Under the pieces are notes generated by a model. The model ran no database searches. It had not been told where the DNA came from and was given only the letters and a program-made list of their open reading frames with translations. The translations under genes were made by a program, and so were the position numbers. Below, piece after piece: positions 1 through 64,000 of a stretch of DNA of 64,000 nt. Numbering within the stretch: the stretch's first letter is position 1; every line of letters begins with the position of its first letter. This DNA comes from Streptomyces sp. NRRL F-5123 (GTDB lineage Bacteria; Actinomycetota; Actinomycetes; Streptomycetales; Streptomycetaceae). Location: positions 62,001 through 126,000 of the forward strand of contig NZ_JOHY01000007.1 in assembly GCF_000721495.1 (NCBI RefSeq), written 5' to 3'.

Positions 1-470
1 GGTACGGGCCGGGGCGGCCTCCTCCCCGGCGGGGGCCTCGGCGACCTCGGCGGCGGGCGCTTCCTCAGCGGCCGCGGGGCTCTCGGCCGTACGGGTGGCG
101 CGGCGCCGGGTACGGGCCGGGGCGGCCTCCTCCTCGGCGGGGGCCTCGGCGGGCGTCTCCGCCGCGGGGGCCGGGCTCTCGGCCTTGCGGGTCGCACGGC
201 GCCGGGTGCGCGCGGGCGCGGCCTCCTCCTGGGCAGGAGTCTCGACCGCGGGCGCTTCCTCCGCAGCCGCGGGGCTCTCCGCCGTACGGGTGGCACGGCG
301 CCGGGTACGGGCCGGGGCGGCCTCCTCCTCGGCGGGGGCCTCGGCCGCGGGCGCTTCCTCCGCAGCCGCGGGGCTCTCCGCCTTGCGCGTCGCACGGCGC
401 CGGGTACGCGCGGGCGCGGCCTCCTCCTCGGCAGGGGCCTCGGCGGGGGCCTCCTCAGCGGCCGGGGCGG
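1..470. repeat. Coding tandem repeat, units of about 96-108 bp, in rne 5' region
   Basis: The motif cggcctcctcctcggc or a close variant recurs at about 13, 121, 217, 318 and 414. Unit lengths are multiples of three, so the repeat encodes in-frame copies of a basic RTRRRATR segment followed by an Ala/Glu-rich spacer on the minus strand. The array continues past the left edge. Confidence 0.8.
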
Positions 471-753
471 CGGCCTTGCGGGTGGCGCGGCGGCGCTTGG
501 GGGCCGCGGGCTCCTCGGCCTCAGCGGCTTCGGCCGGCGTGTCGGGGGTCTCGGGCGCGGCGGCCGCGGCCTTGCGCGTACGGCGCCGGGCCGGTGCTTC
601 GGTCTCGGCGGCCGCGGTCCCGGACGCGGTGTCGGTGCCGGCCGGCGGTCCCGCGGGGCGGGAGGCGGCACGGCGGCGGCGCGGCGGCGCCGCCTCCGCG
701 GGCGTGTCGCCGCCGGCGGCAGGTGTCTCGTTCGTCTCGTTCTGGTCGGGCAT
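1..753 (-). CDS. rne: Ribonuclease E/G, N-terminal part (truncated by window edge)
   Basis: This is the first 251 codons of a gene running off the left end. The ATG at 753 opens with MPDQNETNETPAAGG and is followed only by low-complexity Ala/Glu/Pro/Arg sequence; no S1 or catalytic domain is reached. The segment RRRATR occurs five times, each inside a unit ending about EEEAAPARTR, so this is a tandemly repeated, highly charged, disordered extension (basic patch then acidic patch). Streptomyces RNase E/G proteins carry such long disordered N-terminal regions ahead of the S1 domain, and the gene lies directly downstream of the TIGR03936 gene as in other streptomycetes. Assignment to rne therefore rests on position and on the extension, not on the enzyme domain, which is outside the window. 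Degradosome-type RNA processing is the family role. Confidence 0.75.
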   Translation of the reverse strand, partial: MPDQNETNETPAAGGDTPAEAAPPRRRRAASRPAGPPAGTDTASGTAAAETEAPARRRTRKAAAAAPETPDTPAEAAEAEEPAAPKRRRATRKAAAPAAEEAPAEAPAEEEAAPARTRRRATRKAESPAAAEEAPAAEAPAEEEAAPARTRRRATRTAESPAAAEEAPAVETPAQEEAAPARTRRRATRKAESPAPAAETPAEAPAEEEAAPARTRRRATRTAESPAAAEEAPAAEVAEAPAGEEAAPART

Positions 754-848
754 TCGGGCAGTGCTCCCGTCGCGCTCCCGGGCGCCGCGTCCAGATCGGA
801 AGGGGCATGCCGCTTGGGTCGCGGTTGCCGCCCTCCGGGGCGCGGGCG

Positions 849-892
849 CCGCACGGGAGCTTGCTGTGTCGCTCGTCGGCCGCCCGTGCGGG
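849..892 (-). promoter_or_regulatory. Hairpin in the presumed rne leader
   Basis: The 220-bp gap between the TIGR03936 stop and the rne ATG contains an inverted repeat, ccgcacggga pairing with a segment ending cccgtgcgg, about 100-140 nt upstream of the rne start. RNase E in other bacteria autoregulates through its 5' leader; that this hairpin has such a role here is only a guess. Confidence 0.3.
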
Positions 893-973
893 GGCCGACG
901 AAAGTCTCATGTGGTCAGCGGCGCCGGACCCGGGTGGCTCCCTGGTGCGTCGGCGACGCGCGTGACGACGCGG

Positions 974-1747
974 CTACGCGGTACCGGCCGGCACCGCCAC
1001 GGCGTCGCGATCGGGCGCGAGCGGGTCGGTGACCGTGCCGGTGTCCTCGGCGAGCGGCCCCTGCGCCAGCCTGGTCACCGCAGCGGGGACCGGCGGCGCG
1101 AGGTCGGCCGTCGCCTGAAGGCCGGACAGTACGTCGTCGGGCCGTACGGCAGGTGTCAGGTGCCGCACAACCAGCCGCAGTATCGCACAGGCGCGGTCCT
1201 GCGGCGTATCGGTACCCGGGAGCGGCGCGCCCGGGTCGGTGGCGGTCCCGTCGTCCTCCACGACCTCGAACCGCGTGACCGCGGCCCGGCAGTCGAAGGT
1301 GCGGATGCCGTTCTTGGTGCTGCGCTGTACTTCCACGGTGTCCGCGGCGAGGAAGGCCGCGACCGCCCGGCGGGCGTCCGCGGGCTCCACGCCGTCCAGC
1401 CGGAGCTGCCACACCGACGCCTCCAGGCGCTCGGCGAGGCCCGGCGTGCGGGCCTCGACGGCCTCGATCACGTCGAGGCCGGGCGGCAGCGACTCGTCCA
1501 GCAGGGTCCGCAGCTTCTCCGGGTCGCGGGAAGCGGCCAGGCCGATCTCCAGGTACTCCGCCTCGCTGCCGACGCCGGTAGGTGCTGCGTTGGCGTACGA
1601 CACCTTGGGGTGCGGGGTGAAGCCCGCGGAGTACGCCATCGGCACCTCGGCCCTGCGCAGGGCCCGCTCGAAGGCGCGCTGGAAGTCACGGTGGCTGGTG
1701 AACCGGAGGCGGCCCCGCTTGGTGTAACGCAACCTGATGCGCTGCAC
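974..1747 (-). CDS. TIGR03936/DUF2344 radical SAM-associated protein
   Basis: A 257-residue protein opening MQRIRLRYTKRGRLRFTSH, with the family hallmarks FTSHRDFQRAFERALRRA and GFTPHPKVSYANA. This domain accompanies TIGR03960 radical SAM proteins and in many bacteria is fused to or directly beside them. Here its partner gene (9833-11794) is about 8 kb upstream on the same strand, separated by five genes and an integrated element. The C-terminal third is acidic and low in complexity. Function is unknown; the link with rne downstream and the radical SAM enzyme upstream is conserved in actinobacteria and suggests an RNA or ribosome related role. Family identity is firm, biochemical role is not. 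Confidence 0.9.
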   Translation of the reverse strand: MQRIRLRYTKRGRLRFTSHRDFQRAFERALRRAEVPMAYSAGFTPHPKVSYANAAPTGVGSEAEYLEIGLAASRDPEKLRTLLDESLPPGLDVIEAVEARTPGLAERLEASVWQLRLDGVEPADARRAVAAFLAADTVEVQRSTKNGIRTFDCRAAVTRFEVVEDDGTATDPGAPLPGTDTPQDRACAILRLVVRHLTPAVRPDDVLSGLQATADLAPPVPAAVTRLAQGPLAEDTGTVTDPLAPDRDAVAVPAGTA

Positions 1748-1887
1748 CGTCGGCGCGGGCGGCGGGCCTTCGGGCTGTCGCTTGCCCAGTGTCGTTCAGT
1801 CCCTACGAGAAATCGGCGGACGTCGTCTGCACCAAGGTTACGCCGTGCGGCCCCACCCCGTCGCGGCGCGGCCGCACGACCGGCCGG

Positions 1888-2928
1888 TCAGCGCCGCTCG
1901 TCCTCCCACGGCAGCCGCTTCGGTTCCGCACCGCGCCGTACGGGCTCGCGCGGCTGTGCGCCGAACAGCACGTGCCGTACGGTCCTGCGGGCCTCGGCCA
2001 CCGCGTCCGCCACCGGCCGCCACACCGCCCGCCGGTACCAGCGCCCCGCCGCGCGCACCCCGCGCAGCGCCGGGGCCCCCGTCCGGCTCCACACCCACGC
2101 CACCGGCGCCACGACCAGCACCCGCGCGGCCCACAGCAGCGCCCGGCCCAGCGCGCGCGACACGAACGCGGTGCCGCGCCACGCGAAGCGCAGCGCCGTC
2201 CACAGCTCGCGCGCCAGCGGCACCACGACCCGGCGCCACAGCGTGCCGCCCGGCCGCCGCACCCCCCACGTGAACAGCCATCCCACGGCCTTCCCGAGGG
2301 CCCGCGCCACGAAGACCAGGGCGCGCCACACCAGCCCCAGCACCCAGCCGACCGCCCGCGCCACGAGCGCCACGCCCCGCCACACCAGCCCCAGCACCCA
2401 CCCGACCGCCTTCGCGACCGGCACGACCACCCGGCGCCACACGAACGTGCCGGGCCGCACCAGCAGATACGCCCCGAGGAAGCGCACCACCGCGCGCAGC
2501 GCGCGCCCGGTCGGCAGCGTCACCCGGCGCCACAGGAACCCCACCGCCGCGGCGATCCCGCGCCCCGCCGGGCACGCCACCCGGCGCCACAGGAACCCCA
2601 CGACGGCGTCGACCGCCATGGCCACCGGCACGATCCCCCACCGCCACGCCGCCACCGCGGCCGGCCGCACGACGTACCGGAAGAGCGCGACGAGCGGAAC
2701 GACGAAGAGGTACCGCCCCGCGATGTACAGCAGCGGCAGCACGACGCGGCGCCACGTCCACCGCAGCGCTTCCGCGCAGGCGCGCGCGATCGCGGCGAGG
2801 GCGTCCCACACGAGGCGTACGGGCAGCACGACGGCGAACGTCACGACGCGTACGGGTACGCGTACCGCGACCACCAGACACCCCTCGCCCGCGGGTGGCG
2901 CCGCCCCCAACTCCCCCTGGTCCCCCAT
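1888..2928 (-). CDS. Trp/Arg-rich repetitive membrane-associated protein, unknown function
   Basis: A 346-residue protein from the ATG at 2928 (MGDQGELGAAPPAGEG). I do not recognise a domain. The body consists of repeated amphipathic or hydrophobic stretches separated by the signature [FL]xWRRV[VA]xP, seen at least five times, and a near-exact 18-residue duplication containing AVGWVLGLVWR (about residues 175-212; DNA copies at 2324 and 2378). The composition is Val/Ala/Trp/Arg, strongly basic, ending in a charged tail KRLPWEDERR. It could lie on or in the membrane through many short interfacial helices. It sits downstream of the MocR gene, separated by a repeat-filled gap. Coding is supported by GC3 and absence of a better frame. 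Confidence 0.7.
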   Translation of the reverse strand: MGDQGELGAAPPAGEGCLVVAVRVPVRVVTFAVVLPVRLVWDALAAIARACAEALRWTWRRVVLPLLYIAGRYLFVVPLVALFRYVVRPAAVAAWRWGIVPVAMAVDAVVGFLWRRVACPAGRGIAAAVGFLWRRVTLPTGRALRAVVRFLGAYLLVRPGTFVWRRVVVPVAKAVGWVLGLVWRGVALVARAVGWVLGLVWRALVFVARALGKAVGWLFTWGVRRPGGTLWRRVVVPLARELWTALRFAWRGTAFVSRALGRALLWAARVLVVAPVAWVWSRTGAPALRGVRAAGRWYRRAVWRPVADAVAEARRTVRHVLFGAQPREPVRRGAEPKRLPWEDERR

Positions 2929-3362
2929 GCCCTGAACGTAACAGCCCCGCCCGGCCGGGGGTACGCCCCGGACATCCCCTCGCGACCGCGGTGGGTGTGC
3001 CGCTCCGGGGTGCCACCGGAGATGCTTTGCGCGATCTTCCGCGCGTGGGCGCTTGTCGCTCCGGGGTGCCACTTGCGGTGGCGTCCGCGACCTTCCGCCG
3101 GCGGTGGGCTGATCGCGCAGTTCTCCCGCACCCCCCTGGTGTGTCCCCCGCGCGGCACGGGCAAGCCCCTGACGGGCGCATCCCCCTGCGGGGCAGGTCT
3201 TGCGGGGGCAGGCTTTGCGGGGCGAGGGCACTCGTTTTTCAGGGGCGCGTGGGGGCACCTCCCAGGCGAAGCCCTGGGGGAGAACCGCGCGCGGAACCAC
3301 CCACCGGCGGACGGTCGCGCGGGCCACCGCGAGGCGCAGCCCGCGGCGCCGCCGCGGAAGGC
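2929..3362. repeat. Gene-free gap with imperfect tandem units and a dispersed repeat copy
   Basis: The gap holds two imperfect units of about 57 bp that both begin cgctccggggtgccac (3001 and 3058), followed by a copy of the dispersed hairpin repeat (core 3241-3290, aggggcgcgtgggggcacct and its partner ccctgggggagaaccgcgcg). No gene with acceptable codon use is visible here. The hairpin may serve as a terminator for the MocR gene that ends at 3363. Confidence 0.7.
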
Positions 3363-5006
3363 TCACGCAGTGAGGAGGCGGGCGAGGGCGGCCACGCCCG
3401 TGGTGATGTCCGGCGGGGTGCGGGCCGCGTAGCCGAGGACGAGCCCCGCAGGGCCCGGCACCTGGCGGTGCCAGGAGAGCGGGTGCACCTTCACCCCGTG
3501 CCCCAGCGCCGCGGCGGCGACCTCCGTGTCGGACACCGCCCCGTACGCCTCCAGCGTGACGGTGATGTGCAGCCCGGCGGCGGCCCCGCGGACGACCGCC
3601 CCGGGCAGCATCTCCCCGATCGCCGCGACCATCGCGTCCCTGCGCCTGCGGTGTCTGCGGCGCAGCAGCCGCAACTGCCGTTCCAGCGCCCCGGTCCGCA
3701 TGAGCCGGGCGAGGACGAGCTGCGGGAGCGTCGCGGTGCCGAGGTCGGCGAAGCGCTTGGCCTCCACGAGGGCGTCGTGGTGCCGCGCGGGCACGAGCAC
3801 CCACCCGATCCGCAGCGCGGGCGCGAGGAGCTTGGAGATGCTGCCGGTGTAGCAGACGTGGTCGGCGAGCAGCGCGCGCAGCGCGGCGACCGGCGGCCGG
3901 TCGTAGCGGTGCTCGGCGTCGTAGTCGTCCTCGACGACGAGCCCGCCGTCGCGCGCGGCCCAGTCCATGAGGGCGCGGCGGCGGCGCCCGCCGAGCACGA
4001 CGCCGGTGGGGAACTGGTGCGCGGGCGTGACCAGTACGGCGGGTGCGCCGCTCGCACGGAGCGCGTCGACGCGCAGGCCGTCCGCGTCGACGGGCACGGG
4101 CGGGGTGTGCAGCCCGGCGCGGACGAGGTGCTGGCGCACGCCGAGCGAGCCGGGGTCCTCGAAGGCGAGGGTGTCGATGCCGTCGGCGGCGAGGAGTTGG
4201 GCGAAGAGGCCGAGCGCCTGGGCGGTGCCGCCGACGATGACGACGTCGTCCGGGTCGGCGGGGATCCCGCGGTTCCTGGCCAGCCAGGCGGCGACCTCGC
4301 GGCGCAGGGCGGGGGCGCCGCGCGGGTCGCCGTACCCGAGGTCGGCGGCGGGGAGGTCGGCGAGCACGGCGCGCTCGGCGCGCAGCCACTCCCCGCGGGG
4401 AAAGGCGGCGAGGTCGGGCGCCCCCGGCGACAGGTCGACCTGCGCGGGCGCCGCCCGCAGCCTGTCGAAGACGTCGGAGCCGGGCACCCCGTCGAAGAGC
4501 CCGCCCCCGCGGCCCGCGCCGGCCCGGCCCGTACCCCCGGCGGCGCCGCCTTCGACACCCGTCACCACGGAGGCCGTACCACCAGCGTTCCCGCCAACCA
4601 CCCCGCCCCCAGCGGCCGTACGCCCCCCAACGCCGCCGACACCCCCCGCCACAGAGGCCGTACGGCCGCCGTCGCCGGCCTCCCCCACCGTCAGCGGCGT
4701 GGCCACCACCCGCGTTCCCGCGCGGCCGTCCGCGGTGGTGTGGCCGTCCTCCGCGAGGCGGCGATAGGCCTCGGTCACGACGCCGCGCGAGACGCCGAGG
4801 TCAGCAGCCAGGGTGCGGGTGGCGGGCAGGCGGCTGCCGAGGGGGAGGCGGCCGTCGGAGACCGCGCGACGCAGTTCGGCGGCGAGCCAGTCGGCCAGTC
4901 CGCCGGGTGGGGCGGCGGTGATGTCGAGCTGCAGGAAATCCGCCCCCGAAGCGCCGGCGGCAGGCGTTACGGACCGGTCAAGAGGCCGTTCTTTGGACCT
5001 GTTCAC
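3363..5006 (-). CDS. MocR-type GntR regulator with aminotransferase domain
   Basis: A 547-residue protein. Residues about 20-95 form a GntR winged helix (LRRAVSDGRLPLGSRLPATRTLAADLGVSRG in segments), and residues about 175-540 form a fold-type I PLP aminotransferase-like domain with the PLP lysine in TGSISKLLAP. The GTG at 5006 (VNRSKERPLDR) is chosen because a -10 like CACAAT lies exactly six bases upstream, suggesting a leaderless message. Residues about 103-170 are an unusually long Gly/Ala/Thr linker with repeated GGTA/GGRTA elements. MocR proteins sense PLP or amino acids and usually control the divergent neighbour, here the LysE exporter at 5109, so this gene probably regulates amino-acid export. 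Confidence 0.88.
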   Translation of the reverse strand: MNRSKERPLDRSVTPAAGASGADFLQLDITAAPPGGLADWLAAELRRAVSDGRLPLGSRLPATRTLAADLGVSRGVVTEAYRRLAEDGHTTADGRAGTRVVATPLTVGEAGDGGRTASVAGGVGGVGGRTAAGGGVVGGNAGGTASVVTGVEGGAAGGTGRAGAGRGGGLFDGVPGSDVFDRLRAAPAQVDLSPGAPDLAAFPRGEWLRAERAVLADLPAADLGYGDPRGAPALRREVAAWLARNRGIPADPDDVVIVGGTAQALGLFAQLLAADGIDTLAFEDPGSLGVRQHLVRAGLHTPPVPVDADGLRVDALRASGAPAVLVTPAHQFPTGVVLGGRRRRALMDWAARDGGLVVEDDYDAEHRYDRPPVAALRALLADHVCYTGSISKLLAPALRIGWVLVPARHHDALVEAKRFADLGTATLPQLVLARLMRTGALERQLRLLRRRHRRRRDAMVAAIGEMLPGAVVRGAAAGLHITVTLEAYGAVSDTEVAAAALGHGVKVHPLSWHRQVPGPAGLVLGYAARTPPDITTGVAALARLLTA

Positions 5007-5108
5007 GGGGCCATTGTGGCAGCAGGGTGGTGCTGCGGGCCGCGCCCCGCGCACCACACCCACCCGCAGCCAGGGCCCCCAACGGCCCCCGCCTCCCCCG
5101 GAGTCGCC

Positions 5109-5729
5109 ATGAGCACCGCCTTCCTCCTCACCGCTCTCGTCGTGTGCCTGACGCCCGGGACCGGGGTCGTCTACACGCTGTCCGCCGCGCTCGCCCGCGG
5201 GCCGCGGGGCGGGGTGGTCGCGGCGGTCGGCTGCACGCTCGGGATCGTGCCGCACGTGCTGGCGACCGTGACGGGGGTCGCCGCGCTGCTGCACACCAGC
5301 GCGCTCGCCTTCCACGCACTGACGTACGCCGGGGCGGGATGGCTGCTGGTCATGGCCTGGTCGACGCTGCGGGACAAGGACGCGCTGGTCGTGCCGCGGG
5401 AGGAGGACGGCGGGGACACCCGGCCCGCCCGGCGCGTGGTCGGTTCGGCCGTGCTGCTCAACCTCCTCAACCCCAAACTGACCCTCTTCTTCTTCGCCTT
5501 CCTGCCGCAGTTCGTGCGCGACGACGACCCGCACCCGGCCCGGCAGATGCTCGTGCTGAGCGGGGTGTTCATGCTGATGACGTTCGCGGTCTTCGCCGGG
5601 TACGGGCTGCTGGCCGCGTCGGTACGGCGGCAGGTCGTGGCCCGGCCGCGGGTGCTGGCGTGGGCCCGGCGGGTCTTCGCGGGCTCCTTCGTGGCGCTGG
5701 GCGCGCGGCTCGCGCTGGCCGTCCGCTGA
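5109..5729 (+). CDS. LysE/RhtB family amino-acid exporter
   Basis: A 206-residue, six-helix membrane protein. It shows the family's PGTGVVYTLSAALARGPRGG signature near the start, GAGWLLVMAW in the middle and the LLNPKLTLFFFAFLPQF stretch in the second half. The ATG at 5109 follows GGAG by a short spacer. LysE family proteins export amino acids or their analogues by proton antiport. The gene is transcribed away from the MocR regulator, 102 bp apart, which fits a regulator-target pair. The substrate cannot be read from the sequence. Confidence 0.9.
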   Translation: MSTAFLLTALVVCLTPGTGVVYTLSAALARGPRGGVVAAVGCTLGIVPHVLATVTGVAALLHTSALAFHALTYAGAGWLLVMAWSTLRDKDALVVPREEDGGDTRPARRVVGSAVLLNLLNPKLTLFFFAFLPQFVRDDDPHPARQMLVLSGVFMLMTFAVFAGYGLLAASVRRQVVARPRVLAWARRVFAGSFVALGARLALAVR

Positions 5730-5809
5730 CCCGGGCCCCTCGCCGATCCCCGCCCGCGGCGCCTATGGTGAGCGCGGGCAGGGACGGGGGCGGCGAGGGG
5801 GGAGACCGG

Positions 5810-6694
5810 GTGATCGGCGAACCGGAGATGGAAGGCGACGAGGGCGCCCCGGCGGCCCCCGGCGCGAGCCCCTTCGCGGACCGGCCCCGCAGCCCGTTAC
5901 CGGCCCCGCTCCCGGGCACGGACCCGGGATCGGCCCCCGGCACGGCCCCCCGCGCCGAAGTGCTCAGCGGCGCCGGCCGGCCGCCCCGGCCCGCCCGGCT
6001 GAAGCCGCTGCTCCTCCGGTTGAGGGACCGCCCGTGGGCATGGGCGGCCTGCGCGGTCGTGATGACCTCCGCGGTGTGGGCGGGAGCCCTCGCGGGCACC
6101 GGCTACGGCCGCACCTCCGCGCCGGACCTGCACGGCTACCACGTGGGCGACGGCAACCCCTGCACCTACCTGAACCTGCGGCCGCTCACCGACCACCTCG
6201 GCGCCCGGGCCTTCGGCCAGATGCCGCCGACGATCGCGCACAGCGATGCGCTGGACCACGTCGAGTGCCGGCTGACCGCCGACTCGGAGGACGACGGCGA
6301 CGGCTGGACGTCGACGTACACCGTCGCCGTGACCGTGGACCTGCACAAGAAGACCGATCCCAGCACGGAGTTCGACGCGGACGGCGAGGTCGTGGGGCAG
6401 CATCCGCACATCCCCGGGACGATGTTCCTCGTCGTGGACATCCCGGAGCGGACGACCCACCCGCGCGGCCTGGGCGACCGGGCGAACCTGGTCAGCTCGC
6501 AGTTCCGCCAGTCGCTCGGGGTACGGCACGGCGGGGCCGTCTTCACGCTCACGCTGACCGGGACGAACGAGTGGGACCCGGCCCACGGCGCGGAACCCGA
6601 CTCCGACTCCCGTCCCCCCGTCATCGACACCACCGGACAGACGAAGGACCTCGTCCCGGCGATGCGCACCCTCATGGCCGCGCTCTCCTCGTAA
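5810..6694 (+). CDS. Membrane-anchored extracytoplasmic protein (DUF3558-like), unknown function
   Basis: A 294-residue protein. The GTG at 5810 is preferred over an in-frame ATG at 5765 because GGGGGGAGA lies about five bases ahead of it. A Pro/Gly/Ala-rich cytoplasmic segment (to about residue 65) precedes one transmembrane helix (WAWAACAVVMTSAVWAGALAG) and an outer domain with two cysteines, in CTYLNLRPL and VECRLT, that could form a disulfide. The arrangement resembles actinobacterial DUF3558-type proteins, but I cannot assign it with certainty. It stands between the LysE gene and a convergent DoxX gene. Confidence 0.75.
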   Translation: MIGEPEMEGDEGAPAAPGASPFADRPRSPLPAPLPGTDPGSAPGTAPRAEVLSGAGRPPRPARLKPLLLRLRDRPWAWAACAVVMTSAVWAGALAGTGYGRTSAPDLHGYHVGDGNPCTYLNLRPLTDHLGARAFGQMPPTIAHSDALDHVECRLTADSEDDGDGWTSTYTVAVTVDLHKKTDPSTEFDADGEVVGQHPHIPGTMFLVVDIPERTTHPRGLGDRANLVSSQFRQSLGVRHGGAVFTLTLTGTNEWDPAHGAEPDSDSRPPVIDTTGQTKDLVPAMRTLMAALSS

Positions 6695-6816
6695 CGCCGT
6701 CACGGCACCGCCCGGTACGTCCGACGGCGGCAGCCTGCACGGCGCGTCCGGCGAGCGGCTGCCCACGGACCACCGCCCCCTCACCCCTGACGGGCCCGCG
6801 GTGCGCCGGTACGCGG

Positions 6817-7254
6817 TCAGCCGTGGCAGCGGCAGCGGCGCCCGCAGCCGCAGGACGTGAAGTCGTCGGCGAGCAGGCCGAGGCCCACGCCGAACATCCA
6901 GGAGTCCTTCGCCAGCGCGATGCCGTTCTGGGTCGGCCAGGGGCTCCCCGGCTCGTGCATCCCGGGAGTGCGCGCGTAGAGGCCGAGGAGCGCGCCGGAG
7001 AAGCCGGTGAGGAAGGCGCCGGCCACGGCGGCGGGCACGAAGGGCGCGAGCAGCAGCGACCCGGTGGCGATCTCGCCGCACGACAGCAGCCGCAGGAACT
7101 GCTGCGCGGTGAGCTTGCGGAACACCGGGTACGCCCCGCACGCCATCCCGTGCATCATCTCGGCGGTGGCCTCGTCGCCCTTCCACTTCTGCAGTCCCGA
7201 GTGCAGGACGAACGCCCCGGTGGCCGCCCGGGGCGGGAGCTGGCGCAGCTTCAT
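6817..7254 (-). CDS. DoxX family membrane protein
   Basis: A 145-residue, four-helix protein from the ATG at 7254 (MKLRQLPPRAATGAF). It shows the DoxX pattern ILHSG-like FVLHSGLQKW, then LLSCGEIATGSLLLAPFVPA and GALLGLYARTPGMHEP. DoxX proteins are membrane components linked to redox balance or detoxification. The last residues, SCGCGRRCRCHG, contain four cysteines, an unusual tail that could bind metal or form disulfides. Its upstream region leads into the left end of the integrative element. Confidence 0.85.
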   Translation of the reverse strand: MKLRQLPPRAATGAFVLHSGLQKWKGDEATAEMMHGMACGAYPVFRKLTAQQFLRLLSCGEIATGSLLLAPFVPAAVAGAFLTGFSGALLGLYARTPGMHEPGSPWPTQNGIALAKDSWMFGVGLGLLADDFTSCGCGRRCRCHG

Positions 7255-7350
7255 GACCGGATTCCTCCCGTCGCGGCATCCCCCTCCCCCCAGGATGCGC
7301 GCCCCGCCCCCGCCCGCCACTCGGCAGCGCAACCGCAGGTCAGCCGGGGG

Positions 7351-7401
7351 TCACGAGCCGGCCGCGTTCACCACCGTGAGCGGCAGCAGCTTCTTGCCCG
7401 T
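7351..7401 (-). pseudogene. Orphaned original 3' end of the TIGR03960 radical SAM gene
   Basis: Read on the minus strand these bases encode TGKKLLPLTVVNAAGS and a TGA stop. The intact gene at 9833-11794 has the same TGKKLLPLTV but then a different ending supplied by the element. The fragment is therefore the displaced native C-terminus, left at the distal end of the insertion. It has no start and is not expected to be translated alone. Confidence 0.85.
7379..7401. other. Left attachment site (att core copy 1)
   Basis: Twenty-three bases starting agcggcagcagcttcttg, identical to 9870-9892. Outside (left) lies the native 3' end of the host gene, inside lies the recombinase leader; the integrase ATG is 75 bp away, as usual for integrases that act on an adjacent attP. 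Confidence 0.85.
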
Positions 7402-7476
7402 TGGGCCGATCTGGATGTGGGTGTCCATCTGAAGGCACATGGACAGGTGCCTAAATCCAGGCCTACGGTTCCAGAT

Positions 7477-9090
7477 ATGAGGACACGCACGCGGAAACGG
7501 TCCAAGGACGACCAGCGACAGTACTCGGTCGAGTCCGAATGGTCCGAGGCAGATCTCGCGCTTCTGGAGGAGCTGAAGCAGGCCGAGGCCTTACTCCCCG
7601 AGGACGCGCCCCGGGCCCTCTTGTCCGTCCGCCTGTCTGTGCTGACGGACGAGACCACTTCGCCGGTCCGGCAGGAACTCGACCTTCGCATCCTGGCAAG
7701 GGAGCGCGGCTGCCGAGTCGTCGGCGTCGCCTCGGATCTCAACGTGTCGGCAACGAAGGTTCCGCCGTGGAAGAGGAAGGAACTCGGCGAGTGGCTGAAC
7801 AACCGTTCGCCCGAGTTCGACGAGCTCTTGTTCTGGAAACTCGACCGTTTCGTACGCCGCCTCTCCGATCTCTCGACGATGATCGAGTGGAGCCTGAAGC
7901 GCGGGAAGAACCTCGTCTCGAAGAACGACAACCTTGATCTCACCACGACCGCCGGGAAGATCATGGTCACGATCATCGGCGGCATCGCCGAGATCGAGGC
8001 AGCGAACACTTCCACCCGGGTCACGAGCCTGTGGGACTACGCGAAGACTCAGGAAAAGTGGCTCATCGGCAAGCCCCCGTACGGCTACGTCTCGGGCGAG
8101 GACGAGTCGGGGAAGATCACCCTTGTCATCGACCCTGACGCCGCAGCGGCACTGCACTGGGCCCGGCGCATGGCGCTCCGAGGACGCTCCGCGGGTTTCA
8201 TGGTGCGCTGCCTGAAGCGGTCCGGTCTCATGAGTCAGGGGCTCACCGTTGCGACGCTCCACCGCCGCCTCCGTAATCCCGCACTCCTCGGCTACCGGGT
8301 GGAGGAGGACGGGCAGGGAGGGCAACGGCGCTCGAAAGCGGTACTCGACAAGGGCGGCAGGCCCATCACAATCGCTCCCCCGATCTTCACCGAGGAGGAG
8401 TTCGAGACGCTCGGGGCCGCTCTCGACAAGCGCAGCAAGAACCAGCCCCCGCGCCGCGTCGGCGGACTGACCCAGTTCCTCGGCGTCCTCGTGTGCGCCG
8501 GCTGCAAGACGAACATGACCGTGCAGCTCACGAACAACAAGTTCGGGACCTACCAGTACCTGCGGTGCCGCAACTGCAAGAGCGGCGGACTCGGAGCGCC
8601 CAACCCCGAGCAGGTCTACGAGCGACTCGTCGAGGACGTACTCAAGGTCCTCGGCGACTTCCCGGTGGAGGTTCGCCAGTACGCCGAGGGCGCCAAGGCC
8701 CGGCGAGAGGTCAAGCGCCTCCAAGACTCCATCGCTCTCTACATGAGGGAACTCGAACCAGGGGGCCGGTCCACGAAGACCCGGTTCACGAAGGAACAGG
8801 CAGAGGCGACACTCGACAAGCTCATCGGGGAACTCGAAGCCATCGACCCCGAGACGGTGAAGGACCGGTGGGTCGACGTCCACGGCGGCAAGACCTTCCG
8901 CGAGCACTGGCAGCAGGGCGGCATGGAGGCGATGTCCGCAGACCTGTACCGAGTAGGCATCCGGTGCGAGGTGACCCGCACGAAGGTGCCGAAGGTACGC
9001 GCACCGAAGGTGCACCTGCGCCTGCTGATCCCAAAAAACGTGCGCGAGCGGCTCGTGGTCCGGGAGAACGACTTCGCAGAAGCCTTCTGA
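7477..9090 (+). CDS. Large serine recombinase (site-specific integrase)
   Basis: A 537-residue enzyme. The resolvase-type catalytic domain carries the nucleophile Ser54 in RLSVLTDETTSPVRQ, with conserved LDRFVRRLSD and the IGGIAEIEA segment. A recombinase (PF07508-type) domain follows (GKPPYGYVSG, LRNPALLGYRV), then a zinc ribbon with CAGC and CRNC, and a coiled-coil-bearing C-terminus (about residues 400-460). About 50 residues precede the catalytic strand, longer than usual. Such enzymes join attP and attB by double-strand cleavage with a phosphoserine link and need a separate directionality factor for excision. The gene looks intact, and its codon use is slightly less GC-extreme than its neighbours, in keeping with transfer. 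Confidence 0.95.
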   Translation: MRTRTRKRSKDDQRQYSVESEWSEADLALLEELKQAEALLPEDAPRALLSVRLSVLTDETTSPVRQELDLRILARERGCRVVGVASDLNVSATKVPPWKRKELGEWLNNRSPEFDELLFWKLDRFVRRLSDLSTMIEWSLKRGKNLVSKNDNLDLTTTAGKIMVTIIGGIAEIEAANTSTRVTSLWDYAKTQEKWLIGKPPYGYVSGEDESGKITLVIDPDAAAALHWARRMALRGRSAGFMVRCLKRSGLMSQGLTVATLHRRLRNPALLGYRVEEDGQGGQRRSKAVLDKGGRPITIAPPIFTEEEFETLGAALDKRSKNQPPRRVGGLTQFLGVLVCAGCKTNMTVQLTNNKFGTYQYLRCRNCKSGGLGAPNPEQVYERLVEDVLKVLGDFPVEVRQYAEGAKARREVKRLQDSIALYMRELEPGGRSTKTRFTKEQAEATLDKLIGELEAIDPETVKDRWVDVHGGKTFREHWQQGGMEAMSADLYRVGIRCEVTRTKVPKVRAPKVHLRLLIPKNVRERLVVRENDFAEAF

Positions 9091-9225
9091 ACATCTCCGT
9101 CGACACGCGGGCGCAGCCGCCTCCCCCGGTGTCCGGGAACGGCGCTTCCGTGCCGTCGTCGCGCTTTCTCCGGATCAAGCAGAACCAGTATCAGCGTGTC
9201 CACCATTCAAAGGGAGGCCCCGACC

Positions 9226-9645
9226 TCACTCCGGGCGCGCCTCACTGGATACGCTCTCGGCGCCGTGCGCGTCCGGCTGCGTGACCGGGAGGGGCGGCGG
9301 AGGGGTCCACTGCAAGCGAGCCTTCTCGATGTGGCCGAGCATCCACGCACGCTTTTCAGCGTTCGCGGAGTTCCACACCCAGCTCATCCGCCGGGCCCGC
9401 ATGGCTTGCTCAATGCTCGTGAGCTGACGCCGACGGCGACCCGGCCACGGCCGACCGCTGGACGGCATGTTGTGACACAGGTCAGCGAGCATCCGGATAC
9501 GCGCGAGCGCCTCGGCGGGCGGGACCTCGTCCCTCAGCGCCCGTCCGGCAAGGTACCGGATCTCGATGAACGCCATTGCCGACAGGTACGCGGCCAGCGC
9601 CACGTCGTCGACATCCGCCGAACCCCGCCGCTTCCTCAGACCCAC
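9226..9645 (-). CDS. Hypothetical protein of the integrative element (139 aa)
   Basis: The GTG at 9645 opens VGLRKRRGSADVDD; the reading frame overlaps the end of the 63-aa gene by ten bases, implying translational coupling. Residues about 15-60 look helical with the motif RIRMLADLCHNMP, followed by a very basic patch GRPWPGRRRRQ and a Pro-rich tail. Short actinobacterial proteins with a similar LADxCHN motif occur near mobile genes as far as I recall, but I cannot name the family. Candidate roles are the recombination directionality factor or a small cargo regulator. It converges on the integrase with 135 bp between the stops. Confidence 0.65.
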   Translation of the reverse strand: MGLRKRRGSADVDDVALAAYLSAMAFIEIRYLAGRALRDEVPPAEALARIRMLADLCHNMPSSGRPWPGRRRRQLTSIEQAMRARRMSWVWNSANAEKRAWMLGHIEKARLQWTPPPPLPVTQPDAHGAESVSSEARPE

Positions 9646-9827
9646 TCGACCTCGCTGCGGACGCGGGGGCAGGCCGGAGGAGTCGGGAGGGGCGTCCGGG
9701 GAGCCATGGACTGCGGCTCCCCGGACTTCCGCGCGCCGAACGCGCCCAGGCCGGACAGGACAGCGGCCACCTCGGCCTCGCCGAGACCGGCAAGCGCATC
9801 TGTGATCTGCGTCACGGGGTCGCTCAC
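9636..9827 (-). CDS. Small protein of the integrative element (63 aa)
   Basis: The GTG at 9827 begins VSDPVTQITDALAGLGEAE, a predicted amphipathic helix, and continues to a Pro/Arg tail. It starts five bases after the new stop codon of the radical SAM gene (TAA at 9833-9835) and ends inside the start of the 139-aa gene. The three genes thus form a coupled transcription unit in which the element's genes ride on the host message. No family recognised; too short to assign a role. Confidence 0.55.
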   Translation of the reverse strand: MSDPVTQITDALAGLGEAEVAAVLSGLGAFGARKSGEPQSMAPRTPLPTPPACPRVRSEVEWV

Positions 9828-9832
9828 GCCCG

Positions 9833-11794
9833 TTACGCGTTCTCGCTGGTCACAGAGTTCTTGACGGTCAGCGGCAGCAGCTTCTTGCCCGTGGGGCCCG
9901 TTTGTGGCCATGTGTCGAACTGCGGACAGACACCGCAGTCGAAGCAGGGGGTCCAGCGGCAGTCCTCGACCTCGGTCTCGTCGAGGGCGTCCTGCCAGTC
10001 CTCCCACAGCCAGTCCTTGTCGAGGCCGGAGTCGAGGTGGTCCCAGGGGAGGACCTCCTCGGCGGTGCGCTCGCGGGTGGTGTACCAGGGGAGGTCGACG
10101 CCCGTGGCCGGGAGGGCGGCGGCGCAGGCGCGCATCCAGCGGTCGTAGGAGAAGTGCTCGCGCCAGCCGTCGAAGCGGCCGCCGTCCTCGTAGACCGCGC
10201 GGATCACTGCGCCGACCCGGCGGTCGCCGCGGGAGAGCAGGCCCTCGACGATGCCGGGCTTGCCGTCGTGGTAGCGGAAGCCGATGTTGCGGCCGTACTT
10301 CCTGTCGCCGCGGATCGCGTCGCGCAGCTTCTCCAGGCGCGCGTCGGTCTCCTCGACGCCGAGCTGCGGCGCCCACTGGAAGGGGGTGTGCGGCTTGGGC
10401 ACGAAGCCGCCGATGGAGACGGTGCAGCGGATGTCGTTCTGCCCGGTGACCTCGCGGCCCTTCTGGATGACGCGCTTGGCCATGTCGGCGATCTGCAGCA
10501 CGTCCTCGTCGGTCTCGGTGGGCAGGCCGCACATGAAGTAGAGCTTCACCTGCCGCCATCCGTTGCCGTACGCGGTCGCGACCGTACGGATCAGGTCCTC
10601 TTCGGAGACCATCTTGTTGATGACCTTGCGGATGCGCTCCGAGCCGCCCTCGGGCGCGAAGGTCAGGCCGGAGCGGCGGCCGTTGCGGGTCAGCTCGTCG
10701 GCCAGGTCGATGTTGAAGGCGTCGACCCGGGTGGACGGCAGCGACAGGCCGATCTTGTCGTCCTCGTAGCGGTCGGCCAGGCCCTTGGCGACCTCGGCGA
10801 TCTCGCTGTGGTCCGCGGACGACAGCGACAGCAGGCCGACCTCCTCGAAGCCGGTCGCCTTCAGACCCGCCTCGACCATCTCGCCGATGCCGGTGATGGA
10901 GCGCTCGCGCACCGGGCGGGTGATCATACCGGCCTGGCAGAAGCGGCAGCCGCGGGTGCAGCCGCGGAAGATCTCCACCGACATCCGCTCGTGCACGGTC
11001 TCGGCGAGCGGCACCAGCGGCTGCTTCGGGTAGGGCCACTCGTCGAGGTCCATGACGGTGTGCTTGGACACCCGCCACGGCACCCCGCTGCGGTTCGGCA
11101 CGACCCGGGCGATCCGGCCGTCGGCCAGGTACTCGACGTCGTAGAAGCGCGGGACGTACACCCCGCCGGTCTTCGCCAGCCGCAGCAGCAGCTCGTCGCG
11201 CCCGCCGGGACGGCCCTCGGCCTTCCAGGCGCGGACGACCTCGGTGATCTCCAGCACGGCCTGCTCGCCGTCGCCGATCACGGCCGCGTCGATGAAGTCG
11301 GCGATCGGCTCGGGGTTGAACGCGGCGTGCCCGCCGGCCAGCACGACCGGGTCGTCCAGCGTGCGGTCCGCGGCGTTCAGCGGGATGCCGGCCAGGTCGA
11401 GCGCGGCGAGCATGTTGGTGTAGCCCAGCTCGGTCGAGAAGCTCAGGCCGAAGACGTCGAAGGCCCGCACCGGGCGGTGCGCGTCCACCGTGAACTGCGG
11501 CACGCCGTGCTCGCGCATCAGCGCTTCCAGGTCCGGCCACACGCTGTACGTGCGCTCCGCGAGGACGCCCTCGCGCTCGTTGAGCACCTCGTAGAGGATC
11601 ATGACGCCCTGGTTGGGCAGCCCGACCTCGTACGCGTCCGGGTACATCAGCGCCCACCGCACATCGGCGGCGTCCCACTCCTTGACGGTGGAGTTCAGCT
11701 CACCGCCCACGTACTGGATCGGCTTCTGGACGTGCGGGAGAAGTGCTTCCAAGCGCGGGAAGACCGACTCGACAGGCATCTCGGCGACTTTCAT
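9833..11794 (-). CDS. TIGR03960 family B12-binding-like radical SAM protein
   Basis: A 653-residue protein from the ATG at 11794 (MKVAEMPVESVFPRLEALL). It has an N-terminal B12-binding-like domain (YPDAYEVGLPNQG, VFGLSFSTELGYTNML, LAGGHAAFNPEP) and a radical SAM core whose [4Fe-4S] cysteines are in CTRGCRFCQAG. The family's C-terminal CFDCGVCPQF is also present. The native end was LTVVNAAGS; insertion of the element changed it to LTVKNSVTSENA with no frame loss, so the enzyme is probably still active. It works with the TIGR03936 domain protein (974-1747); the reaction is not established to my knowledge. It is followed closely by the element's two small genes. Confidence 0.93.
   Translation of the reverse strand: MKVAEMPVESVFPRLEALLPHVQKPIQYVGGELNSTVKEWDAADVRWALMYPDAYEVGLPNQGVMILYEVLNEREGVLAERTYSVWPDLEALMREHGVPQFTVDAHRPVRAFDVFGLSFSTELGYTNMLAALDLAGIPLNAADRTLDDPVVLAGGHAAFNPEPIADFIDAAVIGDGEQAVLEITEVVRAWKAEGRPGGRDELLLRLAKTGGVYVPRFYDVEYLADGRIARVVPNRSGVPWRVSKHTVMDLDEWPYPKQPLVPLAETVHERMSVEIFRGCTRGCRFCQAGMITRPVRERSITGIGEMVEAGLKATGFEEVGLLSLSSADHSEIAEVAKGLADRYEDDKIGLSLPSTRVDAFNIDLADELTRNGRRSGLTFAPEGGSERIRKVINKMVSEEDLIRTVATAYGNGWRQVKLYFMCGLPTETDEDVLQIADMAKRVIQKGREVTGQNDIRCTVSIGGFVPKPHTPFQWAPQLGVEETDARLEKLRDAIRGDRKYGRNIGFRYHDGKPGIVEGLLSRGDRRVGAVIRAVYEDGGRFDGWREHFSYDRWMRACAAALPATGVDLPWYTTRERTAEEVLPWDHLDSGLDKDWLWEDWQDALDETEVEDCRWTPCFDCGVCPQFDTWPQTGPTGKKLLPLTVKNSVTSENA
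9870..9892. other. Right attachment site (att core copy 2), inside the radical SAM coding sequence
   Basis: Identical to 7379-7401. On the minus strand it encodes TGKKLLP in frame. Immediately beyond it, inside the element, the codons CTG ACC GTC replace the native CTC ACG GTG, keeping LTV by synonymous codons before the protein ends diverge. Confidence 0.85.
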
Positions 11795-11909
11795 CAGCTG
11801 ACGGTGGGCGGCGGTCCCGGGGCGCGACGCGCCCTGACGGGGACGGGTGACCCTCAAGAGTACCCGGCCGCCCGCGCCTCCCGAGCCGCTCGCGTCCCCC
11901 GGGGGTGGC

Positions 11910-12827
11910 TCACGCCCCCGGCCCGCTCACGTCTCCCTGTCCGCCCGCAGCCCCCGGCCCGCTCACGTCTCCCTGTCCGCCCGCAGCCCCCGGCCCGCTC
12001 ACGTCTCCCTGCTGCGCCGCCCGCGCCCGCTCGGCCCGGGCCATCGCCTCGTACGGTGCCGGATCCTCCCCCGCCGCCCGCGCGTCCGCCGCGGCGCCCT
12101 CCAGCGCCGTGCGGCACATCACGCTGTCCTGGTGCTCGCCCAGTAGCTCCTGGAGCCACTTCATCCGCGCGGTGTGCGCCTTGGCCGGGCCGCCGAGCAC
12201 CGGGCGCACCGCCTCGCCGCTGTAGCGCGCCCGCTTGGCCGCCTTGCGGGCCTCGTGCAGCGCGGTGTCCCGCTCCGCGCCGGGCCCCAGCGCGAGGGCC
12301 GCCGCCATCCGGGCGCGCAGCCGCGCCATGTCCCGCCGTACGGTCGCCTCGGCGGCGGGCCCGGCGGGGTGCCGCGCGGCCGGGCGGTACGGGGGTGCGG
12401 ACGTCAGCACGCCCATGGCGTCGAGCAGCGCGGCGTACCGGGCGCCGTCCAGGGTGCGCAGCACCGCCGCGTGAGCCGCGAGGGCGCTGCCCGCGCCCAG
12501 GGCGTCCACCCGTCCCCGTACGGCGGCGGAGGGCGCCGGATCCAGCTCCGCGAGCCGGGCGGCGAGGCGCTCGGCGAGGACCTCGCGGTCGCGCTCGGCG
12601 CCCAGCTCCGCGGCGAGCCACTTCAGTTCCGCGGCGAGCGGATCGGTGGCGGCCCGGTCCAGCTCCGGCCGAAAGCTCTTCAGCGCGCTGCGGGCCCTGC
12701 GGGTGGCCACCCGCATCCTGTGCACGGCGTCCGCCTCCCCGCGGCGGACCGCGGGCCCCAGCGCCTTCAGCGCTGCGCGCTGGGCTTCGACGTACGACGT
12801 GGCCGTGCGGCCCGCTTCGGCGCCCAT
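11910..12827 (-). CDS. CHAD domain protein
   Basis: A 305-residue protein from the ATG at 12827 (MGAEAGRTATSYVEAQ). CHAD motifs are clear: VHRMRVATRRARSALKSF near residues 38-55 and LHEARKAAKRARYSGEA near 210-226, giving the conserved His and basic faces of paired four-helix bundles that bind polyphosphate. The C-terminus ends in two and a half copies of a 12-residue unit GDVSGPGAAGGQ. It lies between the radical SAM gene and rodA on the same strand. Polyphosphate granule association is the family expectation; no enzymatic CYTH domain is attached. Confidence 0.88.
   Translation of the reverse strand: MGAEAGRTATSYVEAQRAALKALGPAVRRGEADAVHRMRVATRRARSALKSFRPELDRAATDPLAAELKWLAAELGAERDREVLAERLAARLAELDPAPSAAVRGRVDALGAGSALAAHAAVLRTLDGARYAALLDAMGVLTSAPPYRPAARHPAGPAAEATVRRDMARLRARMAAALALGPGAERDTALHEARKAAKRARYSGEAVRPVLGGPAKAHTARMKWLQELLGEHQDSVMCRTALEGAAADARAAGEDPAPYEAMARAERARAAQQGDVSGPGAAGGQGDVSGPGAAGGQGDVSGPGA
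11915..12011. repeat. 36-bp coding tandem repeat at the CHAD gene 3' end
   Basis: Units at 11915-11950 and 11951-11986 are identical and a partial third runs to about 12011. The period equals 12 codons, so copy number can change without frameshift. The encoded GDVSGPGAAGGQ units extend the disordered tail. Confidence 0.85.
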
Positions 12828-12943
12828 ACGGTTGACGCTACCCGTGCCCGCGCCGGGCAAGCGTCCCGCGGGCGCGGGGCCCGGGAGTCGCGCCCGGGCA
12901 AGCGTTTCCGGGCTGCAGCTCTGCCGCGGGGTGGGCGTTTTCG

Positions 12944-12995
12944 AGGGGCGCGTGGGGGTGCCTCCCAGGCGGAGCCCTGGGGGGAGAACCGCGCG
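12944..12995. repeat. Dispersed hairpin repeat copy in the CHAD-rodA gap
   Basis: The 300-bp gap 12828-13127 contains aggggcgcgtgggggtgcct and its partner ccctggggggagaaccgcgc, the same pattern as at 3241-3290. Nothing gene-like is visible in the gap. It lies just downstream of rodA (minus strand) and could act as its terminator. Confidence 0.75.
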
Positions 12996-13127
12996 CGCAA
13001 CCACCGGCCACGCACGGGTCGCCACCGGCCCGAAGGGGCAGTTGCTGCCGTGTCCTGACCACCAGCCGGTGGGAAGGGCGTGCCCGGCGGGGCAGCCGCG
13101 AACCCCGAGAGACCCGGCCCGGAGGGC

Positions 13128-14327
13128 CTACGCGGACATCGGCCTCTGCATCTTGACGGACTGCAAGAGCCCTATGGCAATGCAGTTCGCGAACATCGAC
13201 GACCCTCCGTAGGAGACGAAGGGCAACGGGATGCCGGTCACCGGCATGATGCCCAGCGTCATGCCGATGTTCTCGAAGGACTGGAAGGCGAACCAGGTCA
13301 CCACGCCGGCGGCGACGATCGTGCCGTAGAGGTCGGTCGCGCCGCGGGCGATCGCGCAGGCGCGCCACAGGATGACGCCGATCAGGGCGATGATGAAGGC
13401 CGCGCCGACGAAGCCCAGTTCCTCGCCGGCGACGGAGAAGACGAAGTCCGTCTGCTGCTCGGGGACGAACTGGCCGCTGGTCTGGCCGCCGTGGAAGAGG
13501 CCTTTGCCGAGGAGTCCGCCGGAGCCGATGGCGATACGGGCCTGACTGGTGTTGTAGCCGACGCCTGAGGGGTCGAGGGCGGGGTTGGCGAAGGCCGCGA
13601 AGCGGTCGATCTGGTACTTGTCGAGGATGCCGAGCTGCCACACCAGGATGGCGCCGACGATGCCGGAACCGATGAGGCCGAAGACCCAGCGGTTGGACGC
13701 GCCGGAGGCGAGCAGCACTCCGAGGACGATCGCGCCGAGCACCATCACGGAGCCGAGGTCCGGCATCAGCAGGATGATGAAGATCGGCAGCATGGCCAGG
13801 CCGAGGGACTGCAGGACCGTGCGGTGGTCCGGGTGCTCGCGGTCGCCCGCGTCGACCCGGGCGGACAGCACGACCGCCATCCCGACGATGATCGCGACCT
13901 TGACGAACTCCGAGGGCTGGAGCGAGAAGCCCCCGCCGACGACGATCCAGGAGTGCGCGCCGTTGACGGTCGAGCCCAGCGGGCTGAGCACCGCGAGGAT
14001 GCCGAGGATCGCGAGCCCGTAGTAGAAGGGCACGACGTCGCGCATCCGGCGGTGGCCGATGACGACCGTGCCGATGCCGAGGGCGGCGCCGATGCCGGCG
14101 TTCATCAGATGCCGGATCAGGAAGTAGTACTGGTCGCCGTGGGTGAGGTTGGTGCGGCCGCGGGTCGCGGAGTAGACGAGCAGCGTGCCGATGCCGGTGA
14201 GCAGGAGCGCCGCGAAGAGCAGCACCCAGTCCATCCGGCGGAAGACCGAGTCGCGCGCGAGGAGCTTCCCGAGGGTGGACTTCTCGGGGGTGTAGCGCGG
14301 GACGCTCGCGTAGCCGGAGGCGGTCAT
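13128..14327 (-). CDS. rodA: RodA/FtsW/SpoVE-type SEDS peptidoglycan polymerase
   Basis: A 399-residue, ten-helix membrane protein. SEDS hallmarks present are LQPSEFVKVA, the catalytic-loop region with FVPEQQTDFVFSVAGEELG, and the C-terminal PFVSYGGSSM. SEDS proteins polymerise lipid II with a partner class B PBP. Its ATG overlaps the stop of the pbp2 gene (ATGA at 14324-14327), so the two products, which work as a pair, are translationally coupled. In Streptomyces this gene belongs to the mre cluster acting in spore wall and cell shape. Family assignment is firm. Confidence 0.96.
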   Translation of the reverse strand: MTASGYASVPRYTPEKSTLGKLLARDSVFRRMDWVLLFAALLLTGIGTLLVYSATRGRTNLTHGDQYYFLIRHLMNAGIGAALGIGTVVIGHRRMRDVVPFYYGLAILGILAVLSPLGSTVNGAHSWIVVGGGFSLQPSEFVKVAIIVGMAVVLSARVDAGDREHPDHRTVLQSLGLAMLPIFIILLMPDLGSVMVLGAIVLGVLLASGASNRWVFGLIGSGIVGAILVWQLGILDKYQIDRFAAFANPALDPSGVGYNTSQARIAIGSGGLLGKGLFHGGQTSGQFVPEQQTDFVFSVAGEELGFVGAAFIIALIGVILWRACAIARGATDLYGTIVAAGVVTWFAFQSFENIGMTLGIMPVTGIPLPFVSYGGSSMFANCIAIGLLQSVKMQRPMSA

Positions 14328-16567
14328 GACCAGTACCGCCTGCCGAGCAGCAGCTTCTCCGGGCGGCCGGGGCCGAGCGCGGCGACCGCGGGGGCGGCGC
14401 CGTCCGCGGTGTGCGGGCCGCTCGCGGGGGCGTCCAGTTCCTCGGTGGCGGGCACCGTGTAGGAGGCCTGTGTCACGACGCCGTCGGCGGAGATCTTCGG
14501 CAGCGTGGAGAGCGGCTTGGGCATGATGCCCTTCTTCGGGTCGATCGTGGCGCTGTCCTTGGTGATGCCGTACATCGCCTCGTAGATGCGGCGGACGGCC
14601 TCGCCGGAGGCGCCGGAGCCGGTGCCGCCCTGGGAGATCGTCATGACGATCGTGTAGTCCTTGGTGTACGTGTCGAACCAGGACGTCGTCTGCTTGCCGT
14701 AGACCTCCGCCGTACCGGTCTTGGCGTGCAGCTTGATCTTGTCCTGCGGCCAACCGCCGAACTTCCAGTCGGCGGTGCCCTCGGTGACCACGCCGGCCAG
14801 CGCGTTGTCGATGTACTTGATGGTGGCCTTGGTGTCCGGGAGCTTGCCGGTGACCTTGGGCTCGATCGGGGTGACGGTCTTGCCGTCGGCGCTGACGACC
14901 GCCTTGCCGATGGTCGGCTGGTAGAGGGTGCCGCCGTTGGCGAGGGCCGCGTAGACCCGGGCCATCTGCACCGGTGTGACGAGCGTGTCGCCCTGGCCGA
15001 TGGAGTAGTTGACGGAGTCACCGGCGCGGATCACGTTGTGGTCGGCGCACTTCTCGATGGAGCTCTCGACTGCCTGGCTCTTCTGCTTGTCGTTCTTGTG
15101 CTGGGCTGCGGTACGGCACCAGTAGTCGTGCATCAGGTCGTTGTAGTCGGAGGCCCACTGCCGGTCCGGGACCCGCCCGGTGACCTCGCCGGGAAGGTCG
15201 ACGCCGGTCTTGGCGCCCAGGCCGAACTGGTGGGCGGTCTTGAAGAACCAGTCCTTGGGGTGCTTGGGGTTGGTGCCGCCGTCCTTCAGCCACTCCTGGT
15301 AGGCGACGCCGTAGAAGACGGTGTCGCAGGAGACCTCCAGGGCGCGGCCGAGCGAGATGTAGCCGAAGTTCTCGTTCTCGAAGTTCTTGAAGGTGTGGTC
15401 GCCGATCTGCATCGAGGACGAGCACATGTACTTGCCGTCCGGCTCGTAGCCGGCGTTGATGGCGGCGCTGGTGGAGACGACCTTGAAGGTCGAGCCCGGT
15501 GCCGACTGCCCCTGGATGGCCCGGTTCAGCAGCGGGTAGTCGGACTTCTTGTCGATCAGCGCGTTGTACGCCTTGGTGGAGATGCCGCCGACCCACTCGT
15601 TCGGGTCGTAGGTGGGCAGGCTCGCCATGGCGATGATGCGGCCGGTGCGGTTGTCCATGACGACCGCGGCGCCGGAGTCGGCCTTGTAGTTCTTGTGCGT
15701 GACGGTGTCGTACGTCTTGCGCGCGGCCACCATCGCGTCGTTGAGCTCCTTCTCGGTGACCGCCTGGACGCGGGCGTCGATGCTGGTCACGAGGTTGCTG
15801 CCGGGCTCCGCGGGGGTGTCGCCGGCCTTGCCGATGACGCGGCCGAGGTTGTCGACCTCGTAGCGGGTGACGCCCGCGGTGCCGCGCAGCTGCTCGTCGT
15901 AGACGCTCTCCAGGCCGGAGCGGCCGATCTGGTCGGACCGCAGCAGCGGGGTCTTGGTCTTCTCCGACGCGCTGACCTCGTCGTCGGTGACCGGGCCGAG
16001 GTAGCCGAGCACCTGCGCCGCGTTGGATTTGAAGGGGCCGGCGTAGCGGCGTACGGCGGTGGGCTCGGCGGTGACGCCGGGGAAGTCCTCGCGCCGCTCC
16101 ATGATCTGCAGCGCCTGCTGGGTGGTGGCCGAGTCGGTGATCGGGATGGGCTGGTAGGGCGAGCCGTTCCAGCACGGCTTGGGCGTCTTGGCGTCGCACA
16201 GCCGGACCTTGTCCAGCACCTCCTGCGGCGCCATGCCCAGCACCCCGGCGAGCCGGGTGAGCACGGCGGTGCCGTCGTCGGCCTGCTTGAGCAGGTCGGT
16301 GCGGCTGGCGGAGACGACGAGCTTGGTCTCGTTGTCGGCGAGCGGCACTCCGCGGTCGTCCAGGATGGAGCCGCGGACGGCGGAGGTGACGACCTGCTGG
16401 ATGTGGTTGCTCGCGGCCTTCTCGTCGTACTGCTGGCCGTTGCGGATCTGCAGGAACCACAGCCGGCCGCCGAGCGTGAGCAGCAGCGACACCACCAGGA
16501 TCTGCAGGATGACCAGCCGGATCGTCACCCGCGTGGTGCGCCCGGTCTCCGGGATGTTGCCGCTCAT
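14324..16567 (-). CDS. mrdA: Penicillin-binding protein 2 (class B transpeptidase)
   Basis: A 747-residue bitopic protein. One transmembrane helix (ILQILVVSLLLTLGGRLWFLQ) is followed by the pedestal domain and the transpeptidase domain with nucleophile Ser359 in SAPGSTFK, SVN near residue 518 and Lys616 in HAKTGTAE. It cross-links peptidoglycan in partnership with the RodA protein encoded immediately downstream. The C-terminal extension of about 60 residues after the conserved EAMYG region is Ala/Pro-rich. The ATG at 16567 overlaps the mreD stop by four bases. Length is in the upper range for the family. Confidence 0.96.
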   Translation of the reverse strand: MSGNIPETGRTTRVTIRLVILQILVVSLLLTLGGRLWFLQIRNGQQYDEKAASNHIQQVVTSAVRGSILDDRGVPLADNETKLVVSASRTDLLKQADDGTAVLTRLAGVLGMAPQEVLDKVRLCDAKTPKPCWNGSPYQPIPITDSATTQQALQIMERREDFPGVTAEPTAVRRYAGPFKSNAAQVLGYLGPVTDDEVSASEKTKTPLLRSDQIGRSGLESVYDEQLRGTAGVTRYEVDNLGRVIGKAGDTPAEPGSNLVTSIDARVQAVTEKELNDAMVAARKTYDTVTHKNYKADSGAAVVMDNRTGRIIAMASLPTYDPNEWVGGISTKAYNALIDKKSDYPLLNRAIQGQSAPGSTFKVVSTSAAINAGYEPDGKYMCSSSMQIGDHTFKNFENENFGYISLGRALEVSCDTVFYGVAYQEWLKDGGTNPKHPKDWFFKTAHQFGLGAKTGVDLPGEVTGRVPDRQWASDYNDLMHDYWCRTAAQHKNDKQKSQAVESSIEKCADHNVIRAGDSVNYSIGQGDTLVTPVQMARVYAALANGGTLYQPTIGKAVVSADGKTVTPIEPKVTGKLPDTKATIKYIDNALAGVVTEGTADWKFGGWPQDKIKLHAKTGTAEVYGKQTTSWFDTYTKDYTIVMTISQGGTGSGASGEAVRRIYEAMYGITKDSATIDPKKGIMPKPLSTLPKISADGVVTQASYTVPATEELDAPASGPHTADGAAPAVAALGPGRPEKLLLGRRYWS

Positions 16568-17196
16568 CGCCTGGCCCCCCTGACCATCGTGCCGCCCCTG
16601 CCGAACAGCCCGCCGCGCGGTGCGGCGATGCCGGTCCTGATCCGGCCGGCCCGGCCGCCGCCGTAGCCGCCGGAGACGTCCTCGGACATCGGGTCGTGGT
16701 CGAAGTGCCGCGCCATCGCCATGACCAGCGGCACCACGAAGGGCGCGAGCAGCAGGTCGTAGATCGTCGCGGTGAGGACGAGTTTGGCCAGGCCCACATG
16801 GGCGCCGGCGGTGTCGCCGACGATGCTGCCGACGCCCGCGTACAGCAGCGTGGTGGCGACGGCTCCGCCGATGACGACGAGCATGGGCCCGGCGGCGGTG
16901 CGCAGCCGGCCGCTCTCCGGCTTGGCCAGGCCCGCCGCGTAGCCGACGACGCACAGCACGAGCGCGTAGCGGCCCACCGCGTGGTCGGCCGGCGGCGCGA
17001 GGTCGGCGAGCAGACCGGCGAAGAAGCCGATGAGGCAGCCGGCGACATGGCCGTAGCTGATGGCCAGGCCCAGCACGGTCAGCAGCAGCAGGTCGGGCAC
17101 GGCGCCCGGCAGGTGCAGCCGGGCCAGCACGCTGACCTGGACGACCATCGCGACGACGACCAGCACGGTGGGGAGCACGATCCGGTTCAGACGCAT
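16564..17196 (-). CDS. mreD: Rod shape-determining membrane protein MreD
   Basis: A 210-residue membrane protein with about five or six helices, starting MRLNRIVLPTVLVVVAMVVQ and containing the MreD-like LHLPGAVPDLLLLTVLGLA and GFFAGLLADLAPP segments. The C-terminal 40 residues are Gly/Arg-rich and cytoplasmic. It lies three bases after mreC and overlaps pbp2, in the usual mreBCD-pbp2-rodA order. MreD helps link cytoplasmic MreB to the periplasmic wall enzymes. Confidence 0.94.
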   Translation of the reverse strand: MRLNRIVLPTVLVVVAMVVQVSVLARLHLPGAVPDLLLLTVLGLAISYGHVAGCLIGFFAGLLADLAPPADHAVGRYALVLCVVGYAAGLAKPESGRLRTAAGPMLVVIGGAVATTLLYAGVGSIVGDTAGAHVGLAKLVLTATIYDLLLAPFVVPLVMAMARHFDHDPMSEDVSGGYGGGRAGRIRTGIAAPRGGLFGRGGTMVRGARR

Positions 17197-17199
17197 GGG

Positions 17200-18201
17200 T
17201 CAGTCCCTGCTGCCGCGGCTGGTGGGCGTGGCGGTGGTCGTCGCGGGCGGCAGCACACCGTCGGCCTGGTTGTCGTTGCCCGGGGACGCCGGGGCGGTCG
17301 GGGTGCCGGTCGCCTTGGGCTTGGGCGGCGGCGGGGTCGTCGGGCGGGGCGGCAGCACGCTGTCGCGCGGGTCGGTCCGCGGGCCGACCACGACGACGCC
17401 GACGACGTCGAGCCGGGTGAAGCCGACGAAGGGCTGCACCTGGAGGGTCTTGGTGAGGTTGCCCCCGGACGGGTCGACGCCGATGACCTTGCCGACCGGC
17501 ACACCGGGCACGAAGGGCTTGTCCTGCTCCGAGCCGAAGGTCACCAGCCGGTCGCCCTTGTGCACCGCGGCCTTGCCGTTGAGCAGCTGCACCCGCATCG
17601 GGCGGTCGCCCTCGCCGCTGGCGAAGCCCAGCTCCATGGAGCTCTCCAGCCGGGTGCCGACGGTGAAGTCCGGGTCGTTGGCCAGCAGGACGGTCGAGGT
17701 GCTGTTGCCGACGGTGGTGACCCGGCCGACGAGCCCGTCGCCGTTGATGACCGTCATGTCGCGGGTGATGCCGTCGCGGCTGCCGGCGTCGATGGTGACC
17801 GTCCAGGAGAAGCCCTGCGCCGCTCCTATGGCGATGACCTGCGCGCCCTTGATGGCGTACTGCCCGGCGCCGGCGGTCTTGAGCAGCTTGTCGAGCTCCT
17901 GCGCCCGGTTGCGGGTGATGTCGTTGCTGCCGAGCTTCTGCTTGAGCGCGGCGTTCTCGCGTTCCAGCCGGCTGATGGTGCTGCTGCGGTCGCCGGAGTC
18001 GCGCACCGCGTCCACCGCGTTGCCGACCGGGTCGACGACTCCGGAGACGGCGTCCTCCACCGGGCCGAAGACGGATTCCGCGGCCTGCCGCGGCCGGTCG
18101 AGCGGGGAGTTCTCACCGCCCCTGATGTCCATGGTGATCAGCGCGAACGCGATCACGACCAGCAGCACCAGCAGCAGCCGGCTCTCCTTTGTGTCCCTCA
18201 C
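17200..18201 (-). CDS. mreC: Rod shape-determining protein MreC
   Basis: A 333-residue bitopic protein starting with GTG at 18201. It has one N-terminal transmembrane helix (LLLVLLVVIAFALITM), a coiled coil (about residues 72-105, ISRLERENAALKQKL), the beta-rich MreC domain with the family's DGLVGRV and SMELGFASGEGDRP segments, and a Pro/Thr-rich C-terminal tail of about 55 residues. MreC scaffolds the elongation complex outside the membrane. It is followed directly by mreD. Confidence 0.95.
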   Translation of the reverse strand: MRDTKESRLLLVLLVVIAFALITMDIRGGENSPLDRPRQAAESVFGPVEDAVSGVVDPVGNAVDAVRDSGDRSSTISRLERENAALKQKLGSNDITRNRAQELDKLLKTAGAGQYAIKGAQVIAIGAAQGFSWTVTIDAGSRDGITRDMTVINGDGLVGRVTTVGNSTSTVLLANDPDFTVGTRLESSMELGFASGEGDRPMRVQLLNGKAAVHKGDRLVTFGSEQDKPFVPGVPVGKVIGVDPSGGNLTKTLQVQPFVGFTRLDVVGVVVVGPRTDPRDSVLPPRPTTPPPPKPKATGTPTAPASPGNDNQADGVLPPATTTATPTSRGSRD

Positions 18202-18331
18202 GGGCGCCAGTCCGTGCCTTCCTCATCGGACCCGCCGCCGGTGGGGCAAGCGGCCGGTCGGAGCTACTGTGCTGGGGTGCGTGCGCCGCGGGCGGCCGGG
18301 CCTCGCGAGGCGGCGGCCCGCGGGCCGCGGG

Positions 18332-19366
18332 TCATCTGCGGGGGGCGGCGTCGAGAACGCGCTGCAGCGCCTCGAACTCCTCGACGCACTTGCCGGCGCC
18401 GAGCGCCACGCAGTCCAGCGGGGTCTCGGCGATGTGGATGGGCATGCCCGTCTCGTGCCGCAGCCGCTCGTCCAGGCCGCGCAGCAGCGCGCCGCCGCCG
18501 GCGAGCACGATGCCGCGGTCCATGATGTCGCCGGACAGCTCCGGCGGGCACTTGTCGAGCGTGGTCTTGACGGCGTCGACGATCGCGTTGACGGGCTCCT
18601 CGATGGCCTTGCGCACTTCCGCGGCGGAGATGACGACGGTCTTCGGCAGCCCGCTGACCAGGTCCCGGCCGCGGATCTCGGTGTGCTCCTCGTCGTCCTT
18701 GTTCGCGAACGCGGACCCGACGGTCAGCTTGATCTGCTCGGCGGTGCGCTCGCCCAGCAGCAGGCTGTACTCCTTCTTGATGTGCTGGATGATCGCGTTG
18801 TCCAGCTCGTCGCCCGCGACCCGGATGGACTGCGCGGTGACGATGCCGCCGAGGCTGATGACCGCGACCTCGGTGGTGCCGCCGCCGATGTCGACGACCA
18901 TGTTGCCCGTCGCCTCGTGCACCGGCAGGCCCGCGCCGATCGCGGCGGCCATCGGCTCCTCGATGATGTGCACGGTGCGCGCGCCGGCCTGGTTGGCCGC
19001 GTCGATCACGGCGCGGCGCTCCACGCCGGTGATGCCGGACGGCACGCAGATGACCATGCGCGGGCGGGCGAGGTAGCGGCGGCGGTGCACCTTGAGGATG
19101 AAGTAGCGCAGCATCCGCTCGGTGATCTCGAAGTCGGCGATGACGCCGTCCTTCAGCGGCCGGACCGCCACGATGTTGCCCGGGGTGCGGCCGATCATCT
19201 TCTTGGCCTCGGCGCCGACCGCGAGGATGCCGCCGGTGTTGGTGTTGACCGCCACCACCGATGGCTCGTTCAGCACGATCCCGCGGCCCCTGACGTACAC
19301 CAGCGTGTTGGCCGTGCCGAGGTCGACAGCCATGTCACGGCCGATGAACGACATGTTGTTCGCCAT
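18332..19366 (-). CDS. mreB: Actin-like cell shape protein MreB
   Basis: A 344-residue actin homologue. Phosphate-1 motif [13 protein letters not shown], phosphate-2 [12 protein letters not shown] and the adenosine motif [16 protein letters not shown] are all present. I chose the ATG at 19366 ([11 protein letters not shown]), which matches the usual length of streptomycete MreB; an upstream in-frame ATG at 19408 would add 14 residues. In Streptomyces MreB acts mainly in spore wall assembly. A 130-bp gap separates it from mreC. Confidence 0.96.
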
Positions 19367-19550
19367 GAGGATACGTCTGGCCTTCCCGAGCTTGAGCGGA
19401 GATTCCATCGTAGTCGCGACCTGTGAGGCGCGCGGGCCGGGGCTCCGACGTCATTGTCATCAGAACACACAGCAGACCCCAGTAATGGTGACGCCGTGTC
19501 GGGGTGTTTGGTTCCCGACAGGCCACGGGTCACGCCCCCGGTTGCGGGAG

Positions 19551-19964
19551 TTAGGCCAGACCGGGGAAGAAGAGCTTGATCTCGCGCTCGGCGGATTCGG
19601 GCGAGTCGGACGCGTGCACCAGGTTCTCCCGGACGATGGTGCCGAAGTCCCCCCGGATGGAGCCGGGTGCGGCGGCGATCGGGTCGGTCGGGCCGGCCAG
19701 CGCGCGCATTCCCTCGACGACCCGCTCGCCCTCGACGACCAGCGCGACCGACGGGCCCGCGGACATGAACTCCACCAGCGGCTCGTAGAACGGCCGGCCG
19801 ACGTGCTCGGCGTAGTGCTGCTCCAGGGTGCCGCGGTCCAGGGTGCGCAGCTCCAGGGCGCTGATCGTCCAGCCCGCCTTGCGCTCGATGCGGCCGATGA
19901 TCTCGCCGACCAGGCCGCGGCGGACCGCGTCGGGCTTGAGAAGGACGAGGGTGCGCGTGGACAC
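19551..19964 (-). CDS. ndk: Nucleoside diphosphate kinase
   Basis: A 137-residue enzyme with full family length. The GTG at 19964 follows AGGAG. It has the ATP-site segment TLVLLKPDAVRRGLVGEII and the phospho-accepting histidine, His117, in ENLVHASDS. It balances NTP pools by a ping-pong phosphotransfer. It lies upstream of the mre cluster with a 184-bp gap to mreB and downstream of the DUF4233 gene. Confidence 0.97.
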   Translation of the reverse strand: MSTRTLVLLKPDAVRRGLVGEIIGRIERKAGWTISALELRTLDRGTLEQHYAEHVGRPFYEPLVEFMSAGPSVALVVEGERVVEGMRALAGPTDPIAAAPGSIRGDFGTIVRENLVHASDSPESAEREIKLFFPGLA

Positions 19965-20021
19965 GGGCGGCTCCTGCGGGGATGGGGGTGACGGTCGTGC
20001 GACGAGCCTACAAGGCCGCTG

Positions 20022-20357
20022 TCAGGCGGACTGCGCCGCGTTCCTGGCCTTGGCCTCGTCGATCACGCGCCCGTAGTGGATCGACGCCCACCACAGAGCC
20101 GCGAAGACCGCGCCGAGGAAGAACATCGTACCGACCGCCAGGCCGCTGAGGACCAGCCCGATCTGCAGCGCCCAGCCCACGGCGAGCGCCCCGCGCCGCC
20201 CGAGCATCCCGCACAGCAGCAGGCACAGCACCATCACGACCCCGCACACCGTCCACACGGTGCCCACCGACAGGTCCTCGTTCTTCATCGCGACCAGTCC
20301 CGCGAAGCCGACCACGAAGAACTCGCTGATCAGCGTGGTCGAACACAGCATGCGCAT
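20022..20357 (-). CDS. DUF4233 small membrane protein
   Basis: A 111-residue protein with four hydrophobic helices, starting MRMLCSTTLISEFFVVGFAG and ending with a short charged tail. Proteins of this family are almost always found directly after folC in actinobacteria, as here (13 bp gap), and their role is unknown. The pattern of one stop-start junction suggests co-transcription with folC. Confidence 0.88.
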   Translation of the reverse strand: MRMLCSTTLISEFFVVGFAGLVAMKNEDLSVGTVWTVCGVVMVLCLLLCGMLGRRGALAVGWALQIGLVLSGLAVGTMFFLGAVFAALWWASIHYGRVIDEAKARNAAQSA

Positions 20358-20370
20358 GAGATCAAGCCCC

Positions 20371-21942
20371 TCAACTGCGGCCCAGCAGCAGCCGGGCCTC
20401 TCCCACGGTGATGACCGAACCGGTCACCAGCACGCCCGCGCCGGCGTACGCGCCCTCGTCCTCGGCCAGCGTGATCGCCGCCTCCAGCGCGTCGTCCAGC
20501 CGCGGTTCGACCTGCACCCGCTCGTCGCCGAACACCTCGACGGCGAGCGCCGCCAGTTCGTCCACGTCCATCGCCCGCGACGTGGAGTTGCGCGTCACGA
20601 CGACCTCGGCGAGGACCGGCTCGAACGCCTCCAGCAGCCCGCGCACGTCCTTGTCCCGGCTCGGGCTCACGACGCCCACCAGGTGCGTGAAGTCGAAGGC
20701 CTCGCGGATCGCGGCCGCGGTGGCCTGCGCGCCCGCCGGGTTGTGCGCCGCGTCCAGCACCACGCTGGGGCTGCGGCGGACGACCTCCAGCCGGCCCGGT
20801 GAGGTGACGGCGGCGAAGGCGCCGCGCACCGTGTCCAGGTCCAGGGTGCGCTGGTGGACCTGGCCGATGCCGAAGAAGGCCTCGACCGCGGCGAGCGCGA
20901 CCGCGGCGTTCTGCGCCTGGTGCTCGCCGTACAGCGGCAGGAAGACCTGGTCGTACTCGCCGCCGAGGCCGCGGAGCGTCAGCATCTGCCCGCCGACGGC
21001 GACCTCGCGGGACAGGACGCCGAACTCCTGGCCCTCGCGGGCCACCGTCGCGTCCTCCCGGACCGCCCGCTCCAGCAGCGTGTGCGCGGCGTCCGCGGGC
21101 TGGCGGGCGAACACGGCGGTCGCGCCCTTCTTGACGATGCCGGACTTCTCGACCGCGATCTCGCCCGGGGTCCCGCCGAGCCGGTCGGTGTGGTCCAGCG
21201 CGATCGGGGTGACGACGGCGACCTGTCCGTCGATCACGTTGGTCGCGTCCCAGCTGCCGCCCATGCCGACCTCGACGACCGCGACGTCGACCGGCGCGTC
21301 GGCGAAGGCCGCGTAGGCCATCGCGGTGATGACCTCGAAGAACGACAGCCGGTGCTCCTGGGCCGCGTCGACCATCTGCACGTACGGCTGGAGGTCGCGG
21401 TAGGTCTCGATGAAGCGCTCGGCACTGATCGGGGTGCCGTCCAGGCTGATCCGCTCGGTGATGGCCTGGACGTGCGGGCTGGTGTAGCGGCCGACGCGCA
21501 GGTCGAAGGCCAGCAGCAGCCGTTCGACCATCCGCGCGGTGGTGGTCTTGCCGTTGGTGCCGGTGATGTGGATCGACGGGTAGCCGCGCTGCGGCTCCCC
21601 GAGCACGTCCATCACGGCCTGCATCCGCACGAGCGACGGGTCGAGCTTGGTCTCCGGCCAGCGGGCCAGCAGCTCCGCCTCGACCTCGCGCAGCTCACGG
21701 TCCACCGCCGGGTCCTCGGGGCGGCGCGGCACGTCGTCCGCGGCGGACGGCGGGGCGACGCCCGCCCGCAGCGTGCGGCTGCCGGCCTCGATGACGGCCA
21801 TGTCCACCTCGCGGGGCGCGTCGGCCGCGGTGCGCTCGTCGTCGAGGTCGTAGGCAGCCTCTTCGGTGTGGTCGGCGCCGTCGGCATCCGGGTCGAAGGC
21901 GTCGTCGTATCCGGAGTCGCCGCTGCGGGGGAGGTCGGTCAC
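20371..21942 (-). CDS. folC: Bifunctional dihydrofolate synthase / folylpolyglutamate synthase
   Basis: A 523-residue Mur-ligase-like enzyme starting with GTG at 21942. The ATP-binding loop GTNGKTTT is at residues 128-135; VVEVGMGGSWDATNV and LDHTDRLGGT follow, and the C-terminal domain has VVLDAAHNPAGA. It attaches glutamate to dihydropteroate and to folates. The first 80 or so residues form a strongly acidic extension that is not part of the catalytic fold, seen in some streptomycete homologues. Confidence 0.96.
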   Translation of the reverse strand: MTDLPRSGDSGYDDAFDPDADGADHTEEAAYDLDDERTAADAPREVDMAVIEAGSRTLRAGVAPPSAADDVPRRPEDPAVDRELREVEAELLARWPETKLDPSLVRMQAVMDVLGEPQRGYPSIHITGTNGKTTTARMVERLLLAFDLRVGRYTSPHVQAITERISLDGTPISAERFIETYRDLQPYVQMVDAAQEHRLSFFEVITAMAYAAFADAPVDVAVVEVGMGGSWDATNVIDGQVAVVTPIALDHTDRLGGTPGEIAVEKSGIVKKGATAVFARQPADAAHTLLERAVREDATVAREGQEFGVLSREVAVGGQMLTLRGLGGEYDQVFLPLYGEHQAQNAAVALAAVEAFFGIGQVHQRTLDLDTVRGAFAAVTSPGRLEVVRRSPSVVLDAAHNPAGAQATAAAIREAFDFTHLVGVVSPSRDKDVRGLLEAFEPVLAEVVVTRNSTSRAMDVDELAALAVEVFGDERVQVEPRLDDALEAAITLAEDEGAYAGAGVLVTGSVITVGEARLLLGRS

Positions 21943-21956
21943 ACCGTCCAGTCTAC

Positions 21957-21996
21957 GGAAGGCGGCCCCGGCCTCATGGCCAGGGCCGCCCCCTTC
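21957..21996. terminator. Hairpin between valS and folC
   Basis: The inverted repeat ggaaggcggccc with gggccgcc...ttcc (three-base bulge) lies between the end of valS and the start of folC on the minus strand. It is followed downstream by no U run, as often in Streptomyces terminators. A short region after it (22005-22065) repeats gtcagctgcccg. Confidence 0.5.
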
Positions 21997-22067
21997 CGTA
22001 CAGCTTGTCCGTCAGCTGCCCGCCGGCTCCGCGTCAGCTGCCCGGCAGCTCTGGTCAGCCCTGTCCG

Positions 22068-24698
22068 TCAGCCCTGCGGGAGGGCGGCGAGCTGGGCGGT
22101 GATCCGCTCGATGTCGGACTCCGCGGTCGCGAGCCGGGCCCGGATGCCGGTCACGACCTTCTCCGGGGCCTTGGCGAGGAAGCCCTCGTTGCCGAGCTTG
22201 CGCTCCGCGTCGGACTTCTCCTTCTCGGCCGCCGCCAGGTCCTTCGTGAGCCGCTTGCGCTCGGCGGCCACGTCGATCGTGCCGGACAGGTCCAGCTCGA
22301 CGGCGGCGCCGCCGACCGGCAGCGAGGCGGTGGCGTGGAAGCCCTCCTCGGCCGGCTGGAGCCGCAGCATCTGACGGATGGCCCCTTCGTGCGGGCCGAG
22401 CACCGTGCCGTCCAGGGTGAGCCGCGCGGGCACCCGCTGGCCCGGCTGGACGCCCTGGTCGCTGCGGAAGCGGCGGACCTCCGTGACGATCCGCTGCACC
22501 GCGGCGATCTCCGCCTCGGCCGCCGCGTCGCGGAAGCCGCTGTCGGCCGGCCAGTCGGCGATCACGAGCGACTCGCCGCCGGTGAGCGTCGTCCACAGGG
22601 TGTCGGTGACGAAGGGCACGATCGGGTGCAGCAGCCGCAGCAGCGTGTCCAGGACCTCGCCGAGCACCCGCCCGGAGACCCGGGCGCCCTCGCCGCCGCC
22701 GAGGAACGTGGTCTTGGACAGCTCGACGTACCAGTCGAAGACCTCGTCCCACGCGAAGTGGTAGAGCGCGTCGGACAGCTTGGCGAACTGGTAGTCGTCG
22801 TAGTAGCCGTCGACCTCGGCGACGACCCGGCCGAGCCGGGAGAGGATCCAGCGGTCGGCCGCCGACATCTCCTCGGGGGCGGGCAGCGGGCCCTCGGTGG
22901 TGGCGCCGTTCATGAGCGCGAAGCGGGTGGCGTTCCAGATCTTGTTGGCGAAGTTGCGGGACGCCTTGACCCAGTCCTCGCCGATCGGCACGTCCGCGCC
23001 CGGGTTGGCGCCGGTGGCCAGGGTGAAGCGGACGGCGTCCGAGCCGTAGGCGTCCATCCAGTCCAGCGGGTCCACCGAGTTGGGGTTGGACTTGGACATC
23101 TTCTTGCCGTGCTCGTCACGCACCAGACCGGTGAGCGCGATGGTGTGGAAGGGCGCGACGCCGTCCATCGCGTACAGGCCGAACATCATCATCCGGGCGA
23201 CCCAGAAGAAGATGATGTCGTGCCCGGTCAGCAGCACGTCGGTCGGGTAGAACTTCGCCAGTTCCGGCGTCCGTTCGGGCCAGCCGAGGGTCGAGAAGGG
23301 CCACAGGCCGGAGGAGAACCAGGTGTCCAGGACGTCGGAGTCCTGCGTCCAGCCCTCGCCGGTCGGCGCCTGCTCGTCGGGGCCGACGCACACCGTCTCG
23401 CCGTTCGGGCCGTACCAGACCGGGATGCGGTGGCCCCACCACAACTGGCGCGAGATGCACCAGTCGTGCATGTTGTCGACCCAGTCGAAGTAGCGCTTCT
23501 CCATCTCCCGCGGGTGGATGGCGACCCGGCCGTCGCGCACCGCGTCGCCCGCGGCCTGCGCCAGCGGGCCGACCTTGACCCACCACTGGAGCGACAGCCG
23601 CGGCTCGATCGTGGTCCGGCAGCGCGAGCAGTGGCCGACCGAGTGGACGTACGGGCGCTTCTCGGCGACGATCCGGCCCTGCTCGCGCAGCGCCCCGACG
23701 ATGGCCGACCGCGCCTCGAAGCGGTCCAGGCCCTCGAACGGGCCGGGCGCGGTGATGACCGCCCGCTCGTCCATGATCGTCAGCGACTCCAGGCCGTGCC
23801 GGCGGCCGATGGCGAAGTCGTTCGGGTCGTGGGCGGGCGTCACCTTGACCGCGCCCGTGCCGAACTCCGGGTCGACGTGGGTGTCGGCGACGACCGGGAT
23901 GGTGCGGTCGGTCAGCGGCAGCTTGATGCGCCTGCCGACGAGGTGCCGGTAGCGCTCGTCGTCCGGGTGGACGGCGACGGCGGTGTCGCCGAGCATCGTC
24001 TCGACCCGGGTGGTGGCCACGACGACGCTGTCCTCGCCCTCGCCGTAGCGGATCGACACCAGCTCGCCGTCGTCGTCCTGGTACTCCACCTCGATGTCGG
24101 AGATGGCTGTCAGACAGCGCGGGCACCAGTTGATGATGCGCTCGGCGCGGTAGATCAGCTCGTCGTCGTAGAGCCGCTTGAAGATCGTCTGGACGGCGCG
24201 CGAGAGGCCCTCGTCCATCGTGAAGCGTTCCTTGGACCAGTCGACGCCGTCACCGAGCCGCCGCATCTGGCCGAGGATGCGCCCGCCGTACTCCTCCTTC
24301 CAGCGCCACACGCGCTCGACGAAGGCCTCGCGGCCGATGTCGTGCCGCGACTTGCCCTCCTCCGCGAGCTGCTGCTCCACCTTGTTCTGGGTGGCGATTC
24401 CGGCGTGGTCCATGCCGGGCAGCCACAGCGCCTCGTAGCCCTGCATGCGCTTGCGGCGCGTGAGGGCGTCCATCAGCGTGTGCTGGAAGGCATGGCCCAG
24501 GTGCAGGCTGCCGGTGACGTTCGGCGGCGGGATGACGATGGTGTACGCGGGCTTGTCGCTCTTGGCGTCCGCCTCGAAGTAGCCGCGTTCTACCCAGCGC
24601 TCGTACAGCGGCCCCTCTACCTCGGCCGGCGCGTACGTCGTCGGCAGATCGGGGGTGCTGTTCGGCCCGCTGGCGGGGCGCTGAGTGTTGTCGGTCAC
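22068..24698 (-). CDS. valS: Valyl-tRNA synthetase
   Basis: An 876-residue class I synthetase. It has [16 protein letters not shown] with the HIGH-type motif HLGH at 66-69, the editing domain with its [18 protein letters not shown] segment, and KMSKS at 533-537. The tRNA-binding arm at the C-terminus is a coiled coil (last 65 residues). The start is GTG at 24698. A -10 hexamer TAGAAT lies six bases upstream, so the message is probably leaderless. No T-box is visible in the 114-bp upstream gap. Confidence 0.98.
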
Positions 24699-24704
24699 CC
24701 GCCG

Positions 24705-24710
24705 ATTCTA
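24705..24710 (-). promoter_or_regulatory. -10 box of valS, consistent with leaderless start
   Basis: TAGAAT on the minus strand fits the TANNNT consensus of the major streptomycete sigma factor. The distance to the GTG (six bases) places the transcript start at the initiation codon. No good -35 hexamer is seen at the expected distance. Confidence 0.45.
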
Positions 24711-24812
24711 CGGGGGCGGGCCGGGCTGTTACGAATCAGTTGCCCCCCTCCGGCGCCCGCGTGCGCGGCGTCCGCGAGGATGGGGGGATTCGTTTGACGG
24801 AGGGGACGATCC

Positions 24813-25832
24813 ATGAGCAGCAACCAGCCGCCGCCCAACCCGTACGGGCAGCAGCCGCCGAACCCGTACGGCCAGCAGCCCGGGTACGGCCAGCAGCCGC
24901 CCGCTCAGCCCGGGTACGGCTACCCGCAGCCCGCACCGCAGCAGCCCGGCTACGGCCAGCAGCCCCCGCCGCCCCCGCAGGGCTACGGCCAGCAGCCTCC
25001 CGCCCAGCCGGGGTACGGGCAGCAGCCGCCCGCCCAGCAGGGCTACGGCTACCCGCAGCAGGGCGGCCAGCCGCCCTACGGCCAGGTGCCCCAGCAGGGG
25101 TACGGCTACGGGCAGCCGCAGGGCGCGCCGCAGAACGGCGGCAGCGGCAAGAAGACCGGCCTCATCGTCGGTGCCGTCGTGGTCGTCGCGGCGGTCATCG
25201 GGGGCGTCGTCTTCGCGATGCACGGCTCCGACGGCGGCGGCAGCAGCGGCCTGAAGAACGACGGCAAGAAGTACAAGCTGACCACGCCGGACGTCGTCGC
25301 CACGGACTACAAGAAGTCCGAGGACACCCCGGCCGAGAGCGACGGCTTCGACGACAGCGACGTCGCGAAGATGAAGACCCTCGGGGTCAGCAACCCGACC
25401 CGGGTGACCGCGGGTTACATGAAGGGCTCGTCCCAACTCACCGGGAAGCTGATCGAGTTCAGCGGCGTCTACGGCGACGTGAAGGACCCGCAGGCGGTCG
25501 TCGACGGCATGTTCACCGAGCTGCGCAAGCAGGCCACGGACGGCAGCAAGGACGACGGCACCAAGACCGAGCTGGACGGCGACGCCCAGACCGTGCACCC
25601 GGCGGGCGCCGAGGACGCGGTCATGAAGTGCCAGAAGGCCAAGACCACGGACGGCGACTCCGGCCAGACGTTCAACGTGACGATCTGCCTGTGGGCCGAC
25701 TACAGCACGGTCGGCTACGTCCTGCCCTTCGACCTGGCCGCGATGGCCACCGGCGGCGGCTCCTCGGACGTCAACAGCACGGCCGACCTGACCGCCCAGG
25801 TCCGCAAGGACGTCCGGGTGCCGATCGGCTGA
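24813..25832 (+). CDS. Pro/Gln/Tyr-rich membrane-anchored protein, unknown function
   Basis: A 339-residue protein with an ideal ribosome-binding site (GGAGGGGA) before the ATG. Residues 1-105 are a low-complexity tail made of repeated GYGQQPP and NPYGQQPP elements, cytoplasmic by topology. A transmembrane helix follows ([20 protein letters not shown]) and then an outer domain of about 200 residues with two cysteines (MKCQKAKT and TICLWAD), probably a disulfide. Such Pro/Gln/Tyr-rich N-termini are common in actinobacterial membrane proteins. I do not recognise the outer domain. It is divergent from valS. Confidence 0.85.
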
Positions 25833-25850
25833 CCGGCGCCGTTTCACGCG

Positions 25851-25887
25851 GCGAGGGGCGCCCGGTACGGAACCGGGCGCCCCTCGC
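25851..25887. terminator. Bidirectional terminator between convergent genes
   Basis: A perfect 16-bp stem, gcgaggggcgcccggt with its complement at 25872-25887, and a five-base loop. It lies between the stop at 25832 and the clpX stop at 25911 and can serve both. Confidence 0.8.
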
Positions 25888-25910
25888 GCGTCGTACGGCC
25901 GGCGGCAGCG

Positions 25911-27194
<1,284 letters not shown>

Positions 27195-27366
27195 GAGGTC
27201 TTTCCCCTTCGCCTGGGTTCCGCCGGCCTTCAACGGAGCCTGGGTGCTTCTCTCATCGACGGTACCTTGCCGCGCCCCCCGTGTGGGCCCCCCTTGGACG
27301 TACTCGCTCATCCGGGTCCAGGGGGGCGAGGGGGCGCGGCCGGAACCGCCGCTCGGGTGGATCAGC

Positions 27367-27418
27367 CGTTCTCAGACGTTCTCGGACGTTCTCGGACGGT
27401 TCCCGGACGGTCCCGGGG
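27367..27418. repeat. Five degenerate 10-11 bp tandem repeats between clpP2 and clpX
   Basis: The units are cgttctcaga, cgttctcgga, cgttctcgga, cggttcccgga and cggtcccgggg, ending six bases before the clpP2 stop. They are in the 229-bp clpP2-clpX gap, where a separate clpX promoter could lie. A repeated operator or an RNA element is possible. Confidence 0.6.
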
Positions 27419-27423
27419 CTGTC

Positions 27424-28107
27424 TCAGACGCTCACGGAGGTCTTGCGGGTCGAGACGATCTGGTCGACGAGGCCGTAGGACAGGGCCTCCTCGGCGGTCA
27501 GGATCTTGTCCCGCTCGATGTCGTCCCTGATCTGCTCGATCGGGGTGGTGGAGTGCTTGGCCAGCATCTCCTCCAGCTGCTGCCGCATCCGGATGATCTC
27601 GTTGGCCGCGATCTCCAGGTCCGAGACCTGGCCGCGGCCGGTCTCGGTGTACGGCTGGTGGATGAGCACCCGGGCGTTCGGCAGCGCCATGCGCTTGCCG
27701 GGGGTGCCGGCGGCCAGCAGCACCGCGGCGGCGGAGGCCGCCTGGCCCATGCAGACCGTCTGGATGTCCGGCTTCACGAACTGCATCGTGTCGTAGATCG
27801 CAGTGAGCGCCGTGAAGGAGCCGCCGGGGCTGTTGATGTAGACCGAGATGTCGCGGTCCGGGTCCATCGACTCCAGGCACAGCAGCTGCGACATCACGTC
27901 GTTCGCCGAGGTGTCGTCGATCTGCACGCCCAGGAAGATCACCCGCTCCTCGAAGAGCTTCGAGTACGGGTCGTAGCGCTTGTAGCCCTGGGAGGTGCGC
28001 TCCTCGAACTGCGGAACGAGGTAGCGGGCCTCCGCGCCGAACACGCCGGGCCGCTCGGCCCGGGTGCGCTCGTACAGGCCGCTGCCGGGGAAATTCTGAG
28101 TGTTCAC
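27424..28107 (-). CDS. clpP2: ATP-dependent Clp protease proteolytic subunit ClpP2
   Basis: A 227-residue serine peptidase. The catalytic serine is Ser125 in [10 protein letters not shown] and the histidine is His150 in ARVLIHQPY; the Asp lies in the IRDDIERDK segment. The GTG at 28107 ([13 protein letters not shown]) follows GGACGGTGGAC and gives the usual streptomycete length. ClpP1 and ClpP2 assemble into a mixed tetradecamer. It sits 58 bp after clpP1 and is presumably co-transcribed with it. Confidence 0.95.
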
Positions 28108-28165
28108 GTCCACCGTCCTGGTGATGTCGAGCTTCGAGTGATCGTCTGGGCTGCCGCGGCCCGGC

Positions 28166-28792
28166 TCAGGAGCCGGAGCTGGCGCCGGTGCCGCCACCGC
28201 CGGGCACGTGGGCGGCGGAGAGCATGACGCCGTCCAGCAGGCCGTACTCCTTGGCCTCCTCGGCGGAGAACCAGCGGTCGCGGTCGGAGTCCTTGGTGAT
28301 CTGCTCGAAGCTCTGGCCGGAGTGCTGGGCGATCAGCTCCGCCATGCGGCGCTTGGTGTGCAGCAGCTGCTCGGCCTGGATCTTGATGTCGGTGGCGGAA
28401 CCGCCGAGGCCGGCGGACGGCTGGTGCATCAGGATGCGGGTGTTCGGCAGCGCGAAACGCTTGCCCGGGGTGCCCGCGGTGAGCAGGAACTGGCCCATCG
28501 AGGCCGCCATGCCCATCGCGATGGTCACGACGTCGTTCTGGATGAACTGCATCGTGTCGTAGATCGCCATACCGGCGGTCACCGAACCGCCGGGGCTGTT
28601 GATGTAGAGGAAGATGTCCTTGTCCGGCTCGGCGGCCAGGAGCAGCAGCTGCGCCGTGATCTTGTTGGCGATGTCGTCGTCGACCGCTTGGCCGAGGAAG
28701 ATGATGCGCTCGCCGAGCAGTCGGTTGTAGACCTGGTCGCCGAGGCCACCGGGGTTCGGCTCGCCGGCGGCGGAAGGCATCTGAGTCGTCAC
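28166..28792 (-). CDS. clpP1: ATP-dependent Clp protease proteolytic subunit ClpP1
   Basis: A 208-residue serine peptidase. Ser98 in [10 protein letters not shown] and His123 in ILMHQPSAG are the catalytic residues. The GTG at 28792 follows AGGTGG with a short spacer and is preferred; an in-frame ATG four codons later (MPSAAGEPN) is the alternative. The C-terminus has a Gly/Ser-rich tail. In Streptomyces the clpP1-clpP2 operon is activated by ClgR, and a matching site is present upstream (28938-28953). Confidence 0.96.
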
Positions 28793-28937
28793 GTATCCAC
28801 CTGCTCGTTGTCGGACGGTAGACGGGCCGTCACGGGGTCTTCGTCTGAGTCGGACGCCTTCCCCGCAAGGGGACTGCGCCCTTCTCCTTACGGACCCTAA
28901 CGCGCGGGTGGTGGCCGTAAATCCTGTACGGCCACCT

Positions 28938-28953
28938 GTTCGCTCTGAGCGCA
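28938..28953 (-). promoter_or_regulatory. Candidate ClgR operator upstream of clpP1
   Basis: The sequence gttcgctctgagcgca has CGC and GCG half-sites separated by five bases, the arrangement known for ClgR in actinobacteria. It is about 150 bp upstream of the clpP1 start. The assignment is from motif memory, not from a matrix scan. Confidence 0.5.
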
Positions 28954-29004
28954 TGGCGCTCCGCGCCGGGTGAGGGCGTCCCGTCCGCGCCGGGCGCACG
29001 TTTG

Positions 29005-29130
29005 AGGGGCGCGGGGAACCGCGCGCTCAGCCACCCACCGGCCGGTGGTCCGGTACGAAACCGGACCACCCCAGGGTCGGTGACGACCCGCGCCCCGGTG
29101 GGGGCTGGTCGCGCGGTTCCCCGCGCCCCT
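29005..29130. terminator. Inverted pair of dispersed repeats downstream of tig
   Basis: The arms aggggcgcggggaaccgcgc (from 29005) and gcgcggttccccgcgcccct (to 29130) are perfect complements and flank about 85 bp. The region lies between the tig stop at 29152 and the clpP1 leader, so it can form a long hairpin that ends tig transcription. The central part also carries a smaller inverted repeat (ggtccggta with taccggacc-like bases). Confidence 0.6.
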
Positions 29131-29151
29131 GAAAAACGCTCGACCCGCAGG

Positions 29152-30531
29152 TCAGGCTTCGTCAGCCTCGGCGGCGGCCTCGTCGCCCCCGGACGCGTCG
29201 GCGTCGTCCGCGTCGTCCTCCTCGTCGGCCAGGTCGACGACCTCACCGTTGGAGTCGACGACCTTCGCCGCCTCGACGACGACCGCGAGCGCCTTGCCGC
29301 GGGCGACCTCGCCCACCAGGAGCTGGACCTGGTTGCCCTCGACGACCGCCTGCGCGAACTGGTCGGGGCTCATGCCGGAGGACGCGGCGCGGCGCACGAG
29401 GTGCTCGGTGAGCTCCTCCTGGTTGACCGACAGCTTCTCCTTGCCGACCAGCTCGTCGAGGATGAACTGGGTCTTGATGCCCTTGACCGCCTGCTCCTCG
29501 ATCTGGGCGTCGTACTCCTCGCGCGTCTTGCCCTCGCGCTCCAGGAAGGACTCCCAGGTCAGACCCATCTGCGGGAACTGGTGGTGCTCCAGGTTGTGGG
29601 TCCGGGTCTCGATCTCGTCCTTGAGCAGCTTCTCCGGGATCGCGACCTCGGTCAGCTCGATGAGCGCGTCCAGGACCTTCTCCTGCGCGGCCGTGGCCTG
29701 GTCGTACTGCTTCATCGACTCCAGGCGCTTGCGGCTGTCCGCACGCAGCTCCTCCAGCGTGTCGAACTCGCTCGCCAGCTGGGCGAACTCGTCGTCCAAC
29801 TCGGGCAGTTCGCGCTGCTGGACGTCGGAGACCTCGACCTTGACCTCAGCGGCCTTGCCGGCGGCCGAGCCGCCCTTGAGCTCGGAGGTGAAGGTGGCCG
29901 AGCCACCGGCGGACAGGCCGGTCACGGCGTCGTCGATGCCGTCGAGGAGCTGGCCGGAGCCGATCGTGTAGCTGACACCCTTGGCGATGCCGTCGCCGAG
30001 GACCTCGCCGTCCACGGACGCCTCCAGGTCGACGACCACGACGTCGCCCTCGGCGGCGGCGCGGTCCACGGTGGAGGTGGTGGCGAAGCGGTCCCGCAGC
30101 TGCTCCAGGGACTTCTCGACGTCCTCGTCGGTGACCTCGACGGCGTCGACGGTGACCTCGATGCCGGAGTAGTCCGGGATCTCGATGGTCGGGCGGATGT
30201 CCACCTCGGCGGTGAACTTCAGCTCGTTGCCGTCGTCGAACTCGGTGATGTCGACGTCGGGCTGGCCGAGCACGTTGATCTCGCCCTCGGTGACCGCCTG
30301 CGTGTAGAACTTCGGCAGCGCGTCGTTGATGGCCTCTTCGAGGACCGCGCCGCGACCGAAGCGCTGGTCGATGACGCGGGCAGGGATCTTGCCCTTGCGG
30401 AAGCCCGGCACCGTGACCTGGTTGTTGATCTTCTTGTACGCCGCGTCGAGGCTGGGCTTGAGCTCCTCGAAGGGCACCTCGACAGTGAGTCGAACCCGGG
30501 TCGGGTTCAGAGTCTCGACGGCGCTCTTCAC
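29152..30531 (-). CDS. tig: Trigger factor, ribosome-associated chaperone and prolyl isomerase
   Basis: A 459-residue protein starting with GTG at 30531. It has the ribosome-binding signature [11 protein letters not shown] at about residues 41-51, an FKBP-like domain (about 165-240, with the DFEG-equivalent degenerate) and the long helical C-terminal chaperone domain. The final 35 residues are extremely acidic ([10 protein letters not shown]). It acts on nascent chains at the ribosome exit and stands next to clpP1-clpP2-clpX, the common bacterial tig-clp order. Confidence 0.96.
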
Positions 30532-30726
30532 GGTTGGGTCTCCTTGGGGGCTTTACGTTGATGGGGGCGGACCTTCGGCCCTTCGGCGCGGCTCGCGCGT
30601 CCGGTACTCGGTACTCGGCCATGCCGCGTACCCGGTCGCCGGCGGCCCATCCTACCCGTACCACAAACCCGCCCGGGCGGGGTCGCCCGGCGGTCCGCCG
30701 ACCGCTCCCGCGGGACGCGTAGGCGC

Positions 30727-30803
30727 TGGTCGGGGTGGCCGGATTCGAACCGACGGCCTTCCGCTCCCAAAGCGGACGCGCTACCAAGCTGCGCCACACC
30801 CCG
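30727..30803 (-). tRNA. tRNA-Pro (anticodon TGG), CCA encoded
   Basis: On the minus strand the acceptor CGGGGTG pairs with CACCCCG, followed by discriminator A and an encoded CCA (30729-30727). The D arm has GCGCAGCTTGGTAGCGC, the anticodon loop is CTTTGGGAG within a CCGCT/AGCGG stem, and the T arm has GGTTCGAATCC. All conserved positions fit. Confidence 0.96.
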
Positions 30804-30912
30804 CTGGTGCGACACGTAGAGTACATGCCCCTTAGACCGTGGGCAGCCGGTATTCACCCGCGGGCCAACCGGTTCGACCGCCAACCGCACGATGTGCCAG
30901 AATCAAGGCGCT

Positions 30913-30983
30913 GCGGGCGTAGCTCAATGGTAGAGCCCTAGTCTTCCAAACTAGCTACGCGGGTTCGATTCCCGTCGCCCGCT
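30913..30983 (+). tRNA. tRNA-Gly (anticodon TCC)
   Basis: The acceptor GCGGGCG pairs with CGCCCGC, discriminator T, no encoded CCA. The D arm is GCTCAATGGTAGAGC, the anticodon stem-loop CTAGTCTTCCAAACTAG, and the T arm GGGTTCGATTCCC. A CAGAAT hexamer at 30898-30903 is a possible -10. Confidence 0.96.
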
Positions 30984-30993
30984 CTGTGACGAG

Positions 30994-31032
30994 ACGGCCC
31001 GGTCCGCGGAGGGAATCCGCGGGCCGGGCCGT
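30994..31032 (+). terminator. Terminator hairpin after tRNA-Gly
   Basis: A 17-bp stem, acggcccggtccgcgga with its complement ending at 31032, loop ggaa-like. It starts 11 bases after the tRNA and is followed by ttgtc. Confidence 0.75.
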
Positions 31033-31103
31033 TGTCGTACCGGGACAGGCACAGGGCGGGGACAGGCACGGGGCGGGGCGACGGGCGCGGGGTGCCGGGC
31101 GGG

Positions 31104-31556
31104 TCAGTCGACGGGGACGCCCTGGGGGGACTTGATGCGGCGCATGATCATCTGGGAGTTGACGTCGCTGACGCCCGGCATGCCGATGAGCTTCTCGGTC
31201 CAGAAGCGCTCGTAGGCGTCGGAGTCGGCCACCGCGATACGGAGCAGGCAGCCGGGGGCTCCGTAGAGGCGGTAGGCCTCGACGACGTCGGTGGTGGACT
31301 GGACCTCGGTCTCGAAGGCGGCGACCGAGGCGCGGTCGCGGTGGACCTCGACGGAGGCGAAGACCTCGAAGCCGCGGCCGACGGCGGCCGGGTCCACGAC
31401 CGCGCGGTAGGTCTGGATCACCCCGTCGTCCTCCAGCTGGCGTACCCGGCGCAGGCACGGGGAAGGCGTGAGGCCGACCCGCTGGGCCAGCTCCTGGTTG
31501 GTCAGCCGGCCGTCGGCCTGGAGTTCGCGCAAGATGTGTCTGTCGATGGCGTCCAT
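31104..31556 (-). CDS. Lrp/AsnC family transcriptional regulator
   Basis: A 150-residue protein. The N-terminal helix-turn-helix contains LQADGRLTNQELAQRVGLTP and SPCLRRVRQLEDDGVI; the C-terminal RAM domain carries the ligand-binding pattern YRLYGAPGCLLRIAVADSD. Lrp/AsnC proteins sense amino acids as octamers. It is divergent from the asparaginase gene; the 179-bp gap between them is locally AT-rich (31561-31640), the likely operator region. Control of asparagine catabolism is a fair inference. Confidence 0.92.
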   Translation of the reverse strand: MDAIDRHILRELQADGRLTNQELAQRVGLTPSPCLRRVRQLEDDGVIQTYRAVVDPAAVGRGFEVFASVEVHRDRASVAAFETEVQSTTDVVEAYRLYGAPGCLLRIAVADSDAYERFWTEKLIGMPGVSDVNSQMIMRRIKSPQGVPVD

Positions 31557-31560
31557 CGCA

Positions 31561-31640
31561 GCATTATCAACCCAGATTTAACAAAGTACCGGCCGGTATT
31601 CGCAATCATATGCTGGGTCTACGCGCATATCATTGCAGTG
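31561..31640. promoter_or_regulatory. AT-rich divergent control region for lrp and asparaginase
   Basis: This stretch has far lower GC than the surroundings and includes aacccag and ctgggt half-sites about 40 bp apart plus repeated catat/atcat motifs. Lrp-type proteins favour AT-rich multi-site operators, so it is the best candidate binding region. Confidence 0.45.
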
Positions 31641-31735
31641 GAGACCGTGTACGGTGCCGAGCCCTGCTCCCACGGGCGTCGGCGGCCCCCGCGGCAGCGG
31701 TCCGGCGCAGCGGCAGCAATGGAGGCGGAGGCATC

Positions 31736-32788
31736 GTGCGACACGTCGTGGTGATCAGCACCGGGGGCACCATCGCCAGCCGGTGGCAGGGCGACGGATA
31801 CGCGGCAGAGGCCGCCGGGCGGGAGGTCCTGGAGGCCGGCGCGGTGCCCGAGGGCGTCCAGGTGCGGGTGGTGGACCTCTTCACCGTCAACAGCTCGCGG
31901 CTGACCACCGACCACCAGCTGCGGCTGCTGTACGCGGTGCACGAGGCTCTCGCCGACCCCGAGGTGGACGGCGTGGTCGTCACCCACGGCACGGACACCC
32001 TGGAGGAGTCCGCCTTCTTCGTCGACCTCTTCCACCACGACCCGCGCCCGGTGGTCTTCACCGGCGCGCAGCAGCCGCTGGACTCCCCCGAGGGCGACGC
32101 GGCGGGCAATCTCTACGACGCGCTGCTGACCGCCGGCTCCGGGCGGGACATCGGCGCGGTGATCGTCTTCGCCGGCCAGGTCTTCGCCGCCCGCGGCACG
32201 GTCAAGCAGCACACGGTGGACGCCCGCGCCTTCGGCGCCCCGGACGGGCAGCCGCTGGGCCGGGTCGACTTCGGCCGGGTGCGCTGGTCGCGCCGGGTGC
32301 CGCGGCACGAGCCGCTGCCGCTGCCCGCGCGCACGGGCAGCATCCCGCGGGTCGACATCGTGATGCACCACAGCGACGGCGACGCGGTCCTCTTCGACGC
32401 GGCCGTCGCGGCCGGCGCCCGCGGCATCGTGCTGGTCGGTACGGGCGCGGGCAACGCCAACCCGGAGGTCGCCGACGCCGTGCGCCGCGCGGTCGGCGCC
32501 GGGGTGCACGTCGCCGTCAGCACCCGGGTCGCCGCGGGCGCGGTGGCCCCGCTCTACACCGGCGGCGGCGCCGTCGACCTGGCGGCGGCCGGCGCGCTGC
32601 TGACCGGCGCGCTCAAGCCGGGCCAGGCCCGTATCGCGGTACTGGCCGCCCTGCTGGCGGCCGGCGGTCCGGACCGCGGGCCGGACGACGCGGACGCCGG
32701 GACGCTGCTGCGCGCCCTCCTGGCCCCGGCGGCGGCACCGCAGCGGGCGGCGTCAGATCTTTATCTGGTTGATGGTGTCGGCCACTGA
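31736..32788 (+). CDS. L-asparaginase, type II-like
   Basis: A 350-residue enzyme. The first active-site threonine is Thr12 in STGGTIAS and the second is Thr86-Asp87 in THGTDTLEE; the VVFTGAQQP segment and GTVKQHT lysine are also present. The GTG at 31736 follows GGAGGCGGAGG. No signal peptide is seen, so it is probably cytoplasmic. It hydrolyses asparagine to aspartate and ammonia. Its last 12 codons overlap a convergent small gene (32753-32947). Confidence 0.92.
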   Translation: MRHVVVISTGGTIASRWQGDGYAAEAAGREVLEAGAVPEGVQVRVVDLFTVNSSRLTTDHQLRLLYAVHEALADPEVDGVVVTHGTDTLEESAFFVDLFHHDPRPVVFTGAQQPLDSPEGDAAGNLYDALLTAGSGRDIGAVIVFAGQVFAARGTVKQHTVDARAFGAPDGQPLGRVDFGRVRWSRRVPRHEPLPLPARTGSIPRVDIVMHHSDGDAVLFDAAVAAGARGIVLVGTGAGNANPEVADAVRRAVGAGVHVAVSTRVAAGAVAPLYTGGGAVDLAAAGALLTGALKPGQARIAVLAALLAAGGPDRGPDDADAGTLLRALLAPAAAPQRAASDLYLVDGVGH

Positions 32789-32947
32789 GTTCAGGAACCG
32801 GTTGATGTCCGGCGCCATGTTCGTGGACGCCAGGAAGAAGCCGAAGAGGGCGGCGACGACCGCGGGCCACACCTTGATCGCCTTGGACCGGATCATGACG
32901 AAGAGCACGATCGCCAGCAGCAGTGCCGCGGACAGGGAGATAACCAC
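32753..32947 (-). CDS. Small conserved membrane protein (64 aa)
   Basis: Two hydrophobic helices (ISLSAALLLAIVLFVMIR and VWPAVVAALFGFFLA) are separated by a basic turn, and the tail NRFLNSVADTINQIKI is amphipathic. Start GTG at 32947. Similar short proteins are widespread in Streptomyces and of unknown role. The 36-bp overlap with the asparaginase end is convergent. Confidence 0.75.
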   Translation of the reverse strand: MVISLSAALLLAIVLFVMIRSKAIKVWPAVVAALFGFFLASTNMAPDINRFLNSVADTINQIKI

Positions 32948-33135
32948 AGCGGATCACTTCCTCTTTCGGGTTCCGAGCCGGCCCGGGGAAGCACGCTGCA
33001 CCCCCCGCCTCGCCCGTAGTCCATGGTGCCATCTCCGACCGACAACCAACGCCCTTCTGCGGCAGGGCAGATGGTTGCGATCAGGTGTGCTGGACGAGGA
33101 TTCGGCGTGTCGAGCCGGGGGTAGGTGCCGAGGCG

Positions 33136-34290
33136 TCAGGAAGCACGGTGGGCGCGGCTGACGATGAGCAGCGCCCGGTCGTCGTTGACGTCCTTGGCCA
33201 CGGCCTCGATGAGCCGCCAGGCGGCGCCGCGGAAGCCGGTCGCTATGAAGCGGTCCGCCTCGCCGATCAGCCGGTCCACGCCCTCGCTGATCTCGCGCTC
33301 GGCGGTCTCCACGAGGCCGTCGGTGAAGAGCATCAGCACGTCGCCGGAGCGCAACGTGCCCTTCACGCCGTGGAATTCGGCCCCGTCGTAGACGCCGAGC
33401 AGCGGCCCCTCGGCGGTTATCTGCTCCCACACGCCGCTGCCCGCGTGCAGTTGGACGCCCGGCGGATGGCCCGCGGACAGCAGCTCGTAGTCGCCGCTCT
33501 CCAGGTCGAGCACCAGGTGCACGGAGGTCGCGAAGCCCTCCTCCCAGTTCTGCCGCAGCAAATAGCCGTTGGCGGCGGGCAAGAAGGAATGCGGCGGCAG
33601 CGAGCCGAGCAGACCGCCGAACGCGCCGGACAGCAGCAGCGAGCGCGAGGCGGCGTCCATGCCCTTGCCCGACACGTCGGTGAGCACCGCCTCCAGCACC
33701 CGCCCGCCGGAGCTGCGGGTGGCCACGACGAAGTCGCCGGAGAAGGACTGCCCGCCGGCCGGGCGCAGCGACATCTCGGCGTGCCAGCCGCCGGGCAGCC
33801 GCGGCAGCCGGCTCTGCACCCGGATACGTTCCCGGAGGTCGAACAGCATGGTGTGCCCGCCCCGCCACGGCACCCCGACACGGGACCGGAACTGCGCGAT
33901 GACCAGGCCCGTCAGCGCGACCGCGGTGACCTCCAGCACCGTCCCCGGCGTGACCCGGGCCGGGCCCTCCCGGTAGGGGCCGAGCGTCGCGGACTCGGCG
34001 ATCAGCGCCACCGCCGAGGCCGCGTAGAGCAGCAGCAGGCTCGCGGGGCGCAGCAGCAGCCCGCCGGCCAGGATCGGCAGCACCAGGGCACTGGGCGGGC
34101 ACCAGGCGGGCGTGACGACCGAGACGTACGCCAGCAGCGGGACCGCCGCGACGAGCACGGCCAGGCCCGCCCAGTCGGAGACGCCGCCGCGGAAGTAGTC
34201 GACGGCCGCCTTGCGCACACCGAGCCGGGCCCGGTGCAGCCGCCTGCGCCACCGGATCCCGACTCCCTCGCCCACCGCCTCTTTTGCCAT
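33136..34290 (-). CDS. Membrane-bound PP2C/SpoIIE-type serine phosphatase
   Basis: A 384-residue protein. The N-terminal 145 residues have about four transmembrane helices; a short helical linker ([15 protein letters not shown]) leads to a PPM domain with the metal-binding SGDFVVA and [18 protein letters not shown] and [10 protein letters not shown] motifs. SpoIIE-like phosphatases usually dephosphorylate anti-anti-sigma factors in stress or developmental pathways. No sensor PAS or GAF domain, kinase or sigma gene is nearby. Confidence 0.93.
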
Positions 34291-34429
34291 GTCCCGGCGA
34301 CCCTACCGAGCGGCGGCCCGGCTGTGCAGCGCCGATAACCTGTGAGCCGTCCGGGCGAGCCGCCAGGCCGCCCCTTTCGCGCCGGAAAATACGTTCGCCC
34401 GCTACCCGCCGCCCTGGTAGGCACGGTCC

Positions 34430-35665
34430 ATGACGATCGAGTTGCGGGCGCTCGCCGAGGGCGAGTGGGAAGCGTACGAACGGTGTCTTCTGCGGTCCTT
34501 CGGCGGTCCCGGCGAGGACCCCGCCGAGGCGCAGCTGTGGCGGGAGCTGCTGCCCGTCGGGCGGACGGTGACGGCGTGGGACGGCAAGGAGGTCGTCGGG
34601 ACCGCGGGCGCCTTCGACTTCCGCATGACGGTGCCGGGCGGCACCCTGCTGGAGGCCGCGGGCGTGACCGCGGTGAGCGTGCTGCCGACGCACCGCAGGC
34701 GCGGCCTGCTGACCGCGATGATGCGCCGCCAGCTGGACACCTTCCACGAGAGCGGCACGCCGGTCGCCGTCCTCACCGCCTCGGAGCCGCAGATCTACGG
34801 CCGGTTCGGCTACGGGGCCGCGGCGCGCCAGGTGCGCGGCAGTTTCGACGTGCGGCAGCTGACGGTGGCGCTGCCGCCGGGCGCGGAGCGGCTGCGGATG
34901 CGGCTGGTCGACCCGGCGGAGGGCTCGGCGGCCTGCGAGGCGGTCTACGCGCAGGTGGTGCCGCGCCGGCCCGGCATGCTCGCCCGCCGCCCCGGCTGGG
35001 AGCGCCACCCACTGCTGGACCCGGAGGGCGCACGCGGGGACTTCGGGCCGATGCTGTGCGTGCTCGCCGAGACCGACGACGGCGAGGTGCGCGGCTACGC
35101 CCGCTACTGGACGACGAGCCGTGCGACTCCCGAGGGCATCCCGGACGCCACCGTCAAGCTGCGGGACGCCGAGGCGCTCGACCCGGCGGCGTACGCGGCG
35201 CTGTGGCACTACCTGACCGGCATGGACCTGGTCGCGCGGCTGGTCTTCCACAACCGGCCCGCCGACGACCCGGTGCACCAGCTCGTCTCCGACATCCGCC
35301 GCTGCCGTCTGGGCTGGCGCGACGGGCTGTACCTGCGGGTGGTCGACCTTCCCGCCGCGCTCGCCGCACGCGCGTACAGCGCGCCGGTGGACGTGGTGCT
35401 GGCGGTCGAGGACGCCTTCTGCCCGTGGAATTCGGGGCGTTGGCGGCTGTCCGCGGACGCCTCGGGCGCGGTGTGCGAGCGTACGGCCGACCCCGCCGAC
35501 CTCTCCCTCGCCGCCCGCGAGCTGGCCACCGCCTACCTGGGCGGCCACACCCTGCGCACCCTCGCCGCCGCCGGGCTGGTCACCGAGCTGCGGCCGGGGG
35601 CCCTGGGGCCCGCTTCGACGGCCTTCCAGTCCGACGTGCAGCCGTGGGCGCCGTACGGCTTCTGA
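34430..35665 (+). CDS. Eis-like GNAT N-acetyltransferase
   Basis: A 411-residue protein with two GNAT domains and a sterol carrier-like C-terminal domain, as in Eis. The acetyl-CoA binding segment is VLPTHRRRGLLTAMM (about residues 85-100), and YGRFGYGAAA is typical of the family. The C-terminal carboxylate ends in PWAPYGF, matching the Eis habit of a conserved C-terminal Phe used as catalytic base. Eis enzymes acetylate amines, including aminoglycosides, at several positions. The last 86 bases overlap the convergent glycosylase gene. Confidence 0.92.
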   Translation: MTIELRALAEGEWEAYERCLLRSFGGPGEDPAEAQLWRELLPVGRTVTAWDGKEVVGTAGAFDFRMTVPGGTLLEAAGVTAVSVLPTHRRRGLLTAMMRRQLDTFHESGTPVAVLTASEPQIYGRFGYGAAARQVRGSFDVRQLTVALPPGAERLRMRLVDPAEGSAACEAVYAQVVPRRPGMLARRPGWERHPLLDPEGARGDFGPMLCVLAETDDGEVRGYARYWTTSRATPEGIPDATVKLRDAEALDPAAYAALWHYLTGMDLVARLVFHNRPADDPVHQLVSDIRRCRLGWRDGLYLRVVDLPAALAARAYSAPVDVVLAVEDAFCPWNSGRWRLSADASGAVCERTADPADLSLAARELATAYLGGHTLRTLAAAGLVTELRPGALGPASTAFQSDVQPWAPYGF

Positions 35666-36479
35666 GCGGTCGGGCCGACTGGCAGCGCGGGCACCAGAAC
35701 AGGTTGCGGGCCGCCAGTGCCTGGGTGCGGACCTCGGTGCCGCACACCAGGCACGGCTGCCCGGTGCGGCGGTAGACGTAGACCTCGCCACCGTGGTCGT
35801 CGACCCGCGGCGGGCGGCCCATCGCCTCCGGCTCGTGCTCGGGGCGCACGGTGTCGATGCGGTTGTTGCGCACGCCCTCGCGCATGAGCGCCACCAGGTC
35901 GGCCCACATCGCGTCCCACACCGGCCGCGGCAGGTCCCGCCCGGCCAGGAACGGGTCGACGCCGTGCCGGAAGAGCACCTCGGCGCGGTAGACGTTGCCC
36001 ACTCCCGCGACGACCTTCTGGTCCAGCAGCAGCGCGGCGACGCTGATCCGGGAGCGCGCGATCCGGGCGTACACCTTGTCCGGGTCGTCGCCCGGCCGCA
36101 GCGGGTCGGGTCCGAGCCGGTCGTGTATCGCCCGCTTCTCCGGCTCGGTGATCAGCGCGCAGGCGGCGGGGCCGCGCAGATCGGCGTATTGCCGAGCCGT
36201 GGCAATACGCAGGCGAACCGTGTCCGCGGGCAGTGGCGGCGCGCCCTCCCCGAAGCGGAAGGTGCCGATCAGGCCGAGGTGCACATGCACCCAGCCGACG
36301 CCGCCGAATCCCAGGAAGAGGTGCTTGCCGTGCGCCTCGGCGGCTTCCATGACACGGCCGTCCAGCAGCGCGGCGCCGTCCGAGAACTTGCCCTGCGGGC
36401 TGGCGGCCCGCACCGGCCGGCCGCCGAACCGCTCGGTGTGGTCCGCGGCCAGCCGGTGAATGGTGTGCCCTTCCGGCAT
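35580..36479 (-). CDS. Nei/Fpg-type DNA glycosylase (Nei2-like)
   Basis: A 299-residue enzyme. It starts MPEGHTIHRLA with catalytic Pro2 and Glu3; Lys52 in HGKHLFLGF is the conserved lysine, and the zinc finger is CLVC...CPRC. The MPEGHT start and HGKH spacing are those of actinobacterial Nei2. It removes oxidised bases and cuts the strand. After the zinc finger there is an extra 30-residue basic tail, PLRSRTAPTAARRTGRPSKR in part, encoded antisense to the acetyltransferase 3' end. rpiB is nine bases upstream in the same operon. Confidence 0.93.
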   Translation of the reverse strand: MPEGHTIHRLAADHTERFGGRPVRAASPQGKFSDGAALLDGRVMEAAEAHGKHLFLGFGGVGWVHVHLGLIGTFRFGEGAPPLPADTVRLRIATARQYADLRGPAACALITEPEKRAIHDRLGPDPLRPGDDPDKVYARIARSRISVAALLLDQKVVAGVGNVYRAEVLFRHGVDPFLAGRDLPRPVWDAMWADLVALMREGVRNNRIDTVRPEHEPEAMGRPPRVDDHGGEVYVYRRTGQPCLVCGTEVRTQALAARNLFWCPRCQSARPLRSRTAPTAARRTGRPSKRAPGPPAAAR

Positions 36480-36488
36480 CGCGGCCGG

Positions 36489-36977
36489 TCAGTCCTGCTG
36501 CGGGTGGTGCGCCGGGATCGGCGGCAGCTCGCCCGTGGCCTCGTACTCCGAGAGCATGTCGATACGGCGCTGGTGCCGCTCCTCGTGCGAGTACGGCGTC
36601 GTGAGGAAGAGTTCGACGAACTTCACGGCCTCCTCCTGCGTGTGCATCCGGCCGCCGATGCTCAGCACGTTGGCGTCGTTGTGCTCGCGGGCCAGGGCCG
36701 CGGTCTGCTCGCTCCACGCGAGGGCGGAGCGCACGCCGCGCACCTTGTTCGCGGCGATCTGCTCGCCGTTGCCCGACCCGCCGATGACGATGCCGAGGCT
36801 GTCGGCGTCGGCGGCCGTCCGCTCGGCCGCCCGCAGGCAGAAGGGCGGGTAGTCGTCGAGCGCGTCATAGACGTGCGGCCCGCAGTCCACGGGCTCGTGC
36901 CCGTTGGCCGTGAGCCATTCGACGAGGTGGTTCTTCAGTTCGAAACCGGCATGATCGGAGCCGAGGTACACACGCAT
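36489..36977 (-). CDS. rpiB: Ribose-5-phosphate isomerase B
   Basis: A 162-residue RpiB/LacAB protein. SDHAGFELKNHL near the start and NVLSIGGRMHT later are family signatures. The catalytic Cys of the E. coli enzyme is absent (GGSGNGEQIAANK instead); Glu72 in NGEQ takes its place, as in mycobacterial RpiB. It interconverts ribose and ribulose 5-phosphate. The stop is nine bases from the glycosylase start. Confidence 0.95.
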   Translation of the reverse strand: MRVYLGSDHAGFELKNHLVEWLTANGHEPVDCGPHVYDALDDYPPFCLRAAERTAADADSLGIVIGGSGNGEQIAANKVRGVRSALAWSEQTAALAREHNDANVLSIGGRMHTQEEAVKFVELFLTTPYSHEERHQRRIDMLSEYEATGELPPIPAHHPQQD

Positions 36978-37025
36978 GAGCCCAGTCTTTCATCTCCGGC
37001 GGCGGGCGCTTTTCAGGGGCGCGGC

Positions 37026-37622
37026 TCAGCGGCGCACCAGGCGCCAGGTCAGCGGGAGGGCGGTCATGGCGAAGGCGGCCTTGAGCGCGTCGCCCAGGAG
37101 GTAGGGGCGCAGGCCCATCGTGACGGCCTGGTGGGCCGAGAGGTGGGCGGAGAGCGCCAGGTACGGGACGCCCACCGCGTAGATGACCGCCGAGCCGACG
37201 GCCATGACGCCCGCGGTGCGCAGCACCGTGCGGTCGCCGCCGCGGCGTGCGAGGAAGCCGACCACGCCGGAGGCGAGCAGCATGCCGAGGATGTAGCCGA
37301 AGCTCGCCATGGACCAGCCGGACGCGCCGCCCGCGAACCAGGGCAGGCCCGCGACGCCCGCGGCGGCGTAGAGGCCGAGGGAGGCGAAGCCGCGCCGGGC
37401 GCCCAGCGTGGTGCCGACCAGGAGCGCGGCGAAGGTCTGGCCCGTGACGGGCACCGGCGAGCCGGGGACGGGCACGGAGAGCTGCGCGGCGAGCCCGGTG
37501 AGGGCGGCGCCGCCCGCGACGAGCGCGGCGTCGCGCAGCCGCGCCCGGGTCGCGGAGGAGGCGGGCAGCAGGTCGGCGAGGACGGTGCCCGCCCGGCCGG
37601 TGGCAAGGGTGGCGGCGCTCAT
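37026..37622 (-). CDS. bioY: BioY biotin transporter substrate-binding component
   Basis: A 198-residue, six-helix membrane protein starting MSAATLATGRAGTVLADLL after GGGAGAA. BioY features are VPGSPVPVTGQTFAALLVG and the RPYLLGDALKAAFA end. BioY binds biotin as the S component of an ECF transporter; no A or T component is adjacent, so it would use shared modules or act alone. Just downstream (37008-37023) is a remnant of the dispersed repeat, tttcaggggcgcgg. Confidence 0.94.
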   Translation of the reverse strand: MSAATLATGRAGTVLADLLPASSATRARLRDAALVAGGAALTGLAAQLSVPVPGSPVPVTGQTFAALLVGTTLGARRGFASLGLYAAAGVAGLPWFAGGASGWSMASFGYILGMLLASGVVGFLARRGGDRTVLRTAGVMAVGSAVIYAVGVPYLALSAHLSAHQAVTMGLRPYLLGDALKAAFAMTALPLTWRLVRR

Positions 37623-37882
37623 GGAGTTCTCCCGCGGGGTGAGGCGGCTGGGGTCGCCGCGGAGGGCGGCGCTCCGACGCTAGCCCAGCACTCCGGCGCC
37701 GATCATCGTCTGCTTCCGACAAAGGCGCGATCTTCCACTTGGAGAGTCCGGCTCCGGCAGGGTGGGAGGTTTACGCAGGTGGCGTGAGCTGCGTCACGCC
37801 GGAGGCCGCGGGCGGGGCGGGCCCGTACGAGCCCACCCCGGACCGTGTCAGCTGTGGGTTTCCACCAAGTTACGCGGGGACG

Positions 37883-38269
37883 TTATGCAGGCTGGAGGAG
37901 ATCCCACCTGTTGCCGTAGAGGTCGTGGAAGACCACGACCGCCCCGTACGGCTCGTAGCGCGGCTCCTCCTCGAACACGACGCCCTCGGCGACCATGCGC
38001 TTGTAGGCGCCGTCGAAGTCGTCGGTGGTCAGGAAGAGCCCGACGCGCCCACCGGTCTGGTCACCGACCCGGGCGGACTGCTCCGGGGTGGACGCGCGGG
38101 CCAGCAGCAGGCCCGTCTCGCGGGCGCCGGGCGGGACGACGACGACCCAGCGCGAGCCGTCCGCGCGCGGGGTGTCCTCGCGCAGCTCGAAGCCGAGCGC
38201 GCGGGTGTAGTAGGCGATGGCCTCGTCGTAGTCGTGGACGACGACGGCCACCAGGCCCAGGTGCGCCAT
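37883..38269 (-). CDS. Glyoxalase/bleomycin-resistance (VOC) family protein
   Basis: A 128-residue protein with the two beta-alpha-beta-beta-beta modules of the VOC fold: MAHLGLVAVVVHDYDEAIAYYTRALGFE, and GLFLTTDDFDGAYKRMVAEGV followed by VVVFHDLYGNRWDLLQP. Metal ligands would be His in HLGLV or His114-like in VFHDL and the Glu of the first module. The substrate cannot be read. It follows the DsbA-family gene by 15 bp and is likely co-transcribed with it. Confidence 0.9.
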   Translation of the reverse strand: MAHLGLVAVVVHDYDEAIAYYTRALGFELREDTPRADGSRWVVVVPPGARETGLLLARASTPEQSARVGDQTGGRVGLFLTTDDFDGAYKRMVAEGVVFEEEPRYEPYGAVVVFHDLYGNRWDLLQPA

Positions 38270-38284
38270 GGTGTGCCGACCGCC

Positions 38285-38932
38285 CTACTCGAAACTCGGC
38301 CCGGCGGTGCGGGTGCGCTTGATCTCGTAGAAGCCGGGGATGGAGGCGACCATGAGCGTGCCGTCCCACAGCTTGGCGGCCTCCTCACCCTTGGGGGCGG
38401 GGGTGACGACGGGCCCGAAGAAGGCGATCTGCTCGCCGTCGGAGCCGGGCACGGCGATGACCGGGGTGCCGACCTCCTGGCCGACCTTGTCGATGCCCTC
38501 CTTGTGCGAGGCGCGCAGCTCGGTGTCGTACGCGTCGCGGTCGGCGTAGTCGGCCAGTTCCGCGGGCAGGCCGACCTCCTCCAGGGCCTCGACGATCGTC
38601 TCGCGGGTCCTGGGCAGCGCGCGGTTGTGGAAGCGGGTGCCGAGCGCGGTGTAGAGCGGGCCGACGACGTCGTCGCCGTGCTGCTGCTGGGCCGCGACGA
38701 CGACGCGGACCGGGCCCCAGGCGTCGCGCAGGAAGGTGGCGTACTCCTCGGGCAGCGTGTCGAGCTTGTCCTCGTTGAGCACCGCCAGGCTCATCACGTG
38801 CCAGTGCACCTCGATGGGGCGGACTTTCTCGACCTCGAGCATCCAGCGCGACGTCATCCATGCCCACGGGCACAGCGGGTCGAACCAGAAGTCGGCGGGC
38901 GTCTTGGCCGGGTCGGCGGTGGTCGCAGTCAC
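38285..38932 (-). CDS. DsbA-family protein of the mycothiol-dependent nitroreductase type
   Basis: A 215-residue thioredoxin-fold protein. Start GTG at 38932 after GAGGAG. The first strand and active site read ADFWFDPLCPWAWMTSRWM, so only Cys21 of the redox motif remains: the mycobacterial relative Rv2466c has CPWC where this has CPWA. VHWHVMSLAVLNEDKLD and GTPVIAV follow as in that family. A monothiol site would favour glutathionylation-like mycothiol chemistry over disulfide exchange. It is divergent from pepN. Confidence 0.9.
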   Translation of the reverse strand: MTATTADPAKTPADFWFDPLCPWAWMTSRWMLEVEKVRPIEVHWHVMSLAVLNEDKLDTLPEEYATFLRDAWGPVRVVVAAQQQHGDDVVGPLYTALGTRFHNRALPRTRETIVEALEEVGLPAELADYADRDAYDTELRASHKEGIDKVGQEVGTPVIAVPGSDGEQIAFFGPVVTPAPKGEEAAKLWDGTLMVASIPGFYEIKRTRTAGPSFE

Positions 38933-39207
38933 TGCGTACTCCTCGTCGGGGGGCGTCCGGGACGGGCCGGGCGCGGCTGGGCAAACCCCTGCTACAGCCG
39001 ACAACGCGGCGGGATCGGTGGCGCATTCCCCGCTCCCCGGCGGTCCGGGGAACGGCCGCGGAACCGCGCCCCACGCGCCGCGCCCGCGGCCGTACGCGCT
39101 GGTCGGCGCCCCCGTGTCGGACCTCCGTGGAAGGATGCGGAAGGTCAGCTGCCCGATGTGCTCGGGGTACCTGGGGTACCCGGGGCCAGAGACGAAGGAG
39201 TCCGCCC

Positions 39208-41850
<2,643 letters not shown>

Positions 41851-42198
41851 GCTGACGGGCCGCGGTCCGGCGGACTGCGGTCCGGCCGACTGCGGTCCGG
41901 TGGACCGCAGCCGGACGGGCAGTGCTCCTGACGGCCTGCGAGCTGACGGGCCGCTCACGTGACGGCCGGGCACGTGACGGGCCGCCCCGTGCGGGCATTC
42001 CGCCGGGCGGGGCGGCGCGGGCCGTCCTGCCCGGTGGGGCGACGCGGGGGAACCGCCGCACCGCGTTCCGCGTCACCCGGACGGGGGAAATGGGTGTCGG
42101 CATCCGAACACCTGGACTTTAGCCCGGTGTTGTCCGGTTCTGTCGACGGGCGTGTAACAGGGGTTAGGGGCCGTACGGGCGACGGGAACGACGTCGCC
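41851..42198. other. Gene-free gap with a 15-bp triplicate
   Basis: After the pepN stop there are three tandem 15-bp units, gcggtccggcggact and two variants (41862-41906), forming overlapping inverted repeats with ggaccgcag that could terminate pepN. The remainder is GC-rich without an obvious reading frame of good codon use; the next gene starts near 42199. Confidence 0.5.
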
Positions 42199-43614
42199 AT
42201 GAACGTGAACCCCCGCCTCCCCCATGGTCCCCGCGACTCCCGCGGCCCCCGCCCCTCAGCCGCGCCCTCCTCCCCCACCGCAGCCGGGCACTCTTCCCGC
42301 GCCGGGTACGGCGAGGGCGCTGCCGACCCCGCCGATTGCGTCCCCGACCCGAGACTGCCCGCGGACGAGCCGGTCATGACGCTGCGCCGGCTGCGCGCGC
42401 ACGGCGTCCCGGCGTCCGTCGTGGCCGAGCGCTGCCGGCCGGGCGGCCCCTGGCGGCAGCTGCTGCCGCAGGTCTACCTGCTGCGGCCGGGCGCGCCCGG
42501 CGACCGGGAGCGGCTCCGGGCGGCGCTGCTGTACGCGGGCCGCGAGCCCGGCGGGCGCGGCAACACGCCGGGCGGTGCGGGGGCTTCCGGCCCTGCGGGT
42601 GCTTCGCCGGCTTCAAGCCCTTCGGGTGCTCCTGGCTCCTCCGTCCCGTCCGGCCCGGCTCCCGGCGGCGGGCGCGAGGCCATGGTGACCGGCCTGGCCG
42701 CGCTCGCGCTGCACGGCTTCGCGTGCGTGCCGCCGCTGTCGGCGCTGCTGGGGATCGACGTGCTGGTGCCCCGGCAGCGGCGGCTGCGGGACGCCGGCGA
42801 GGTGACCGTGCATCGTGCCCGCGTCCTCCCCCCGGCCCAGGAAGTGGCCGGGCTGCCCTGCGCGCCCGTGCCGCGCGCGCTGGCCGACACCGTGGGGAGC
42901 CTGGACGACGCCCGGTCGGTGCGGCGGCTGCTGGCCGAGGCCGTGCGCGGCGGGTACTGCGACGCCGCCGCGGTGATGCGCGAACTGGGCGCGGCCGGGC
43001 TGCTGGACCACCCGCACGTGGCCGACGCGGTGGGGGCGCTGCACGGCGCCGACCGTCGCGTGGCCGAGCAGCGGCTCTACGCGATGGTGCGCAACCACGC
43101 GCTGCCCGACCCGGTCTGGAACGTCGAACTGCGCCTCCCCGGCGGCCCGCCGCTGGGCGCGGTGGACGCGTACTGGCCCGACCACGGCGTGGCCCTCGCG
43201 ATCGACCCGCGCCACGACGGCCCCGACCCGTACGACGGACCGGGTACGTACGGCCCGGCAACGTACGGACCGGGCGCGTACGACGGCGCGGCAACGGATG
43301 ACGGCGTGGCAATGGGCCACAGCGTGGCAATGGACGGCGACGCGACCGGAGACCTCTACGCCGACCCGTACGGCGGGAGCGGGTCCTGGGACACGGAGGT
43401 GTGGCAGCCGGAGACGGTCTTCCGGGACGACGAGGTGTGGTCGCGGACCGTCCGGCAGCGCGACCGGCTCGAAGCGCTCGGCATCACGCTCGTGCACGTC
43501 ACGCCCGCCGAGCTGCGGGACGCGTGCGCGCGGCAGGCGGCCGTGGTGCGGACCGCGCTGGTCGCCGCGGCCGACCAACTCGCGGCCGCCTACGTCGTGG
43601 TGACGCCGCGCTGA
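42199..43614 (+). CDS. AbiEi/DUF559-like protein, unknown function
   Basis: A 471-residue protein, ATG at 42199 (MNVNPRLPHGPRD); an internal ATG at 42376 (MTLRRLRAHG) is possible. The N-terminal region resembles AbiEi-type winged-helix antitoxin domains (LRAHGVPASVVAERCRPGG, VYLLRPG), the central part has the usual ALHGFACVPPL and RALADTVGSLDDARSV segments, and the C-terminus resembles a restriction-like fold with VDAYWPDHGVALAID and a conserved late LVHVTPAELR. A low-complexity insert of about 40 residues (YDGPGTYGPATYGPGAYDG) splits that fold between AID and the DTEVWQ segment. No toxin gene is adjacent, so toxin-antitoxin function is doubtful. Confidence 0.8.
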   Translation: MNVNPRLPHGPRDSRGPRPSAAPSSPTAAGHSSRAGYGEGAADPADCVPDPRLPADEPVMTLRRLRAHGVPASVVAERCRPGGPWRQLLPQVYLLRPGAPGDRERLRAALLYAGREPGGRGNTPGGAGASGPAGASPASSPSGAPGSSVPSGPAPGGGREAMVTGLAALALHGFACVPPLSALLGIDVLVPRQRRLRDAGEVTVHRARVLPPAQEVAGLPCAPVPRALADTVGSLDDARSVRRLLAEAVRGGYCDAAAVMRELGAAGLLDHPHVADAVGALHGADRRVAEQRLYAMVRNHALPDPVWNVELRLPGGPPLGAVDAYWPDHGVALAIDPRHDGPDPYDGPGTYGPATYGPGAYDGAATDDGVAMGHSVAMDGDATGDLYADPYGGSGSWDTEVWQPETVFRDDEVWSRTVRQRDRLEALGITLVHVTPAELRDACARQAAVVRTALVAAADQLAAAYVVVTPR

Positions 43615-43824
43615 CCCGCGGCCCACCCGCGGCCCACCCGCGGCAAGAGTGCGGCCTTTGCGCCGGTATGGCACCTCCGGTACTGGCGGATACACGTCAG
43701 CGGAGCACCAAGCGAGGGTCAACGCACCACAAAGAGCGGCTTTCCCCGGCAGGGTGACGATCCGTACGGTCTGTTCCGCAAGTCTTTCCGATTCCCGTAC
43801 ACCGTCACGACGGCCCGACCAGGG

Positions 43825-46800
43825 ATGCCCATGCCTCTCGTTCACATATCCGGCACCAGACGCACGGCCCGGCTCGCGCTCGCCGCGGGCCTGGTGGCCG
43901 CCCTCACGGCCGCGAGCCCCGCGCTCGCGGCCGCCGACGCCCCCGCACCGGCGCTGCCCGCCACGACGCCCGCGACCGCCGCGCCCACCGCCCCCGACGG
44001 CACCGGCGCGCCCGGCAAGGACTCCGACGACAAGCTCGGTGCCGCCGACGCCGAGGCGCTCGCCAAGGCCAAGGCGGACGGCGACAAGAGCGTCACCTTC
44101 ATGGTCGCGGGCAAGCCCGGCAGCACCGCGGAGATCAGCTCCCGACTGCACGCCCAGGGCGCGAGCATCGGCCGGACGTACGACCAGCTCGGCTACGTCC
44201 GCGCGACCGTGCCCACCGCCAAGGCGGACGCGGCCCTCGGCGCCGCGCAGAAGCTCCCGCAGGTGCTGGCGATCGACCTCAAGCAGGAGATCCAGCTCGA
44301 CGACCCGACGCCGTCCGCCGACACCACCGCCGCCGCGCGCCACCAGGGCAAGCCCGCGAAGACCTACCCGGGCCCCGACAAGCGCACCCCGGCCGCGAAC
44401 CCCTACCAGCCGGCCTTCGAGACCGGCGCGGTGGACTTCGTCAAGCACAACCCCGCCGCGGACGGCCGCGGCATCACCATCGGCATCCTGGACTCCGGCG
44501 TCGACGTGGGCCACCCGGCACTGCAGAAGACCACGACCGGGCAGCGCAAGATCGTCGACTGGGTCACCTCGACCGACCCGATCCTGGACGGCGACGCCAC
44601 CTGGCGCCCCATGGTGACCGCCGTGTCCGGCCCGTCCTTCACCGTCTCCGGCCGCACCTGGGCCGCGCCCGCGGGCAGCTACTCCTTCAGCACCTTCGCC
44701 GAGGCCGCCACCAAGGGCGGCGACGCGAACGGCGACCTCAACCGCGACGGCGACACCACCGACGTGTGGGGCGTGCTGTACGACCAGGCCGCCGGCACCG
44801 TGCGCGTCGACCTCGACAACGACGGCGACTTCACCGACGAGACCGCGATGAAGCCGTACAAGGACGGCTACCAGATCGGCCACTTCGGCACGGACGACCC
44901 GGCCACCGCCATCTCCGAGTCCGTCCCCTTCACCATCGAGATCCGCAAGGACGTCCCGATGGACCCCTACGGCGGCACGTGGGTGGGCAAGAAGGCCGAC
45001 TTCGTCAACATCGGCGTCGTCGAGGCCGAGCACGGCACCCACGTCGCGGGCATCACGGCCGCCAACGGGCTGTTCGGCGGCGCGATGGACGGCGCCGCGC
45101 CCGGCGCGCAGATCGTCTCCTCGCGCGCCTGCACCTGGACGGGCAGCTGCACCAGCATCGCACTCACCGAGGGCATGGCCGACCTGGTGATCAACCACCA
45201 CGTCGACGTCGTCAACATGTCCATAGGCGGCCTCGGCTCGCTCAACGACGGCGCCAGCGCGCGCGACCTGCTCTACAAGCAGCTCATCGACACCTACGGC
45301 GTGCAGCTGGTGATCTCCGCGGGCAACGACGGCCCCGGCGTCAACACCATCAGCGACCCGGGCCTGGCCGACCACGTGCTGAGCGTCGGCGCGTCCATCT
45401 CCCGCGAGACGTGGGCCGCCAACTACGGCTCGCAGACCACCGTGCCCTACGCACTGATGCCCTTCTCCGCGCGCGGCCCGCGCGAGGACGGCGGCCTCGC
45501 GCCCGTCATCACCGCGCCCGGCGCCGCCATCAGCTCCACCCCGACCTGGGAGGCGGGCGCACCCGTCGCCGAGGCCGGCTACAGCCTGCCGCCCGGCTAC
45601 GCGATGCTCCAGGGCACCTCGATGGCCTCCCCGCAGGCCGCCGGCGCCGCCGCTCTGCTGCTGTCCGCCGCCAAGGCCCGGCACCTGACCGTCACCCCGG
45701 CGCAGCTGCGCACCGCGCTCGTCAGCACCGCCAGGACGATCCCCGGCTTCCAGACCGCCGACCAGGGCGCCGGCCTCGTCGCCGTCCAGCCCGCGTGGGA
45801 CCTGCTCAAGCGCGGCGGCACCACCGACACGTACACGGTCAGCGCGCCCGTCGACACCACGCTGTCGAGCTACCTGCAGACGCCCGGCCACGGCACCGGC
45901 ATCTACGACCGCGAGGGCGGCCTGACCGCCGGTCAGCAGCGCACCTACACCGTGACCGTGACCCGCACCAGCGGCCCGTCCTACGCGCTGCTGCACGCCC
46001 TGCGCTGGGCGTACGACGACGGGACCTTCTCGGTCGCGAGCCCGGTCGTGTCGCTGCCGCTGAACAAGCCGGTGACGGTCAAGGTCACCGCGCGGCCGCG
46101 CGCCGCGGGCGTGCACAGCGCACTGCTCGACGTCGACGACCCGCTGACGCCCGGCACGGACACGCAGATCGCCGCGACCGTCATCGTCTCCACGCCGGTG
46201 ACCGGCCCGTCCTTCACGCTCACCCGTTCCGGGACGATCCAGCGCGACAGCACCCGCTCGTACTTCGTCACCGTGCCGGCCGGGGCGACCTCGCTGGAGG
46301 TCTCCATGGGCGGCCTCAAGACCGGCAGCCAGACCCGTTTCATCACCATTCACCCGTACGGTGTGCCGCTGGACTCCACCCAAACCCCTGACTGCTACCC
46401 GAATTACAACAACCCGGCCAACACCTGCCGCCCCGACCTGCGGTCGTACGCGCAGCCGCTGCCGGGCGTCTGGGAGATCGAGGTCGAGGCCCGCAGGACC
46501 TCGCCGCAGCTCGACAACCCCTACACGCTGAACGTCGCCGTCCTCGGGGCCGCCTTCGACCCGGCGGTGCAGACGCTGCCCAGCGCGAAGGTCGGCGAGC
46601 CGACGCCCGTGAGCTGGACCGTCACGAACGACTTCGCGCCGATCAGCGGTGGTACGGTCGCCGGCGGGCCGCTCGGCTCCGCCGCCACCGACACGCCCAC
46701 GATCGCCCAGGGCGAGACCCGCACGACGAACCTGACCGTGCCGACGGGCGTCTCGCGGCTCGACGTCTCGATCGGCTCGCCGTCCGACCAGCAGGCCGAC

Positions 46801-47175
46801 CTCGACCTGTACGTCTACCGCGACGGCGTGCTCGTCGCGCAGAGCGCGGACGGGGACGCGGAGGAGTCCGTGAGCCTCGCGAACCCCGCGCCGGGCAAGT
46901 ACACCTTCGAGGTGGACGGCTACTCGGTGCCGTCCGGCTCGACGACGTACGCGTACGAGGACGTCTACTACTCCGCTGCGCTCGGGCAGGTGACGGTGGG
47001 GGCTGCGGCGCCGGTGTCGTTGCCGCACGGTGCGTCCGCGGTGGTCACCGCTGACGTGGTGGCTGCGGCGGTCGCGCCCGCCGGGCGCCAGCTGTTCGGG
47101 CAGGTCAGCCTTCTCACGCCTGGCGGCACGCCGGCGGGGACGGGGTCCGTCCTGATCGCCTCGACGCTGCCGTAG
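43825..47175 (+). CDS. Secreted subtilisin-like serine protease (S8 family)
   Basis: A 1116-residue protein. A signal peptide (LALAAGLVAALTAASPALA, cleavage about residue 36) is followed by an I9-like propeptide and the S8 catalytic domain with Asp223 in ILDSGVDVGHP, His403 in EHGTHVAG and Ser599 in GTSMASPQAAG. About 150 residues separate Asp and His, much more than in subtilisin, giving an insert with calcium-like DANGDLNRDGD and DNDGDF loops. Two or three beta-sandwich domains follow, the last near 960-1060 resembling a bacterial pre-peptidase C-terminal fold. It probably degrades proteins outside the cell. A strong terminator follows. Confidence 0.95.
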   Translation: MPMPLVHISGTRRTARLALAAGLVAALTAASPALAAADAPAPALPATTPATAAPTAPDGTGAPGKDSDDKLGAADAEALAKAKADGDKSVTFMVAGKPGSTAEISSRLHAQGASIGRTYDQLGYVRATVPTAKADAALGAAQKLPQVLAIDLKQEIQLDDPTPSADTTAAARHQGKPAKTYPGPDKRTPAANPYQPAFETGAVDFVKHNPAADGRGITIGILDSGVDVGHPALQKTTTGQRKIVDWVTSTDPILDGDATWRPMVTAVSGPSFTVSGRTWAAPAGSYSFSTFAEAATKGGDANGDLNRDGDTTDVWGVLYDQAAGTVRVDLDNDGDFTDETAMKPYKDGYQIGHFGTDDPATAISESVPFTIEIRKDVPMDPYGGTWVGKKADFVNIGVVEAEHGTHVAGITAANGLFGGAMDGAAPGAQIVSSRACTWTGSCTSIALTEGMADLVINHHVDVVNMSIGGLGSLNDGASARDLLYKQLIDTYGVQLVISAGNDGPGVNTISDPGLADHVLSVGASISRETWAANYGSQTTVPYALMPFSARGPREDGGLAPVITAPGAAISSTPTWEAGAPVAEAGYSLPPGYAMLQGTSMASPQAAGAAALLLSAAKARHLTVTPAQLRTALVSTARTIPGFQTADQGAGLVAVQPAWDLLKRGGTTDTYTVSAPVDTTLSSYLQTPGHGTGIYDREGGLTAGQQRTYTVTVTRTSGPSYALLHALRWAYDDGTFSVASPVVSLPLNKPVTVKVTARPRAAGVHSALLDVDDPLTPGTDTQIAATVIVSTPVTGPSFTLTRSGTIQRDSTRSYFVTVPAGATSLEVSMGGLKTGSQTRFITIHPYGVPLDSTQTPDCYPNYNNPANTCRPDLRSYAQPLPGVWEIEVEARRTSPQLDNPYTLNVAVLGAAFDPAVQTLPSAKVGEPTPVSWTVTNDFAPISGGTVAGGPLGSAATDTPTIAQGETRTTNLTVPTGVSRLDVSIGSPSDQQADLDLYVYRDGVLVAQSADGDAEESVSLANPAPGKYTFEVDGYSVPSGSTTYAYEDVYYSAALGQVTVGAAAPVSLPHGASAVVTADVVAAAVAPAGRQLFGQVSLLTPGGTPAGTGSVLIASTLP

Positions 47176-47184
47176 CTCTTTTCT

Positions 47185-47220
47185 GGGGGCGCCTCGCTTT
47201 GCGGGGCGCCCCCTTTTTTT
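47185..47220 (+). terminator. Intrinsic terminator of the subtilase gene
   Basis: The nine-base stem gggggcgcc with ggcgccccc is followed by seven T (47214-47220). It begins ten bases after the stop codon. Confidence 0.92.
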
Positions 47221-47254
47221 GCGCCACGAGGCGCCTGTTGCGGTTTGCTGCGCG

Positions 47255-47515
47255 ATCTTGCCGCCGGCGGGGGCTGGTCGCGCCGTTCTCCCCCAGGGCT
47301 TCGCCTGGGGTACCCCCACGCGCCCCTGGGTGTGCCCGGCGGGGCATCGCGCTGTTCGTGTGGGGGTGGGGCCGGGCGCCGCTCCGGGGGTACCTCCTCG
47401 GAATGCGCGTTCGCCCTCGTCCGTGTCCGGTGCCGGACTGGCAAGCGCATTCCTGCGGGGGCACCCCCGGATCGTCCCCCTCCCGACGTCTCGCCGGCGG
47501 CTGCCCGCCGGTGGG
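47255..47515. repeat. Composite dispersed repeat, left copy of an inverted pair
   Basis: This contains a core repeat (47281-47327, cgccgttctcccccagggct onward) and, after it, a segment with hairpin GGAATGCGC (47399-47407) and GCGCATTCC (47444-47452). The same series of blocks occurs reversed at 50445-50673: gtgcccggcggggcatcgcg, then acctcctcggaatgcgcg, then ctgcgggggcacccc, then accgtccccctcc. The two copies flank the ABC permease gene. Confidence 0.75.
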
Positions 47516-47690
47516 GGGCGGGGCGACCGGCCCCCTCCCCGTGCATTGTGTCGGCGGCTGCCCGCCGGTGAGGGTGGGTGGGTCATCAACCCCCTCCCGA
47601 CGCCTCGACGGCGGCTGCCCACCGGTGAGGTTGGGCGGGGTGATCGGCCCCCACCCGACGCCTCGTCGGCGGCTGCCCGCCGGTAGGGGT
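47480..47690. repeat. Tandem array, four units of 57-58 bp
   Basis: The core ggcggctgcccgccggtg occurs at 47496, 47553, 47610 and 47668 with small changes. Spacer sequences are also similar (cccctcccgacgcctcg), so whole units are duplicated rather than a repeat with unique spacers. Each core is a short hairpin (cggcgg with ccgccg). Confidence 0.88.
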
Positions 47691-47808
47691 GATGTCCGGG
47701 GGACTGCGGTTCCCCCCCGATGGCGAGTCGCTCCCGCAGGTGGACAGAAGCTGCCGTGATCACCTGCACGGGTGGCGGGGGTGGGTACCCCGGGCCGGAG
47801 GCGCGGGG

Positions 47809-50313
47809 TCAGGCGCCGACGGACGGCGGCGTGCGGAGCAGCGCGCGGGCGGGGAGGGACGTGGAGGCCAAGGTGAGGGTGAGGGCGGCGGCCGCGAGAG
47901 CGAGGGGCTGGGTGGGTGGGATGTAAGGCGCGGCGCCGGTGAGGCCGCGGGCGATGGGGACGAGGGTGGTCCAGGCGATCGCCCCGCCGATGCCGAGTCC
48001 GGCGAGGGCGACGACGAGAGCCTCGGCCCGGAGCATGCGCAGGACCTGGGCCCGGGTCGTACCGGCGAGCCGGAGGAGCGCGACCTCGCGGCGGCGGTCG
48101 AGGACCGTCATGACGAGGGTGTTGGCCGCGGCGACCGCGGCGAAGCCGCCGAGGACCCCCGCCATGACCCGGTTGGCCCAGCCGTTGAGTTCGAGGTCGC
48201 GATCGGCCTGCGCCCGGTAGCCCGCGCGGTCGGTGACCGTGAGGCCGGGCACGCCGAGCTGTCCGAGGGCGTGCCGCACGGCGCCGGGTTCCGCCCCCGG
48301 GGCGTCGTGCACGAGCACCTCCGTGTCGAGCGCGGCGGCGGCGTGCGGGGCGACCACGGAGCGCGGCAGCAGCAGGGAACCGAGGCCGAGGCCGCGGCTG
48401 TAGACGGCGACGACGGTGGGCCGCAGCTGCGTACCGTCGCCGAGCCACAGCGAGATCCGGTGGCCGACGTGCGCCTTGGCCGTACCGGCGAGCAGCGCGT
48501 CGACGGCGACGGTGCGCCCGTCGCCGGTGAGCGCGGCGAGGGAGCCCTCGCGGACGCCGAGGTCGAGGACGCGGGGCAGCGCGGCGGGGTCGCCGTCGAC
48601 GCCCAGCACACTGGTGGAGTTGAGCGAGCCGCCCGAGCGGTAGAGCCCCCCGCTGCGGAGCAGGCCGACCGCGGTGTCCACGCCGGGCGTACGCGTGGCG
48701 CGCGCGGCGGTGTCGGCGGGCAGGCCCGGGCCGCCGGAGCCGAGCACCTGGTCGGCGACGACACCCTCCCTGATCTGGCGGGACGACTCGTGCGCGACCG
48801 AGCTCTGCATCCACACGAGCGTCCCCGTGAAGGCGGTGACGAGCACCAGGGGCGTGATCGCGGAGGCGAGCCGGCGCGCGTTGGCGCGGGTGTTGGCGGC
48901 CGCCAGCTCGCCCGGCGCACCACCGGCGCGCAGGGGGAGCCCGAGGAGCGCGGACGCCAGCCAGGCCACGACCGGGCCGAGCAGCGCGACGCCGACCATG
49001 AAGCTGAAGACGACGCCGAGGGCGACGCTCGCCGCGTCGTCACCGGTGGTGTGCGCGGCGACGATCGCGAGCACGACCCCGCCCGCGATCGCCGCGACGC
49101 CCAGCACCGTACGGATCACGCCGGGCCGCCGGCGTTCCACGGCCGCCTCGCCGAGCGCCGCGCTGGGCCGCGCCTTCGCCGGGCGGCGCGCGGCGAGCCG
49201 GCCCGCGACGAGCGCGGCGAGCAGCCCGGCGCCGACCGCCGAGACCATCGGGATCCAGCCGACCGAGAGGGTCACGCCGTGCGGCACCGCGTCCTTGTGC
49301 ACCAACTGGTCGAGCCACCAGCGGGCCAGCGCGATGCCCGGCAGGATGCCCGCCGCACCGGCGATCGGCGCGACCAGCAGCGCCTCGGCGGCGACGGTGC
49401 GGCGAATCTGCCGCGGGGTGGCGCCGACCGCGCGCAGCAGCGCGATCTCCCGGCCGCGCTGGCCGATCGCGAGCGAGACGGTGCCCATCACGACGAAGAC
49501 CGCGGTGGCGGTGGCGATGCCGCCGAAGGACCCGCCGAGCGCGGTGAGCATCTCCCGCGCCTCGGCGAGCTGCGGCTGCTCCGCAGCGCCGCGCCCGTCC
49601 CCGGTGCGCACCTCTGCGGCGTCGCCGACCGCGTGCCGGGCCCGGTCGGCGAGCGCCTCGGTGCTCACGCCCGGCTTCGCGAACACGGCGACGGCGTCGG
49701 CGAGCCCGGGGTGGCCGGACAGCCGCGAGGCGGTGGCGTCCGCGAAGTAGGCGGTGGGCGCCCCGCCGGGCGCGGTGAGCCCGGCGACCCGGTAGGCCGT
49801 GGTACCCCCGGGGGTGCCGAGGGTGACGGTACGTCCGGGGCCGGTGTGCGCGGCGCGCGCGGTCGCGGGGTCGAGCACCACCTCGCCCGCACCGGGCGCG
49901 CGCCCCTGCACGACGTCGGCGCCGTCGACGACCCTGGCCGCCCAGTTGCGCCCCGTCAGCCCGGACTGCCCGGCACCCTGCACGGGAAAGGCCGTGTCCG
50001 CGACGGCCGCGGCCACCCCCGGCTCCGCGGCTACCCGCGCGGCCAGCCCGGCGTCCAGCCGTGGCGTGTCCGTGAGCGGCTCCTTCTCCGTCTCGGCGTC
50101 CTCACCGTGCCCCACGTGGATCCGCGCCTCCGGATGCGGCGCGACGACGACCGGCACATGCGCGTACCGCTCGGGCGCGACATGTGCGGTCAGGCCCGTC
50201 TGCAGCAGCGTCCCGCACGCGGTGACGACGACCGCGGCGAAGAACAGCGCGACGAACGTCCCCGCGAACGAGGCCGGCCGGAACCGCACGGAGGCCCGCG
50301 CGAGCCCGTTCAT
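47809..50313 (-). CDS. MacB-like ABC transporter permease (FtsX domains)
   Basis: An 834-residue membrane protein. An N-terminal helix is followed by a MacB-type extracytoplasmic domain, an FtsX core (about residues 265-400, with IGQRGREIALLRAVGATPRQIRR), a second extracytoplasmic domain and a second FtsX core (about 700-830, with LDRRREVALLRLAGTTRAQVLRML). This duplicate layout is typical of LolE/MacB-like exporters of lipids, peptides or drugs in Gram-positive bacteria. Its ATPase is encoded upstream at 50888-51709, separated by a 574-bp repeat-filled gap instead of the usual tight coupling. Confidence 0.93.
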   Translation of the reverse strand: MNGLARASVRFRPASFAGTFVALFFAAVVVTACGTLLQTGLTAHVAPERYAHVPVVVAPHPEARIHVGHGEDAETEKEPLTDTPRLDAGLAARVAAEPGVAAAVADTAFPVQGAGQSGLTGRNWAARVVDGADVVQGRAPGAGEVVLDPATARAAHTGPGRTVTLGTPGGTTAYRVAGLTAPGGAPTAYFADATASRLSGHPGLADAVAVFAKPGVSTEALADRARHAVGDAAEVRTGDGRGAAEQPQLAEAREMLTALGGSFGGIATATAVFVVMGTVSLAIGQRGREIALLRAVGATPRQIRRTVAAEALLVAPIAGAAGILPGIALARWWLDQLVHKDAVPHGVTLSVGWIPMVSAVGAGLLAALVAGRLAARRPAKARPSAALGEAAVERRRPGVIRTVLGVAAIAGGVVLAIVAAHTTGDDAASVALGVVFSFMVGVALLGPVVAWLASALLGLPLRAGGAPGELAAANTRANARRLASAITPLVLVTAFTGTLVWMQSSVAHESSRQIREGVVADQVLGSGGPGLPADTAARATRTPGVDTAVGLLRSGGLYRSGGSLNSTSVLGVDGDPAALPRVLDLGVREGSLAALTGDGRTVAVDALLAGTAKAHVGHRISLWLGDGTQLRPTVVAVYSRGLGLGSLLLPRSVVAPHAAAALDTEVLVHDAPGAEPGAVRHALGQLGVPGLTVTDRAGYRAQADRDLELNGWANRVMAGVLGGFAAVAAANTLVMTVLDRRREVALLRLAGTTRAQVLRMLRAEALVVALAGLGIGGAIAWTTLVPIARGLTGAAPYIPPTQPLALAAAALTLTLASTSLPARALLRTPPSVGA

Positions 50314-50444
50314 TTCCGCCCCCGTCCCCGGGGGAGGACGGTCCTCTCCCCCCTCGCCCGACGACCACCGTCACCCGCCCTCCTGCCGGAGGGGGACGGT
50401 GCGGCGGTGCCCATGCCCTGCCGGGCGAGCCCTTCTCCGCCCTC

Positions 50445-50673
50445 ACCGGCCGGCAGCCGCTGTTCCTGCCCGGAGGGGGACGGTGCGGGGTGCCCCCGCA
50501 GGAATGCGCGTCGACTCCGTCGAGGGCACGGATGAGGTCGCACGCGCATTCCGAGGAGGTGCCCCGTGGCGGCACCCGCCCCAGCCCCGCACCGGGTGCG
50601 CGATGCCCCACCGGGCACCCCCAGGGGCTGCGTGGGGGCACCCCCAGGCGAAGCCACGGGGGAGAACTGCGCG
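50445..50673. repeat. Composite dispersed repeat, right copy of the inverted pair
   Basis: The reverse complement of the series at 47255-47515. The hairpin arms are GGAATGCGCGT (50501-50511) and ACGCGCATTCC (50542-50552), an 11-bp stem with a 30-base loop. A core copy lies at 50623-50673. The gap 50314-50887 has no recognisable gene. Confidence 0.75.
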
Positions 50674-50809
50674 AGCAACCACCCACCCACGCGCGGGTCG
50701 TCACCGACCCGAAGGGGCAGTACGGTCCCCTCCGGACCACCGGCCGGTGGACGGCTGAGCGCGCGGTTCTCCCCCAGGGCTTCGCCTGGGAGGTACCCCC
50801 ACGCGCCCC
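50623..50809. repeat. Inverted pair of the core repeat (cruciform-capable)
   Basis: Two core copies in opposite orientation, 50623-50673 and 50761-50809, are separated by about 87 bp that includes ccaccggccggtgg. Each arm itself carries a small palindrome (ccaggcgaagcc / ggcttcgcctgg). It lies between the ABC ATPase stop and the permease start. Confidence 0.75.
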
Positions 50810-50887
50810 CGAGAACGACTGCCCCGCGCGGCACGCGCAGCCCGAGAACGCCCGCCCGGCGCGGAGCCGGGAGACGGCGGCGGGGCA

Positions 50888-51709
50888 TCACGCCGCCCTC
50901 CCCGTCGCGGAAGCGGCGGAGGCGGCGGAAGCTGTCAGGGCGACCATGCGGTCGGCGACCTCCGTGGGGGAGGGGGAGCGGAGCTCCCCGGCGAGGCGGC
51001 CGTCGGCGAGGAAGAGGACGCGGTCGGCGTGGGACGCGGCGACCGGGTCGTGCGTGACCATGACCACCGTCGCGCCGAGCGCGTCCACCGCGCGGCGCAG
51101 CAGCGCGAGAACCTCACGGGCCGTGCCCGTGTCGAGCGCCCCGGTCGGCTCGTCGGCGAAGATCACCTCCGGGTCGGTGACGAGCGCCCGCGCGATCGCG
51201 ACGCGCTGCTGCTGGCCGCCGGAGAGCTGGCCGGGGCGGCGCCGCCCGTGGCCGCCGAGTCCGACCTCCGCGAGCAGCGTCTGCGCGCGGCGGCGGTCGG
51301 GGCGGACCCCGGCCAGCCGCAGCGGCAGCAGCACGTTCTGCTGCACCGTCAGCGAGGGCAGCAGGTTGAAGGCCTGGAAGACGAAGCCGACACGGCGGCG
51401 GCGCAGCTTGGTGAGCTGGTTCTCGCCGAGCCCGGTGATCGGTTCGCCGCCGAGCAGCACCTCTCCCCCGTTCGGCCGGTCGAGGCCCGCGGCGCACTGC
51501 AGGAACGTGCTCTTGCCGGAGCCGGACGGCCCCATCACGGCGGTGAAGCTGCCGCGCGGCAGCGCGAGGTCGATGCCGCGCAGCGCGTGCACGGCGGCGT
51601 CGCCGCGCCCGTAGGTGCGGGTGACCGAGCGGAGTTCGACGGCGGATGCGCCGGGGGGACCTCCGCGCGGGGAGGTGTCGGGTGCGGGAACGATGCCGTG
51701 TGCAGCCAT
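50888..51709 (-). CDS. ABC transporter ATP-binding protein (MacB/LolD type)
   Basis: A 273-residue ATPase from the ATG at 51709 (MAAHGIVPAPD) after GAGGAC. Walker A is in GPSGSGKST, the signature LSGGQQQRVAIARAL, Walker B VIFADEPTGALD and the H-loop VTHDPVAASHA. The GENQLTKLRRRRVGFVFQAFNLLP segment is characteristic of the MacB/LolD class. It pairs with the permease at 47809-50313. The C-terminus is Ala/Ser-rich. Confidence 0.94.
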   Translation of the reverse strand: MAAHGIVPAPDTSPRGGPPGASAVELRSVTRTYGRGDAAVHALRGIDLALPRGSFTAVMGPSGSGKSTFLQCAAGLDRPNGGEVLLGGEPITGLGENQLTKLRRRRVGFVFQAFNLLPSLTVQQNVLLPLRLAGVRPDRRRAQTLLAEVGLGGHGRRRPGQLSGGQQQRVAIARALVTDPEVIFADEPTGALDTGTAREVLALLRRAVDALGATVVMVTHDPVAASHADRVLFLADGRLAGELRSPSPTEVADRMVALTASAASAASATGRAA

Positions 51710-51876
51710 GTCCTCGACGCTACGGAGTGCCGACCGGGTGAACCATGGCGTCCACCGGCCTCCCGGGGGTGGGGAGAACCCCACCATGACCCACCGCAAC
51801 GGGTGTGGCACATCCCGGAAGGGGTAGGGCTGAGGTGATCGGCCGGAAAAATCCGGAAGTGGACCACGGAGGCTCG

Positions 51877-54099
51877 ATGGACCGGGCACGGCTTGCCGCG
51901 CTGCACGGTGTGGACGTGACGTACAGCCCCGCGCCCGGCCGGCAGGTCGCGGTCGCCGAGGACACGGTGGTGGCCGTGCTCGCCGCCCTCGGCGTGGACG
52001 CGTCCACGCCCGACGCCGTACGGGCCGCCCTCGCCGGGTACGAGGCGCGGGCCGCGCAGCGGCTGCTGCCGCCGTGCACGGTGCTGCGCGCGGGCGAGCC
52101 GCTGACCGGGCTGCCGGACGGCACCGAGGTCACCGTGGAGACCGCGGCGGGCGAGGCACTGAGCCGCCTGCCGGGCCGCCCCGGGCGCTACGGGCTGCGC
52201 GCGGTCGCGCCGGACGGGCGGTCCGCCCGCGGCGACCTGGTCGTGGCGCCCACCCGGCTCGCGGGCCCGCGCGGGCGGACCTTCGGCTTCATGGCGCAGC
52301 TCTACTCCGTGCTCTCCCGCCGCTCGTGGGGCATGGGCGACCTGGGCGACCTCGCGGAGCTGGCCGCGTGGTCCGGGCGGGCGCTCGGCGCAGGGTTCGT
52401 GCAGATCAATCCGCTGCACGCGGCCGTACCGGGGAGTCCCACCGACCCGTCGCCGTACCGCCCGTCCTCCCGGCGCTTTCCCGACCCCGTCTACCTGCGG
52501 ATCGAGGAGATCCCGGAGTACGCCTACCTGCCGCCCGACGCGCGCGCCGCCGCCGCGCGACTGCTGGCCAAGGCCGCGGCGCTGCGCGACACCGTGCTGC
52601 TCAAGGACAGCCTCATCGACCGGGACGCCGTCTGGGAGCTGAAGTCGCAGGCCCTGGAGCTGCTGCGGGAGGTGCCGCTCAGCCCCGGGCGGCGCGCCGC
52701 GTACGCCGACTTCCTCGCCGCACAGGGCCGGGCGCTCGACGACCACGCCACCTGGTCGATGCTCGCCGAGCTGCACGGGCCCGACTGGCGGACCTGGCCC
52801 GCGGGCCTGCGCGACCCGCGCTCGCCGCAGGTGGCGCACGCCCGCAGCGAGCACCAGGAGCGGGTCGACTTCCACTGCTGGCTGAGCTGGCTGACCGACA
52901 GCCAGCTCGCCGCGGCCCAGCGGGCGGCCCGGGACGCCGGGATGGCCGTCGGCGTCGTCCACGACCTCGCGGTGGGCGTCAACCCCGCCGGGTCCGACGC
53001 CTGGTCGATGCAGGACGTGCTGGCCGCGGGCATGTCGACCGGCGCGCCGCCGGACGCGTTCAACGCCCGCGGCCAGGACTGGGGCCTGCCGCCCTGGCGC
53101 CCCGACGCCCTCGCCGCGACCGGCTTCGCCCCCTACCGCGACCTCGTCGCCCGCATGCTGCGCCACGCCGGCGGCCTGCGCATCGACCACGTCATGGGCC
53201 TGTTCCGCCTCTGGTGGGTCCCCGAGGGCCGCCCCCCGACCGAGGGCACGTACGTCCGCTACGACGCGGACGCGCTCCTCGGCCTGCTGGCGCTGGAGGC
53301 GTACGAGGCGGGCGCCGTCGTCATCGGGGAGGACCTGGGCACGGTCGAACCCGGCGTCCGGGAGGAGCTGGCCGACCGCGGCATCCTCGGCACATCGGTG
53401 CTGTGGTTCGAGCGCGACTACGGCGGCGGGGCCGCGCCGCAGACGGATGCGGATACGGCTGCGGTTGCGGTTGCGGTTGCGGTTGCGGAGGGCGGGCCGG
53501 ATTCCGCGGCCGCCGCCGCGGGCCCGGACACCACCCCGGGCCCGGACACCACCCCGGGCCCGGATTCCACCGCGGGCCCGGATCCCGCGGGGGGCCCGGG
53601 AGCGGACGGGCGGCCGCTGCCGCTGCTGCCGGGTGACTGGCGGGAGGCGTGCCTGGCCACCGCCACGACCCATGACCTGCCGAGCACCGCCGCCCGGCTG
53701 ACCGGCGAGCACGTCGGGCTGCGGCACCGGCTGGGCCTGCTCACCCGGCCCCTGGAGGAGGAAGAGGCGGACGACGCAGCGGAGGTCGCCGAGTGGATCG
53801 CCCTGCTCGGGCGGCTCGGCCTGCTCCCGGAGGGCGCGGCGGACGAGGAGGCCGTGGTGAAGGCCGTTCACCGCTTCCTGGTGGCCACCCCCGCGCGGAT
53901 GGTCGGCGTATGGCTGGGCGACGGCGTCGGCGACCGCCGCCCCCAGAATCTGCCGGGAACGTGGAACCAGTACCCCAACTGGCGGCTTCCCGTCGCCGAC
54001 CCGGAGGGCAACCCGCTCGCCCTCGAACAGCTCGCCGACTCCCGCCGCCTGCACGCCCTCACCGACGAGATCCGCCGCGCCCTCGCACCCCCCTCTTAA
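51877..54099 (+). CDS. malQ: 4-alpha-glucanotransferase (amylomaltase)
   Basis: A 740-residue GH77 enzyme, ATG at 51877 after GGAGG. The nucleophile is Asp437 in GLRIDHVMGLFRLWW, the acid-base Glu485 in IGEDLGTVE and the third carboxylate Asp600 in TTHDLP. The N-terminal 150 residues form an extra domain as in other actinobacterial MalQ. Between Glu485 and Asp600, residues 523-578 are an alternating Ala-Val and GPDTTP repeat insert not expected in the barrel. The enzyme transfers maltodextrin chains in glycogen and maltose metabolism. Confidence 0.95.
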   Translation: MDRARLAALHGVDVTYSPAPGRQVAVAEDTVVAVLAALGVDASTPDAVRAALAGYEARAAQRLLPPCTVLRAGEPLTGLPDGTEVTVETAAGEALSRLPGRPGRYGLRAVAPDGRSARGDLVVAPTRLAGPRGRTFGFMAQLYSVLSRRSWGMGDLGDLAELAAWSGRALGAGFVQINPLHAAVPGSPTDPSPYRPSSRRFPDPVYLRIEEIPEYAYLPPDARAAAARLLAKAAALRDTVLLKDSLIDRDAVWELKSQALELLREVPLSPGRRAAYADFLAAQGRALDDHATWSMLAELHGPDWRTWPAGLRDPRSPQVAHARSEHQERVDFHCWLSWLTDSQLAAAQRAARDAGMAVGVVHDLAVGVNPAGSDAWSMQDVLAAGMSTGAPPDAFNARGQDWGLPPWRPDALAATGFAPYRDLVARMLRHAGGLRIDHVMGLFRLWWVPEGRPPTEGTYVRYDADALLGLLALEAYEAGAVVIGEDLGTVEPGVREELADRGILGTSVLWFERDYGGGAAPQTDADTAAVAVAVAVAEGGPDSAAAAAGPDTTPGPDTTPGPDSTAGPDPAGGPGADGRPLPLLPGDWREACLATATTHDLPSTAARLTGEHVGLRHRLGLLTRPLEEEEADDAAEVAEWIALLGRLGLLPEGAADEEAVVKAVHRFLVATPARMVGVWLGDGVGDRRPQNLPGTWNQYPNWRLPVADPEGNPLALEQLADSRRLHALTDEIRRALAPPS

Positions 54100-54134
54100 G
54101 CACCCCCGGGCGCGCGGTCCGCGGAGGCGGTCAC

Positions 54135-54140
54135 TACATT
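54135..54140 (+). promoter_or_regulatory. -10 box for the 54147 gene, consistent with leaderless start
   Basis: TACATT fits TANNNT and lies six bases before the GTG. A GGAGG at 54123 is 19 bases from the GTG and too distant to be its ribosome-binding site. Confidence 0.4.
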
Positions 54141-54146
54141 GGCCAC

Positions 54147-54377
54147 GTGGACAAGAAGCTCAACAAGAAGGTCATGCGCGCCGGCGTCGTCACGGCGACC
54201 GCCACGGTGCTGATGCTGCTGTCGTCCCCGGCGTTCGCGGTGGCGCACGACGACGGCGACGACCCGGGCTCCGGTCTGAGCGTGGCCCAGACCCTCGGCC
54301 TCTACGTCGCCATCCCGATCGTGGCTTTCGCCGTCATCGCGGGCCTCGTCATCGTGACGGACAAGTCCCGCAAGTAA
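54147..54377 (+). CDS. Small secreted-type membrane protein (76 aa)
   Basis: The GTG at 54147 begins VDKKLNKKVMRAGVVTATA. A signal sequence (VVTATATVLMLLSSPAFA) is followed by an acidic linker (HDDGDDPGSG) and a transmembrane helix (LYVAIPIVAFAVIAGLVIV) with a basic end TDKSRK. Topology would be a short outer segment on a single anchor. No family recognised. Confidence 0.72.
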   Translation: MDKKLNKKVMRAGVVTATATVLMLLSSPAFAVAHDDGDDPGSGLSVAQTLGLYVAIPIVAFAVIAGLVIVTDKSRK

Positions 54378-54758
54378 CCCCTGCGGGGTTGCCCGGCGGT
54401 TCACGCCTGAGGGGCTGCCCCTTGCGGTGGCCCGCGCGCCCGTCCGCCGGTGGGGGCTGCCCGCGCGGTTCTCCCCCAGGGCTTCGCCCGGGGGGTGCCC
54501 CATGCGCCCCCTCCCTCCGGGTTGCCGCGTTCCGCCGTCGCGGGATCGTCCCTTCCCTGTAGTTGGCCGCGCGGTTCTCCGCGCCCCTGGTCTGTTGCCC
54601 TGCACGGCACATGCAAGCCCGTGCGGAGGATGCCGCCGTGGCGCGGGGCGAGCGTTTCTCAGGTGCGCGGAAGGGCCACCTTCCAGGCGGAGCCTGCGCG
54701 CAACCCCCCACGGCGGAAAGCCGCAGCACCCACCCCGCTCGGCGCGGCAACCGCGCCC
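54378..54758. repeat. Repeat-filled gap between convergent genes
   Basis: This holds three copies or fragments of the dispersed repeat: 54462-54511 (gcgcggttctcccccagggc), 54567-54589 (cgcgcggttctccgcgcccc) and, in reverse, 54661-54702. Nothing else gene-like is visible. It lies between the 76-aa gene and the MarR gene, which converge here. Confidence 0.75.
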
Positions 54759-55295
54759 TCACACCCCGGCGGAAGCCGCGAGCAGGCGCCGCAGCAGCGC
54801 GGCAAGCTGAAGCCCCTCCTCCGGAGCCAGCGCGGCAAGCGCGTCGCGCTGGACGGCGAGCCCCGCGACGAGGGCCTGGTCGACCACCTCGGCCCCCCGG
54901 TCGGTGAGCGTCACACGGAGCCCGCGGCGATCGTGCGGGTCCGGCGAGCGGACCAGCAGCCCCGCCCGTTCGAGCTTGTCGAGCCGCCCCGTCATCCCCC
55001 CGGTGGTGAGCATGAGCGTCGCGGACAGCTCGCGCGGCGACAGCGTGTGGGGCGCCCCCGCCCGCCGCAGCGTCCCGAGGACGTCGAACTCCCCCCGACC
55101 GATGCCGTACCGCTGGTACTCCGCCTCCATCCGGTCGCCCATCACCCGCGCGATGCGGTAGACGCGCCCGTAGACGGCCATGGCGAGCGTGTCCAGCTCG
55201 GGCCGCTCGGCGGCCCACTGCGCCGTGATCGCGTCAACGGCATCACCGGCTTCTCCCGCGTCGGCGGGACCAGCACCCTCAGCAACGTCTCCCAT
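54759..55295 (-). CDS. MarR family transcriptional regulator
   Basis: A 178-residue winged-helix protein. GRGEFDVLGTLRRAG, LSPRELSATLMLTTGGMTGRLDKLE and the wing DPHDRRGLRVTLTDRG are the MarR signature. I chose the ATG at 55295; a TTG at 55331 would add 12 residues. It is divergent from an MFS exporter and a 32-bp palindrome lies between them, so it very likely represses both genes and is relieved by a small ligand exported by the pump. Confidence 0.92.
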   Translation of the reverse strand: MGDVAEGAGPADAGEAGDAVDAITAQWAAERPELDTLAMAVYGRVYRIARVMGDRMEAEYQRYGIGRGEFDVLGTLRRAGAPHTLSPRELSATLMLTTGGMTGRLDKLERAGLLVRSPDPHDRRGLRVTLTDRGAEVVDQALVAGLAVQRDALAALAPEEGLQLAALLRRLLAASAGV

Positions 55296-55340
55296 CCCCT
55301 CAGTATCGGGCGCGCCGCCACTCGACGGCAAGAAAGTAGC

Positions 55341-55368
55341 TTGACGCTAACTAGCTTAGAGCTAAGCT
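55341..55368 (+). promoter_or_regulatory. Promoter of the MFS gene
   Basis: The -35 TTGACG (55341-55346) and -10 TAAGCT (55363-55368) are separated by 16 bp. The whole promoter lies inside the MarR operator. Confidence 0.65.
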
Positions 55369-55376
55369 AGTTAGCG
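55345..55376. promoter_or_regulatory. MarR operator, 15-bp perfect inverted repeat
   Basis: The arms CGCTAACTAGCTTAG and its complement flank a two-base centre (AG). The AT-rich content contrasts with the surroundings. Binding would block the overlapping MFS promoter and the divergent marR promoter. Confidence 0.88.
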
Positions 55377-55399
55377 CCGACCTACCCGGGAGCCACATC

Positions 55400-56734
55400 A
55401 TGCCCTTCTCCCTGCGACGCCGTCACCCCGTGCAGGACCGCCTGCCGGGCGAACGGGCCATGCTCGCCGCGATGGCCGTCGACGCCGTCGGCTCCGGCAT
55501 GTACGTGCCCTTCAGCCTGGTCTTCTTCCACCACCTCACGGGCCTGTCCTTCGCCACCGTCGGCGCGGTGCTGAGCGCGGTGGGGCTGGTCGGCATGGCG
55601 GGGCTGCCGCTGGCCGGCGCGGCGGTGGACCGGTTCGGCGCCCGGCGCGTGCAGCTCCTGCTGTACGGGGTGCGGGGCACCGGCTTCGCGCTCTACCCCT
55701 TCGCCGCCGCGCTGCCCGCCTTCGCCGCCGTCGCGCTCGGCACCGCGCTCGGCGACCGGGCCTTCCCCGCGGTGCAGCAGTCCTGGATCGGCGAGGTGGC
55801 GGCGGGCGCGGACCGGGACAGGCTGCAGGCCGCGTCCCGCGCGCTGCGCAACGGCGGGCTGGGCGCGGGCGCACTGCTCGCCTCGCTGGTGGTCTCGCTC
55901 GCCGGGGACCGCGGCTTCGCGCTCGCGGCATGGCTGAACGCGGCGAGCTTCGGCGTCGCCTTCGTGCTGATGCGCCGCGTCCACGCCCCCGCCGCGGGGC
56001 GTCGGAGCGCAGCAGCCGCGCCCCCGGCGGAAGCGAAGCCGAGGGCGGGCTACCGGGCGGTCGCCGCCGACCGCCCCTTCCTCGCCCTCACCGGCGTCAA
56101 CTTCCTCACCGCGCTGGGCTACTCGGCCCTCGGCGTGCTCTTCCCGCTCTTCATCGCGGGCCCGCTGCACGGTCCGGAGGCGCTGACCGGCGCGGCCTTC
56201 ACGCTCAACACCGTGCTGTGCGCCGCGGGCGGCGTGCACATCGCCCGGCTCACCCGGCGGGGCGGGGCGCGCCGCACCCGGGCGGCGGCTCTGGGCGCGG
56301 TGCTCTTCGCCGCTTCCTTCGCGGGGCTGGGACTGCTGGCCACCGCGCGGCCCGCGGCCGGATGGGCGGCGACGGGGCTGCTGCTGGCGCTGGTCACGCT
56401 CTACACCGCGGGCGAGACCGTGCACAGCCCGGCGGCGAGTTCGCTGGCCGTCGCCGCGGCGCCCGAGGCCCTGCGCGGGCGCTATCTGGCGGCCTACCAG
56501 CTGTCCTGGTCGCTCGCGATGATCCTGGCGCCGTCCCTCTTCACCGCGCTGGCCGCCGCGGACCCGCGGCTGCCGTGGCTGCTGCTGACCGGCACCGCCC
56601 TGACCGCCGCGGCCGTGCTGCTCCGCCTCGAACGCAGCCTCCCGCACACGGCCGTGCACCTCCCGCCGGCCTCCCGCGCCTGGCCCGCCCCGGCCGCGGC
56701 CCCGCGTCCCGCGCGCCCGGCGGTCACCCCGTGA
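55400..56734 (+). CDS. MFS transporter, drug or metabolite exporter
   Basis: A 444-residue, 12-helix protein. The loop after helix two reads GAAVDRFGARRVQ, the MFS motif A in variant form. The central cytoplasmic loop (RRVHAPAAGRRSAAAAPP) is Ala-rich and poorly conserved. Under MarR control it probably confers resistance to a compound that also binds the regulator. Substrate is unknown. Confidence 0.9.
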   Translation: MPFSLRRRHPVQDRLPGERAMLAAMAVDAVGSGMYVPFSLVFFHHLTGLSFATVGAVLSAVGLVGMAGLPLAGAAVDRFGARRVQLLLYGVRGTGFALYPFAAALPAFAAVALGTALGDRAFPAVQQSWIGEVAAGADRDRLQAASRALRNGGLGAGALLASLVVSLAGDRGFALAAWLNAASFGVAFVLMRRVHAPAAGRRSAAAAPPAEAKPRAGYRAVAADRPFLALTGVNFLTALGYSALGVLFPLFIAGPLHGPEALTGAAFTLNTVLCAAGGVHIARLTRRGGARRTRAAALGAVLFAASFAGLGLLATARPAAGWAATGLLLALVTLYTAGETVHSPAASSLAVAAAPEALRGRYLAAYQLSWSLAMILAPSLFTALAAADPRLPWLLLTGTALTAAAVLLRLERSLPHTAVHLPPASRAWPAPAAAPRPARPAVTP

Positions 56735-56787
56735 CGGCGCCCCACCGCACGTCGGCGTCCCGCCGGCAGCACGGGTGGCCTGCCGGG

Positions 56788-56820
56788 ACCGGCCCCGGGA
56801 CGGCGCGCCCCGGGGCCGGT
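56788..56820. terminator. Bidirectional terminator between MFS and pepN2
   Basis: A perfect 12-bp stem, accggccccggg with its complement at 56809-56820 and a nine-base loop, between two convergent stops. Confidence 0.8.
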
Positions 56821-56825
56821 GGACC

Positions 56826-59402
56826 TCAGCTCGCGGCGGACGCGGCGTCCACTTCCTGGGCCCTGAGGGCGCGCTCGACGCCCGCGCGGCTCTCGACGAC
56901 CAGGCGGCGCAGGGCCGGGGCCGGGTCGGCGGTGGCGAGCCAGGCGTCGGTCGTGTCCAGCGTCGTCTGCGAGACCTGGTGCGCCGGGTAGAGGCCGACG
57001 ACGATCTGCTGGCCCATCTCGTTGCTGCGCTCGGCCCACACCTGCTTGATCGCGGCGAAGTACTTCTCCGCGTACGGCGCCGTCAGTTCCCGCTGGTCGG
57101 CCTGCACGAAGCCGGCGATGACGGCCTCCTGCATGGCGTTGGGCAGCGAGTCGGACTCGACGACCTTCGCCCACACCGCGGCCTTGGCCTCGGCCGTCGG
57201 GAGGGCGGCGCGGGCCGCCCCGGCGTGCTGCTCGCCCGCCGACGTCGGGTCGAGGGCCAGCTCGGCGGCGATGGCCTGCTCGTCGGCGCGGCCGGTCGCG
57301 GCGAGCCGCAGCAGCAGCGACCAGCGCAGGTCGGTGTCGACGGCGAGGCCCTCGTAGGCCACCGAGCCGTCGAGCAGCCCGGCGAGCACGTCGAGCTGCT
57401 CCTCGGTGCGGGCGGTCGCGGCGAACGCGCGGGCCCAGGCGAGCTGGTGGTCGCTGCCGGGCGCCGCGGCGGCGAGGTGCTGCTGCGCGGCGGCCGTCCA
57501 GGCGGTCAGCCCCGTCTCGCGCCAGGCCGGGTCGGCGTACAGGTCGAGGGCGAGCTTGACCTGGCGGTGCAGCGACTGCACCACGCCGATGTCGGTCTCC
57601 TTGCCGATGCCGTGCAGCACCAGCTCCAGGTAGTCGCGGGTGGCCACCTCGCCGTCGCGCGTCATGTCCCAGGCCGAGGCCCAGATCAGCGCGCGCGGCA
57701 GCGACTCGGTGAAGTCGCCGACGTGGTCGCGGACGACGGCGAGCGACTGCTCGTCGAGCCGGATCTTGGCGTAGGAGAGGTCGTCGTCGTTGAGCAGCAC
57801 CACGTCGGGGCGGCGGGCGCCGACGAGGGCGGGCACCTCCGTCAGCTCGCCGTCCACGTCCAGCTCGATGCGCCGGGTGCGGACGAGCGTGCCGTCCTTC
57901 AGGTCGTACGCGCCGACGGCGATGCGGTGCGGGCGCAGCACCGGCTCGCCCTTGGCGCCTGCAGGCAGCGCGGGCCCCTCCTGGCGGACGGCGAAGGACG
58001 TCACGACACCTTCGGCGTCGACCGTGATCTCCGGGCGCAGCACGTTGATGCCCGCGGTCTCCAGCCAGGCCTTCGACCAGGCCTTCAGGTCTCGGCCCGA
58101 GGTCTCCTCCAGCGCGCCGAGCAGGTCGGTCAGCCGGGTGTTGCCCCAGGCGTGCCGCTTGAAGTAGGCCTGGACACCGGTGAAGAACTCGTCCATCCCC
58201 ACGTAGGCCACGAGCTGCTTGAGCACCGAGGCGCCCTTGGCGTACGTGATGCCGTCGAAGTTGACCTGCACGTCCTGCAGGTCGTTGATCTCCGCCATGA
58301 TCGGGTGGGTCGAGGGCAGCTGGTCCTGCCGGTAGGCCCAGGTCTTCATGGAGTTGGCGAAGGTCGTCCAGGCGTGCGGCCAGGCGGAGCCCTCGGCGTG
58401 CGCGAGGCAGGCGATGGAGGTGTAGGTGGCGAACGACTCGTTCAGCCACAGGTCGTTCCACCACTCCATGGTGACCAGGTCGCCGAACCACATGTGCGCG
58501 AGCTCGTGCAGGATGGTCTCGGCGCGGACCTCGTACGCGGCGTCGGTGACCTTGGAGCGGAAGACGTACTGGTCGCGGATCGTCACCGCCCCGGCGTTCT
58601 CCATCGCGCCCGCGTTGAACTCCGGCACGAACAACTGGTCGTACTTGGCGAACGGGTACGCGTAGTCGAACTTCTCCTGGAACCAGTCGAAGCCGATCCG
58701 GGTGACCTCGAAGATGGCCTCGGCGTCGAGGTGTTCGGCGAGCGAGGGGCGGCAGTAGATGCCCAGGGGGACGCTGCGGCCGTCGCCCTCCCAGCTGCCG
58801 TGCACCGAGGTGTAGGGGCCGACGATCAGCGCGGTGATGTACGACGAGATCCGCGGGGTCGGCTCGAACGACCACACCCCGTCGGCCGACGGCTCGGGCG
58901 TCGGCGAGTTCGACACCACCGTCCAGCCCTGCGGGGCCCTGACCGTGAAGGTGAAGGTGCCCTTCAGGTCGGGCTGCTCGAAGACGGCGAAGACCCGGCG
59001 CGAGTCCGGCACCTCGAACTGGGTGTAAAGATACGCCTGCTTGTCCACCGGGTCGACGAAACGGTGCAGGCCCTCACCGGTGTTGGTGTACGCGCAGTCG
59101 GCGACGACCACCAGCTCGTTGCGCCCCCCGGGCAGCCACTCCAGGGCGATCCGCGAGTCCTTGAACACCTCCGCCGGATCCAGCGGTGCCCCGTTGAGCA
59201 CCACCTCGTGCACCTCCGGCGCCACCAGGTCGATGAAGCTCGTGCCGCCGTCGCCCGCGACGTCGAAGACCACCTTGCTCCGCGAACGGAACGTCCCCCC
59301 CTCCTGGGCCCCCGTCAGGTCCAGTTCGATCTCGTAGCCGTCCACAGCCAGCAGACCCGCCCGCTGCTGCGCCTCCTCGCGCGTGAGGTTCGTACCAGGC
59401 AC
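56826..59402 (-). CDS. pepN: Aminopeptidase N, paralogue 2 (M1 family)
   Basis: An 858-residue zinc metallopeptidase. GTG at 59402 (VPGTNLTREEAQQRAG) after AAGGAG. GAMEN is at 265-269, HELAH at 299-303 and the third zinc ligand Glu322 in LWLNESFATY. The C-terminal ERAP1-like domain is complete. It is the second such enzyme in the window; this copy keeps NESFA where paralogue 1 has KESFA. Confidence 0.96.
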   Translation of the reverse strand: MPGTNLTREEAQQRAGLLAVDGYEIELDLTGAQEGGTFRSRSKVVFDVAGDGGTSFIDLVAPEVHEVVLNGAPLDPAEVFKDSRIALEWLPGGRNELVVVADCAYTNTGEGLHRFVDPVDKQAYLYTQFEVPDSRRVFAVFEQPDLKGTFTFTVRAPQGWTVVSNSPTPEPSADGVWSFEPTPRISSYITALIVGPYTSVHGSWEGDGRSVPLGIYCRPSLAEHLDAEAIFEVTRIGFDWFQEKFDYAYPFAKYDQLFVPEFNAGAMENAGAVTIRDQYVFRSKVTDAAYEVRAETILHELAHMWFGDLVTMEWWNDLWLNESFATYTSIACLAHAEGSAWPHAWTTFANSMKTWAYRQDQLPSTHPIMAEINDLQDVQVNFDGITYAKGASVLKQLVAYVGMDEFFTGVQAYFKRHAWGNTRLTDLLGALEETSGRDLKAWSKAWLETAGINVLRPEITVDAEGVVTSFAVRQEGPALPAGAKGEPVLRPHRIAVGAYDLKDGTLVRTRRIELDVDGELTEVPALVGARRPDVVLLNDDDLSYAKIRLDEQSLAVVRDHVGDFTESLPRALIWASAWDMTRDGEVATRDYLELVLHGIGKETDIGVVQSLHRQVKLALDLYADPAWRETGLTAWTAAAQQHLAAAAPGSDHQLAWARAFAATARTEEQLDVLAGLLDGSVAYEGLAVDTDLRWSLLLRLAATGRADEQAIAAELALDPTSAGEQHAGAARAALPTAEAKAAVWAKVVESDSLPNAMQEAVIAGFVQADQRELTAPYAEKYFAAIKQVWAERSNEMGQQIVVGLYPAHQVSQTTLDTTDAWLATADPAPALRRLVVESRAGVERALRAQEVDAASAAS

Positions 59403-59577
59403 GGTGGCCCAACTCCTTCTCGTCAGGTGAGACAGCCATCCTCGCACGCAACCCGTTCACCCCGCGGAATGCCTGTGGACAACTCCGGGGCCCCCGTCAG
59501 CGGACACCCGGTCGCGCGGAGCAGGACATCCGGCACGGCAGCGCGGTCACTCATCGTGATCGAACAGGCATACGGCG

Positions 59578-59618
59578 TCACGGGGCCGCCCACCCGGTCG
59601 CGGTGGGCGGCCCCGTGA
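59578..59618 (-). terminator. Terminator downstream of the HNH gene
   Basis: A perfect 15-bp stem, tcacggggccgccca with its complement at 59604-59618, 19 bases after the HNH stop. It is in the 234-bp gap that also holds the pepN2 promoter. Confidence 0.82.
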
Positions 59619-59636
59619 CACACGAAGGCCCGGATC

Positions 59637-60173
59637 TCAGGCCGATATGCCGTCGATCCGGGCCAGGGCGTCATCCGCGCCGAAGGGTTGCAGGTATGGC
59701 AGCCACCGCGGGTCCCGGTGGCCGGTGCCGATGATGCGCCAGGCCAGTCCGGTGGGCGGCGCGGGTTGATGGCGCAGCCGCCAGCCGAGCTCGGCGACGT
59801 GGCGGTCGGCCTTGACATGGTTGCAGCGGCGGCAGGCCGCCACCACGTTCTCCCAGGCGTGCTGGCCGCCGCGGCTGCGCGGGATCACATGGTCGACGCT
59901 GGTGGCGGCGCCGCCGCAGTAGGCGCAGCGGCCGCCGTCGCGGGCGAAGAGGGCCCGCCGGGTGAGCGGGACGGTGCCGCGGAAGGGGACGCGGACGAAT
60001 TTGGTGAGTTTGACGACACTGGGCGCTGGCAGAGCCTGTGTCTCGCTGTGCAGGTAGGCGCCGGATTCCTCAAGGCACACGGCCTTGTTGTTGAGCACGA
60101 GGACAAGCGCACGGCGGAGCGGTACGACGCCGAGCGGCTCGTACGACGCGTTCAGGACCAGGACATGCGGCAC
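59637..60173 (-). CDS. HNH endonuclease family protein
   Basis: A 178-residue protein. The GTG at 60173 (VPHVLVLNASYEPLG) has an ideal AAAGGAGG. The HNH core is CAYCGGAATSVDHVIPRS with the second zinc knuckle CRRCNHVKADR. The N-terminal half is a conserved actinobacterial domain found with this HNH. It is well conserved across Streptomyces without phage context, so a housekeeping DNA-processing role is likely. Confidence 0.93.
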   Translation of the reverse strand: MPHVLVLNASYEPLGVVPLRRALVLVLNNKAVCLEESGAYLHSETQALPAPSVVKLTKFVRVPFRGTVPLTRRALFARDGGRCAYCGGAATSVDHVIPRSRGGQHAWENVVAACRRCNHVKADRHVAELGWRLRHQPAPPTGLAWRIIGTGHRDPRWLPYLQPFGADDALARIDGISA

Positions 60174-60453
60174 GTATGCCTCCTTTAACGCCGGCGGCGC
60201 GTGGCTCGCGCCGGGACGATCTGTCTCAGTCTCTCCGGAAGGCGGGGCGAGGCGCCACCATGCCCGGGTAACGGAGCGGAAGTGTTTTGGACCACACCGA
60301 TCCGGCCCGGCAGGCGCCGCTCCCCTGGTTATCCCCCCTTCTTCCCCCTTTTTCTCCCCCGCCGGGAGGCTTTCCGCCCCTCGGACGGGGCAACGGAACG
60401 GCATCGGTCCTTCGTTACTGTGGATGCTTCGAACCCTCCGGAGGTCCCCGCCC

Positions 60454-61503
60454 GTGTCCACCGCGACGCCCCCACCCGCCGCACCCCTCGACTCCGTCTC
60501 CCAGACCGCCTCGCAGGCCGGCAGCTGGGTCGACGACAACTGGGCCGGATGGCTGAGCGCAGGTCTGCGGATCGTCCTGATCCTGGTCATCGCGATAGCG
60601 CTGCGCACCATCGTCCGGCGCACGATCAGCAAGCTCATCGAACGGATGAACCGCGGCGCGGAGGCCGCGGCCGCCACCGCCCTGGGCGGGCTGCTCGTCA
60701 ACGCGGAGCGGCGGCGGCAGCGCAGCGAGGCCATCGGCTCGGTGCTGCGCAGCGTGGCGTCCTTCCTGATCCTGGGCACCGCCGCGCTGACCGTGCTGTC
60801 GGTGCTGCGTATCGACCTCGCCCCGCTGCTGGCCAGCGCCGGTGTCGCGGGTGTCGCGATCGGCTTCGGCGCGCGCAACCTCGTGACGGACTTCCTGTCT
60901 GGCGTGTTCATGATCCTGGAGGACCAGTACGGCGTCGGCGACGTCATCGACGCGGGCGTGGCCAGCGGCACGGTCGTCGAGGTGGGCCTGCGGGTGACCA
61001 AGCTGCGCGGCGACAACGGCGAGATCTGGTACGTCCGCAACGGCGAGGTCAAGCGGATCGGCAACCTCAGCCAGGGCTGGGCGACGGCCGCGGTGGACGT
61101 CCAGGTGGGCGCCGGGGCCGATCTCACACGGGCACGCACCGTGATCACCGAGACCGCGGACGTGATGGGCAAGGAAGACCCCTGGGACGAGTACCTGTGG
61201 GAGCCGGTGAAGGTGCTGGGCCTGGAGTCGGTCGGCCCGGAGTTCTCGGTGATCCAGCTCCAGGCCAAGACCATGCCGGGCAAGGCAGCGCCGGTCGCGC
61301 GCGAGTTGCGGTGGCGGATCAAGCAGGCCTTCGACCGCGAGGGCATCCCGCTGTCCGGCGGCGTCCCCGCCGCGACCGTCACCGACCCGGCGGCCGACGC
61401 CGCCGAGGGCGCGCCGATGGAGTCCGGGGCCGACGAGAGCGCCCCGCCGCCCGCAGGCCAGCGCCCCACCGCCGTGCCGTCGCCGGCCGCCGGCGAGGAC
61501 TGA
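60454..61503 (+). CDS. Small-conductance mechanosensitive channel (MscS family)
   Basis: A 349-residue protein, GTG at 60454 after GGAGG (an ATG ten codons upstream lacks a ribosome-binding site). There are three predicted helices; the pore-lining one is ASAGVAGVAIGFGARNLVTD, with the beta domain signature DQYGVGDVIDAG and VRNGEVKRIGNLSQ. The C-terminus is Ala/Pro/Asp-rich. It releases solutes on hypo-osmotic shock. Divergent from the HNH gene. Confidence 0.94.
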   Translation: MSTATPPPAAPLDSVSQTASQAGSWVDDNWAGWLSAGLRIVLILVIAIALRTIVRRTISKLIERMNRGAEAAAATALGGLLVNAERRRQRSEAIGSVLRSVASFLILGTAALTVLSVLRIDLAPLLASAGVAGVAIGFGARNLVTDFLSGVFMILEDQYGVGDVIDAGVASGTVVEVGLRVTKLRGDNGEIWYVRNGEVKRIGNLSQGWATAAVDVQVGAGADLTRARTVITETADVMGKEDPWDEYLWEPVKVLGLESVGPEFSVIQLQAKTMPGKAAPVARELRWRIKQAFDREGIPLSGGVPAATVTDPAADAAEGAPMESGADESAPPPAGQRPTAVPSPAAGED

Positions 61504-61640
61504 GCCCGCCCTTTCCGCGGAAGCGGCGTCTTTCGGCCGCAGCCGCTTTCCGCGGCGCCGGCGCCTTTCCGCGGGTCCGGCAGCCGCCCGGCCGCCGGAA
61601 ACGACCGTCCCGCCCTCCGGAATTTCCGATCGTTCGGGAT

Positions 61641-61671
61641 TTGACAAGATCGACGACGCCCCCGCTACCCT
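61641..61671 (+). promoter_or_regulatory. Promoter upstream of the lipoprotein gene
   Basis: -35 TTGACA (61641-61646) and -10 TACCCT (61666-61671), 19-bp spacer. The predicted transcript start is only about eight bases ahead of the ATG at 61686. Confidence 0.6.
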
Positions 61672-61685
61672 GCTCCGGCTTGAAC

Positions 61686-62303
61686 ATGTCACCCGCGTGC
61701 ACGTACGCACGCGGGCCGGAATCGGGGGTTCCTATTTCCACTCGGAAAATCCTGGCTGCCTTGGCCATCGCGTCCGCGGCGTTCACTCTCGCCGCCTGCG
61801 GACCCGACGACCCGGTAGCCGACGACACCGGCAGCCCGAGCGCGGGGGCCGGCAACGCCGCCACACCCAAGGCACCCAAGGCGACCGCGGCGGGCGAGGA
61901 CCACAATTCCTGCCCGACCCTGGCGCCCGGCCACTCCTACATCTGGGTCAACAACGTGGAGGGTGCGATGAACAACGTCATCGCACGCGAAGCGAAGGCC
62001 GCATGCGATCCCACGATGAACGAGGGCGCCGCCTACCACCCGGTGGGCGCCCTCAAGACCTACGGTCTCTCGCCCAGCGCGAAGATCACGGTCCTCGGCG
62101 AGAACGGCCCCGAGACACGCGGGGCCACGGAAGGCCCTGAAACGGGTATCGCGCACGTGAAATCGTGCGCCGACCCGAACGGTGACACCTGGGACGGCGG
62201 CCAGGCCGCGAAGTCCAAGGAATTCTGCTACGGCCAGAACTTCTACGACGTCGTCCTGGACGGCAGCACCATCACCGAGATGACAGAGGTCTACGGATCC
62301 TGA
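61686..62303 (+). CDS. Lipoprotein, unknown function
   Basis: A 205-residue protein. The lipobox FTLAAC is preceded by a hydrophobic segment (ILAALAIASAAFTLAA) and the mature part has four cysteines, a probable two-disulfide domain (HNSCPTLAPGHSYIWV, AKAACDPTMN, VKSCADPNG, KEFCYGQN). I took the ATG at 61686, which gives a long n-region; GGGGG at about 61725 suggests a later start, but the only nearby codon is ATT. No family recognised. Confidence 0.72.
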   Translation: MSPACTYARGPESGVPISTRKILAALAIASAAFTLAACGPDDPVADDTGSPSAGAGNAATPKAPKATAAGEDHNSCPTLAPGHSYIWVNNVEGAMNNVIAREAKAACDPTMNEGAAYHPVGALKTYGLSPSAKITVLGENGPETRGATEGPETGIAHVKSCADPNGDTWDGGQAAKSKEFCYGQNFYDVVLDGSTITEMTEVYGS

Positions 62304-62435
62304 CACCGGCCGGAGAGCCCGTTCTCCGGCCGTGCACACCGCACGTACACCGACGGCCGGGGGGCCCGTACCCCGGCCGTTTCCGTTGTCCGCGGCGGCG
62401 CCGGTAACGACTTGGGCGACTCCCCCGCGCATCCC

Positions 62436-62465
62436 TTGACGCTCCGCCGACAGCGGGCCTACCTT
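62436..62465 (+). promoter_or_regulatory. Promoter of the ROK regulator gene
   Basis: -35 TTGACG (62436-62441) and -10 TACCTT (62460-62465), 18-bp spacer. The predicted start near 62472 places the palindrome 62478-62492 just downstream. Confidence 0.65.
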
Positions 62466-62477
62466 GACGTTCACCGA

Positions 62478-62492
62478 TAGGAAGGTTTCCTA
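62478..62492. promoter_or_regulatory. CsnR-type operator
   Basis: taggaaggtttccta is a perfect palindrome around a three-base centre. Its AGGAA...TTCCT character matches what is known of the CsnR box in S. lividans, where binding at the start represses the chitosan oligomer genes. No second copy is seen before the downstream gene. Confidence 0.7.
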
Positions 62493-62519
62493 ACAGTGAC
62501 CTGAGGGAGGATGGCGCGC

Positions 62520-63722
62520 ATGGCTGGCACCCCTGGCACCCCGCGCGTGTTGCGCGCCATGAACGACCGCGCCGCACTCGACCTCCTGCTGGAGCACGGC
62601 ACCCTCTCGCGTACCCGGATCGGCAAGCTCACGGGCTTGTCCAAGCCGACCGCCTCCCAGCTGCTGGCCCGCCTCGAAGCGGCCGGCCTGGTGCTCGCCA
62701 CCGGCACCACCGCGGGCCACCCCGGGCCGAACGCCCAGCTCTACTCGGTCAACCCGGCCGCCGCGTACGTCGCGGGCCTGGACGTGACGACCGAGCGCAT
62801 CAGGGCCGCCGTCGCCGACATCACCGGCCGCACCGTCGGCTCCTTCCGGCTCCCCACCCCGCGCCGCCGCTCCGGGAGCGCCGTCGAGCAGGTCGTGGCG
62901 GCGCTGGACGGCGCCGTGAAGGCCGCCGGGCTCGGCCGTCCCGACGTGCACCGCGCGGTCATCGGCACCCCGGGCGCGTTCGACCCCAGCACCGGGCGGC
63001 TGCGCTACGCCAGCCACCTGCCCGGCTGGCACTCCCCCGCGCTGCTGGACGAGCTGGCCGCGACCCTGCCGATGCCGCTCGACTACGACAACGACGTGAA
63101 CCTCGCCGCGGTCGCCGAGCAGCGGGTCGGCGCCGCCCGCGGGCACGACGACTTCGTCCTCCTGTGGAACGAGGAGGGCATCGGCGCCGCCCTCATGATC
63201 AACGGACGCCTCCACCGCGGCTGGACCGGCGGCGCCGGCGAGGTCGGCTTCCTGCCCGTGCCCGGCACCCCGCTGGTCCGCAACGTCACCCGGGCCAACA
63301 ACGGCGGCTTCCAGGAGCTGGCCGGCTGCAACGCGGTGCTGCGCAACGCCCGCGAGCTGGGCCTGGAGATCCCCGAGGGCCCGCTCCCGGACGCCGCCAC
63401 CGAGGTGCTCTGCCGGGCCGCGGCCCGGCACGAGGAGAGCGGCCCGTACGCCGAGCTGCTGGCGCGCTGTGCCACCGGGATGGCCGTCGGACTGGCCTCG
63501 CTGGTGGCCGTCGTCGACCCGGAGCTGATCGTGCTGGCCGGGAACGTCGCCGTCGCGGGCGGCGAGCCGCTGCGCGCCCTCATCCAGTCCGAACTGGCCG
63601 AACTCGCGGTGCCCAGGCCCCGGCTGGTGCTGGGCACCGTGGAGATGCACCCCGTCCTGACCGGCGCGCTGGAAAGCGCCCTCGCCACGACCCGCGACGA
63701 GGTGTTCGACACCTCACGCTGA
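62520..63722 (+). CDS. csnR: ROK family transcriptional repressor, CsnR-like
   Basis: A 400-residue protein. I chose the ATG at 62520, which has GAGGGAGG at a good distance; the ATG at 62511 abuts it. The winged helix (ALDLLLEHGTLSRTRIGKLTG in part) is followed by a ROK sugar-kinase-like domain (VAGLDVTTERIRAAVADITG, NDVNLAA, NEEGIGAALMINGRLHRG). The zinc-binding CxCGxxGC motif of typical ROK proteins is replaced by GGFQELAGC. The adjacent sugar-binding gene and the operator at 62478-62492 match the csnR-csnE arrangement, the chitosan-oligosaccharide regulator. The identity is an inference from synteny and operator. Confidence 0.85.
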   Translation: MAGTPGTPRVLRAMNDRAALDLLLEHGTLSRTRIGKLTGLSKPTASQLLARLEAAGLVLATGTTAGHPGPNAQLYSVNPAAAYVAGLDVTTERIRAAVADITGRTVGSFRLPTPRRRSGSAVEQVVAALDGAVKAAGLGRPDVHRAVIGTPGAFDPSTGRLRYASHLPGWHSPALLDELAATLPMPLDYDNDVNLAAVAEQRVGAARGHDDFVLLWNEEGIGAALMINGRLHRGWTGGAGEVGFLPVPGTPLVRNVTRANNGGFQELAGCNAVLRNARELGLEIPEGPLPDAATEVLCRAAARHEESGPYAELLARCATGMAVGLASLVAVVDPELIVLAGNVAVAGGEPLRALIQSELAELAVPRPRLVLGTVEMHPVLTGALESALATTRDEVFDTSR

Positions 63723-63861
63723 GTCCCCCCGCAAGCCCCCGTACGCAAGCCCCCGACCACCCCGCAGCACCCGCAACGGAACGGCACCCCCGCCGTCCCG
63801 GCGGCACCGCACACCCTCGACCGGCCCCGACCGGCCGTCTACACCCCGGAGGTAGAGAGCA

Positions 63862-64000
63862 GTGTCCCGTATCCGCAAGGCCGCGGCCGCCGTGGCGGCG
63901 AGCGCCGCGACAGTCCTGCTCGCGAGCGCGTGCACCGGCCAGAGCACCACCTCGGCCGACGACGACGCCACCAAGGACGTCACGATCACCTTCTGGCACG
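63862..64000 (+). CDS. csnE: Sugar ABC transporter substrate-binding lipoprotein, 5' end (truncated)
   Basis: The GTG at 63862 follows GGAGGT. The 46 codons present encode a lipoprotein signal with lipobox LLASAC and the start of a mature domain, DVTITFWHG-like, typical of carbohydrate-binding proteins. It continues past the right edge. Placed directly after the csnR-like gene it is probably csnE, the binding protein for chitosan oligomers. Confidence 0.8.
   Translation, partial: MSRIRKAAAAVAASAATVLLASACTGQSTTSADDDATKDVTITFWH

What the first reader, a model, noticed from the sequence alone, without database searches (positions are those of the whole stretch)
7379..9892. A 2.5-kb serine-integrase element that inserts into, and repairs, the 3' end of a radical SAM gene
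The two 23-bp direct repeats and the displaced original C-terminal codons at 7351-7401 reconstruct the event directly. The element contains only an integrase and two small genes. It is far smaller than usual serine-integrase elements, yet its integrase is intact and its ends are clean, so it may be a complete minimal mobile unit. The 23-bp shared core is also longer than usual for this enzyme class.
Basis: partly seen in the sequence, partly recalled or inferred. Interest (0 to 1): 0.82.

Follow-up and report, generated by a model that had tools for sequence, protein, structure and literature searches.

The report
Small gene-mending Streptomyces integrase element
A 2.5-kb piece of mobile DNA sits near the end of a bacterial gene and supplies that gene with a new ending; it belongs to a family already described from Streptomyces and its phages, but the way family members mend the gene and hook their own excision gene onto it seems not to have been described.

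Summary
The element is real, but its reported core is wrong. It is a small member of the published phage-Joe/SCO2603 class of Streptomyces serine-integrase elements (Fogg et al. 2017), which use this same radical SAM gene. It carries an integrase, a gp52-like directionality factor (RDF) and one cargo gene of unknown function. The 23-bp repeats are not the crossover: strand exchange lies 32 bp beyond them, in the Pro codon of Cys-Pro-Gln (7433-7434 and 9924-9925). The repeats exist because both ends encode the gene's conserved GKKLLPLT tail: the displaced host copy on the left, the element's replacement on the right. All 33 integrase-linked gene ends examined (one doubtful) encode a complete tail, and all 54 phage records with a close integrase carry one beside the integrase gene. 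In 13 of 13 phage loci read and 31 of 33 element loci an RDF gene starts between 4 bp before and 23 bp after the end of the tail's stop codon, so integration welds the RDF gene to the host gene. My searches found no description of this. The window's copy may be frozen: its central dinucleotide is AG on the left, GG on the right. Of 30 elements measured, three are smaller.

The parts
7351..7431 (-). displaced original 3' end of the host radical SAM gene (QMDTHIQIGPTGKKLLPLTVVNAAGS*)
   Evidence: joins in frame with 9923 onward
7379..7401 (.). left 23-bp repeat; coding similarity, not the crossover
7409..7458 (.). attL (extent by analogy with the annotated 50-bp phage Joe attP); predicted central dinucleotide 7433-7434 = AG
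   Evidence: phage Joe attP and dinucleotide annotation; alignment of 52 loci
7477..9090 (+). serine integrase, 537 aa (Resolvase, Recombinase, Zn_ribbon_recom)
   Evidence: 64-69% identical to integrases of 54 phage records; up to 90% to other elements
9226..9645 (-). cargo ORFB, 139 aa, actinobacterial family of unknown function; overlaps the end of the RDF gene
   Evidence: 63 relatives with an alignment query; model pLDDT 83; no PDB fold match at E<=0.001; no PADLOC model
9636..9827 (-). RDF (gp52-like), 63 aa, GTG start 5 nt after the host gene's new stop codon
   Evidence: phrog_11213 E 0.001, the family that holds phage Joe gp52 (E 3e-29); HMM of 30 other element RDFs E 2e-24
9833..9922 (-). 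replacement 3' end supplied by the element (QFDTWPQTGPTGKKLLPLTVKNSVTSENA*)
   Evidence: counterpart beside attP in phages
9870..9892 (.). right 23-bp repeat; coding similarity, not the crossover
9900..9949 (.). attR (extent by analogy); predicted central dinucleotide 9924-9925 = GG
9833..11857 (-). TIGR03960 B12-binding radical SAM gene carrying the new end (longest ORF; start codon not determined)

Best explanation
An integrated, gene-restoring serine-integrase element of the phage-Joe/SCO2603 class, reduced to integrase, RDF and one cargo ORF. Integrase joins the element's attP to an attB near the 3' end of the TIGR03960 gene and exchanges strands at a 2-bp GG inside the Pro codon of Cys-Pro-Gln. 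This cuts off the last 26 host codons (shown: they lie displaced at the left end). The left arm of attP and the DNA beyond it encode a substitute tail of 29 codons plus stop, which keeps the conserved GKKLLPLT motif, so the host gene stays complete (shown by sequence; protein function inferred). The element's RDF gene starts 5 nt after the new stop codon on the same strand, so in the integrated state it is a downstream cistron of the host gene (arrangement shown; co-expression inferred). RDF plus integrase would recombine attL with attR to excise the element (inferred from phage Joe gp52). In this copy the left central dinucleotide reads AG and the right one GG, which predicts poor or no excision (inferred).
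For: Class and target: Fogg et al. 2017. Integrase kinship. RDF. Host-type uninterrupted ends in 28 of 34 same-genus genomes and the in-frame join. Replacement tail complete at 33 of 33 integrase-linked gene ends (L104 doubtful). Tail found in 54 of 54 phage records with an integrase match at E<=1e-100, the same 54 accessions, and in no other of 50,697 records at E<=10 (lists compared by eye). RDF start at -4 in 13 of 13 phage loci and -4 to +23 in 31 of 33 element loci. Third-position bias in the 9-codon core of phage tails: 41 of 53 pairwise differences. Dinucleotides.
Against: No experiment on this copy. The GG crossover is a prediction in the Joe paper and by alignment here; if the overlap were the adjacent TG, the copy would not be mismatched. 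Over the whole phage tail the codon-position bias is only suggestive (Fisher p 0.06). The window RDF gave no tblastn match in phages even at E<=10 and is linked to gp52 through profiles. Individual phage tail hits have E from 2e-4 to 0.1. One element (L052) lacks an RDF.
Confidence: 0.85

Rival explanations
1. A decayed remnant of a larger integrative element (for instance an AICE-type element): the cargo was lost and only the ends, integrase and RDF remain, now immobile.
For: Window attL dinucleotide is AG whereas 11 of 12 relatives with 85-90% integrase identity read GG. An integrase-only 1,652-bp copy (L052) and a tail without integrase (G021) show that decay happens.
Against: Integrase and RDF are intact, and small int-RDF copies recur: 2,127 and 2,372 bp here and NRRL F-5123 in Fogg et al.. 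The cargo ORFB has relatives 52-94% identical, so it is a maintained gene.
Confidence: 0.4
2. A phage satellite: a stripped element that occupies attB and is excised and packaged with help from a Joe-like phage that shares att sites and RDF type.
For: Same attB gene and the same att architecture as 54 phage records; Fogg et al. show that an occupied site lowers phage-vector integration; PLE satellites in Vibrio use a serine integrase with a phage RDF (PMC6002521, passages).
Against: It has its own RDF, no packaging-related gene was recognised, and no phage-mediated transfer is known for this class (not searched beyond the papers cited).
Confidence: 0.12
3. Not an insertion: the repeats arose by local duplication of the gene end.
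For: Two copies of the gene end flank the stretch.
Against: The tails differ as attB and attP arms do (IQI versus WPQT), the right arm matches the phage Joe attP arm, an integrase-RDF pair lies between them as in 31 of 33 loci, and relatives have one copy.
Confidence: 0.01

Closest known systems
SCO2603 element of Streptomyces coelicolor and its relatives (Fogg et al. 2017, PMC5311408)
   Same: Same attB gene (SCO2606-like radical SAM), homologous integrase, gp52-type RDF next to attR, few other genes; int-RDF-only versions reported
   Different: Different small cargo gene (not compared with SCO2603's neighbours here); 2.5 instead of 3.9 kb; tail replacement and RDF-host gene adjacency are not mentioned in the passages I searched
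Streptomyces phages Joe, OzzyJ and relatives (Camvirus, Likavirus)
   Same: Integrase 64-69% identical, same attB gene, attP flanked by RDF and int, replacement tail encoded beside attP
   Different: Complete phage genomes of about 48-52 kb; phage tails have a different sequence (LAPPGGKMLPLTV...)
Gene-reconstructing prophages: dnaJ2 bifidoprophages (PMC6109161) and e14 in icd (PMC11148124)
   Same: Integration into the 3' part of a protein gene that is rebuilt by phage DNA
   Different: dnaJ2 phages use a tyrosine integrase with a 35-bp core (passages); e14's enzyme class is recalled, not read. Here the shared crossover is a predicted 2 bp
SCCmec in rlmH (recalled, not read)
   Same: Serine recombinase inserting at the 3' end of a gene that stays functional
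   Different: Ccr enzymes; only the last codons are involved; weak model similarity of the window integrase to CcrB and CcrC (far below cut-off)

Membership tests
Joe/SCO2603-class integrative elements | Large serine integrase homologous to Joe Int / SCO2603 | tested here: met
   68.6% over 92% to Joe integrase; three recombinase domains. SCO2603 itself not compared
Joe/SCO2603-class integrative elements | attB near the 3' end of the SCO2606-like radical SAM gene | tested here: met
   TIGR03960 E 7.5e-211; flank join restores the frame
Joe/SCO2603-class integrative elements | gp52-type RDF gene adjacent to attR, int adjacent to attL | tested here: met
   phrog_11213 E 0.001; profile-profile probability 98.5 between 13 phage and 31 element RDFs
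Joe/SCO2603-class integrative elements | Matching central dinucleotide GG in attL and attR | tested here: not met
   attL AG, attR GG in the window; GG in 40 of 51 readable attL and 27 of 27 readable attR; 9 of 27 pairs mismatched. This bears on mobility, not on kinship
Joe/SCO2603-class integrative elements | Excision and integration activity | not testable with these tools
   Needs strain or cloned sites
AICE (actinomycete integrative and conjugative element) | Replication initiator and FtsK-like transfer gene in the element | tested here: not met
   Only int, RDF and ORFB between the att sites; such genes are present in L082
Phage satellite | Helper-phage-dependent excision or packaging | not testable with these tools
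   No packaging-related gene recognised among the three

The most novel reading that the evidence does not exclude
A whole class of serine-integrase phages and elements carries a ready-made replacement 3' end of its target gene, fused by a 4-bp overlap or a few bases to its excision-factor gene. Integration then does two jobs at once: it mends the host gene and places the excision switch under the host gene's own transcription and translation, so that the state of a host radical SAM gene gates excision.
Probability: 0.35. Interest if true: 0.72.

Novelty: new member of a known kind. Interest (0 to 1): 0.5.

Why it matters
The element adds one small member to a known class. The class-wide point matters more. 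Rebuilding a protein gene at an insertion site is documented for tyrosine integrases, and Fogg et al. explained tolerance of this site by its closeness to the gene end. The sequences show instead that phages and elements bring a substitute tail, conserved at the protein level beyond the annotated attP. That explains why so many elements can use a conserved gene. Vectors built on these integrases that carry only the short attP would truncate or alter the gene end, which could be checked. The RDF-host gene weld gives a simple, testable idea of how excision could be coupled to host expression.

Tried and rejected
The 23-bp repeats as recombination core: rejected. Local duplication: rejected. 'Smallest of its kind': rejected (Fogg et al.). 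ORFB function: no Pfam, NCBIfam or PADLOC model, a chance-level PHROG match (E 0.033), a confident helical model without a PDB fold match at E<=0.001, so left open. ORFB in other elements: tblastn against every locus held found only the window (and L001, its own genome). Codon-position test on phage tails: clear in the 9-codon core (12 of the 13 phage tails fitted the motif; 41 of 53 differences at position 3), only p 0.06 over the whole tail; both reported. The phage-RDF HMM ranked 30 of 31 element RDFs above all 987 decoys; L101 was not in the printed list. Two searches with the window RDF used a frame shifted by one base; they were repeated in the right frame, again without a phage tblastn hit but with the PHROG match. 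Whether gene rebuilding or RDF coupling by this class is in print: searches and a word search of Fogg et al. (no 'restor', 'overlap' or 'stop codon') gave none; most subscription papers are not held, and Ko et al. 2020 (phages OZJ, WTR) was not available.
Full report
OBSERVATION. The 23-bp direct repeats at 7379-7401 and 9870-9892 are real and lie in a 42-nt repeat of 86% identity. Between them lies a 537-aa serine integrase (7477-9090 +) and two small genes on the minus strand. The radical SAM gene on the minus strand (9833-11857) belongs to TIGR03960 (E 7.5e-211). At the right end it reads CPQFDTWPQTGPTGKKLLPLTVKNSVTSENA*; at the left lies the displaced QMDTHIQIGPTGKKLLPLTVVNAAGS*. Joining the flanks gives one uninterrupted frame.

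WHERE THE CROSSOVER IS. The phage Joe record annotates a 50-bp attP and a central GG. Fogg et al. call this GG predicted. Aligning Joe attP and the ends of related elements puts the window's crossover at 7433-7434 and 9924-9925, inside the Pro codon of Cys-Pro-Gln and 32 bp beyond the repeats. In 52 loci with distinct integrases, counting the window and leaving out loci with duplicate integrase sequence, attL could be read in 51: GG in 40, AG in 5, GA in 2, and GT, CT, AA, AC in one each. attR could be read in 27 and is GG in all 27. Of the 27 loci with both, 18 are GG/GG and 9 mismatched, the window among them with AG/GG; the anchors of L052 and L093 are weak and L104 may not be an element end. 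The 24-nt block coding for GKKLLPLT differs between the two ends by 0 to 9 bases in 30 elements and is identical in 2. So the 23-bp identity is coding similarity and not a required core.

WHAT IT IS. Fogg et al. 2017 (PMC5311408; section 6 read whole; passages) describe phage Joe and an S. [quoted passage not shown] The window's integrase is 68.6% identical to Joe's over 92% of its length and up to 90% to those of other Streptomyces elements. The window's own genome has no second close copy: two other matches in it have E of 3e-4 and 4e-4. Integrases at E<=1e-150 occur in 31 of 297 genomes sampled in the family.

THE RDF. The 63-aa protein at 9636-9827 matches phrog_11213 (E 0.001), the family of phage Joe gp52 (3e-29). 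An HMM from 13 phage RDFs finds it at 4e-5 and ranks 30 of 31 element RDFs above all 987 decoys, the best decoy having E 0.0069; L101 was not in the printed list. An HMM from the other 30 element RDFs finds it at 2e-24. The two profiles align with probability 98.5 over 61 columns. A direct tblastn in phages found nothing.

THE REPLACEMENT TAIL. In 33 distinct loci where the integrase and the radical SAM gene end were both in the stretch (35 rows, two of them re-fetches of L025), the gene end is a complete tail with a stop codon. L104 is doubtful, since it has a host-type tail and no recognised attL. Nineteen distinct tail sequences have a W-type arm (mostly DTWPQ) and 13 another arm. A 22-aa consensus tail, searched in 50,697 phage records at E<=10, matched 54 records, each match with E from 2e-4 to 0.1 and upstream of the integrase on the opposite strand. 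They are the same 54 accessions (42 phage names) that hold an integrase at E<=1e-100 (lists compared by eye). The other 667 records with weaker integrase matches gave no tail hit. In the 13 phage loci read, the tail frame is open and ends at a stop that overlaps the RDF start by 4 bp in 13 of 13; in elements the RDF start lies -4 to +23 nt from the end of the stop codon in 31 of 33, absent in L052 and L104. Joe's annotated attP ends about where DTWPQ ends, so GKMLPLTV lies outside it. In the 9-codon core of 12 phage tails (7 distinct sequences) 41 of 53 pairwise differences fall on third positions; over the whole tail, variable columns are 6, 6 and 11 of 22 each, Fisher p 0.06. Protein-level constraint is therefore supported for the core, not for the last codons.

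EMPTY SITES AND SCARS. Of 35 same-genus genomes, 34 hold the gene. Four have an element integrase and element-type tail (window, G031, G005, G010; in G010 gene and integrase are on different contigs). G018 has a host-like tail followed by an RDF-like gene. G021 has an element-type tail with no RDF, integrase or second tail in the 10 kb read, possibly a scar. The other 28 have a host-type tail and neither RDF nor second tail in the stretch read.

SIZE AND CARGO. Thirty elements with both ends measured run from 1,652 to 13,948 bp; the fetched stretches were at most about 15 kb, so larger ones were missed. The window (2,491 bp) is fourth smallest. One of the closest integrases (G221, L082) heads an element-like stretch with RepSA and FtsK/SpoIIIE genes. 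The window's cargo ORFB belongs to an actinobacterial family of unknown function: 5 relatives by single-sequence search, 63 by alignment; P0004, a relative, runs into a displaced radical SAM tail. No other fetched locus holds ORFB. The fold model is helical, mean pLDDT 83, without a PDB match at E<=0.001.

MECHANISM. Shown by sequence: insertion, displaced tail, substitute tail, RDF adjacency, dinucleotide mismatch. Inferred: that the substitute tail keeps the protein working, that the RDF is read from the host transcript, that the GG is the overlap, and that AG/GG blocks excision (from recalled work on central dinucleotides of serine integrases, not read here).

COMPARISON. Rebuilding of dnaJ2 by bifidoprophages with a tyrosine integrase is described in PMC6109161 (passages), and e14 in icd in PMC11148124 (passages). 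PLE islands combine a serine integrase with a phage RDF (PMC6002521, passages). A 2026 vector paper notes that three phages use a distinct radical SAM gene (PMC12924846, passages). Fogg et al. suggest that insertion so close to the gene end may not cause loss of function; the words restor-, overlap and stop codon do not occur in their main text. I found no account of tail replacement or RDF welding for this class in searches.

VERDICT. New member of a published class, with an apparently undescribed class-wide property. The claim of a long core is rejected, the claim of a complete mobile unit is open and somewhat weakened.

Noticed in passing
L049 (G021), around 130-216: Radical SAM gene with an element-type DTWPQ tail but no integrase, RDF or displaced tail in the 10 kb read: possibly a scar left after loss of an element.
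   Followed up: partly
L052 (G005): Integrase-only element of about 1.65 kb with substitute tail and no RDF gene behind it.
   Followed up: partly
P0004 (metagenome protein, 168 aa): ORFB relative whose reading frame runs into a displaced radical SAM tail (PPMDTHIQIGPTGRKLLPLTVV), as if the integrase gene had been lost from between them.
   Followed up: no
L029, L030, L032, L036, L037: A second, distant serine-integrase match (28-33% identical to the window's) in the same stretch between the first integrase and the radical SAM gene: perhaps tandem or nested elements.
   Followed up: no
L082:13149-14557: Cas2 and Cas1 genes about 9 kb beyond RepSA/FtsK genes, with no radical SAM gene end yet reached; whether they lie inside the element is unknown.
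   Followed up: no
L054 (G018), around 159-440: Host-like tail followed 1 nt later by an RDF-like gene (64 aa); no Joe-class integrase in the 10 kb read.
   Followed up: no
L111, L114, L115 (phages phiScoe55, Kaine, Sujidade): The RDF-like frame is open beside attP but is not annotated on that strand in these records.
   Followed up: no
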